This document shows positions 1 to 36,750 of a DNA stretch of 36,750 nucleotides, one piece after another. Source of the stretch: a virus; IMG/VR virus record IMGVR_UViG_3300009376_001049, positions 1 to 36,750 of that record; one strand, written 5' to 3'. The notes under the pieces were generated by a model, which made no database searches, had not been told where the DNA came from, and saw only the letters and a list, made by a program, of their open reading frames with translations. Position 1 is the first letter of the stretch. Each line of letters starts with the position of its first letter. The position numbers and the translations under genes are program-made.

Positions 1-150
1 TGTGTCTTGTGGTTCCTTGGTCCATGGAGACTGATACTAAGAAGCCCCAGGCTTTGGTCTATGTTTTATGAGTCGCCTTATATTCGGTGTCCACTTTGTA
101 GGTTTACACATCGCTGGAATAAAATAAAAGAGTGTGAATGTGAAATCTGA
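1..150 (+). CDS. Partial small Cys-rich (zinc-binding-like) protein, 3' end
   Basis: Frame 1 is open from the window edge to a TGA at 148-150. The last 29 codons, from an ATG at 61, read MFYESPYIRCPLCRFTHRWN and then a short tail with a CEC motif. A CPLC knuckle followed by His and a second Cys pair looks like a small zinc-binding ribbon. The gene may start at 61 or upstream of the window, since the frame stays open to base 1. It ends 16 bases before the start of the cytochrome gene. No function is recognised. The call rests only on the Cys pattern and the open frame. Confidence 0.45.
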   Translation, partial: CVLWFLGPWRLILRSPRLWSMFYESPYIRCPLCRFTHRWNKIKECECEI

Positions 151-166
151 CCACTTAGGAGGTAAA

Positions 167-505
167 ATGAAAAAATTAATACTCGTCGCCCTAATCGGAT
201 GCTCCCAGTCCACCCCGCCTGATGCGGGAATAGCAGAAGTAGCCAAGCATGATGCCGCAAGGCATCCCGGCGAACGAACCTATATAATGTACTGTACGTC
301 GTGCCATGGTTATGACGGGACTGGACTCAACGGGTTGGGGGCAGACTTTGTGAATGACAAGGCCATCCTCGCCAAGACCGATGGTACATTGCTGCAAAGT
401 ATTTTTGAAGGCAAAGGGCGGATGCCAGCCTGGAAGAATCTTTTGAACGTAGAACAGGCCCTGTTTGTGATAGATTATATTCGCCTATCTTTCGGCGAAA
501 AATAA
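167..505 (+). CDS. Monoheme cytochrome c lipoprotein
   Basis: A 112-aa protein with a short lipoprotein signal: a charged MKK start, a hydrophobic stretch, then a lipobox LIGC with Cys12. After a linker comes one heme-binding motif CTSCH at residues 43-47, and a likely axial Met86 in GRMPAW. The C-terminal helix (VEQALFVIDYIR) fits a class I cytochrome c. The expected product is a membrane-anchored periplasmic electron carrier, with heme attached by the host maturation system. The start at 167 is preferred over an upstream GTG at 134 because AGGAGG lies at 157-162 and this start gives a clean signal peptide. Cytochromes are very unusual in phages. The family assignment is firm; the role during infection is unknown. 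The gene sits beside envelope and lysis-type genes. Confidence 0.88.
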   Translation: MKKLILVALIGCSQSTPPDAGIAEVAKHDAARHPGERTYIMYCTSCHGYDGTGLNGLGADFVNDKAILAKTDGTLLQSIFEGKGRMPAWKNLLNVEQALFVIDYIRLSFGEK

Positions 506-511
506 GCCAAG

Positions 512-682
512 GTGCCTGTCCTTGATTGGTTCATGGAGCTTAATCCTTATCTCAGCGGGCTGTTACTCTCTGTGATAATTGGCTTGCCTACCGGACTATC
601 TATTGTGATGACGCTCCGAGATGATGCGGGCGAACCAAAACAAGATGATAATGTCTGGGACCACGAATGGGATCTAAAGTGA
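512..682 (+). CDS. Small single-pass membrane protein (56 aa)
   Basis: A 56-aa frame from a GTG at 512, six bases after the cytochrome stop. It has one hydrophobic segment (about residues 14-35) followed by an acidic, Trp-containing tail ending in DHEWDLK. The stop overlaps the GTG start of the next gene by 3 bases, a spacing that suggests translational coupling. The ribosome-binding site is weak (AAGG touching the start), and an in-frame ATG at 533 is an alternative. No family is recognised. The position between a periplasmic cytochrome and holin- and spanin-like genes fits an inner-membrane accessory or lysis-related peptide, but that is inference. Confidence 0.5.
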   Translation: MPVLDWFMELNPYLSGLLLSVIIGLPTGLSIVMTLRDDAGEPKQDDNVWDHEWDLK

Positions 683-903
683 AAGCCGGCGATTTAGTTC
701 AAAGTACTATATTCAGCAGCAGCGGCTCAGGCGGCTACGGTCTTGTAATGGGTCCGTGCGACCTGCCTGGATACTGGAATGTGTGGTGGGTCGGTTATGA
801 AAGCGACGATAGAATGGAAGTAGCCGAAGGCGGCATCTACGACATTCACGAGGACGATATAGCTGTCGTTTCTGCGGGCACAAAAAAGAAAAATAAAGAA
901 TGA
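679..903 (+). CDS. Small beta-barrel-like protein, N-terminal KAGDLV motif
   Basis: A 74-aa protein. I place the start at the GTG at 679, not the in-frame ATG at 667. The resulting N-terminus (M)KAGDLV matches the MRAGDLV of the next gene, and the GTG overlaps the upstream TGA, as is common in this genome. The sequence alternates short beta-type stretches (GLVMGP, NVWWVGY) with turns and ends in a Lys-rich tail. This layout is typical of tiny SH3/KOW-like barrels in phage genomes. It overlaps the next gene by 4 bases. No function is known to me. Confidence 0.55.
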   Translation: MKAGDLVQSTIFSSSGSGGYGLVMGPCDLPGYWNVWWVGYESDDRMEVAEGGIYDIHEDDIAVVSAGTKKKNKE

Positions 904-1082
904 GAGCCGGCGACCTCGTAAGATTCAAATACACATGGTCGGACCACGAAGGATGGAAGGTAGGTCTCTTAAAAGAATACCACACTTGGGAGAAGGTTGC
1001 AACCATTATTTACAAGGGAAAAGAAATAAGGGTGGCTGCTAGCTTGGCAGAGATACATAAGCGGGCTAAAAGAAAACGATAA
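900..1082 (+). CDS. Small beta-barrel-like protein, paralogue of its upstream neighbour
   Basis: A 60-aa basic protein starting MRAGDLVRFKYTW, with the same N-terminal AGDLV signature as the preceding gene and a Lys/Arg-rich end (HKRAKRKR). The ATG overlaps the upstream TGA (ATGA), indicating coupled translation. The pair looks like an old tandem duplication that diverged after the first strand. The positive C-terminus could bind nucleic acid, which is inference only. The function is unknown. Confidence 0.55.
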   Translation: MRAGDLVRFKYTWSDHEGWKVGLLKEYHTWEKVATIIYKGKEIRVAASLAEIHKRAKRKR

Positions 1083-1083
1083 G

Positions 1084-1092
1084 ACTATTTAT
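1084..1092 (+). promoter_or_regulatory. Candidate late promoter, ACTATTTAT
   Basis: The octamer ACTATTTA lies directly after the stop of the preceding gene and 32 bases before the ATG of the holin-like gene. The same octamer occurs at seven other gene-leader positions in the window. Here it is followed by CTATAAAGGAGG, so the leader is short and ends in a strong ribosome-binding site. Confidence 0.5.
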
Positions 1093-1115
1093 ACCTATAA
1101 AGGAGGTCTGTAGAT

Positions 1116-1298
1116 ATGCACGAAAAACTAGACCAATGGCTCGGAAAATGGGCTTCACGAAAACTAATAGTATGGGGAACATCCACCGCTTTCTTGGCGG
1201 CTGGATCTTTAACGAGCAGCGACTGGGTTGCTGTATCTCTCGCATATATCGGATTGCAAGGTGCGGCGGATATTGCTGCTAAGTGGAAACACGGCTGA
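1116..1298 (+). CDS. Small holin-like membrane protein
   Basis: A 60-aa protein with a charged, amphipathic N-terminus (residues 1-15) and two short hydrophobic segments (about 18-31 and 38-52) separated by a polar turn around TSSDW. It ends in a basic tail. SRK followed by a hydrophobic hairpin is typical of small phage holin-like proteins that permeabilise the inner membrane. It has an excellent ribosome-binding site (AAAGGAGG) and its own candidate promoter. It is followed, with a TGATG overlap, by a spanin-like gene, which supports a lysis role. No endolysin is visible in the window, so the holin call stays tentative. Confidence 0.5.
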   Translation: MHEKLDQWLGKWASRKLIVWGTSTAFLAAGSLTSSDWVAVSLAYIGLQGAADIAAKWKHG

Positions 1299-1612
1299 TG
1301 AAGTGGTTTTGGTATAAGGTAAAGTCAGGATGGTGGAAGCTTGTATTAGGTGTCGTCGTTTTGGCGAGCCTATTGATCTATTTTTACCGGCTATTAAAAC
1401 CAGCGGATAATAAGCTAGAGTATTTGGAAGCAATAAGAACAGAAGCAACCGCAGCCTTAAAGGAAAGTGAGTTGCGTGGTAGACTTGAAAAAGATAAAAT
1501 TGGAGCAATCAAAACGGTCTTTGAGAGCCGCCTAAGGGACACTAAAAGAATAAGTGACCGAGAAGAGCGACTAAAGGCTTTGATTAGACTTCACGAGGAA
1601 TTAGACATTTGA
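1298..1612 (+). CDS. Membrane-anchored coiled-coil protein, inner-membrane-spanin-like
   Basis: A 104-aa protein beginning MKWFWYKVK, with one N-terminal transmembrane segment (about residues 14-30) and then a long charged helix rich in Glu, Lys and Arg that runs to the end. This N-in topology with a periplasmic coiled coil is what inner-membrane spanins (Rz type) look like. The ATG at 1298 overlaps the TGA of the holin-like gene, so I prefer it over a GTG at 1283 inside that gene. Spanins join inner and outer membrane at the end of lysis. The assignment comes from architecture and neighbours, not from sequence similarity. Confidence 0.45.
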   Translation: MKWFWYKVKSGWWKLVLGVVVLASLLIYFYRLLKPADNKLEYLEAIRTEATAALKESELRGRLEKDKIGAIKTVFESRLRDTKRISDREERLKALIRLHEELDI

Positions 1613-1625
1613 GGAGATTAGAAAA

Positions 1626-2759
1626 ATGGTAGACATTCCTACACTAGACATTGAGGATTACGATCCTGACCTAAACGAAGAGGAGGAGGCTGTTGAGGAT
1701 AAGTCCGGCGGCGCTCTAACTTATGCTATCGTCGGTGCCGGACAAGGCGGCGGACGTATGGCAAAAGCGTTTTACGATATGGGTTACACTAAAACGGTCG
1801 CTGTAAATACAGCCCGTTCAGACTTAAACGGTCTGGACCTACCAGACAATCAAAAGTTTCTTGTGGATGAACATGGGGACCAGGGCGCAGGCAAAGACCA
1901 GGCCAAAGCTCAAGCAGCTATTGAGAAGAAAGAACAAGAAGTGTTCAACCTTTTCCGAGAGGTTTTTGGAAGCAACGTTGATCGTATCTTGATTTGCCTA
2001 GGTGTTTCTGGTGGTTCTGGCGGCGGCACAGTCAATACTCTCATCAAGGTTGCTAAGAAGTACTTCACCTATATTGGTGTTGAGGATGTTGATAAGCGTG
2101 TTGGCGTCGTGGCCTCGCTACCAACTGCTGGTGAGTCAGCCTCTCCTACGGTAGCCAAGAACGCTCACGCTCGCATCACCCAACTTTGCGGGCTAGCAGA
2201 AAAAGGAAAGATTGCCCCCCTGATTATGGTGGACAACGAAAAGATTAAAAAGCTTTACCCCAAGCTCACGGTGAAGAAGTTCTGGACAACCATCAACAAC
2301 ACAGTCGCTGGATTGTTCCACGTCTTTAACGTTCTCGCAAACAAAGATTCAGAGTACACAACTTTTGACGCTACTGATTACGATAGTATTATGCGCCAGC
2401 CTGGGTGCATGATTATGGGCGTGACGACTGTTAAAAACCTTGAGAACGAGACCGCTGTCTCTAGCGCCCTCAAAAAGAACCTTGAAAAGACGCTTCTAGC
2501 TGAGGGTTTTGACTTGACTACTGCAACCGGCGCAGCCTGTATTGTTGTTGGGGGAGAAGTGATTTTTGAAGAGACCGCTGGCTTGATGGATAACATCGAG
2601 TTCGGCTTCGATACTCTGGCTGCTATAACAGGCGGTGCCATTATTCATCGTGGAATTTACGAGGATGATAAGCGAGACAAACTTGTAACTTATACCTTGG
2701 TAAGCGGGCTTAAGCGACCATCCAAGCGGATCGAGGGACTTAAAAAGTTTCTGAAGTAA
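1626..2759 (+). CDS. FtsZ/tubulin-like GTPase
   Basis: A 377-aa protein with the ordered landmarks of the tubulin/FtsZ superfamily after an acidic 30-residue leader. Loop T1 is GAGQGGGRM (37-45), AVNTARSDL follows strand 2, a T3-like GDQGAGKDQAK lies at 84-94, and the T4 glycine loop is GVSGGSGGG (126-134). The core helix carries MVDNEKI. A T7-like catalytic region, FDATDYDSIM, is at 247-256. These correspond to the GTP pocket and to the acidic residues that stimulate hydrolysis in the next subunit. It therefore probably forms dynamic filaments in the host cytoplasm. Phage tubulins are known in jumbo phages, where PhuZ positions the phage nucleus, and as plasmid TubZ. This one lies in a late T4-type operon. 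GGAGATTAG precedes the ATG. It lacks an obvious long PhuZ-style C-terminal tail. Confidence 0.85.
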   Translation: MVDIPTLDIEDYDPDLNEEEEAVEDKSGGALTYAIVGAGQGGGRMAKAFYDMGYTKTVAVNTARSDLNGLDLPDNQKFLVDEHGDQGAGKDQAKAQAAIEKKEQEVFNLFREVFGSNVDRILICLGVSGGSGGGTVNTLIKVAKKYFTYIGVEDVDKRVGVVASLPTAGESASPTVAKNAHARITQLCGLAEKGKIAPLIMVDNEKIKKLYPKLTVKKFWTTINNTVAGLFHVFNVLANKDSEYTTFDATDYDSIMRQPGCMIMGVTTVKNLENETAVSSALKKNLEKTLLAEGFDLTTATGAACIVVGGEVIFEETAGLMDNIEFGFDTLAAITGGAIIHRGIYEDDKRDKLVTYTLVSGLKRPSKRIEGLKKFLK

Positions 2760-2760
2760 C

Positions 2761-3141
2761 ATGAAGAATATAGTTGCACTTATACTGCTGTCTTCGTTCA
2801 GTGCTGCTGCGACAGAGGTTACTAAATTTGAACCTCGTCCAGCAGTGGTTGAGCAAAACGGCAGTAATTATGTTGGGATCCTTTTGAGTGAAGAGGATTT
2901 CCGGGAAATACTCCAGAAAAAAATCGATACGAATGCTAAAATCGCCGAATGCAAAATTGACCAGAGGGTTTGCAAACACATTCAGGACTCTCACAAAGAT
3001 TACATTAGACAACTAGAAGAGAAACTCAAAAAGAATAACTCATGGTTTGATAGAAACAGGGGCATCGTTGGCGTTGTCACAGGGTTGATAGTAGGGACAG
3101 GCCTGTCCGTTGGCATTGTTCATGCTGTGTATCAAAAGTGA
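2761..3141 (+). CDS. Exported protein with C-terminal membrane anchor, spanin-like
   Basis: A 126-aa protein. It has an N-terminal signal-like segment (residues 1-17, ending SAAA), a central charged region containing VGILLSEEDF, two Cys (64 and 71), a predicted helix (RQLEEKLKK) and a hydrophobic C-terminal segment (101-122). Small phage proteins with this order, signal then a GVLLSEE-like motif then a helix, are often annotated as Rz- or spanin-like. There is no lipobox, so it is not a classical o-spanin or u-spanin. It starts two bases after the tubulin-like stop and overlaps the next gene by 4 bases. Confidence 0.5.
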   Translation: MKNIVALILLSSFSAAATEVTKFEPRPAVVEQNGSNYVGILLSEEDFREILQKKIDTNAKIAECKIDQRVCKHIQDSHKDYIRQLEEKLKKNNSWFDRNRGIVGVVTGLIVGTGLSVGIVHAVYQK

Positions 3142-3575
3142 GCAAGAAAGATATAAATTATGTTGCTGCGGTAGAAAAGTCTATTGCGGAAAAGTACGGG
3201 AAAGAAACTGTACAAGATTTTAGATCAAACTGGGACCCTGAAAAAGAGAAGGATTACATAAGAGAATTGTCCACCAGGGGAAAGAAAAAAACAAACAAAA
3301 AAAACAGCGATGAAGAAATTATAATCAACGGAGTTAAGATAAAGCGAAGGTCGATTGGGCAAAAGAGAGAAAGAATCTGCCCGGTCTGCAAAACATATTC
3401 ATTTTCAGGACAAGACGACCTATATATGAATAGGTTTAAATGTTGTTATGAGTGCTATCATGATTTTGTGGTTCACGAAGAGCAACGTTGGCTAGATGGT
3501 TGGAGACCAGACTCCGAACGTTTAGATTACGCTTATAGGAGAAGAAAAAATGGCAACAGTGCTAGAGATAGTTAG
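3138..3575 (+). CDS. Zn-finger protein upstream of terminase
   Basis: A 145-aa basic protein from a GTG overlapping the previous TGA. The N-terminal half is charged and Lys-rich. The middle holds a zinc-ribbon-like module with CPVC (81-84) and CCYEC (102-106), followed by EQRWLDGWRPD. I recall similar proteins just before the packaging genes of other marine T4-like phages, but with no assigned role. The zinc site and basic charge suggest nucleic-acid or protein binding near packaging or late transcription, which is inference. The last 26 bases overlap the next gene. Confidence 0.6.
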   Translation: MSKKDINYVAAVEKSIAEKYGKETVQDFRSNWDPEKEKDYIRELSTRGKKKTNKKNSDEEIIINGVKIKRRSIGQKRERICPVCKTYSFSGQDDLYMNRFKCCYECYHDFVVHEEQRWLDGWRPDSERLDYAYRRRKNGNSARDS

Positions 3576-4113
3576 AGGTTTGAGCCAAGCGGCTGCTAAT
3601 GCATATGATGGGTCACTCGACGAGAATGGTGAACCACACAAGATCGGTCTTGACCGGGAAAAAGGACACCCAGTATTGGATAGCCGTGTCATAGACGGGT
3701 TTAAGGTTCGTTTTTCAGCCGATAAGCTTATTGTCAACTATCAGGGGGAAGTTCTCATGAAGGAAGTCCACCCAAGAAACCAGTTTGAGAACGAGATTGA
3801 ACGAAAATTTGGAGATATTGTAAAGTTTCTGAAAAAAGAATACAAAAAGATCACAAAAAGCTCCGTAACTCTGAGTGAAGTGGCAGATGCTGATATAATA
3901 GTTCAATCAACATCAAGAGTGAGGTCCTGGGTACAAGCCTCGAAGCAATATAAAATAGGTGGAATGGAAGAAACGGAACCAGTCAGAAGGACATCCGAGA
4001 GAGACCAAGATAAGCCGTTTGAAAAAAGGTTCAAAGACTTTTTGGACAAATCCTCAGAGAAGAGACCATCAAACGACAAGTCCACTAAAAACCCAGATAC
4101 GCCCGAGGCATAA
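3550..4113 (+). CDS. Conserved phage protein in the small-terminase position
   Basis: A 187-aa protein starting MATVLEIVRGLSQAAANAYD, with AGGAG upstream. The first ~120 residues look like a mixed alpha/beta domain (GFKVRFSADKLIVNYQGE). A charged helical stretch and a disordered, Lys/Asp/Ser-rich tail from about residue 140 follow. It stands directly before gp17, where T4 has the small terminase gp16. It does not have the simple coiled-coil look of gp16, so I call it unknown with a packaging or head-completion role possible. The adjacent stop and start (TAA-ATG) suggest coupled expression with gp17. Confidence 0.6.
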   Translation: MATVLEIVRGLSQAAANAYDGSLDENGEPHKIGLDREKGHPVLDSRVIDGFKVRFSADKLIVNYQGEVLMKEVHPRNQFENEIERKFGDIVKFLKKEYKKITKSSVTLSEVADADIIVQSTSRVRSWVQASKQYKIGGMEETEPVRRTSERDQDKPFEKRFKDFLDKSSEKRPSNDKSTKNPDTPEA

Positions 4114-5682
4114 ATGTCGCTCTCTAAACGAGAGGTGATGGCGGAAATCGTCCGCTGCGGAAAAGAGCCGGCTTATTTTTGCAATACTTATGCAAAAATT
4201 TCACACCCCATGAAGGGGCTCATCGAGTTTGATTTGTATGACTTCCAAAAGGAAGCCCTTGAAGACTTTAAGAAAAACAGGTTCAATGTAATCTTGAAAG
4301 CACGGCAGTTGGGTATATCTACTACGGTTGCTGCCTATGTTTGTTGGATGATGCTTTTCCACAGGGATAAGAATGTTTTAGTTGTTGCAACAAAACTTGG
4401 CACAGCCACGAACTTAGTTAAAAAGATTAAGGCCATCCATCGACACCTTCCAGAATGGCTTAAAATAGCAAACATATCAGTTGACAATCGAACTTCTTTT
4501 GAACTGGCCAATGGGTCACAGGTAAAAGCCTCATCAACCTCCGGGGATGCCGGTCGTTCAGAGGCATTATCTCTTTTGGTTGTTGACGAAGCCGCATTTG
4601 TAGAGGGCATGGAAGAGTTGTGGGCTGGGCTATATCCGACACTCTCGACCGGTGGTCGTTGTGTTGCTTTATCCACCCCTAATGGAGTTGGGAATTGGTT
4701 TCACAAAACATATACCGAAGCAGAAGAGGGAAAAAATGATTTCCACACCATAAAATTACCGTGGATCGTCCACCCGGATCGTGACCAAGCGTGGTTTGAA
4801 AAAGAAACAAGAAACATGTCCCGCAGAGAGATAGCTCAAGAATTAGAGTGCAATTTCAATGCTTCTGGTGAAACGGTAGTCCACGGCGATGATTTAAATG
4901 TTATTCTAGAGGGTCTAAGCGAACCAAAAAGAAGGACTGGCTTCGATAGAAATTATTGGATCTGGGAAGAACCAGGCGAAGAGAGGGATTATCTTTTAGT
5001 AGCAGATGTCGCCAGGGGAGATGGATCAGATTTTAGTGTTGCACAGGTTTTTGACGTACAGAGCATGTGCCAAGTTGCTGAGTATCAGGGCAAGATAACT
5101 CCTGACATGTTTGCACCTCTCTTGTTTTCGATAGCAAGTGAATATAATAATGCGCTGCTTGTAACCGAGAATAATTCACTAGGAATAGGGGTATTAAGTA
5201 GGCTCAAAGATTTGGAGTATAAGAATCTCTATTATAGTGTAAAATCAACACACGAGTATGTAGATGAATTAACCGCCGAGGCGGTAGGAGCAGTGCCCGG
5301 CTTTACTATGTCAATGAAAACAAGGCCATTAGTTATAGCTAAGTTTGAAGAATTCGTTCGAAATAAACTAATTACTATTAACTCTATGAGGTTAGCTAAC
5401 GAAATTAAAACTTTTGTATGGCACAATGGGCGACCACAAGCCATGAGAAGCTATAATGATGATTTGGTTATCGCTGCTTGTATAGGGTGCTGGGTGAGGG
5501 ATACTGCTTTGGTGACAAACAAAAGGGATGTTGAATATAAAAAAGCTCTATTATCGGGGATTTCGGTATCAAATACAACGTTTAATACAAAAATCCATGG
5601 ACAAACAGGGCACACACATAGGAACAGCTTTAGAGGGACCGATGGCAGAATGCATGACTTGGGCTGGATAATAAAAGGATAA
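4114..5682 (+). CDS. 17: Terminase large subunit (gp17-like)
   Basis: A 522-aa packaging motor. The N-terminal ATPase has an adenine-binding LYDFQKEAL (41-49), a Walker A variant KARQLGIST (62-70, like T4 SRQLGKTT), Walker B LLVVDEAAF (154-162) and coupling motif ALSTPNG (185-191). The C-terminal RNase-H-fold nuclease has VADVARGDGSDFS (first Asp at 298), TENNSLG and a terminal NDDLVIA. Together these give ATP-driven DNA translocation into the prohead and headful cutting, docked on portal gp20. At 522 aa it is shorter than T4 gp17 (610 aa), but all core motifs are present. The portal gene follows after three bases. Confidence 0.96.
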   Translation: MSLSKREVMAEIVRCGKEPAYFCNTYAKISHPMKGLIEFDLYDFQKEALEDFKKNRFNVILKARQLGISTTVAAYVCWMMLFHRDKNVLVVATKLGTATNLVKKIKAIHRHLPEWLKIANISVDNRTSFELANGSQVKASSTSGDAGRSEALSLLVVDEAAFVEGMEELWAGLYPTLSTGGRCVALSTPNGVGNWFHKTYTEAEEGKNDFHTIKLPWIVHPDRDQAWFEKETRNMSRREIAQELECNFNASGETVVHGDDLNVILEGLSEPKRRTGFDRNYWIWEEPGEERDYLLVADVARGDGSDFSVAQVFDVQSMCQVAEYQGKITPDMFAPLLFSIASEYNNALLVTENNSLGIGVLSRLKDLEYKNLYYSVKSTHEYVDELTAEAVGAVPGFTMSMKTRPLVIAKFEEFVRNKLITINSMRLANEIKTFVWHNGRPQAMRSYNDDLVIAACIGCWVRDTALVTNKRDVEYKKALLSGISVSNTTFNTKIHGQTGHTHRNSFRGTDGRMHDLGWIIKG

Positions 5683-5685
5683 AAA

Positions 5686-7563
5686 ATGAGCGATAACAAT
5701 AATTCAGACAGCGGAAATAACCCCAGGAACGCAGGGGCTCCACTCTTCAAGAGGCTAACCAGACTGTTTAGCGGTCCAATCGTAAATTATGATAGACCAT
5801 CGCCTTCTATGTCTAGGAGAGATATAAAAAAGTATACTTTCACTAGCAGTACTGGCAAGGAGTTTAAGAAAAAAGAGTACTATAACCCCTTTACAGATTA
5901 TAGTAGCAAAGTTTTAGGTGCTAGGAATAAGCAGGTTCGATATACAGACTTTGAGCAAATGGAATACATGCCAGAGATAGCCTCTGCACTTGATGTGTAC
6001 GCAGATGAGATAACGACTTCGAATGCCCTGTCTGACCTAGTGAATATTGAATGCCACAATCATGAAATAAAAGAAATCATTAGAACATTGTTGTATGGTG
6101 TTCTTAATATTGAGTCAAATTTGTTTGGCTGGTCCAGAAGTATGTGCAAGTATGGGGATTATTATCTTTATATTGATCTGGACGATACTATGGGAATAAC
6201 CAATGTTATGCCATTGCCAGTGAGAGAGGTGGAGAGAATCGAGGGCACCGACCCAACAAACCCAAACTACATCCAGTATTTCTGGGAAAACTCTGACAAA
6301 GGTCGAGGCGTTACTTTTGAGAATTGGCAAGTTTCTCACTTCAGAGTACTCGGTAATGATAAATATGTCCCATACGGGACTTCTGTATTGGAGCCTTCGA
6401 GAAGAATTTGGCGTCAACTAGAATTACTTGAAGACGCCATGATGGCCTATCGAATTGTTCGCTCCCCTGAGAGAAGAGTATTCTATATAGACGTCGGAAA
6501 TATTGCTGCGGAAGATGTGGAGCAGTACATAGAACGTGTGAAGACGCAAATGAAGAGAAATCAAATTGTCGATGAAGATTCTGGAAGAGTGGACTTGCGG
6601 TATAATGCTATGAGCATCGACGAGGATTATTACATCCCAATCCGAGGCGGCAACAACAACACCAGAATCGAAACGATTGCTGGCGGACAGTTTACTGGCG
6701 ACATAGACGATGTTCAGTACTTAAGGGATAAATTATTTTCAGCCCTAAAGGTTCCAAAGGCTTACTTGGCTCAGTCTGAGGCTATGGAAGATAAAACTAC
6801 CTTAGCGCAAAAGGATATAAGGTTCGCAAGAACTATTCAAAGGTTGCAGCGGGTAGTTATCGCTGAAGTAGAAAAACTTTGTATCATACACCTATTTTCC
6901 TTAGGATTTAGGGATAAGGACCTTTTATCCTTTAAACTGTCTTTGAATAACCCATCTAAGATCGCCGAGTTGCAAGAACTAGAGCACCTGAGAACAAAGT
7001 TTGATATTGCTGGCAGCGCAACCGATGGATACTTTTCAAAACGATGGGTTTATAAGAGTATCTTTAAGTTATCAGAGGAAGAAATTCAGAGAATACAAAT
7101 CGAGCAGTTTTCCGATGCTAAACTCACTGCTCTGGTAGAGGCAGAAGGCGAGGCACTTTCCGCTGAAGGCGAGGGTGGCGAAGGTGGCGAAGGTCTCGAC
7201 GACCTTCTCGGAGGCGAGGGCGGCGACGAAGATCTTCTTGGCGATGAAGAGGAAGGCGAGGAAGGACCCCTTCTAGCAGAACCGGAAGAGCCCGGACAAA
7301 GAGATGATTGGTATAAACCGGTAACATCACCAAAGTGGAAACAGGGGGCACGAAAGAGGAGTTATTTATCTTCCGCCGGAAACAATATTGCCTCATCCTC
7401 CGAGAGAAACCTATTTAAAGGGTGGTCTGGCGAGATGTCTCCTCTATCAAGAGGGATTGTAGGGGAAGGGCTTGACAGAGAAGAGCAACTCCTGAAAAAT
7501 ACTCAGGTAGAGGTCAAAAAATTAATAGAGCAGTTGGAGCAAAAAAATGAAAAGGAAACATAA
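5686..7563 (+). CDS. 20: Portal protein (gp20-like)
   Basis: A 625-aa protein that forms the dodecameric portal vertex, through which DNA enters and to which neck and tail attach. Typical T4-family portal stretches include YMPEIASALDVYADEI near residue 95, SRRIWRQLELLEDAMMAYRI, RAPERR-like RSPERRVFYIDVGN, and LFSALKVPKAYLAQSE. The C-terminal part carries an unusual run of Gly, Glu and Asp (about residues 485-540) and then a basic, Ser-rich end. The gene directly follows gp17, giving the order 16/17/20 with sheath and tube genes moved downstream compared with T4. It overlaps the next gene by 17 bases. Confidence 0.96.
   Translation: MSDNNNSDSGNNPRNAGAPLFKRLTRLFSGPIVNYDRPSPSMSRRDIKKYTFTSSTGKEFKKKEYYNPFTDYSSKVLGARNKQVRYTDFEQMEYMPEIASALDVYADEITTSNALSDLVNIECHNHEIKEIIRTLLYGVLNIESNLFGWSRSMCKYGDYYLYIDLDDTMGITNVMPLPVREVERIEGTDPTNPNYIQYFWENSDKGRGVTFENWQVSHFRVLGNDKYVPYGTSVLEPSRRIWRQLELLEDAMMAYRIVRSPERRVFYIDVGNIAAEDVEQYIERVKTQMKRNQIVDEDSGRVDLRYNAMSIDEDYYIPIRGGNNNTRIETIAGGQFTGDIDDVQYLRDKLFSALKVPKAYLAQSEAMEDKTTLAQKDIRFARTIQRLQRVVIAEVEKLCIIHLFSLGFRDKDLLSFKLSLNNPSKIAELQELEHLRTKFDIAGSATDGYFSKRWVYKSIFKLSEEEIQRIQIEQFSDAKLTALVEAEGEALSAEGEGGEGGEGLDDLLGGEGGDEDLLGDEEEGEEGPLLAEPEEPGQRDDWYKPVTSPKWKQGARKRSYLSSAGNNIASSSERNLFKGWSGEMSPLSRGIVGEGLDREEQLLKNTQVEVKKLIEQLEQKNEKET
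7141..7266 (+). repeat. GGCGA-rich low-complexity stretch inside gp20
   Basis: Short imperfect direct repeats built on GAAGGCGAGG and GGTGGCGAA encode an acidic Gly/Glu/Asp-rich segment of the portal C-terminus. The stretch is purine-rich and clearly unlike the surrounding A+T-rich codons. It may have arisen by slippage. It stays in frame, so the protein is not broken. Confidence 0.7.
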
Positions 7564-8371
7564 CAAGAAGAGAAACACCGCTTTTTTGTTTGAAACCCTT
7601 GTTAGGGAGTTGACGAAGGCTTTTGTTTCGAGAGATTCTGATAGGTCCACAAAAATAAAAACAATTTTCAAGGAGTCTTTTAATCGAGGGTCCGTTTTGG
7701 TGCGAGAACTGGATTGCTATAAAGCACTACAGGAAAAATCTGGACTTGATAAGTATACTGCTGAAAAGCTGATCTTTGAAGCAAAATCTAAGTATAAGAA
7801 ATTAGATAAGGATGAGATTTTTGCGGAACAGTCTGCTGTTATAAAAAAGATAAATCATGACTTGGGCACAGATACCTATAATAATTTTGTTCCTAACTAT
7901 AAAACATACGCAACACTATCACAAATTTTTGGAGATAAAATACCTGTGAAAAACAGGGTTCTCCTAGAGTCAGAAGTCCTAGAGAGATTAGTGTGCGAAG
8001 ATAATCAAGAAAAACCCATGAAACACGTTGACACGCTTGTTGTCAAGACGTTTACTAAAAACTTTAACGATAAGTATGACACTCTCCTAGAATCACAGAG
8101 AGAACTACTTCAGCAATATGTTATATCATTTTTAGATAACGGTGTTGACTTTAAGATTTACCTCGGCGAACAATTATCTAAGATTAGGGAAGAAATTCAA
8201 AACTCTTTTAGTCTTGAAGAGGTTAGGGATGACAGCGAAATGGTTAAAAACACCGAAGCAGCCTTGACTCTAGTAGAAAGTATAGATGTATCCTCGATCG
8301 GGAAGAAAGAATTAACTAAAGTCTTAAAACTACAAAAACTAATAGAAGAGTATAAGAACAATGCCGATTAA
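7547..8371 (+). CDS. Conserved structural-region protein between gp20 and gp21
   Basis: A 274-aa, highly charged, mostly helical protein starting MKRKHNKKRNTAFLFETLVR. No catalytic motif, signal or membrane segment is visible. It lies in the interval that in T4 holds small head genes (67, 68), and its charge and helicity would fit a prohead core or portal-associated protein. That is inference from place and composition. The start lies inside the gp20 end and the stop overlaps the next start by 11 bases, so it is translated within the head operon. The function is unknown. Confidence 0.7.
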   Translation: MKRKHNKKRNTAFLFETLVRELTKAFVSRDSDRSTKIKTIFKESFNRGSVLVRELDCYKALQEKSGLDKYTAEKLIFEAKSKYKKLDKDEIFAEQSAVIKKINHDLGTDTYNNFVPNYKTYATLSQIFGDKIPVKNRVLLESEVLERLVCEDNQEKPMKHVDTLVVKTFTKNFNDKYDTLLESQRELLQQYVISFLDNGVDFKIYLGEQLSKIREEIQNSFSLEEVRDDSEMVKNTEAALTLVESIDVSSIGKKELTKVLKLQKLIEEYKNNAD

Positions 8372-8900
8372 GATTAAACTAGGGGGCTCTGATCAGCCAG
8401 AGAAGAAGCCAACACAGGCCACTGTTTCTTTGAAGATTAGCAAGACCTTGAACGGCAATTTGCTGATCAATGACCACAAGCATATGGATATAGTTGTTGT
8501 ACCAAAAGAAAATAAAGTTGTCACCATTCCTAAGCCATATGCGGAAATAGACACTTTCGCAATTCAAAAAGACTTTATGTACTCTCTCTTTAAGGGCGGA
8601 GTAACAGAGGGTTTTGGTCCCACGGGCGGACCCTCTTTTGGAATGCTAGAAGTTAATTACCCGCAAGAAACAGATGTTGACTCGTTGCAAGCGGTGCTCT
8701 ATCAAGTCGAAAAATACATCAAAGAAACCAGAGACGACGAACTAATTTACGATACCTACGATGACAATATAGAAGATAGGTTTGTTGATCCTTCGGATGC
8801 AGAATCGACAGAGTCTGGAGAGGTTCCTCCTTATGAGGAGACAGCCCAGGGATCGGCATCCCCAACTTACTCATATTACGGGTATGGTTATCAATATTAA
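8361..8900 (+). CDS. Conserved hypothetical head-region protein
   Basis: A 179-aa protein. The N-terminal half is beta-rich (KIKLGG, SLKISKTLNGNLLI, DIVVVPKENKVVTIP). It is followed by an acidic helical stretch and a Tyr/Gly-rich C-terminus ending YYGYGYQY. An aromatic terminal tail of this sort may interact with other virion proteins. No domain is recognised. It overlaps the upstream gene by 11 bases and belongs to the same operon as portal and protease, so a head-assembly role is the most economical guess. Confidence 0.65.
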   Translation: MPIKIKLGGSDQPEKKPTQATVSLKISKTLNGNLLINDHKHMDIVVVPKENKVVTIPKPYAEIDTFAIQKDFMYSLFKGGVTEGFGPTGGPSFGMLEVNYPQETDVDSLQAVLYQVEKYIKETRDDELIYDTYDDNIEDRFVDPSDAESTESGEVPPYEETAQGSASPTYSYYGYGYQY

Positions 8901-8913
8901 AGATTGAGATAAA

Positions 8914-9258
8914 GTGAGTATATTAGCTTTTGTCCTTTGTTGTTATGGGCTTACCCAGGTTTTGGTGTATTCGTCGCTGTTAGATGCCTTTAGGCCTGTT
9001 CATCATTTTTTTCACTGCCCTATGTGCATTGGCTTTTGGGTCGGGGTTCTTCTTCTGTTCTTAAACCCATTTACAGAACTATTTACATTTGAAGTTTCAC
9101 TAGTTAACGGACTTTTATTAGGTTGGTTATCTTCTGGAACCTCTTATGCGTTGTGTATGCTCATATCGGACGGAGGATTTCAATATGAATGTCGAACTAA
9201 TAGGGGCGTGGACACGAAAGTGGATGCTAAGACCAGTAACCAACTGTTGCAGGGGTAG
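8914..9258 (+). CDS. CPxC membrane protein, DUF1360-like
   Basis: A 114-aa protein from a GTG start. It has an N-terminal hydrophobic segment, then CPMCIGFWVG (Cys35 and Cys38) at the start of a second membrane segment, and a third around residues 83-96. The pattern of CPxCxGFW in a small multi-pass protein matches DUF1360-like proteins found in bacteria and tailed phages. Their function is not established; the CxxC could be redox-active or bind metal. It sits between gp20 and gp21, an unexpected place for a membrane protein, and its 3' end overlaps a candidate small ORF. Confidence 0.65.
   Translation: MSILAFVLCCYGLTQVLVYSSLLDAFRPVHHFFHCPMCIGFWVGVLLLFLNPFTELFTFEVSLVNGLLLGWLSSGTSYALCMLISDGGFQYECRTNRGVDTKVDAKTSNQLLQG
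9078..9086 (+). promoter_or_regulatory. Possible internal late promoter, ACTATTTAC
   Basis: This is an exact copy of the recurrent ACTATTTA octamer, but inside a coding region. It is 107 bases before a small candidate ORF and 222 bases before gp21. Distance and coding context make it weaker than the gene-leader copies. Confidence 0.25.
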
Positions 9259-9307
9259 TTGTACCGTGCGGGTAGCGCCCGCACTCAAAGGAGAAAAAAA
9301 TGAATAA
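9185..9307 (+). CDS. Candidate 40-aa basic Cys-containing small protein
   Basis: An ATG at 9185 has a good ribosome-binding site (GGAGG, 8 bases upstream). It opens a 40-codon frame starting MNVELIGAWTRKWMLRPVTN, followed by CCRGSC and a basic tail. The frame overlaps the previous gene at its 5' part and gp21 by 8 bases at its end, and it fills the gap between them. The RKWMLRP-TNCC pattern resembles tiny Cys-rich phage proteins I have seen elsewhere, but I cannot name a family. The alternative is a noncoding leader, since a 7-bp hairpin lies within it. Confidence 0.4.
   Translation: MNVELIGAWTRKWMLRPVTNCCRGSCTVRVAPALKGEKNE
9266..9284 (+). promoter_or_regulatory. Hairpin just before gp21 ribosome-binding site
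   Basis: GTGCGGG pairs perfectly with CCCGCAC around a 5-base loop. It ends a few bases before the AAAGGAG that serves gp21. There is no T-run, so it is not a standard terminator. It could shape translation of the protease or mark an RNA processing point, which is inference. Confidence 0.5.
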
Positions 9308-9893
9308 GAAATACGTCTTACAAGAGTTTATGAACTTAGATTACAGCGATGACCTGCTCACCGAAGAGGAGCGGGAAGGTAATCGCAACGGGAACCACCT
9401 CATCGTCGCAGGCAAAATCCAAGCCGCTGGCACAAAGAACGGCAACGGTAGGATTTACCCCAAGCCGATACTTGAGAGGGAGATGAAGAACTACCAAAAG
9501 CTCGTTAAAGAAGGTAGAGCCATCGGGGAGCTTGACCACCCGGACACTTCGGTAGTGGAGTTGAAAAATGCCAGCCATCTCATCACAGAGGTATGGTGGC
9601 AGGGTGATGATGTCATGGGCAAAATGAAAATCTTAGAAACTCCAGCCGGACAAATCGCCAAGCAACTTGTGCAGGGCGGTGTCCAACTCGGAATTTCTAG
9701 CAGAGGCCTCGGATCTACTCGGCAAGAGGGCGGGATTACCATGGTCGAGGATGACTTCCAGCTTCTTTGTTTTGATTTGGTCTCAGAGCCAAGCACTACA
9801 GGCGCTTATCTTGTCGCAGAGGGTCAAGTCAAAACTCATCTCACAAAGGCAGACCGCATCAATCGTGCCCTGAACGACGTTTTAGGGGATTGA
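9300..9893 (+). CDS. 21: Prohead core protease (gp21-like)
   Basis: A 197-aa serine protease of the T4 gp21 (herpes-assemblin-like) fold. The family motifs are present: NGNGRIYPKPIL at about 48-58, the catalytic His80 in GELDHPDTS and the catalytic Ser133/134 in GISSRGLGS. The region QLLCFDLVSEPST (154-166) is also typical. The enzyme degrades scaffold and trims capsid proteins, including gp23, inside the prohead before packaging. The usual T4 recognition site is (L/I)xE. The ribosome-binding site AAAGGAG is strong. It stands just before the fibre-like, gp22 and gp23 block, its substrates. Confidence 0.94.
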   Translation: MNKKYVLQEFMNLDYSDDLLTEEEREGNRNGNHLIVAGKIQAAGTKNGNGRIYPKPILEREMKNYQKLVKEGRAIGELDHPDTSVVELKNASHLITEVWWQGDDVMGKMKILETPAGQIAKQLVQGGVQLGISSRGLGSTRQEGGITMVEDDFQLLCFDLVSEPSTTGAYLVAEGQVKTHLTKADRINRALNDVLGD

Positions 9894-9897
9894 TTAA

Positions 9898-11283
9898 ATG
9901 AGTGCTGGTTTTGCGTCAAGCGGCAGTGGTGGACAAGGGTTTGCAATTCGGCTTGAAGCCGACGGCGACACAAAACTAGGGAATAGCAGTGGCGACCTAC
10001 ATCAAGTTACGGGCACTCTTCACCTAAACGACAACGTATTTTTCCTGGAAAACGGTCGTGTTGGTATCAACACTGACTCTCCTGCTTATAAATTAGGTGT
10101 TGCCGGCAACGTTGGGATTAATGAATATATCTATCACAACGGTGATGCCAATACGTTCCTTAAGTTTACCGACGACGTAGTAATCCTCAAGGCAATGGGT
10201 CGGTCAATTGTGAGGGGAGATCCTGCCGCCGGTCTGATTTATATAAATAATGGTGGACATGATCTTGATGTAAATATAAAGAACTCGGCAAGCGGCACAC
10301 TATTTTATACCGATGCTGGAAACGCTAGGGTGGGCATCGGAACATCCACCCCCACTTACGAACTAGACGTAGAGGGAGACATTGGAGTAAACCAATACAT
10401 CTTTCACAACGGAGACGCTGACACATTTATTAAGTTTACTGATGACGACATAAACTTCCAAGCCGGCGACGTTAATTTTATTGACCTGACCGCTGGTGCT
10501 AATAACGAAATAACTTTCAATGAGACTGGGATTGATATAGACTTTAGGGTAGAAGGTAATAATGACACACATTTGCTCTTTGTAGAAGGTGGGACTGATA
10601 GAGTTGGAATCGGAACATCATCCCCTGCCGCAACGCTCAGTGTTGTCGGAATAATATCTTCTTCACACGGGGCTACTCTTGGCAATTTGATGCTGAATGA
10701 AGATGGAACATCTCTACAACTTTCCGGCACCCTGTCATCGTCTGCCGGAGCTACATTCCTCGGGAACGTAATAGCCGAAGACGTAAAAGTTTCCGGCTCC
10801 ATCACCGTTGGTGGCACGGCAATCTCCAGCACTCCTGCTGAATTAAACCTTCTGGACGCCTCCACAACCTCAGAAGCAAGTGACGGAGCTTGGGCAGTCG
10901 TTCAGCGAGTAGCCAAGGCCACCATTGACAGCAACGACTGGGGGGTTGGTCTTAATAGTCTGGGGGTAACAATACCCGACAACAGCATTGTGACAAAGGT
11001 TGTTATAGACACCACCACTACATTTGTGGGGGGGATTCCCATGTCGGAAATCACACTGGGTCTTTACGACGGGAGCACTTCATTAGCTGCCTTGGTCGGA
11101 GCGACGACGGTACTTGACGCTGGAGCCGACGCCGCACCGTATGTGGCGGGTCTGACAGATCTGACTAGTACCTTGGCTGCCTTCAAGCTAACGGCAGCCG
11201 GCGAAGTAAAACTCAATGTGGGCGAAGGTGCGTTGACCGCAGGTGTAGCCGACGTCTACATATACTATATAATAGGTGCATAA
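9898..11283 (+). CDS. Fibre-like virion protein with VGIGTSSP-type repeats
   Basis: A 461-aa protein. Its body has repeats built on RVGIxTxSPxYxLxVxGxxG followed by YIYHNGDANTFLKFTDD, present twice nearly intact (about residues 57-98 and 142-183), with a third shorter copy DRVGIGTSSPA. A coiled or beta-helical middle includes STPAELNLLD, and a C-terminal jelly-roll-like domain ends VADVYIYYIIGA. These repeats are characteristic of trimeric phage fibres and receptor-binding or decorating proteins. The placement between protease and scaffold is odd for a tail fibre and could mean a head-attached fibre. The host target is unknown. Confidence 0.7.
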   Translation: MSAGFASSGSGGQGFAIRLEADGDTKLGNSSGDLHQVTGTLHLNDNVFFLENGRVGINTDSPAYKLGVAGNVGINEYIYHNGDANTFLKFTDDVVILKAMGRSIVRGDPAAGLIYINNGGHDLDVNIKNSASGTLFYTDAGNARVGIGTSTPTYELDVEGDIGVNQYIFHNGDADTFIKFTDDDINFQAGDVNFIDLTAGANNEITFNETGIDIDFRVEGNNDTHLLFVEGGTDRVGIGTSSPAATLSVVGIISSSHGATLGNLMLNEDGTSLQLSGTLSSSAGATFLGNVIAEDVKVSGSITVGGTAISSTPAELNLLDASTTSEASDGAWAVVQRVAKATIDSNDWGVGLNSLGVTIPDNSIVTKVVIDTTTTFVGGIPMSEITLGLYDGSTSLAALVGATTVLDAGADAAPYVAGLTDLTSTLAAFKLTAAGEVKLNVGEGALTAGVADVYIYYIIGA

Positions 11284-11303
11284 GGAGCACTAGAAAGAAA
11301 ACA

Positions 11304-11684
11304 ATGAAAAAATCGGAACTAAAAAATATAATTAAAGAATGCGTGAAGGAGGTCATCTTTGAGGAGGGTGTTCTTTCTGGGATTATAACAGAAGTGGCGA
11401 GCGGACTTCGTGGTACTACAGTGGTGCAAGAAGCCAAACTACCCCAAAAAACACCCGGTAGCGAAGCCGTGAAGAGACAAGTCTTAGATTCAGTGGCAAG
11501 AGCTACTAACCCCTACGAGAAGGCCAAACAAAAGTTTGCAAACCCAGAATTATTCGAGGGCACAAATCCAGTGCCCGCTGGAGATGGCAGGGGTGCTTTG
11601 GCGGGCATCGCCCCTGGCGACTCGGGTGTCGATTTAACTAATATTCCTGGGATGTCTTCCTGGGCGCACTTGGCGAAAGGCTGA
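11304..11684 (+). CDS. Small head-associated protein candidate
   Basis: A 126-aa protein starting MKKSELKNIIKECVKEVIFE, a charged amphipathic helix that often begins phage structural or prohead proteins and could act as a core-targeting or protease-trimmed leader. The rest is low in secondary-structure signal, with Gly/Pro-rich spacers and a final PGMSSWAHLAKG. No domain is recognised. Location between the fibre-like gene and bS21, in front of scaffold and capsid, supports a role in the head. Confidence 0.6.
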   Translation: MKKSELKNIIKECVKEVIFEEGVLSGIITEVASGLRGTTVVQEAKLPQKTPGSEAVKRQVLDSVARATNPYEKAKQKFANPELFEGTNPVPAGDGRGALAGIAPGDSGVDLTNIPGMSSWAHLAKG

Positions 11685-11689
11685 AATCA

Positions 11690-11971
11690 ATGAGGAACAG
11701 AATAAAACAATATGATAATAAAATTAGTGGCTGTGTCGAGGTTACTGATAGGGAGTGCGGCGGCAACGCTGATAAAATGGTAAGAAGATTTATCAAGAAA
11801 GTTAAAAGAGAGGGTATTGTGGAAGAGTTCCGTGAGAGAAGACACTTCACAAAACCAACTGTCATCCGAGCCGAGCGCAAAAGAAATAAAAAAAGATTAG
11901 TTGAAAAAATAAACAAACAAAGACAAGAACTATTTACTACGAAGAACTTCCGTTCTAAAAGGAGAAAATAG
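11690..11971 (+). CDS. rpsU: Ribosomal protein bS21 homologue
   Basis: A 93-aa very basic protein. The centre aligns by eye with bacterial bS21: NADKMVRRFIKKVKREGI, then VEEFRERRHFTKPTVIRAER and KRNKKR, matching the family pattern ALRRFKRxxxxxGVxxEVRRRExYEKPTxxRKRK. bS21 sits on the small subunit near the 3' end of 16S rRNA and helps mRNA choice at initiation. A phage copy could replace the host protein and favour viral messages. The family is usually ~70 aa. Here an N-terminal extension with two Cys (15 and 23) and a C-terminal tail add ~20 residues. The tail (residues 81-93) is encoded by DNA that also contains a candidate promoter. Phage-encoded bS21 is known from marine phages. Confidence 0.9.
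   Translation: MRNRIKQYDNKISGCVEVTDRECGGNADKMVRRFIKKVKREGIVEEFRERRHFTKPTVIRAERKRNKKRLVEKINKQRQELFTTKNFRSKRRK
11929..11937 (+). promoter_or_regulatory. Candidate late promoter, ACTATTTAC, inside bS21 3' end
   Basis: An exact octamer copy 43 bases before the first of the duplicated small structural genes. It overlaps codons 80-83 of bS21. The following leader (TACGAAGAA, then TTCTAAAAGGAGAA) is almost identical to the leader of the second copy at 12431, which is noncoding, so the regulatory reading is supported by duplication. Confidence 0.55.
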
Positions 11972-12406
11972 ATGGGCAACACATCGCCGTATCAGTCATC
12001 TTCGTTGGGCTACCCAAGGGGAGCCGGCATTGGTAATGCTTCTTCCTATCAAGTATCTGGGCGACCTTTTCTAACTGGTAATTTAGATTTAGATAACGGG
12101 GTTGAGGATAAGATTGTTTTTCCAACAGTTGCAAAACGTGTCATTGTTAAGAACATGGCTGATGTTGACATAAAAGTCCACTTCCATTCTACTGCTTCAT
12201 GTTCTCTTGTTTCAACTTATAGCTACAAGGATCTGGCCACAACCAAGGATCAGGTTGAACTAGAAGGTAAGTTTACAGAAATCTATATTTCCAATGCAAC
12301 AGCCAATAATGGCAAGTATGAATTGTTCGCAGAACTCACCGGAATTCCGGCAGAGAACATGTTTGCACTGACGGGCTCGGGCATCTCTGGACACACTGGC
12401 ACATAA
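11972..12406 (+). CDS. Small beta-rich virion protein, copy 1 (decoration-like)
   Basis: A 144-aa protein with the pattern YQVSGRPFLTGN, then VEDKIVFPTVAKRVIVKNM and DIKVHF, then KFTEIYISNATANNGKYELF and a Gly-rich end. The many short beta strands suggest one beta-sandwich. Small proteins of this kind are frequent beside capsid genes, so capsid decoration or a tail-surface role is likely but unproven. It has an AAAGGAG ribosome-binding site and its own candidate late promoter. Copy 2 follows. Confidence 0.65.
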   Translation: MGNTSPYQSSSLGYPRGAGIGNASSYQVSGRPFLTGNLDLDNGVEDKIVFPTVAKRVIVKNMADVDIKVHFHSTASCSLVSTYSYKDLATTKDQVELEGKFTEIYISNATANNGKYELFAELTGIPAENMFALTGSGISGHTGT

Positions 12407-12430
12407 ATGCATACTTTAGTGCGTCAATAT

Positions 12431-12439
12431 ACTATTTAC
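12431..12439 (+). promoter_or_regulatory. Candidate late promoter, ACTATTTAC
   Basis: Exact octamer in a true intergenic space, 42 bases before the second beta-rich gene. The bases just upstream (CTTTAGT, then GTCAATAT) recur before the octamer of gp22 at 12930, extending the conserved block to about 27 bases. Confidence 0.6.
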
Positions 12440-12472
12440 TACGAAGAATTTCTGTTCTAAAAGGAGAAGAAG

Positions 12473-12901
12473 ATGGGCAACACATCACCAGATAATTCAT
12501 ATTATCCAAACTATGCTCGGGCATCGGGCTTAGGCAACGCCTCGGCTTATCAAGTAGCGGGCAAGCCCTTCTTGACTGGTAATTTAGATATAGATAACGG
12601 GGTTGAAGATAAGATTGTTTTTCCGACTGTCACAAAAAAAATTGTTGTCAAGAATATGGCGGATATTGATTTGAGGGTGCATTTTGCCACAACAGCCTCC
12701 ACCTCCGTTAATGCGACTTCTAATTACTGGACGCTAATGACAACAAAAGATGAGATTACTTTAAACGTGAAATGCACAGAAATTTATATTTCTAATCCCA
12801 CCGGCAATAACGGTAAATATGAATTATATGCAGAACTCACAGGCATCCCCGCAGAGAACATGTTTAACCTGACCGGGTCCGGCATCTCGGGTCGCACATA
12901 A
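12473..12901 (+). CDS. Small beta-rich virion protein, copy 2
   Basis: A 142-aa paralogue of the preceding gene. Both start MGNTSP, share YQVxGxPFLTGNLDxDNGVE and VFPTV, and end with the block AELTGIPAENMF and a Gly/Ser-rich tail. Differences concentrate in the first 25 residues and in the centre (residues 74-90), as expected if the copies bind different sites or form a mixed assembly. It has a strong AAAGGAG ribosome-binding site. The same head-decoration inference applies. Confidence 0.65.
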   Translation: MGNTSPDNSYYPNYARASGLGNASAYQVAGKPFLTGNLDIDNGVEDKIVFPTVTKKIVVKNMADIDLRVHFATTASTSVNATSNYWTLMTTKDEITLNVKCTEIYISNPTGNNGKYELYAELTGIPAENMFNLTGSGISGRT

Positions 12902-12929
12902 ATAATCCTTTCCTTTAGTATGTCAATAT

Positions 12930-12938
12930 ACTATTTAC
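12930..12938 (+). promoter_or_regulatory. Candidate late promoter, ACTATTTAC, before gp22
   Basis: Octamer 41 bases before the gp22 start, in a 69-base intergenic gap. It shares the upstream block CTTTAGT(N2)GTCAATAT with the copy at 12431. gp22 and gp23 have only 12 bases between them, so this site would drive scaffold and capsid together. Confidence 0.6.
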
Positions 12939-12970
12939 TTTGATTAATACCATCTTTAAGGGGTACATTT

Positions 12971-13966
12971 ATGTCTAATATGTTAGAACAAGCTATTATA
13001 GATGCTCAATCTCTCAGGGAAGCAGCTATGAGAAACGCTGAATCGGAGATTGTTGAAAAATATTCTGACGAAGTAAGACAAGCGGTATCAAAACTTTTGG
13101 AACAAGAAGAAGAACTCGACCTAGGCTTAGGGTTGGAAGACGAAGAGGAACAGGTAGATAGCACTGCTATGGAACAGGTCCCAATGGCACATGTTTCTGA
13201 CGGCGCTGAAGAAATTGTTGAGGTTGACCTTGACGACATCATTGCTGCTGCGCAGTCTGAGGACGAGGACGAGGAGTTTGAGCTTAGTCGAGGTGAGATA
13301 GCCGATGAAGTTGGGATTGATCTGGATCTCGAAACAGAAGCACCAGCTAACAGAACCGACGAAGAGCTTTCAATGGACGAGGGCGAACTTCTTGATCTTT
13401 TTAAAGAATTATTGGTAATTGACGTTCCAGAACTGGCCGTTAAGCAGTCCATGGAAGAAGCCTCGGAAGACGAGATTGAAGCAGACGAAGAAGCAATAGT
13501 GCAAGACGACGATGTTGCCTTAGCTCCCGTAGAGGGCATGGATAAAGAAGATGCTGAGGAACTTCGGAACGAAAAAGAGAAGAATGAGAATCTTCAAAAA
13601 GAAAACAAAGACTTAAAAACTCTCCTGGGAACCCTGAAGGGGAAACTAGAAGAGTTACATGCGCAAAACGCAAGATTACTATACACAAATCGTGTTCACG
13701 AAAACACCTCTTTGAATGAGCGGCAAAAAAATAAAATTGTCGAGATGATTTCAAACGCACGATCAGTTGATGAAGCAAAAGTAATTTTTGAAACTCTTCA
13801 AAAGACAATGGCGGGAATTTCCAAGAGTAAAACCCCAAAATCGTTGTCTGAAGCCGTAGCAAAAGGATCTTCAGTTATTCTCAGCAACCGCAGAGATGAA
13901 CACGTTTCACAACAAAACCCGACCACTGATCGATGGGCGATCTTGGCGGGATTAAAAGACAATTAA
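12971..13966 (+). CDS. 22: Prohead core scaffold protein (gp22-like)
   Basis: A 331-aa strongly acidic protein, full of Glu/Asp clusters in residues 45-180. A predicted coiled coil follows (residues ~195-235, EKNENLQKENKDLKTLL), then a C-terminal helical domain ending DRWAILAGLKDN. Place (between the protease block and gp23), charge and coiled coil match T4 gp22 and its relatives. The scaffold forms the prohead core, around which gp23 assembles, and is then cut by gp21. Similarity is mainly by architecture and synteny, as scaffold proteins diverge fast. Length exceeds T4 gp22 (269 aa). Confidence 0.88.
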   Translation: MSNMLEQAIIDAQSLREAAMRNAESEIVEKYSDEVRQAVSKLLEQEEELDLGLGLEDEEEQVDSTAMEQVPMAHVSDGAEEIVEVDLDDIIAAAQSEDEDEEFELSRGEIADEVGIDLDLETEAPANRTDEELSMDEGELLDLFKELLVIDVPELAVKQSMEEASEDEIEADEEAIVQDDDVALAPVEGMDKEDAEELRNEKEKNENLQKENKDLKTLLGTLKGKLEELHAQNARLLYTNRVHENTSLNERQKNKIVEMISNARSVDEAKVIFETLQKTMAGISKSKTPKSLSEAVAKGSSVILSNRRDEHVSQQNPTTDRWAILAGLKDN

Positions 13967-13978
13967 GGAGAAAATAAA

Positions 13979-15757
13979 ATGTCTGTATTAGATACCCTTA
14001 CAGAGGGAATCAGACAACGTTCGTTGGCTAACGAAGGTGAAGCTCTTCTTGGAAAGTGGGAGCGTACAGGTCTTCTAGAGGGGCTCGATGATGTTAAGCG
14101 TAACAACATGGCCCGTCTTCTAGAGAACCAAGCTGCTCAACTTCTCAAAGAGACAACCACCATGCAAGCCGGCGACGTTGAAGGATTCGCCTCAGTTGCA
14201 TTTCCAATTGTGCGCCGTGTATTCGGCAATCTTTTGGCACAGGACCTTGTTTCGGTCCAACCGATGAGCCTCCCGAGTGGACTCATCTTTTTCATGGACT
14301 TCGTTTATAGTCCTGACAATCATGAAGGTGCTCGTTCCGGTAACGATACCCTTCATAGATTAAACGCTCAAGCTGACACCTCGATTTATGGTGGCGGTGT
14401 TGTTGGTCGCCAGTTGACTGGTGGTCTTGACCTTGCCGATATTAATCAGCAAAGAGGTTTTTACAGCTTGAATAACGGCTACGCCAGTCCAACTGGATCG
14501 GTAGCGTCCTCGTTGCCCCTGAATGGACTGACCACAGGGGTCCAGTCTTCTGGTACATTTGGCGACGCTAGTTCGAAGCCAGGTGGAGCTTACTATGACA
14601 TCCTTAGGGCAGATCCTGATCTTGTCTCGGGAACATCGCCCTGGGCTATTGGTAAGTGCATTCTTACCAGTTCGGGTGCAAACTTTGACGACCTGCAAGC
14701 CTTTGTGATTTCAGGTAGTGACGGTGGTGGCGAGCTTGAGGCTGGTGGATATCATGCCACTCGCCTTAACCAGTTCTCTGGTTCAAGCAAAGACACCATT
14801 CTTGTTGTTGGTATTTCCCGTCTGGGTTCCAGAACGGCAATCCAATTGTCGAACTCGCTGTGCTTCAAGGGACAGCAGGGTACAATTCACTACCCGGTCA
14901 AAGACAGCTTCGTGACCGCTGGCGATCCCTTTGGTGCTATCAAAGGCTCGACCACAGTTGCTGGTTGGGGATTGGAAAATAACCAAAACATTCCAGAAAT
15001 CGACATCAAGGTAGACAGCGTCGCCGTGACAGCAGTCACGAAGAAGCTGAAAGCTAAGTGGAGCCCGGAGCTTGCTCAGGATCTCAACGCTTATCACAAC
15101 CTTGACGCCGAAGTGGAGCTTACTAGCGTCCTTTCCGAGCAGATCGCTCTTGAAATTGATCAAGAGATTCTTTCTGACCTCGTAAACGGTGCTACTGGTG
15201 GAACTCTTTATTGGAGCCGCCTGCCTGGTAAGTTCGTCAACCGTGAAGATGGAAGCATTCTTGGAAGCTCGCTCTATCCAGATTTCACCGGAACGGTCAG
15301 TGAGTGGTACGAAACCCTTCTTGAGACAGTCAATGAAGTAAGTGCTCGTATTCACCGCAAGACACTTCGTGGTGGTGCTAACTTCCTTGTCACCTCGCCA
15401 GAAATGGCTAACATCCTTGAATTCACTGCTGGATTCCGTGCTGCGGCAACGGTTGACGAAGACGGTGGAAACTGGGGCGTGAAGCAGGTTGGCTCGATTA
15501 GTCGTAAGATGGATATCTTCGTTGATCCTTACTTCCTTCGAAACGTGGTTTTGGTTGGACGCAAGGGCAGCAGCTTCCTTGAAAGCGGCTATGTGTATGC
15601 GCCATATGTTCCATTGCAAGTTACCCCGACAATCTTTGGTACAGAAGATTTCGTGCCCCGCAAGGGTGTCATGACTCGCTATGCCAAGAAGATGGTGCGT
15701 CCTGACTTGTATGGTCTGGTTGTCTGTGTCGATCTCGTGAACGCTCAAACTGAGTAG
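13979..15757 (+). CDS. 23: Major capsid protein (gp23-like)
   Basis: A 592-aa T4-type major head protein (T4 gp23 is 521 aa). Hallmarks include VEGFASVAFPIVRRVFGNLLAQDLVS-type sequence at 67-92, QPMSLPSGLIFFMDFVY, the KLKAKWSPELAQDLNAYHNL block and TSVLSEQIALEIDQEIL. The C-terminal part includes GGANFLVTSPEMANILE and APYVPLQVTPT. The first ~58 residues look like the leader removed by gp21; LKE at 56-58 fits the (L/I)xE site, which is inference. The codons are noticeably cleaner and C-richer than neighbours (many GGT, CTT, AAG), as expected for a very highly expressed gene. The TAG stop is followed by a terminator. Confidence 0.97.
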   Translation: MSVLDTLTEGIRQRSLANEGEALLGKWERTGLLEGLDDVKRNNMARLLENQAAQLLKETTTMQAGDVEGFASVAFPIVRRVFGNLLAQDLVSVQPMSLPSGLIFFMDFVYSPDNHEGARSGNDTLHRLNAQADTSIYGGGVVGRQLTGGLDLADINQQRGFYSLNNGYASPTGSVASSLPLNGLTTGVQSSGTFGDASSKPGGAYYDILRADPDLVSGTSPWAIGKCILTSSGANFDDLQAFVISGSDGGGELEAGGYHATRLNQFSGSSKDTILVVGISRLGSRTAIQLSNSLCFKGQQGTIHYPVKDSFVTAGDPFGAIKGSTTVAGWGLENNQNIPEIDIKVDSVAVTAVTKKLKAKWSPELAQDLNAYHNLDAEVELTSVLSEQIALEIDQEILSDLVNGATGGTLYWSRLPGKFVNREDGSILGSSLYPDFTGTVSEWYETLLETVNEVSARIHRKTLRGGANFLVTSPEMANILEFTAGFRAAATVDEDGGNWGVKQVGSISRKMDIFVDPYFLRNVVLVGRKGSSFLESGYVYAPYVPLQVTPTIFGTEDFVPRKGVMTRYAKKMVRPDLYGLVVCVDLVNAQTE

Positions 15758-15788
15758 TATTTCACAAGAGATTGAATACAATTGAGGG

Positions 15789-15819
15789 AACCCCGTCCTT
15801 GTGGCGGGGTTTTCTTTTA
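15789..15819 (+). terminator. Rho-independent terminator after gp23
   Basis: AACCCCG pairs with CGGGGTT, with an extra CC/GG pair beyond a bulge and a short loop, directly followed by TTTTCTTTT. It lies ~30 bases after the capsid stop and before the next candidate promoter. It would separate the abundant capsid message from the neck and tail genes. Confidence 0.9.
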
Positions 15820-15837
15820 TTGTTTCCGAAACCAAAA

Positions 15838-15846
15838 ACTATTTAG
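15838..15846 (+). promoter_or_regulatory. Candidate late promoter, ACTATTTAG
   Basis: Octamer 36 bases before the gp13-like start and just after the gp23 terminator, exactly where a new transcript should begin. This terminator-promoter order is one of the best arguments that the octamer is a + strand promoter. Confidence 0.65.
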
Positions 15847-15873
15847 TAACGTAACCCAATGAGGTAATTTCTT

Positions 15874-17136
15874 ATGCCAACAAATTTACAGCCTACAAGC
15901 ACAGTAAGCGCAGTCATTCTACCGTCTACAGGAACCCATTCTGAAGTTACTGATCTTTTAGCTTACGGCATTTATAATACTACGGCTTCCTTTGTCAGTG
16001 GCGCTGTTGATCAGGTTGCCTACACTTACAATAAATTAGGTGGCAACGTTCTAGATTTAGAAATATCAACTAGAAATGTTTATAATTCTTATGAAGAAGC
16101 TTGTTTGGAATATTCATATCTTATAAACACGCATCAGGCCAAAAATGTACTGTCCGATTTGATGGGGAATACTACGGGCGCTTTTGATCAAGACGGAGAA
16201 TTTTCTGACTTTAGCAAAGGAACCGGAGCAAAGCCGAATTTAAAATTTCCAAGGTTTCAACTAGGGTATGCGATGCATATCGGAAAGGGAGGCTCCGTCC
16301 ATGCGGGTCTGGGTTCGTCGCAAAGAATATTCTCAGCATCTATAACCCCAATAAAAGATCAACAAGAATATGATCTTCAGGCACTTATATACAGTGCATC
16401 TGTAGACAACAGCGCCGCCGGTTCTGCTTTTACAGGATCAGTTGGGACAAGCAGAATAAGTATTACTAGGGTTTATTTCAAAACGCCCGCTGCATCGTGG
16501 AGATTTTTCGGCGGCAATGCAATTGGGACCGTTGGAAACTTATCAACTTATGGAGCATATGCTGACGACAGCACGTTCGAACTCGTACCAAGTTGGCAAA
16601 ACACCCTTCAGGCTATGAACTATGAAGAAGATTTGCGGGTTCGAGCATCTCACTATTCGTATGAGATAAATGATAACCGATTAAAACTGTACCCAACCCC
16701 TAATGGAACAAATCCAGAAAAATTCTGGGTTGAGTTTAGAACATCCGAGGACGCCTACGACGAACAGGCAGACCGACAATATGGAGCAAGTGGGGTTAAT
16801 AACCTTAATACGCTTCCGTTTCCAAATGTTCCTTATGAGAATATTAATAGTATTGGAAAACAATGGATACGAAGATATGCGCTCTCATTATCTAAAGAAA
16901 TACTGGGGCAAGTAAGATCTAAGATAGGGACAATTCCAATACCTGGAAATGACATAACTTTAAACGGTCCAGCTTTAATAAGCGAAGCAAAGGCTGAACA
17001 GACAGAATTGAGAGAAGAGTTAAAATCTGTTCTAGATGAATTGGTCTATGGTAAACTAGCTGAAGGCGACGCCGACCTCCAGAAAAATGTAGAAACCGTG
17101 ATGGCATCAATTCCTTATGGCATATATGTGGGATAA
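15874..17136 (+). CDS. Neck/head-completion protein (gp13-like)
   Basis: A 420-aa protein. It contains LDLEISTRNVYNSYEEACLE near residue 60, a beta-rich middle (ITRVYFKTPAASWRFFGG), a region NDNRLKLYPTPNG that looks like a loop-strand module, and a helical C-terminus with IRRYALSLSKEILGQVR. It is directly followed by gp14-like and gp15-like genes, so synteny with T4 13-14-15 suggests the neck protein gp13, which caps the portal after packaging. T4 gp13 is 309 aa, so this is longer. Sequence similarity to T4 is not obvious to me and other connector roles are possible. Confidence 0.55.
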   Translation: MPTNLQPTSTVSAVILPSTGTHSEVTDLLAYGIYNTTASFVSGAVDQVAYTYNKLGGNVLDLEISTRNVYNSYEEACLEYSYLINTHQAKNVLSDLMGNTTGAFDQDGEFSDFSKGTGAKPNLKFPRFQLGYAMHIGKGGSVHAGLGSSQRIFSASITPIKDQQEYDLQALIYSASVDNSAAGSAFTGSVGTSRISITRVYFKTPAASWRFFGGNAIGTVGNLSTYGAYADDSTFELVPSWQNTLQAMNYEEDLRVRASHYSYEINDNRLKLYPTPNGTNPEKFWVEFRTSEDAYDEQADRQYGASGVNNLNTLPFPNVPYENINSIGKQWIRRYALSLSKEILGQVRSKIGTIPIPGNDITLNGPALISEAKAEQTELREELKSVLDELVYGKLAEGDADLQKNVETVMASIPYGIYVG

Positions 17137-17140
17137 ATAA

Positions 17141-17644
17141 ATGGCCACCAATAAATGGACACAACCCGAGCAGCCACCGCCACCACTTTTTGTCGGACAG
17201 GCGGAGAGAAACTTTGTAAAACAAATAAATGACGAGGTCATTGAAAAAGTTGTCGGGCAGCAGTTGTTATATTTCCCCATTGATGTTGAAAGATCTAAGT
17301 ATCACACTCTTTATGGTGAAGCAATTAATAAAACATTCTTACCCCCAATAAGAGCCTATGCCTTGGTTGAGTATAATGGGTCTACACGAACCCAAACAGA
17401 GATAGGATTTGACAATGTTTATAATATTAGTGTGCATTTCCACAAAAGAAGGTTAACAGCGGATCAAAACCTTTTTGTTCGCTTGGGTGATTTTGTACAA
17501 TACGACCAAATGTATTTTGAGATAGTAGATGTTTTTGAGCCAAGGTATCTATTCGGGCAAGACAGCGATTTCGCTGACGGAACGTCGCTAGAGGTTACAG
17601 CAGTTGGAAGACAAGCCAGAAGAGGACTATTCGATGCCACTTAA
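17141..17644 (+). CDS. 14: Neck protein (gp14-like)
   Basis: A 167-aa protein with QINDEVIEKVVGQQLLYFPID near the N-terminus, then a beta-rich section (YNISVHFHKRRL, VRLGDFVQYDQMYFEIVDVFEP) and a short end. An N-terminal helix followed by an YFP/YxPR-like strand and a GDFV-x-YE-IxxV barrel is what I know from T4-family gp14 neck proteins. These join the finished head to the tail. It is shorter than T4 gp14 (256 aa). The stop overlaps the gp15-like start by 11 bases. Confidence 0.6.
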   Translation: MATNKWTQPEQPPPPLFVGQAERNFVKQINDEVIEKVVGQQLLYFPIDVERSKYHTLYGEAINKTFLPPIRAYALVEYNGSTRTQTEIGFDNVYNISVHFHKRRLTADQNLFVRLGDFVQYDQMYFEIVDVFEPRYLFGQDSDFADGTSLEVTAVGRQARRGLFDAT

Positions 17645-18515
17645 TACAAAGACAAATACGTTGTTATCTTCATCGTATCCTTTAGCTGTTTCAAACATTG
17701 AAAGCATAGACTATGCTATGTTTAATTTTGTTAACGATAATTTGAATATACACTGCGACACAAACAAGGGGTCGGAAAAAGTCCCCGTCCTGTTTTCAAC
17801 TCCCGAAAGGGCTTTCCAAATAAAGAGCGACCCTAATTTAAGGATGGATAACGGAAGGACTTTAAACTTTCCTCTTATTACATTGAAAAGAACAGCTATG
17901 ACTAAGAATCCACAAAATAAAGGTCGGTATGGAGTGCATGTCCCGCCTTATTTTGACTATTATAAACGAGGTGGATCAATAGAGGTAGCCAGAACAGTTC
18001 AACAGGACAAGACAAAGAATTTTGCGAACGCTAACTCGATCAGGAAAAGTGCTGGGGGTGATAATATTAATATGCAGACCTTTCCTGGCGAAAATAAAAA
18101 TGTTGTCTATGAATCCATCTCCATCCCAATGCCTACTTTTGTCGAGGTGACCTACGAATTAAAGCTGTTTTCAGAATATCAGCAACAAATGAACGAAATG
18201 ATGGAAGTAGTAACAACTTTCACTGGATCGCCTAGTGTTTTTAAAATTGAGAATGCAGGAAATAAATACGAGGCTTTCATGGAGCCAGGTTATTCTATAA
18301 ATAATAACTTTGACCTAGGGTTAGAAGAAAGAAGGTTTGAGACAAGCGTGACCACAATGGTGCTCGGGTATCTAATCGGCGCTGGTAAAAACCAGAAGAC
18401 GCCAAATGTCGTGATCCGAGAATCAGCGGCAAAAATTAAAATACAACGAGAGAGGTCTATCGTAGGGGATATTCCCGAGTTTAGAAAAGACAGCAAAGAC
18501 AAATACAGACCTTAA
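17634..18515 (+). CDS. 15: Tail terminator / sheath stabiliser (gp15-like)
   Basis: A 293-aa protein. I use ATG 17634, with AGAGGA upstream, over a TTG at 17604 inside the previous gene. It follows T4 gp15 landmark by landmark: VPVLFSTPERAF (T4 VPITYASKEHF), FPLITLKRTAM (T4 LPRINLHLVDF), VEVTYELKLFSEYQQQMNEM (T4 IKMIYELSIFTRYEDDM) and RRFETSVTTMVLGYLI (T4 RRIEWSLTFEVNGWMY). gp15 is the hexamer that ends the tail tube and sheath and docks to the neck. The C-terminus is basic and likely disordered. It is followed by a long leader before the sheath gene. Confidence 0.8.
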   Translation: MPLNTKTNTLLSSSYPLAVSNIESIDYAMFNFVNDNLNIHCDTNKGSEKVPVLFSTPERAFQIKSDPNLRMDNGRTLNFPLITLKRTAMTKNPQNKGRYGVHVPPYFDYYKRGGSIEVARTVQQDKTKNFANANSIRKSAGGDNINMQTFPGENKNVVYESISIPMPTFVEVTYELKLFSEYQQQMNEMMEVVTTFTGSPSVFKIENAGNKYEAFMEPGYSINNNFDLGLEERRFETSVTTMVLGYLIGAGKNQKTPNVVIRESAAKIKIQRERSIVGDIPEFRKDSKDKYRP

Positions 18516-18557
18516 ATAGAACATCACTTCTTTACAGGGAGTTTCGATCTTTCCTCT

Positions 18558-18566
18558 ACTATTTAT
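18558..18566 (+). promoter_or_regulatory. Candidate late promoter, ACTATTTAT, before sheath gene
   Basis: Octamer 84 bases before the sheath ATG, in a 126-base intergenic gap, the longest spacing of the set. The remaining leader (AAGAGCAATGAAGTCGG and on) has no clear ORF or hairpin, so the sheath mRNA would have an unusually long 5' untranslated region. Confidence 0.5.
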
Positions 18567-18641
18567 TAAGAGCAATGAAGTCGGTATATTAACCATCTTG
18601 TTTGCTATTTTACTAGAAATTACATCAAGGAGACCTTTTTG

Positions 18642-21600
18642 ATGGCTGACGAAAGAAAGTTTAAGTTCATATCTCCAGGGGTTTTTATAAACGAAATTGA
18701 TAACTCCCAATTACCAGAAGAACCTGGCGCAATTGGACCCTTGGTTATCGGCACCGCCCCTCAAGGACCTGCTATGGTCCCAGTTACAATCAACTCTTTC
18801 TCTGATTTAGTTGAAACTTTTGGGGAGCCGAATGCCGGCAAGCCATCGGAAGACGCCTGGAGGTTTGGACAACAAAGTGCTCCTACATACGGACTATATG
18901 CCGCTCAAGCATGGCTGAGAAACAATGCGCCACTGACCTATGTTCGCCTCGTTGGTGAGGCATCCTCCGATGCTAACGCCGCTGGCTACGCAGGCTGGAA
19001 AGCCGGAACGCTTAGTACAACAGAAACCGAAGGTGGAGCATTTGCTCTTGTTGCTTGGCCAAGTTCATCTCTAAGTGTTGCCACCGCCAACGCCAACACT
19101 CGTGTTTCTGGCGCTGTTGCAGCTATGTTTTACTGCAACGAAGGTAGACTTACAATTAGCGGCACGCTCGCTACTCCGCACACTCTTACACTTCCGACAA
19201 CAGCAAGTACATGCACTTTGATGGAAACGGACTCTAGTGGCCACTTTAACTTAGTTTTTGACCCTAACGGTGTAGCTGATGTTACTTCTCATGTAGCAAA
19301 TGTGTCACTTGATCCAACGGATAGAAACTTTATCCGTAAAGTTCTCAACACCAACCCGACAGTCGTTAACTCGACCGTCACCACTCAGCAGACCAGAAAT
19401 GCGAACCAGGGTGGGGGATATTGGCTTGGCGAGTCTTTTGAGAGGCAGCTTTCTAAGGTTGGTTCTGGCTCCATGGGGGTTTTGAGTGCTGGTATCTTGG
19501 GATCTAAGTACCATATCGCACTTTTCCCAATGAGAAACCAAGTATCGACTGGTCAAGACCAAAACGACCACCAATATGCTTCCCAGAAAGCTTCCACAGG
19601 TTGGTACATTGCTCAAGATTTAAACGTTGGTACGAATAACGCTTTTCAGGCACATGAACAACAAAAATTGTTCAGAGTCGAAGCCCGAACCGGCGGACAA
19701 AGCCTTCAGCGACAAGTTAAAATATCGATCGAAAACATAAAAGCCCCAGAAGGTGATTATGATTTGTATGGTAGCTTTTCTTTGGTGGTCAGAAAAATCA
19801 ACGATACTGATTTAAACCAGATTGTCCTTGAACGATATGATTCGCTGAATCTTAACCCATCATCTCCAAACTATGTCGCTAGGGCTGTGGGTGATAGGTA
19901 TATGTCTTACGACACTACCTCACGAACAAACCGTGAGTATGGAACCTACGCAAACAAATCTAAATATATTCGAATTGTGATGAACGAGGACGTCGATAGA
20001 GGTACTTCAAATCCTGAATACTTACCATTTGGCGTCATTGGTCCTTTGACCTATCGTGCCGCACAGATCAACAGCGGCTCCGGCGGACTGACTTCCTACG
20101 GCGTTACTGGGCAGCTTAGTGCTAGTCGTGGCGCTTTAGCCAGCATGATTGATGGCGGTAGCGACACCTTGTTCGGTGAACTTGGCGGATATCACTCTGG
20201 TAGTTATGCAACAGTTGACTGTGAGGACAACTTACTTGTTATCTCGGGAGCAGTGGGGAACGGAACAGCCGGAAATATCACAGCCTCGTTTGTGTTCCCA
20301 TCAACACCTTTGCGCCGCCACAGTAACTGGGGTCGCCCAGCGGTACCAATGAAAAATGTTTATTGGGGCGCATGGACAGGCATTACGAAGGATGACCAAA
20401 CATTTAACCCTTCAGTCCTTGATACTTTGACTTCAAGATGCAATGCGCTACATGGCACTCCTGCTCCGACAGGACCTAAGGATGTTGCCCCAGGCTTCCA
20501 GGCTAATATTACTAATTCGCCAAGCCTTAATACCCCGACCATGGGACTGGGACAGGCTATTTCGGCATCTACGGATCCTTTACAGCTTGGCTGGGTCTTC
20601 ACGCTTGACGATGTGATGCTCTCGCTTGCAGCCGATGGCATGGGCGGAGGCTATGTGCATATGTCGGGCTCAAGACAGAAGACTGTCAGTGTTAGTGCGA
20701 TATCTGGTGGATACACCGGGTCGCTTAATAAAGGATTGGATCGATTTACAACACTCTTGGCTGGAGGCTTTGACGGTGTTGATATTACCGAACGTGATCC
20801 TTTCAGAAATAGTGCTGTGACTGCTGGAGTTACAGAAGAAAATAGCTCCAAATTGCACACCCTTAAGAGAGCGGTTAATATTATTTCCGACGCAGACCAA
20901 GTTCAATATAACGTGGTTGCAATGCCGGGTGTTACAATACCTGCCGCAACCAACTATCTTCTAGAGAAGACAGAAGAGCGTGGCGATGCGTTGGCCATTA
21001 TTGATCTAGAGAAAATCTATACTGCGGATACGGAAAACACTTCTAGCAGCGCAGATAGAAATGGCTTCACGATCAAGCAGGCAACAGACGCCCTTAAGGC
21101 TAGAAATATTAACAATAGCTACGGCGCTGCATATGCCCCCTGGGTCCAGATCCAAGATACAATTTCTAATAGGCTTATCTGGGCACCGCCTTCGATCGCC
21201 GCATTGGGAGCCTTGTCGTCCAATGATAGAGTTGCAGCGCCATGGTTCGCTCCAGCCGGATTCACCAGAGGTGGACTGTCGGAGGGTGCCGCCGGACTAC
21301 CTGTGTTGGATGTCTCTAAGAGACTTAGCTCGGAAGACAGAGATAATCTGTATGAAGCAGGGATTAACCCAATCGCTAAGTTCCCTGCTGAAGGGATTGT
21401 GATCTTCGGGCAGAAGACATTGCAACAGACAGCATCTGCGCTTGATAGAATCAACGTGAGAAGACTTCTTGTCTTCCTGAAAAGAGAGATTTCGTTCATT
21501 GCATCGAGACTCTTGTTTGCACAGAACAACCAAGATACTTGGAATAGGTTCTTGCAGCAGGCAACACCTGTTTTGGAAAGTGTCAAAGCTCAGTTCGGTA

Positions 21601-21761
21601 TTGATGACTTCCGCTTGATTCTGGATGAGACAACAACGACTCCAGACTTGGTTGACAGAAACATCATTTACTCTAAGTTAATTGTGAAGCCAACCCGCTC
21701 TGCTGAGTTCTTTGCAATTGACTTTGTTATCACAAACAGCGGCGCTGCTTTTGAGGACTAA
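18642..21761 (+). CDS. 18: Tail sheath protein (gp18-like)
   Basis: A 1039-aa contractile sheath subunit. The N-terminus FISPGVFINEIDNSQLPEEP is the classic sheath start. The C-terminal third has the conserved core: SYGAAYAPWVQIQD, WAPPSIAALGAL, APAGFTRGGL, the AGINPIAKFPAEGIVIFGQKT stretch, INVRRLLVFLKREI and a final SAEFFAIDFVITN. It is far longer than T4 gp18 (659 aa). The extra sequence lies in residues ~130-700, probably outer decorating domains. The start is ATG 18642, with AAGGAG upstream; a TTG one codon earlier is less likely. The sheath contracts to drive the tube through the envelope. Confidence 0.97.
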   Translation: MADERKFKFISPGVFINEIDNSQLPEEPGAIGPLVIGTAPQGPAMVPVTINSFSDLVETFGEPNAGKPSEDAWRFGQQSAPTYGLYAAQAWLRNNAPLTYVRLVGEASSDANAAGYAGWKAGTLSTTETEGGAFALVAWPSSSLSVATANANTRVSGAVAAMFYCNEGRLTISGTLATPHTLTLPTTASTCTLMETDSSGHFNLVFDPNGVADVTSHVANVSLDPTDRNFIRKVLNTNPTVVNSTVTTQQTRNANQGGGYWLGESFERQLSKVGSGSMGVLSAGILGSKYHIALFPMRNQVSTGQDQNDHQYASQKASTGWYIAQDLNVGTNNAFQAHEQQKLFRVEARTGGQSLQRQVKISIENIKAPEGDYDLYGSFSLVVRKINDTDLNQIVLERYDSLNLNPSSPNYVARAVGDRYMSYDTTSRTNREYGTYANKSKYIRIVMNEDVDRGTSNPEYLPFGVIGPLTYRAAQINSGSGGLTSYGVTGQLSASRGALASMIDGGSDTLFGELGGYHSGSYATVDCEDNLLVISGAVGNGTAGNITASFVFPSTPLRRHSNWGRPAVPMKNVYWGAWTGITKDDQTFNPSVLDTLTSRCNALHGTPAPTGPKDVAPGFQANITNSPSLNTPTMGLGQAISASTDPLQLGWVFTLDDVMLSLAADGMGGGYVHMSGSRQKTVSVSAISGGYTGSLNKGLDRFTTLLAGGFDGVDITERDPFRNSAVTAGVTEENSSKLHTLKRAVNIISDADQVQYNVVAMPGVTIPAATNYLLEKTEERGDALAIIDLEKIYTADTENTSSSADRNGFTIKQATDALKARNINNSYGAAYAPWVQIQDTISNRLIWAPPSIAALGALSSNDRVAAPWFAPAGFTRGGLSEGAAGLPVLDVSKRLSSEDRDNLYEAGINPIAKFPAEGIVIFGQKTLQQTASALDRINVRRLLVFLKREISFIASRLLFAQNNQDTWNRFLQQATPVLESVKAQFGIDDFRLILDETTTTPDLVDRNIIYSKLIVKPTRSAEFFAIDFVITNSGAAFED

Positions 21762-21775
21762 AAAAGTTACGAGGA

Positions 21776-21784
21776 ACTATTTAA
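21776..21784 (+). promoter_or_regulatory. Candidate late promoter, ACTATTTAA, before tube gene
   Basis: Octamer 43 bases before the gp19 start, in the 57-base gap after the sheath. A separate start for tube mRNA would fit the high copy number of tube subunits. Confidence 0.55.
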
Positions 21785-21818
21785 CTATAGGATTTCTTTT
21801 TCGAGGAGAAACTAAATT

Positions 21819-22343
21819 ATGAGCCTTTTTTGGTCGAACGTAAATACTGATCCAAAACGCCGTTTTCGATTTATACTTCAAGCCGGCAATATTCCGGTTT
21901 GGACCGTTAAAACTGCCGCCAAGCCTAGGGTGACTGTCGGCACGGTTGAGCATCAATTTCTCAACCACACTTTTAAGTACCCCGGCAGAGTTACCTGGGA
22001 TAATATTACCATGACTCTCGTAGATCCAGTAGATCCAGATTTGGCTTTTACGTTTCTTCAAAAATTGAAGCGATCTGGGTATAGTTATCCAACCAGTCCT
22101 AGTGTTCGTAGCACAATAAATAAAGCTGATGCAACAGGACCGCAAGGCATCTCTGGCGTTTCTATAGTACAAATAGATGCAGACGGCAAAGAGATTGAGA
22201 AGTGGAATTTGACTAATCCATGGATCGTTAGCATTGATTTTGGCGGTGCATTAGATTATGCTGCCGAAGAGATGAATGAAATTAGTGTCGAGTTGGCCTA
22301 CGACTGGGCTGAACTAGTAAAAAGCGGAAATGAGGCAAGGTAA
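21819..22343 (+). CDS. 19: Tail tube protein (gp19-like)
   Basis: A 174-aa protein close in length to T4 gp19 (163 aa). It contains YILQAGNIPVWTVKTAAKPR-like sequence near residue 20, FKYPGRVTWDNITMTLVDP at about 50-69 and IVSIDFGGALDYAAEEMNEI toward the end, which are the typical tube-fold strands with WxxITxTLxDP. It polymerises into the inner tube along which DNA is ejected. It follows the sheath gene as in T4. GAGGAGA precedes the ATG. Confidence 0.93.
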   Translation: MSLFWSNVNTDPKRRFRFILQAGNIPVWTVKTAAKPRVTVGTVEHQFLNHTFKYPGRVTWDNITMTLVDPVDPDLAFTFLQKLKRSGYSYPTSPSVRSTINKADATGPQGISGVSIVQIDADGKEIEKWNLTNPWIVSIDFGGALDYAAEEMNEISVELAYDWAELVKSGNEAR

Positions 22344-22359
22344 AACAAATTAAATTTTT

Positions 22360-22369
22360 GTGATATACT
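22360..22369 (+). promoter_or_regulatory. Candidate extended -10 promoter, GTGATATACT
   Basis: TTGTGATATACT ends 30 bases before the gp26-family ATG. It shares TGTG(A/G)TATA with sites at 35565 and 36052. No good -35 box is visible (AAAACA at the expected distance), so it would depend on the extended -10. Confidence 0.4.
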
Positions 22370-22399
22370 TGTCTTACGATGTTATAGAAAGGTTGCATT

Positions 22400-23284
22400 A
22401 TGAGCAGAAATAAAGGACGGGTTTCCCCTCCAGCAGAGGAGGAAGTTCTGGAACAGGAAGTCCCAACGGGATATCCTGAGTATCCAACTCAACCCCCCAC
22501 AGCAAGCGACAATGGGTTTAACTGGACTAATCCAACATACTTTGTAGACCTCCCTAGTAAGGGTAGATTTTATCCTCCGAGCCATCCGGTACACAACAAA
22601 GAAACAATCGAGATTAAATACATGACCGCCAAAGAGGAGGATTTTCTAACTTCTCAGCCGCTAATTCGCAAAGGTATTGCCATTGATCGAGTTTTGGAAA
22701 GCGTCATTGTTGATAAATCAATACATATTGATGATCTTTTGCTTGGTGACAAGAACGCTCTGATGATTGGGACAAGAATCACGGGGTACGGCGAAGAATA
22801 TAAAGTTGAAATTACCTGTCCAAAGTGTGGCAAAGAAAGCGACTATGAGTTTGACCTAGAGAAGGTCGGAACAAACGACTACGAAGAACAGATTAAGGAA
22901 CTTGGCTGTGAATTTACTCCACGGAATACGGTTTCAGTTGATTTGCCGACGAGCAAGGTCAATGTAGAGATAAGACTCTTAAACGGGCATGATGACAAGA
23001 ACCTGACAGAACAAGCGAACAAGAAGAGCAAAAAGAACATGCCTACTACTACTTTGACAGATCAGTTGAGAGCTTTTATTGTCTCTGTTAACGGCATTGA
23101 TTCTCCATTTGCCATTGCTAATTTTGTTTCTCAGATGCCTGCTAGGGATTCAAAATTCTTAAGAAATCTTTATGTAAATATTGCCCCAAATGTTGATTTG
23201 GAGCAGGAATATGAGTGCCCAAGATGTGGTCACGAGGCGGACATGGAGGTTCCGCTTGGTGTCGGCTTTTTTTGGCCTGAGTGA
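22400..23284 (+). CDS. T4 gp26/gp51-family baseplate protein with Zn ribbon
   Basis: A 294-aa protein. A disordered acidic N-terminus is followed by VDLPSKGRFYPPSHP (49-63), YMTAKEEDFLT (74-84), KGIAIDRVLESVIVDKSI and LLLGDKNALMIGTRITGYG. These are the signatures of the T4 baseplate-hub assembly family (gp26, 208 aa). Two Cys pairs, CPKC (140-143) and CPRC (273-276), flank a 130-residue insert and together can bind one zinc. The gene lies between tube and tape measure, where other tailed phages keep tail assembly chaperones. Its last codons run through a T7 homopolymer, and a second frame continues past its TGA. Confidence 0.8.
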   Translation: MSRNKGRVSPPAEEEVLEQEVPTGYPEYPTQPPTASDNGFNWTNPTYFVDLPSKGRFYPPSHPVHNKETIEIKYMTAKEEDFLTSQPLIRKGIAIDRVLESVIVDKSIHIDDLLLGDKNALMIGTRITGYGEEYKVEITCPKCGKESDYEFDLEKVGTNDYEEQIKELGCEFTPRNTVSVDLPTSKVNVEIRLLNGHDDKNLTEQANKKSKKNMPTTTLTDQLRAFIVSVNGIDSPFAIANFVSQMPARDSKFLRNLYVNIAPNVDLEQEYECPRCGHEADMEVPLGVGFFWPE

Positions 23285-23453
23285 AGATAACAAAGAATAT
23301 GTTTACGAGGAAATATTCCAATTAATCCACTATGGAAGTTGGTCCTTTAGAGAGGCTTATAACCTGCCCGTGTTAATTCGAAAGTGGTTTATCCAGCGCA
23401 TCGCCGCTGAAAAGAAAAGAGAAGTGGAAGCTCGATCTCAGTCAACCCGCTAA
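23259..23453 (+). CDS. Small helical protein overlapping the gp26-family gene
   Basis: A 64-aa frame that I start at a GTG at 23259, 9 bases after GGAGG. The overlap with the upstream gene is 26 bases. The product reads MSAFFGLSEDNKEYVYEEIF, then HYGSWSFREAYNLPVLIRKW and a basic helix. EAYNLPVxIRKWFIxRI recurs in my memory as a companion of gp26-family proteins in T4-like phages. It could be made alone or as a frameshifted C-terminal extension of the upstream protein. A baseplate or tape-measure chaperone role is inferred from position. Confidence 0.7.
   Translation: MSAFFGLSEDNKEYVYEEIFQLIHYGSWSFREAYNLPVLIRKWFIQRIAAEKKREVEARSQSTR
23267..23273 (+). other. Candidate programmed frameshift site (T7 run)
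   Basis: Seven T residues, read TTT-TTT-TGG in the gp26-family frame, lie 9 bases before its TGA. A +1 or -2 slip here would join it in frame to the overlapping 64-aa ORF. No pseudoknot was searched for. The alternative is independent initiation at the GTG at 23259. Confidence 0.35.
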
Positions 23454-23479
23454 TCTGCACAAATAAAACATCTTTATAG

Positions 23480-23488
23480 ACTATTTAT
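23480..23488 (+). promoter_or_regulatory. Candidate late promoter, ACTATTTAT
   Basis: Octamer 29 bases before the next ATG, in a 55-base intergenic gap following the overlapping gene pair. Confidence 0.5.
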
Positions 23489-23508
23489 TATATCTTGGGG
23501 TGTCCTAT

Positions 23509-23838
23509 ATGAAACAGATAGATTTTGAAAATGAGGTTCTTGACTTAGAAGAGGTCAAAAATACTTTAAATGAGAATATTCTCCATGTTTTTGCGGCATG
23601 GATTGAGTATCTTTTATCTAAAATGTTTAAGGGGCGCAGAGTCCCTGTTAGAGTTCGTGGGAACAGAATAGAGGTTGAAAGATTTACCGACGCTCTTGTA
23701 AACGAGAAAAGGTATATGGATTACATTAAGAAGTACGGCTTAGATGACCCCATGACCTACAAACAAAAGTCCAAACTTGATGTTGCCATAAAAAGATTTG
23801 AGCGTGAGGCAAACATAAATTGGCCAATAAGAAATTAA
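23509..23838 (+). CDS. Conserved small tail-region protein
   Basis: A 109-aa, mostly helical protein starting MKQIDFENEVLDLEEVKNTL, with a short basic beta-type segment in the middle (RRVPVRVRGNRIEVERF) and a charged end. ATG 23509 is chosen because GGGG ends 8 bases before it; a GTG at 23500 would overlap that site. No family is recognised. It stands between the gp26-family pair and the tape measure, so a tail-initiation or chaperone role is plausible. A weak 5-bp hairpin (ACTCT/AGAGT) follows at 23852. Confidence 0.65.
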   Translation: MKQIDFENEVLDLEEVKNTLNENILHVFAAWIEYLLSKMFKGRRVPVRVRGNRIEVERFTDALVNEKRYMDYIKKYGLDDPMTYKQKSKLDVAIKRFEREANINWPIRN

Positions 23839-23905
23839 TAAAAGCACGAATACTCTTGGAGAGTAACAGTCTTCTTGTACAGGTGACAAGGGGAGGTTTA
23901 GTGTA

Positions 23906-26170
23906 ATGGCAGTGAAACCGATTATTGATCTGGCTAAACTATCGAAATCACAGATCAAAGCATTAGCTAAACAATTAGCTCCCTATCTTAAGACCGGCGC
24001 TAAAGGCGGAGTTGGCACCGGACTTGGTGTCGGCGTCGGCATGAAGCTGCCGGATCTCGCCAAAGACATCGGCATGGGTGGGCTTGAGAAAGGAGTAGAT
24101 GAAGTTCAGGTTGCGCTCGACGCTGTCCAAGAGTCCTTAGGGGTTCAAATACCCCAAAGCATGGGTCAGCTTGCTGGTCAAATTCTCAAACTAAGGATCA
24201 ATCTCGACGACCTATCAAAAGATGTCGGAAGAGCCACTGGACTTTTTACAAAGCTTGGTGGTCAGCTTGAAGAAATATCTGAAAGGAACAGAGATTTAGG
24301 AGTGACATTCGAAAGAACGTCCAAGGCAATGATAGGGCTTGACCAGGGCTTTAGTTTGCTTGCTAGCTCGACAAAGAAGCAAAGGCAAGAAACTCTTCGT
24401 TTTACTTTCGCCCTTGAAAACTTAGGCGTCGCAGCAGAGGATTCTGGCAAAGGGTTAGAAGTTTTTGCTAGAGGCACAGCAATGTCTCAAGAAGCTGCTC
24501 GTAAATCAACAGAACGACTAATTCAACTTAGTCGTCAAATCTCATACAAGGGCGGACCAGCCCAAATGATGCGTGATATTGCCGAGATCGGTCCAATGAT
24601 AGCTAAGTTTGGAACAGACTCCGAACGGGTTATGGGCGACTTGGCCAAAGAGGCAAGAAAAACAGGACTCAGCATGAAGCAGATCTATGATGTGTCCGAT
24701 CAGTTTGATACTTTTGAGGGCGCTTTGGAAACTGCTGGTAAACTTAACGCACAATTTGGTCTAGGTTTAAGTTCGACTGCGTTGCTGAGAGCAGATGATG
24801 CACAAAGAAAACAAATAATAGTTGACAGCTTCCAGGCACAATATGGTAGCTTTGAGGGGCTTGGAGACAGGCGACAAAAGCAATTCATGGCAGAGGCTCT
24901 AGGTCTTGGCGACAACGTTGCGGCTGCAAGACAGTATTTTGAAGGTGAACCTCTTACGACGACGGCAGTTGACAGCCTTGAACAGTCTGCTAAGAAACAA
25001 ACCAAAGTTTCTGAGATGGGTGCGGCTACACAGGAAAAGGCACTCACCGCTATGGGCGATTTCGATTTGCCTATGGGACTTGGCAGAGTAAACGAAATGG
25101 CAGACCAGCTTGTTACCACCTTCTCAAGCCTAAACGCTACGATGAGTTATTTCAACAGAATGACCATGGTAGAGGTAGGAGCCGACACTTTGGGGAGCTT
25201 CTTTGGTGGCAGAAACGAAATTGCCGATATGATCGGGAAGTTCGGTAAAGCAGGTACTCAGATGGCTATCCTTAAAGGGGCTCATGATATAGCTTCAGCA
25301 GAAAGAGCCGGAATACCTCTTCAAGATGCCGGCGGTGGTGGCGGCCTGCACCCGCAAGGAGCGGGGGGCTCACCGCTCGGCGTGGGTTTGATGGGTGGTG
25401 GTGCTGCCGCTACTGGTTATGGTGCTTATAAATATTTTCGTCGAGCGCCTGGAGTGCCAACACCTACAGCTATACCTAGACCCACCTCAGCCCCTGGGTT
25501 TTCTAGAATGCCTGGGGCATCAAGAGTTATGCCTGGCGGAATCACCAGGACCCCTAGCGGAGTCCTTTTACCGCCCGGCTCAAGTGCTCTCCCAAGAGCA
25601 CCTGGAATGGTTCCCTCTAAGGTTGCTGCCGAGGCGACCGAGCAGGTTGTCAAGAAGGGTGCCGGTACAGTGTTGAAAACGGGATTGAAAACGGGAGCAA
25701 AAATGGGGCTCAAGGCGCTGCCTTTTATAGGTCTCGGTATTGGTCTCGTCGAAGCCACCAAACGGATTTCCAAGGGAGATTTTGTTGGCGCTGGGCTCGA
25801 TGTCACAGCCGGCGCTGCTGCCATGGTACCGTTCCTAGGAACCGCTGCTTCTGTTGGCATCAGCGGTCTCGCTGTCGGTGCGAACATGGTTCGAGACAGC
25901 CAAAAACAAGAGGCTGAAACTGTCCGAGCCAGAGCGCAAAAACAAAGCGCAGACCAAGCCACCAACAGACAACAAGACTCACAACGTCAAGTTGTTGCCT
26001 CTGCCGCCACGACTGGGGGAGCCTCCCGTAATTTAACACAGCATATCTTTCTCGGCGAGGATCTTATATGGTCTAAAACTCAACTACTTGACACTGACGA
26101 GCAGTTGAGCCAAACAGGGAGAAGGCTGCCGAAAGACACAGGTGTACCAATCACCGAGGTGATTGGGTAA
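23906..26170 (+). CDS. Tail tape measure / hub protein (gp29-like position)
   Basis: A 754-aa protein with the usual tape-measure make-up. There is a Gly-rich N-terminal segment (30-50), long helical regions (75-400), a Gly- and Pro-rich linker (about 470-570, encoded around 25330-25640), a hydrophobic Ala/Gly-rich stretch (about 605-670) and a Gln-rich, likely disordered region before a short beta-type end. Tape measures occupy the tube lumen, set tail length and leave the tail first. T4 gp29 is 590 aa, so a longer tail is possible. GGGGAGG upstream is a good ribosome-binding site. The family is called from composition and place rather than conserved motifs. Confidence 0.8.
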   Translation: MAVKPIIDLAKLSKSQIKALAKQLAPYLKTGAKGGVGTGLGVGVGMKLPDLAKDIGMGGLEKGVDEVQVALDAVQESLGVQIPQSMGQLAGQILKLRINLDDLSKDVGRATGLFTKLGGQLEEISERNRDLGVTFERTSKAMIGLDQGFSLLASSTKKQRQETLRFTFALENLGVAAEDSGKGLEVFARGTAMSQEAARKSTERLIQLSRQISYKGGPAQMMRDIAEIGPMIAKFGTDSERVMGDLAKEARKTGLSMKQIYDVSDQFDTFEGALETAGKLNAQFGLGLSSTALLRADDAQRKQIIVDSFQAQYGSFEGLGDRRQKQFMAEALGLGDNVAAARQYFEGEPLTTTAVDSLEQSAKKQTKVSEMGAATQEKALTAMGDFDLPMGLGRVNEMADQLVTTFSSLNATMSYFNRMTMVEVGADTLGSFFGGRNEIADMIGKFGKAGTQMAILKGAHDIASAERAGIPLQDAGGGGGLHPQGAGGSPLGVGLMGGGAAATGYGAYKYFRRAPGVPTPTAIPRPTSAPGFSRMPGASRVMPGGITRTPSGVLLPPGSSALPRAPGMVPSKVAAEATEQVVKKGAGTVLKTGLKTGAKMGLKALPFIGLGIGLVEATKRISKGDFVGAGLDVTAGAAAMVPFLGTAASVGISGLAVGANMVRDSQKQEAETVRARAQKQSADQATNRQQDSQRQVVASAATTGGASRNLTQHIFLGEDLIWSKTQLLDTDEQLSQTGRRLPKDTGVPITEVIG

Positions 26171-26190
26171 GATGAGCAGGAGCATGAACA

Positions 26191-27057
26191 ATGGCCAATA
26201 AACCAACAGATGACTTTCTAAGTAGGAACAGCCTTCCAGGCGAGAAAAATCTTTTTAATAAAGGGATGAGATTAGAGATCACCCATCTGCCAACTGATTA
26301 TTCAGTGGCTTTCTCTGCTTTTTTGGACCAGTTTAGTGACGCTTATAACTCAGAGTGGCATGAGGAGTTTTCTTATGGAAGAATGGACCCCATTGGAGGA
26401 TTCCAACAGACTACAAGAAATATTTCCGTTGCTTGGCGGGTGCCTGCATCAAGTTTTGAACAGGCTAAAGATAACTTAGACAAAGTTAATAAGATCGTAT
26501 CGTTCCTGTATCCCCGATATGGAAAGGCGGGAAGGTCACAGGCGCATTTTATAGAGATGGGTCCCTATTGGAAAGTAAAGTTTGGAAACCTAATATGCAA
26601 CTCTCTAACGGGTGGTCCTCTTTTGGGATGGGTTAATGGAATTACGGTTGATCCTCTTTTTGAGGAAGGAACGTTTATGTTGGGTCCGACTGATTCATCA
26701 ACAGATTTTCTTGAGAGCACAAACCCAACACTCAGGGACTTTGTAACCGAGGGCGGTGTAAATTATTATCCAAAAACATATAGATTAAATTTTGAGATGA
26801 AAGTTCTGCATGAACACTCGGTTGGGTGGAAGAGAGACCCTAGCGGAGATAGGTTTATATTTAGAGGTAAAATGGGTAGGTCTACCGATGGCAAACCTTT
26901 CCCTTATCCTTCGGAAAGAAAAGTCAGTGACCCCATAGATGAAACAACGATTGGTATAGAGGATGTAGTAGAACAACCTGAGTACAACCCCACCGAAAAT
27001 GATCATGTCTTTGTAAATGCAAAGAACGTATTGTCTAGTAATGGGGATAGGGGATAA
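26191..27057 (+). CDS. Baseplate tube-initiator-like protein, copy 1 (gp48/gp54-like)
   Basis: A 288-aa protein sharing most of its first 170 residues with the next gene: LPGEKNLFNKGMRLEITHLP, TDYSVAFSAFLDQ, YGRMDPIG, the VAWRVPAS strand, DNLDKVNKIVSFLYP, KFGNLICN and GGPLLGWVNGITVDP. The beta-rich layout with a W-x-VP-A-S strand fits a tail-tube fold. In T4 two related tube-fold proteins, gp48 and gp54, cap the hub and start tube polymerisation. Synteny after the tape measure and before gp53-like supports this. T4 sequence identity is not visible to me. The copy differs by an insert near residue 165 (TDSSTDFLESTN) and by its C-terminus. Confidence 0.6.
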   Translation: MANKPTDDFLSRNSLPGEKNLFNKGMRLEITHLPTDYSVAFSAFLDQFSDAYNSEWHEEFSYGRMDPIGGFQQTTRNISVAWRVPASSFEQAKDNLDKVNKIVSFLYPRYGKAGRSQAHFIEMGPYWKVKFGNLICNSLTGGPLLGWVNGITVDPLFEEGTFMLGPTDSSTDFLESTNPTLRDFVTEGGVNYYPKTYRLNFEMKVLHEHSVGWKRDPSGDRFIFRGKMGRSTDGKPFPYPSERKVSDPIDETTIGIEDVVEQPEYNPTENDHVFVNAKNVLSSNGDRG

Positions 27058-27062
27058 CTAAG

Positions 27063-27947
27063 ATGCAATCTAAGAACTTCTTAATGAAAAAAGGTTTACC
27101 GGGAGAGAAAAATCTTTTCAATCGTGGTTTTAGGCTTGAAATAACACACCTCCCGACTGACTATTCGGTGGCCTTCTCGGCGTTCATAGATCAAATGAGT
27201 GATTCTTATAATTCCGAGTGGAACGCTGAACAGGTTTTTGGCAGGATGGATCCGATCGGAACCTTTAGCCACACCACAAGGGCTGTTTCTGTTGTTTGGA
27301 GGGTGCCAGCAACAAGTCCAGAAATGGCTCAGGACAACCTTGATAAAGTAAATCGACTTGTTACCTTTTTGTACCCCACATACTCGGATTCTGTTGGGGC
27401 AACGACAATGAATCAAGGACCCATGTGGGGCGTCAAGTTCGGCAATTTAATTTGCAATGCACAAACAGGAGGACCACTGCTGGGTTGGGTTAGGGGAATT
27501 ACTGTTGACCCTGTATTGGAAGATGGAGTTTTCACGCTAGATAAAAAAGGAATCAGATATTTACCAAAAACCTTAAGACTCAACTTTGAGCTAAGAGTGA
27601 ACCATGAGCATGACCTAGGCTGGGCTGATGACCCCCACGATCCGGGCAACTATATTTTTAGGGGAGCTACGTTGACACCCGAGAATAATCAGCCCGATCA
27701 AAGCATAGCTTTTCCCTACGCTTCAAGTAGATACTCTTCGGATCATATTGACGAAACTACATTTGCTGATCTGGTGATGATGGCTGCTGGCAACTCTACC
27801 GGTAGGGTTGTGGAAACAATAGATGAGAACGGACAAACCCGCCTAGAAATGGGGAGCCCAACAGGTCTTCAAGGACAAGAACAATCCGCCGCAAAAGGCG
27901 TCCTCTCTCCAACCACGAGAAGACCGCTGATAAGAAGAAAGGGCTAA
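27063..27947 (+). CDS. Baseplate tube-initiator-like protein, copy 2 (gp48/gp54-like)
   Basis: A 294-aa paralogue of the preceding gene, starting five bases after its stop. It has the same ordered blocks (LPGEKNLFNRGFRLEITHLP, YGR-like FGRMDPIG, VVWRVPAT, KFGNLICNAQTGGPLLGW and LPKTLRLNFELRVNHEHDLG). It lacks the insert of copy 1 and carries a longer, Gln/Ser-rich C-terminus ending RRPLIRRKG. Two adjacent tube-fold proteins at the baseplate match the T4 gp48/gp54 two-layer cap. Which copy would be which is not clear. Confidence 0.6.
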   Translation: MQSKNFLMKKGLPGEKNLFNRGFRLEITHLPTDYSVAFSAFIDQMSDSYNSEWNAEQVFGRMDPIGTFSHTTRAVSVVWRVPATSPEMAQDNLDKVNRLVTFLYPTYSDSVGATTMNQGPMWGVKFGNLICNAQTGGPLLGWVRGITVDPVLEDGVFTLDKKGIRYLPKTLRLNFELRVNHEHDLGWADDPHDPGNYIFRGATLTPENNQPDQSIAFPYASSRYSSDHIDETTFADLVMMAAGNSTGRVVETIDENGQTRLEMGSPTGLQGQEQSAAKGVLSPTTRRPLIRRKG

Positions 27948-27957
27948 GGAGAAAAAA

Positions 27958-28299
27958 ATGGCATCAAGATATGGTAATAGATCTTTTATTTTTAATGATA
28001 ACGATGAGTATAGGAAGGCTTTCTTCAATGACCGAGGTATTAACGAAATTGTTCAATACGACACGGCAAATTTTTCCTATCCAACTTTGGATGAAATGGA
28101 CAGCCTCAGTACGATAACAGTCAGATGGTCGGCGACCTCTAAGCTGTACAACTTGTCATCAGAGTATTACGGTTCTCCAACTTATTGGTGGGTTATAGCT
28201 CTTTACAACAAAAAGCCCACCGAAGCAGAGTTTAAAATTGGTGACCTTGTTTATATCCCGTTGCCGTTGGATGTAATATTAAGGTATTACGGGGTTTGA
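27958..28299 (+). CDS. 53: Baseplate wedge protein (gp53-like, LysM-type fold)
   Basis: A 113-aa protein. The key block STSKLYNLSSEYYGSPTYWW-like sequence (residues ~60-80), followed by VIALYN and IGDLVYIPLPLDVILRYYG, has the pattern of gp53. There, RPEELANAIYGNPQLYWVLL and a LysM-like hairpin place the wedge protein against the hub. T4 gp53 is 196 aa; here only the core seems kept. It is preceded by AAGGAGA and followed by the large hub-like gene. Confidence 0.72.
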   Translation: MASRYGNRSFIFNDNDEYRKAFFNDRGINEIVQYDTANFSYPTLDEMDSLSTITVRWSATSKLYNLSSEYYGSPTYWWVIALYNKKPTEAEFKIGDLVYIPLPLDVILRYYGV

Positions 28300-28304
28300 A
28301 CTAA

Positions 28305-31300
28305 ATGGGCAGGAATGTTTTCAGTGTTTACCCTTGGGTTGATATAAATAAACAAAATGATGCCGGCTGGGCTAGGTGCCTTACAAACCTCGGAAGGGAT
28401 GAAAATAACCGCCCCGTCGAGTCGATGGGATTCATTTCGGGACAGTATTTTCCGACTGAAGATCGCTGGCTAACGAACCTAGGGTTCGAAAAGGGCATAT
28501 ATGATGCGGCAAAAGAAAATAACCAACAAGAGATGGAAAACTTTACTTTAAAGCACACAGATACTATCTCAAGGAAAGAGTTCTTGGTTCCTGTGTTAAT
28601 TAGGGAGGCTATTGAGTTAGCGGATATTATTAAATCGGCACAATCAGTATTAGTTGACGCATCTGTTGACCGTGCTCCCAACGGGTCGGTTCAAGTGGCA
28701 AACACGCTAAGACCCGAAGAGGCTTTCGGCGAAATGACTTTGCTTCAGTGGCTTATTACAGCCATGGAAGACGGCGGCGAAAACTTGTCGCAATCAGAAC
28801 AAGAGCTTATTGCCGAGACCACTGAATATGAAGGAAACGAAGTTCAGAGGGAGATGGCCAAGCTCGGCATGTTGAGGTTGCCGACCGGCAGGCAGTATGG
28901 CAATGCTTCAGGTATGAGCTATAGAGATGCCGCAAAAAGACTTAAACTGAGTTACCCAAGGGTTCTTAATTTCGACCCTATGTTTGAGTACCTGGGCAGA
29001 GGGGAAGATCTTGCCATCGTTGGTAGGAACATGATGGCACAACTTGGTAAATATTTTGGCAAAGCCATTCCCTCTGCCAATGGACGAATTGATGCCTCTC
29101 AGTATCGACCGCTGTCAAAAATCACCGGGGCAGCAAATGACAGCCCCCTGAAGCAGTTCAATGTACCTGACCCGGCTCGTGACGGCTTTGAGGGGAACCG
29201 AGACGGGCAAGTTCGCTTTAAGTATTTTGACGATGAATCTTACGCCAACATTAAGAGGTTTATCGATAAAAGCCATGCGGATTATATCGCCGACCTACTC
29301 GCAGAAGAAGAGCCTACCCTCGCCCAAGCGCAGGAAGCTATACAGAAGCCTGCTGCAAAATTTACAACAGCGGTTACTTCTGCGCCAAAAGGTGGAGATC
29401 CCGAGAATGCGGCAAGAGTGAGGATTTTGAATGGACAAAAGATACTGATGCGTCACATGTCAGACCTTATCAACATAAATAGTTTAACTCGCACGGAAGA
29501 ACTCGGCGGTGAAGGCTCGGGTGAGAAATCTGTTGCGCAAAGAAGAAAGATTGTTGAATGCCAAAGTCTTATAAATTATTATGGAAAACCAGAGTCGTTA
29601 CTGAATCTAATAAATAATCCGTTTTCTGGACTAGAAGACTACATAAACGCCAACACCGCAGAGTTATCCACTCTCGTTCCACAAATGACTTTTTTCTTGA
29701 CCAACGACAAAGGGTATAGGAGAAAAATTGAGTTCCCCGATCATGTGCATGAGTACCAAATTAAGAAACTTGCCAAAGGCAGAGCCAGTACTGACATTGA
29801 TAAAATGCTTAGAGCCCGATCAAATCACGGGACAGATGCCGGCGTAAAAAGCTTTACTTGGGATTACGACGCTAAAGATTATGGACAATATGTCATCAAA
29901 GCCAACCTTGCGATATTCTTCGGGTCAGCCCTAGACTTATTGAACGATGATTATAGGGCTTTTTTAGATACCACTGGCCAACCTACTCTTGGTTCGCCTG
30001 TTATAAACAAGCGTGGGAAATTTATAAAGATCTCCGAAGCAGATAAAAAGAAAAAGGTTGCCAAGATACTTAAGATACGACAAGCAAAATGTCAAAAAGA
30101 AAACCCACCAAAAGAAACCCAAGGCGGCAAAATAGATCACAACTCAGTCAGGCAAACTAACTTTTTAGTGCCTGGTGCCCAGCGTCTTCATTTAGCTGTT
30201 AGGGTTGGGTGGGCTTACCCCGAAGGCAAAATGCCAAGAGGCGTTAGTAAAACATTTAGAGAGGCAATTCGCAAGACACAAAGAGAGATAAGACTTGAGT
30301 TGAGTGGGTATGATGTAGATTATTCGCAAAACGGGCAACTGACGCTGAACCTGTCTTATTCGGGGTTTATAGACAACGCTACGGACCACATTGTCAAGGC
30401 AGATATTTTAGCTGGACATAGCGACATTGATGAAGAGGCTGTCCCCCTATCAAAATTTGTTACACCGCTGCCAGAAAATGACGCAGATCCAGAAATATCT
30501 AGAACAAATGCCATCACATACGCTAAGGCAGCTTGGCCAAAAGGGTATATTGTAAGAAAGGCTATAAAGAACTTTGTCCCAGGCGGAAAATATGCAATGT
30601 CGGACCTCAACGAAACAGTGGATCTTGCAAAATCTGGCGTCGAATACGAACTAAGAACACTCCGAATGGCTATAAGAGCGTATCAGGAGAACATATCTAA
30701 ATTGTCCTATGCAAAAAAATATGAAACCATCGCCACAGATGCTTCTACTGGCGAAACTATGAATTTGATTCAGATGGTTGACCTGTGGAAAGGCTATGAG
30801 AAAGCAGCAGCGATAGCCTTAGATAATATCAATGAAACGATAAGGGAGCCAAAATATGCGGCTCTTCTGAATAATCTATTATTGGACAAGAAGATTTATT
30901 ACGCTCGGCTAAGGTCTGAGACGACTGCCCTCAACGCATCGGCGTATAGTCAGAAACCACTAGCTGATAGTGGCCTCGTCGGACCAGCCGTTGCTAACTA
31001 TAGCGTGAACTTTGCGGCTACACAACCAAAAGGAAAAAAAGAATCACTAGCGGAGAGGAAGAAGAGAATAAAAGCTGCCCTGGCTAAAGCCTCAGCCGGG
31101 CAAAGTCCTGCTGCGCTGCTTGACCCTAAAGTGGTGTCTACCCGAGATTTTGATTTGGCTCATGGCACAAGAAACTTGTATTATATTCGCCTTGGCGACC
31201 TTGTCGATAATATCTTAAATAATCTAACAATGTCTAAAGAAGACGAGGACTATTTCAAGGTTATCCTTGGTTCGTTTTCCCCTTCGCAAATAGGTATCCC

Positions 31301-32045
31301 TGGGTTTAGAGACGATCAGGTTGTTATGTTGGCTGACATTCCTATAACCTTGGAATATTTTGGACAATTTTTTATTAAAACAGTCGTCGCATCTCAGAGA
31401 GACTCAATGTCTCTTAAGACGTTTTTGATATCTCTTATGAGGACGTTGTTGTCTCCCATAATACGGGAAGTGGCAAAAGGGGAGGGCAAGATAGCACCAA
31501 TTTTTAATTTGACTACCTTGTTTTCTGGAGTTGAGATTGACGCTGGCACTGTCATAACCCAGGGTAAACTTCAGACCGTAGCCAATCAACGAGAGCAGGC
31601 CTCTATGGCAACAGACAAGTATCTAGTCATCGGCGTTAGGCAAATAACTCACAAGGATCGTTTTGGCGTCGAGGAGGACGATCTCAAAGAGGGTATATAT
31701 CATTTAAAACTAGGTACTGATAGGGGAATTGTTAAGAGTTTTTCTTTTAGCGAAATGAACCTTACAAGTCAATACCGGGCGATGCAGGTTCTGAAAAGCG
31801 CAAACGGCGACGGCGCTGTAATTGTGCCTCAAAATATAGAACTAACTCTTTATGGTAACCAGTTTTTTCCAAACGGTACCTTACTATATATTGATGCAGA
31901 TGTTGGCTTTGGTCGTGAAATATCTAAAAAGCTTGGCATTGGTGGTTACTATACGGTTATAAGATCTCTTCACACGATAACCGCTGGAAAGTACGAAACA
32001 AAACTCTCCTGCAAGTTCGAATCTTCTGGAAACAAGGATGGGTAA
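28305..32045 (+). CDS. Very large baseplate hub-like structural protein
   Basis: A 1246-aa protein, the largest in the window. The N-terminal part is helical and charged. The middle (about 450-760) has alternating strands and contains AQRLHLAVRVGWAYPEG and a basic RKTQREIRLELSGYDVDYS section. The last ~70 residues (NIELTLYGNQFFPNGTLLYI, then GIGGYYTVIRSLHTITAGKY and ETKLSCKFES) resemble the closing barrel of gp27/gpD-type hub proteins, with GGYY-x-IxxxxHxI-x-G-x-ETKL. I read it as the hub that links tube and spike, enlarged by extra domains. Similarity beyond that end is not recognised. It starts at ATG 28305 with only a weak ribosome-binding site and probably relies on coupling. Confidence 0.6.
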   Translation: MGRNVFSVYPWVDINKQNDAGWARCLTNLGRDENNRPVESMGFISGQYFPTEDRWLTNLGFEKGIYDAAKENNQQEMENFTLKHTDTISRKEFLVPVLIREAIELADIIKSAQSVLVDASVDRAPNGSVQVANTLRPEEAFGEMTLLQWLITAMEDGGENLSQSEQELIAETTEYEGNEVQREMAKLGMLRLPTGRQYGNASGMSYRDAAKRLKLSYPRVLNFDPMFEYLGRGEDLAIVGRNMMAQLGKYFGKAIPSANGRIDASQYRPLSKITGAANDSPLKQFNVPDPARDGFEGNRDGQVRFKYFDDESYANIKRFIDKSHADYIADLLAEEEPTLAQAQEAIQKPAAKFTTAVTSAPKGGDPENAARVRILNGQKILMRHMSDLININSLTRTEELGGEGSGEKSVAQRRKIVECQSLINYYGKPESLLNLINNPFSGLEDYINANTAELSTLVPQMTFFLTNDKGYRRKIEFPDHVHEYQIKKLAKGRASTDIDKMLRARSNHGTDAGVKSFTWDYDAKDYGQYVIKANLAIFFGSALDLLNDDYRAFLDTTGQPTLGSPVINKRGKFIKISEADKKKKVAKILKIRQAKCQKENPPKETQGGKIDHNSVRQTNFLVPGAQRLHLAVRVGWAYPEGKMPRGVSKTFREAIRKTQREIRLELSGYDVDYSQNGQLTLNLSYSGFIDNATDHIVKADILAGHSDIDEEAVPLSKFVTPLPENDADPEISRTNAITYAKAAWPKGYIVRKAIKNFVPGGKYAMSDLNETVDLAKSGVEYELRTLRMAIRAYQENISKLSYAKKYETIATDASTGETMNLIQMVDLWKGYEKAAAIALDNINETIREPKYAALLNNLLLDKKIYYARLRSETTALNASAYSQKPLADSGLVGPAVANYSVNFAATQPKGKKESLAERKKRIKAALAKASAGQSPAALLDPKVVSTRDFDLAHGTRNLYYIRLGDLVDNILNNLTMSKEDEDYFKVILGSFSPSQIGIPGFRDDQVVMLADIPITLEYFGQFFIKTVVASQRDSMSLKTFLISLMRTLLSPIIREVAKGEGKIAPIFNLTTLFSGVEIDAGTVITQGKLQTVANQREQASMATDKYLVIGVRQITHKDRFGVEEDDLKEGIYHLKLGTDRGIVKSFSFSEMNLTSQYRAMQVLKSANGDGAVIVPQNIELTLYGNQFFPNGTLLYIDADVGFGREISKKLGIGGYYTVIRSLHTITAGKYETKLSCKFESSGNKDG

Positions 32046-32048
32046 ATA

Positions 32049-33473
32049 ATGGTACAGCCAAGCAGAGTCGATCCAAATAAAAGGACTATTAAGTTTACAA
32101 ACGTCGATAACACTTCGGACGCAAAACAAGCGTTTGAGGAGCGTAAAAAGTATGCAGATTTTATATTCCCTCTTTCGACCGACGCCAGCCGCTCTTTTAA
32201 TTTTTGGGGTTCTGATAAGTTTTTTGGCAGAGTAAACCAAGCCGGCAATCCTGTGCTTGTCTCGGGGCGACGACTCAAGCAACTGGGCGCTGCCGAGAGC
32301 GGAAAAACATGTTATGCTCTTGATTTCGTTGCCGACGCTTGGCGTGATTTCTCGGACAAAGTGAAGTCGGAAATAGCATCCGGAAGACTTTATGGTTCAG
32401 GTCCGTATTCGAAACTAGAGGTTCAGAGAGGGTGGAGTGACATCTATACAGATTACCACTCGTACATTACGCAGGACCTATACCCAGCCTTTCAAAACAC
32501 TTTTATGAACCTCCCGACAAGAAAGAGAAGGATAGCAAATTTTGATGGGTTTCTTGAGGTGTTTGATGAGTTCGCCGGTTTGATTATTAAAGATGCTGGT
32601 CCAATTACTCTGTCCGGTTTTGTTGAAAGTATATACTCTTCCCCGGTTAATACGGGGCTTGTGATAGAGACAAGCAAAGCCGACCATGACGAGGATCTAA
32701 ACAAGGAAGTAAATTTTTTGTATGATGAAAATTATCGACTAGTAGTCAAACTGGCCTCTCAATATGGATTTTATATAGATAAAAATGCTCCATGGAGATT
32801 TGTGTGCGACCCAGCTTCGAGAGCCGCACAAGAGTATATGATTGGGGTATCGATGGTGAGCCAAGACCAAGAAGAGAACCCAGAGGGGGAGTGCGATGAT
32901 TCTGCCTTCGTGCCAAAGAACTCTCGGCTCTCAGAGCCTTTTGGGTATTCAAGAATACCTGGATTTGAAAATATAATGAGGCGAGCGCCAGGGTATGACC
33001 ACTACAGGGATGCGCTCGGAGCAGCTTTTGGTGCCAACTCGGTTTATTCCGGTCTATTTAGGTCATCTTATATGGAAACTTGGGATTTAGACATAGATAT
33101 TTTGAAAGTTTATTTGTTGGATTTTTATAATCGATATGTTGCCGCAAATAGCAGTCTTTTAATACCGGCTGAGACTTTGAAAAAGTGTGATAAGCCTATT
33201 ACAATAATTAGGGAACTCCTGACGCCAAATGTTTTATCTCTGTATGGCGATAAATGGTCTTTGAGAGCTTTCTATTCACTTAGGCGAAGAGAGCGAAGCA
33301 TTAAAGAGACGCCCAAGAACGAACTGAGGGATATTAGGGAAATTTTTACTTTTTATGATTTTTCCCCTCAAGGAAGAAACAACTCTAGGCACACAAAGGC
33401 TCTGAAATATACTTATGATAAATTTATCGGAGGCTTAACAACAGACATGATCTCGGATAAACTTATTTCGTAA
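32049..33473 (+). CDS. Conserved virion-region protein downstream of hub
   Basis: A 474-aa protein starting MVQPSRVDPNKRTIKFTN. Notable stretches are FIFPLSTDASRSFNFWGSDK near residue 38, GWSDIYTDYHSYITQDLYPA (aromatic-rich, ~129-148), VKLASQYGFYIDKNAPWRFV (~240) and a basic helical end. No fold is recognised. It begins three bases after the hub-like stop, so it is likely a baseplate component, perhaps linking hub and wedge. I recall relatives in marine phage genomes only as hypothetical or structural proteins. Confidence 0.6.
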   Translation: MVQPSRVDPNKRTIKFTNVDNTSDAKQAFEERKKYADFIFPLSTDASRSFNFWGSDKFFGRVNQAGNPVLVSGRRLKQLGAAESGKTCYALDFVADAWRDFSDKVKSEIASGRLYGSGPYSKLEVQRGWSDIYTDYHSYITQDLYPAFQNTFMNLPTRKRRIANFDGFLEVFDEFAGLIIKDAGPITLSGFVESIYSSPVNTGLVIETSKADHDEDLNKEVNFLYDENYRLVVKLASQYGFYIDKNAPWRFVCDPASRAAQEYMIGVSMVSQDQEENPEGECDDSAFVPKNSRLSEPFGYSRIPGFENIMRRAPGYDHYRDALGAAFGANSVYSGLFRSSYMETWDLDIDILKVYLLDFYNRYVAANSSLLIPAETLKKCDKPITIIRELLTPNVLSLYGDKWSLRAFYSLRRRERSIKETPKNELRDIREIFTFYDFSPQGRNNSRHTKALKYTYDKFIGGLTTDMISDKLIS

Positions 33474-33483
33474 GGTTTTAATA

Positions 33484-34704
33484 TTGCTGTTTCAGACATT
33501 AGATGACAAAGCTGAGTGTGTGGGCATATACACCAACAAAGAGATGATCTTTGATCCGGACAAATTTCCTGATAGTATCTCCCAGACTTGGAGCTATTCT
33601 CCTTATTTGCGGGGCAGGGATATCGACTATGCCTCTTTGTTTCTGGAGGGCAGATCACTGGCTGGCTGCATTCCTGAATATTTACGAGATGATTGGGATG
33701 ATGTGTCAGAGAGAATACTAGCTTTCAAGAGATCTCTTAGTATATCAAAAGTAAATCAAGATGAAAACTGTTTTTTTGACTTGGTGCCGGAAAGATTTTT
33801 AGTCGATTTCTGCGAGGTGAAGAATCGTATAACAGAACATGTTCTTCAAACAATGGAAAGACCAAAAAGATATGGCTTTTATAAACATGTCTCGATGCTC
33901 TTGGGCGACATAGCCTCTCAGCCAATTAATGTTGACAAGAAGAAATTATTATCATATACAGAAAATCCAAAGACCGGCGGACAGGCCAGGTCACTCCTGA
34001 CATCACCACCGTATGTTAGGTACAAGCAATTCGGCACTAAGACAGGGCGCTTAACGACCGATAAAAACTCGTTTCCGATATTGACACTGAACAAGCATCT
34101 TCGTTCTATCATCAAGCCACAAAATGACATGTACGTTGAGTTTGATTTCAACGGTGCTGAGATTCGTACTTTGCTTGGCTTGTTAGACGAGCCGCAGCCG
34201 AAAGAAGATGTTCACCAATTCCACCTTCAGAGGATTTTCAATTCTTCAGTAACCAGGGAGCAGGCCAAAGTATATTTTTTTTCTTGGCTGTATGGATCGA
34301 GAGAAATGTCAACCAAACAAGAGGGAAAAGAATTAGAAAAGTTTTACGACAGAGAAAAGCTGCTCAAAGGCTTTTATAATGACAACCAAGTGACGACACC
34401 ATACGGGAAAACCATGAAAGATGTCAGCAGGCATCACGCATTAAACTACTTGGTTCAATCCACTACGGCAGAACTGACTTTGAAGCAGGCTCTTAAGATT
34501 GATTATCTTTTGCGGACCAAGGGTTCTGGGTCAAAAATAGCTTTCTTGATACATGATGCTATCGTTCTAGATCTGAAAAAAGAAGACAAACATCTACTAC
34601 CTTCGGTTTTTCGCTTGATGAAATCCACCAATTTTGGAGAGTTCGGTGTAAATACTAAGTCAGGCAAGTGCCTGGGAACACTTAGGGAGTTTGAAATTGG
34701 ATAA
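33484..34704 (+). CDS. Short family-A DNA polymerase-like protein
   Basis: A 406-aa protein with family-A polymerase motifs in order: GTKTGRLTTDKNSFPILTL (184-202), motif A VEFDFNGAEIRTLLGLL (218-234, Asp221), a finger-type EQAKVYFFSWLYGS (259-272, Lys262 and Tyr270-Gly271), NYLVQSTTAELTL (321-333) and motif C LIHDAIVLDL (355-364). The usual HDE is HDA here, but the Asp is kept. There is no room for a 3'-5' exonuclease and the thumb is small. The TTG start (AAGG upstream) sits 11 bases after a structural gene. It may polymerise DNA, act in repair, or be a non-replicative descendant. A main replicase would lie outside the window. Confidence 0.78.
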   Translation: MLFQTLDDKAECVGIYTNKEMIFDPDKFPDSISQTWSYSPYLRGRDIDYASLFLEGRSLAGCIPEYLRDDWDDVSERILAFKRSLSISKVNQDENCFFDLVPERFLVDFCEVKNRITEHVLQTMERPKRYGFYKHVSMLLGDIASQPINVDKKKLLSYTENPKTGGQARSLLTSPPYVRYKQFGTKTGRLTTDKNSFPILTLNKHLRSIIKPQNDMYVEFDFNGAEIRTLLGLLDEPQPKEDVHQFHLQRIFNSSVTREQAKVYFFSWLYGSREMSTKQEGKELEKFYDREKLLKGFYNDNQVTTPYGKTMKDVSRHHALNYLVQSTTAELTLKQALKIDYLLRTKGSGSKIAFLIHDAIVLDLKKEDKHLLPSVFRLMKSTNFGEFGVNTKSGKCLGTLREFEIG

Positions 34705-35554
34705 AGTGATCGGCGTTGGGGAGTTTGGCTGTGCTCTTGCAGAAGAGTTGACAGCTTATCCGGAATATCGTGTATATAAAATTAACTCTGAGACAACAGA
34801 GAGGGGCTCCTTAGGTATAGGGAGTTACTCGGATATGCAAGAGTATGAAAGCAATATTGACGAGGACGAAGTAGCAGTTTACCTTAGGTCCGTCAGAGAC
34901 GGCGATGAAGTTCTTGTAGTTGTTGAAGGCGGCGACCCAATCACGGGCTCTTTGTTGAGAATTTTAAATACTATCAGTGAAGCGAAGATTTCTGTTCTGT
35001 ATGTTTGCCCAGATAGAAACATATGCTCCGAGATCCAGAAAAGAGACGACAAAATATGCTTCAATGTGATTCAGGAATATGCCAGAAGCGGTGTCCTAGA
35101 TAGGGTCTACTTAGTGAACAAGTCTTCGGTCGAGGCCTTGGTTGGAGACGTTTCAATACAGGAATATGAAAAAAGCATTTCATATTTTATATCCTATGTG
35201 GTGGCGATGGTCAACTATTTTAACCATAGTGATGCGATAGTATTGAACAAGATGAGTATCAAGAATTCCTGTAGGGTTGCCACATTCGGTGTTTGTTCCC
35301 TAGATAACAAGACACCCGTCAATTTATTATTCCCCCTGAAGAAAATATCAGATGTTCACTTTTACTATGGGCTACCAAGCGACGTGATAGAGGGCGATGG
35401 AACTTTGATGAAAAAAATAAAACAACAAGTAAGAGATTACAAAACCGATGAATCCATGAGCGTTGGATTCTCTGTTTATTCCCTTACGTTGCCGGATCCT
35501 TTTGTTGTCTGTACAGCCTACTCGAATGAAATACAAAATTTTGCCTTCGTTTAA
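34697..35554 (+). CDS. Divergent tubulin/FtsZ-like protein
   Basis: A 285-aa protein from a TTG at 34697, 7 bases after GGGAG; a TTG at 34691 is too close to that site. The outline follows the tubulin fold and the phage's own tubulin-like protein: a T1-type GVGEFGCALAEEL (6-18), YKINSE where FtsZ has NTD, a glycine-poor T4-type VEGGDPITGSLLRIL (76-90) and LVNKSSVEALVG (139-150, cf. MVDNEKIKKLYP). The helix ISYFISYVVAMVNYFNHSD (161-179) matches INNTVAGLFHVFNVL. The acidic T7 residues of FtsZ are not seen. It may be a non-hydrolysing partner or regulator of the canonical homologue, which is inference. It overlaps the polymerase-like gene by 8 bases. Confidence 0.65.
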   Translation: MDKVIGVGEFGCALAEELTAYPEYRVYKINSETTERGSLGIGSYSDMQEYESNIDEDEVAVYLRSVRDGDEVLVVVEGGDPITGSLLRILNTISEAKISVLYVCPDRNICSEIQKRDDKICFNVIQEYARSGVLDRVYLVNKSSVEALVGDVSIQEYEKSISYFISYVVAMVNYFNHSDAIVLNKMSIKNSCRVATFGVCSLDNKTPVNLLFPLKKISDVHFYYGLPSDVIEGDGTLMKKIKQQVRDYKTDESMSVGFSVYSLTLPDPFVVCTAYSNEIQNFAFV

Positions 35555-35564
35555 CACTATATAT

Positions 35565-35575
35565 TGTGATATAAT
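35565..35575 (+). promoter_or_regulatory. Candidate extended -10 promoter, TGTGATATAAT
   Basis: TTGTGATATAAT contains a perfect TATAAT and shares TGTG(A/G)TATA with two other sites. It lies ~15 bases before the next start, so the leader is short. The -35 region (TTTAAC, about 14 bases upstream of the -10) is weak. Confidence 0.5.
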
Positions 35576-35589
35576 GAAGGACATTTATT

Positions 35590-36033
35590 TTGGCGAACAA
35601 CAATTCTAAAAGGGGCGTACTACTCGCCTCATTCATAACAACGGACAGCGACGAAGATATTGACGCCGAAGTGCATTTTATAGTGAACGAGCTTGAGCTA
35701 ACCAATAATTATATTTTCTTACTGCAAAACAAAAACTCACCAGAGAAGAAAATATTAACTTACAACGCAGTGACACAGCCTGGTAAGAAGTTTAACCCTC
35801 GGCTGCACACAATGAGAATCCACAGAAAAAAACAATCTAATACTCTTTATTCAATAAATGCTTTGAATGCTGCGGTAGCAGAACAACACGATGGCAAGAC
35901 CGGCAAGCATTTAAAATTAGACTGGGCAGCATACTCTAATTCTCTTTTGCTTACAGTTGGAAAAAAACTCCAAGTCCATCCCATTGAAGTTCTTAAGATT
36001 TTCAAAATAGAAGATCCTCCCGAAGAAAATTAG
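35590..36033 (+). CDS. Conserved hypothetical protein upstream of gp32
   Basis: A 147-aa protein from a TTG start with AAGGA upstream. The first part is mixed alpha/beta (GVLLASFITT, EVHFIVNELEL, YIFLLQNKNS). The centre contains MRIHRKKQSNTLYSINALNA (about residues 75-94), a conserved-looking block, and the end has DWAAYSNSLLLTVGKKLQV. I have seen similar small proteins beside gp32 or late genes of marine T4-like phages, without function. It has its own candidate promoter and a TAG stop, so it seems to open an early/middle-type unit with gp32. Confidence 0.6.
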   Translation: MANNNSKRGVLLASFITTDSDEDIDAEVHFIVNELELTNNYIFLLQNKNSPEKKILTYNAVTQPGKKFNPRLHTMRIHRKKQSNTLYSINALNAAVAEQHDGKTGKHLKLDWAAYSNSLLLTVGKKLQVHPIEVLKIFKIEDPPEEN

Positions 36034-36034
36034 C

Positions 36035-36062
36035 TTTACACCCTCTCCGGATGTGGTATAGT
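36035..36062 (+). promoter_or_regulatory. Candidate sigma70/T4-early-type promoter before gp32
   Basis: TTTACA (36035-36040), a 16-base spacer, then TATAGT (36057-36062) preceded by TGTGG. CTTTACA resembles the -35 of T4 early promoters (GTTTAC), and AGCTTTA is one base from the T4 MotA box TGCTTTA. It starts at the stop of the preceding gene and ends 35 bases before the gp32 ATG. This is the best-formed host-type promoter in the window. Confidence 0.65.
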
Positions 36063-36097
36063 AGATCACGGTCAACTAACCAGTAAAGGAGAAAATT

Positions 36098-36712
36098 ATG
36101 GGTATTGATCTTAACAAGATGCGGCAGAAACACGCTGCTCTTACGACCAGAGGAGGCGACTCCTCAGAAAACTATTGGAAGCCAGAGGAAGGCACGCACC
36201 AGTTACGACTAGTGTGTCCACCAAACGGCGATCCTTTCTTTGAGGCATATTACCACTACGGCATGGGTGCCGAAGGTAAGACTACTGTCCTCAGTCCACG
36301 AACTAATGGCGATCCCGATCCCATTGCAGAGTGGGGAACCAGCCTTTGGAACGAAGGCACTGACGGCTCCAAGGAGGCAGCCAAACGCTTTTGGCCGAAG
36401 ATGCGAATCTTTGCTCCCGTCGTCGTTCGTGGCGAAGAGGACAAGGGTGTTCGCTGGTGGGGCTTTTCCCGCACCACCTATCAGGCTCTACTTGATGTAG
36501 TGCTTGACCCTGAGTACGGTGACATTACCGACACCGAAAAGGGTACGGACATTCGCATTGACTACGGCAAGAAGTCGGGTCAATCATTCCCAACGACTGA
36601 CGTGCGCCCCATGCGCCGCACCTCACCCTTGGCGAAGACCGAAGAAGAAGTCAACACTCTTCTTGAAACCATCAAGGACGCAGCGGATGTGTTTGAGGTC
36701 GCTACTTACTAG
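36098..36712 (+). CDS. 32: Single-stranded DNA-binding protein (gp32-like), ends at TAG
   Basis: A 204-aa protein. A basic N-terminal segment (LNKMRQKHAALTTR) leads into an OB-type core: EGTHQLRLVCPPNGDPF, then YHYGMGAEGKTTVL, then RFWPKMRIFAPVVVRGEEDK (~96-115) and GFSRTTYQALLDVVLDPEYG. The end includes TDIRIDYGKKSG. This matches T4 gp32 order, which coats ssDNA in replication, recombination and repair. Where T4 has zinc ligands (C..H..CPVC), this protein has VLSPRTNGDPDPIAEWG and no Cys. It ends at a TAG while T4 gp32 is 301 aa, and the same frame continues open to the window edge. AAAGGAG precedes the ATG. Confidence 0.82.
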   Translation: MGIDLNKMRQKHAALTTRGGDSSENYWKPEEGTHQLRLVCPPNGDPFFEAYYHYGMGAEGKTTVLSPRTNGDPDPIAEWGTSLWNEGTDGSKEAAKRFWPKMRIFAPVVVRGEEDKGVRWWGFSRTTYQALLDVVLDPEYGDITDTEKGTDIRIDYGKKSGQSFPTTDVRPMRRTSPLAKTEEEVNTLLETIKDAADVFEVATY

Positions 36713-36750
36713 GATTGCCAAAAGGTTCTGAACGATACCTTGGGCGACAC

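Follow-up and report, generated by a model that had tools for sequence, protein, structure and literature searches.

Nearly all that is known of tubulin relatives concerns proteins that form filaments. Can a phage that carries an active-looking tubulin also hold an inactive-looking one, and, if so, do the two proteins work together or does the second serve some other process? This question is raised by an IMG/VR record of an uncultured phage, a linear fragment 36,750 bases long (here called the window) with T4-like terminase, portal and capsid genes. The original prediction was that a reading frame beside a polymerase-like gene encodes a degenerate tubulin-fold protein (referred to below as X), and that X and the phage's own tubulin-like protein, the product of gene A, could represent an undescribed two-component cytoskeletal system. 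The features concerned are collected in Table 1.

Table 1. Features of the window that bear on protein X
Feature	Position	Strand	Support
Gene A, intact-looking TubZ/FtsZ-like protein, 377 aa	1626..2759	+	Pfam Tubulin 2e-9, TubZ-like_C 2.5e-6
PolA-family polymerase-like gene, 406 aa, no exonuclease domain	33484..34704	+	Pfam DNA_pol_A 7e-14
AGGGAG, ribosome-binding-site-like	34684..34689	+	7 nt before the TTG of X at 34697; direct reading
8-nt overlap of polymerase-like ORF end and X start, TTGGATAA	34697..34704	+	Sequence reading
Protein X, degenerate tubulin/FtsZ-fold, 285 aa, TTG start	34697..35554	+	AlphaFold2, Foldseek, VIA, 91-sequence family, dN << dS
147-aa protein, homologue of gp002 of Flavobacterium phage immuto	35590..36033	+	blastp 34% identity, E 4e-20
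gp32-like SSB	36098..36712	+	PHROG 1192 E 8e-17, Pfam gp32 1e-5

Protein X and its family

The reading frame of X is a real gene. Compared with a homologue of 89% identity it shows a dN of 0.058, a dS of 1.86 and a dN/dS of ~0.03, and strong purifying selection is clear. We aligned 91 distinct homologues, which split with 100/100 support into clade I (24 sequences, the window's clade) and its sister clade II, the larger of the two (67 sequences). In most clade I homologues the start is a TTG at the same junction with the polymerase gene. Another TTG lies upstream of the X start, at 34691, but is disfavoured because the homologues align from M-D-K. The 8-nt overlap between the polymerase-like gene and X suggests translational coupling.

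Searches of IMG/VR recovered 47 X loci with one profile and 193 with another. None was found among 50,697 phage records at tblastn sensitivity, a pattern scan of cellular genomes detected no relatives, and neither a curated Pfam, PHROG or NCBIfam assignment for the family nor a description of X in the literature searched was found. One homologue (contig G072, 11227-12060, locus L154), which has gene A on the same contig, contains a single in-frame TAA, either a sequencing error or a true loss.

Fold of protein X

Single-sequence searches of Pfam, PHROGs and NCBIfam with the window's X revealed no tubulin, and weak Pfam and PDB matches pointed to a Rossmann/TrkA-type NAD-binding protein. That identity is ruled out by the predicted structure, which has a full-length tubulin fold. 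The AlphaFold2 model, obtained from a 36-sequence alignment (pLDDT 92.7, pTM 0.91), has the two-domain architecture with the core helix H7 and the same order of elements as FtsZ over residues 1-285. Its top Foldseek matches in PDB are FtsZ structures (E 6e-13). VIA-align, applied to the same residues, gave Z-scores in the range of 22-26, including 25.7 for CetZ, 24.6 for FtsZ and 24.1 for TubZ (4ei7), and the best viral structural match is an FtsZ-like protein from an uncultured phage (TM 0.79). The second tubulin-fold protein proposed for this position is therefore indeed predicted there, and modelling of the monomer, which had been suggested as a check, turned out in its favour. The neighbouring genes had also made us consider a sliding clamp or another replication fold, which the structure search ruled out.

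The relationship can also be traced by comparing profiles. In the hhalign alignment of X with gene A, LVNKSS stands opposite MVDNEK and the match runs on through the core helix (E 1e-3, or 1e-4 with the distant X clade), so the earlier by-eye alignment of the two proteins was right. The X profile matched gene A at the core helix with E ~1e-5 to 1e-6 per contig, and the whole X family aligned over its full length with phage tubulins plus E. coli FtsZ (E 1.7e-5, probability 79%). When tubulin profiles were run on three clade II genomes, X was the best remaining match (E 1.6e-5, 8e-4 and 0.019); on 1,350 ORFs of two control phages such profiles gave no match better than E 0.45.

Degeneration of the tubulin motifs

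The motif equivalences given here derive from profile alignments and predicted secondary structure rather than from superposed coordinates. The T1 loop of X is G-L-G-x-x-G, and its glycines G6, G8 and G11 are kept in 100% of the sequences. In place of the canonical GGGTG(S/T)G, T4 reads GG[DE]P[IV][ST]G in clade I and xxGxISG, lacking the GTPase signature, in clade II. Neither clade has a conserved acidic column at the T7 position, where gene A keeps FDATD. The loss of T4 glycines and T7 acids, originally noticed in the window's protein, thus holds across the family alignment. The guanine-contact triad, which we take to be the T6 Asn, the H7 aromatic residue and the H7 Asn (tubulin N206, Y224 and N228), is kept in 65/67 clade II sequences and in 0/24 of clade I. 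Its positions are occupied by K, E and S in the window's X and mostly by K/R, E and S across clade I. Furthermore, the stretch from residue 177 to residue 227 of the X model, where H8 and H9 are found in tubulins, is free of helices. In tubulin, FtsZ and PhiKZ TubZ the longitudinal contact involves T7, the base of H8 and S9 (PMC3678025), and the lower T7/H8 interface by which polymerising tubulins (FtsZ, TubZ and PhuZ) can be recognised is absent from the X model. Taken together, fold and homology make it near certain that X belongs to the tubulin/FtsZ superfamily, and its degeneracy is near certain as well.

Gene A and its co-occurrence with X in clade I

Besides the T7 motif, gene A has T1 GAGQGGG, T4 GVSGGSGGG and T6 MVDN, and it gives PDB profile matches to CetZ/TubZ and an NCBIfam match to TIGR00065 (1e-13). 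Its AlphaFold model, computed from 15 nearly identical alignment rows, has a pLDDT of 48, and for this reason the fold is assigned from the Pfam, PDB-profile and NCBIfam matches. The window therefore contains both an active-looking and an inactive-looking tubulin homologue, as had been claimed. Gene A belongs to the head module and is located ~31-34 kb from X. The two genes are found together in 14/14 clade I contigs long enough for both (window included), and no clade I contig spanning both sites was found to be without one of them; G072, whose X carries the in-frame TAA, is among the fourteen.

Some additional observations were made on gene A and on the window. Among contigs, gene A (L009-L088) is 92-95% identical, which would indicate unusually strong conservation or a recent spread; across contigs sharing such a gene A, a 1246-aa ORF drops to as low as 26% identity. 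Cellular genomes yielded one divergent gene-A-type locus (L296, 5001-6023), a TubZ-like gene in an uncultured-bacterium bin that is 36% identical to the lead sequence of the query alignment. Its contig may represent a phage in the bin, which would be a clue to the host. In the window itself, the product of 134-505 (+) combines a lipobox-like signal sequence with a CTSCH haem-binding motif and resembles a small c-type cytochrome, and two sets of adjacent similar genes (26191-27057/27063-27947 and 11972-12406/12473-12901) look like tandem-duplicated structural proteins.

Protein X without a detected second tubulin in clade II

The expectation that the two genes would co-occur across related phages is borne out in clade I but not in clade II, where PF00091 had no match in X-carrying contigs of 204, 162, 172 and 186 kb. 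A broader phage-tubulin profile applied to whole clade II contigs and an unfiltered search of ~60 kb upstream of X returned X itself or nothing, an absence that is bounded by profile sensitivity and contig completeness. More specifically, the broader profiles found X alone in G088, G089 and G037 and nothing in G085 and G086, and in the latter two, where X is barely caught by the tubulin profile, the absence of a second tubulin is sensitivity-limited.

There is one exception. The 54 kb clade II contig G090 has a second intact tubulin, L244 (1015-2055, minus strand; 346 aa, with an acidic N-terminal tail and ~30% identical to gene A), together with an X whose triad is intact, and consequently triad loss does not strictly track the second tubulin. 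L244 and its relatives L246-L250 make up another family of phage TubZ/PhuZ-like proteins, intact but divergent. The broader profiles were built after L244 had been found and still detected no partner in the long contigs, which led us to reject the explanation that the partner is missing only through Pfam insensitivity. A candidate in G087 (279 aa, E 0.05) was discarded as a tubulin, as by eye it is like the window's 274-aa protein (7547-8371). Given clade II, X probably can exist without a tubulin partner, and the obligate co-occurrence by which a heteromeric tubulin system could be recognised is not observed for the X family.

Replication neighbourhood

A PolA-like gene lies directly upstream of X in 86/96 loci with enough upstream sequence, and a gp32-like SSB gene is found downstream in 76/76 loci with enough downstream sequence. 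In clade I, the slot between X and SSB is taken by the 147-aa protein. The PolA-like proteins constitute an exonuclease-less family of ~400 aa that keeps R668, D705, E710, R754, K758, F762, Y766, Q849, H881 and D882 (E. coli Pol I numbering), E883 being replaced by S, A or N (A in the window). In other words, the predicted polymerase-like neighbour is real and, apart from E883, has kept its catalytic residues. In seven long contigs (G002, G031, G060, G037, G085, G086 and G088) the X-adjacent gene is the only PolA-family gene found, and all seven encode a full-length DnaE of 1,137-1,162 aa 11-18 kb beyond X. As DnaE is the likelier replicative polymerase, the PolA-like neighbour of X may be a minor one. 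It is worth pointing out in its own right that these phages encode both DnaE in full length and a short PolA-type polymerase that lacks the exonuclease domain and has A/S in place of E883.

Further along the module, clade II has genes for RecA, a 5' exonuclease and DnaB. By terminase, the nearest isolated relative is Flavobacterium phage immuto, in which the order is polymerase, homologue of the 147-aa protein, SSB, RecA, exonuclease and DnaB. Neither X nor any tubulin was detected in immuto in a search that covered all but ~3 kb (109-112 kb). Since immuto runs the same module without X, a module of this kind can do without X. Comparison of the four genes in the same contig pairs gave identities of 92-95% for gene A, 46-89% for X, 51-88% for the PolA-like protein and 72-97% for SSB; judging from these identities, the divergence of X tracks that of the PolA-like protein and not that of gene A.

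Discussion

X is often found with a normal phage tubulin yet also without one; its probable role is therefore in DNA replication, and a two-part cytoskeleton with X as one half is improbable. A role in replication is supported by the observation that the association with polymerase and SSB is still seen in genomes where no second tubulin could be detected. Nonetheless, gene adjacency is no proof of joint function. The explanation that we favour, giving it an even chance, is that X is a pseudo-tubulin, namely a monomeric, non-hydrolysing accessory protein of the phage replication module. Lacking T7 and H8, X would neither polymerise head to tail nor complete the GTPase site of a neighbour. It would be produced in step with the polymerase by means of the 8-nt start/stop overlap and would act on the polymerase, SSB or their complex with DNA. 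In clade II, X may be a guanine-nucleotide-bound switch, and in clade I, to which the window belongs, it would be nucleotide-independent. With distinctly less than even confidence, we also suggest an evolutionary scenario in which a tubulin-fold protein left the cytoskeleton to become a dedicated subunit of the DNA-synthesis complex, at first nucleotide-bound and acting as a switch (clade II) and later nucleotide-free (clade I).

Other explanations have to be considered. X might be inactive itself but associate with the TubZ-like filament of the phage as a partner or cap, its upper face binding the T7/H8 end of the gene A product and thereby capping or timing the filament. The presence of both genes in 14/14 clade I contigs covering the two positions, the retention of the fold with loss of the polymerisation features, and the loss of guanine contacts in the same clade that has gene A are all consistent with this possibility, for which ARC3, a regulator of chloroplast FtsZ rings, provides a precedent (PMC4593956). 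However, four clade II contigs of 162-204 kb have X and no detectable second tubulin, X is linked to polymerase and SSB, with gene A ~33 kb away, the identity of X goes down to 46% where that of gene A stays at 92-95%, and in G090 a second tubulin coexists with an X that has kept the triad. We consider such a role somewhat unlikely, and it cannot be the general role of the X family unless the clade II partners are undetectably divergent. Thus, of the proposed two-component cytoskeleton, what remains is the co-occurrence in clade I; clade II, the polymerase/SSB linkage and the differing divergence speak against a dedicated pair. Alternatively, the target might be in the host, X being an FtsZ mimic that binds host FtsZ, caps its filaments and blocks or reorganises host division. 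FtsZ-binding phage division inhibitors are known in general, the closest solved structures to X are those of FtsZ, CetZ and TubZ, X lacks the lower interface, and a mimic would account for X in genomes having no other tubulin. Yet a fixed place in a replication operon would be unusual for a host-takeover protein, as these tend toward variable early regions, and we regard this explanation as unlikely.

It could also be argued that X still builds a non-canonical filament or lattice which anchors the replication centre. The base-contact triad in 65/67 clade II proteins would make nucleotide binding plausible there, and tubulins are reported to place DNA in other phages (PMC4244570). Against this are the lack of a conserved T7 acid and of a helix at the H8 position, as well as the disappearance of all three base contacts in clade I, and we find such a structure quite improbable. 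As for a decaying pseudogene or a spurious ORF, the in-frame TAA in one homologue is outweighed by 91 distinct intact homologues, the low dN/dS, a confident fold and a conserved position. These refute it, and we assign it next to no probability.

How does X compare with known members of the superfamily? TubZ, the partition tubulin of plasmids and phages (RepX on some Bacillus plasmids), has the same fold (Z 24.1 to 4ei7) and, like X, is carried by mobile elements. TubZ-type genes also support plasmid replication (PMC4219350), a loose functional parallel to X. In contrast to TubZ, X lacks the T4 signature, the conserved T7 acids and H8, is ~100 aa shorter and resides in a polymerase-SSB operon. 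FtsZ and CetZ are the best solved-structure matches and X retains the T1 glycine motif, but it differs from them by the absence of the GTPase signature, the conserved catalytic acids and the helices at the H8/H9 positions. PhuZ of nucleus-forming jumbo phages is likewise a phage-encoded tubulin superfamily protein; however, PhuZ is a dynamic filament former, whereas X is devoid of the elements required for filaments, and X-bearing genomes are set apart from PhuZ phages by T4-like structural genes and by DnaE plus a short PolA. The nearest described family of possibly non-filament-forming proteins is FtsZl1, highly diverged superfamily members suspected to form non-standard filaments or none (Makarova and Koonin 2010, PMC2875224). 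Unlike X, FtsZl1 has kept the GTP-binding GGGTG(S/T)G loop, has a coiled coil and occurs in membrane-remodelling loci (PMC2875224). ARC3 of plant chloroplast division resembles X in having an FtsZ-like domain and regulates true FtsZ (PMC4593956), but it is a plant multidomain protein with no demonstrated relation to replication.

As far as alignments and the structural model can tell, the X family appears to have kept its fold under strong selection with polymerisation and, in clade I, nucleotide binding removed. Clades I and II thereby offer a natural before/after series for the repurposing of a GTPase fold, and the fixed polymerase-SSB setting of X makes a direct biochemical test easy. If the replication role is true, X would be the first case known to us of a tubulin-superfamily protein acting as a subunit of a replication complex.
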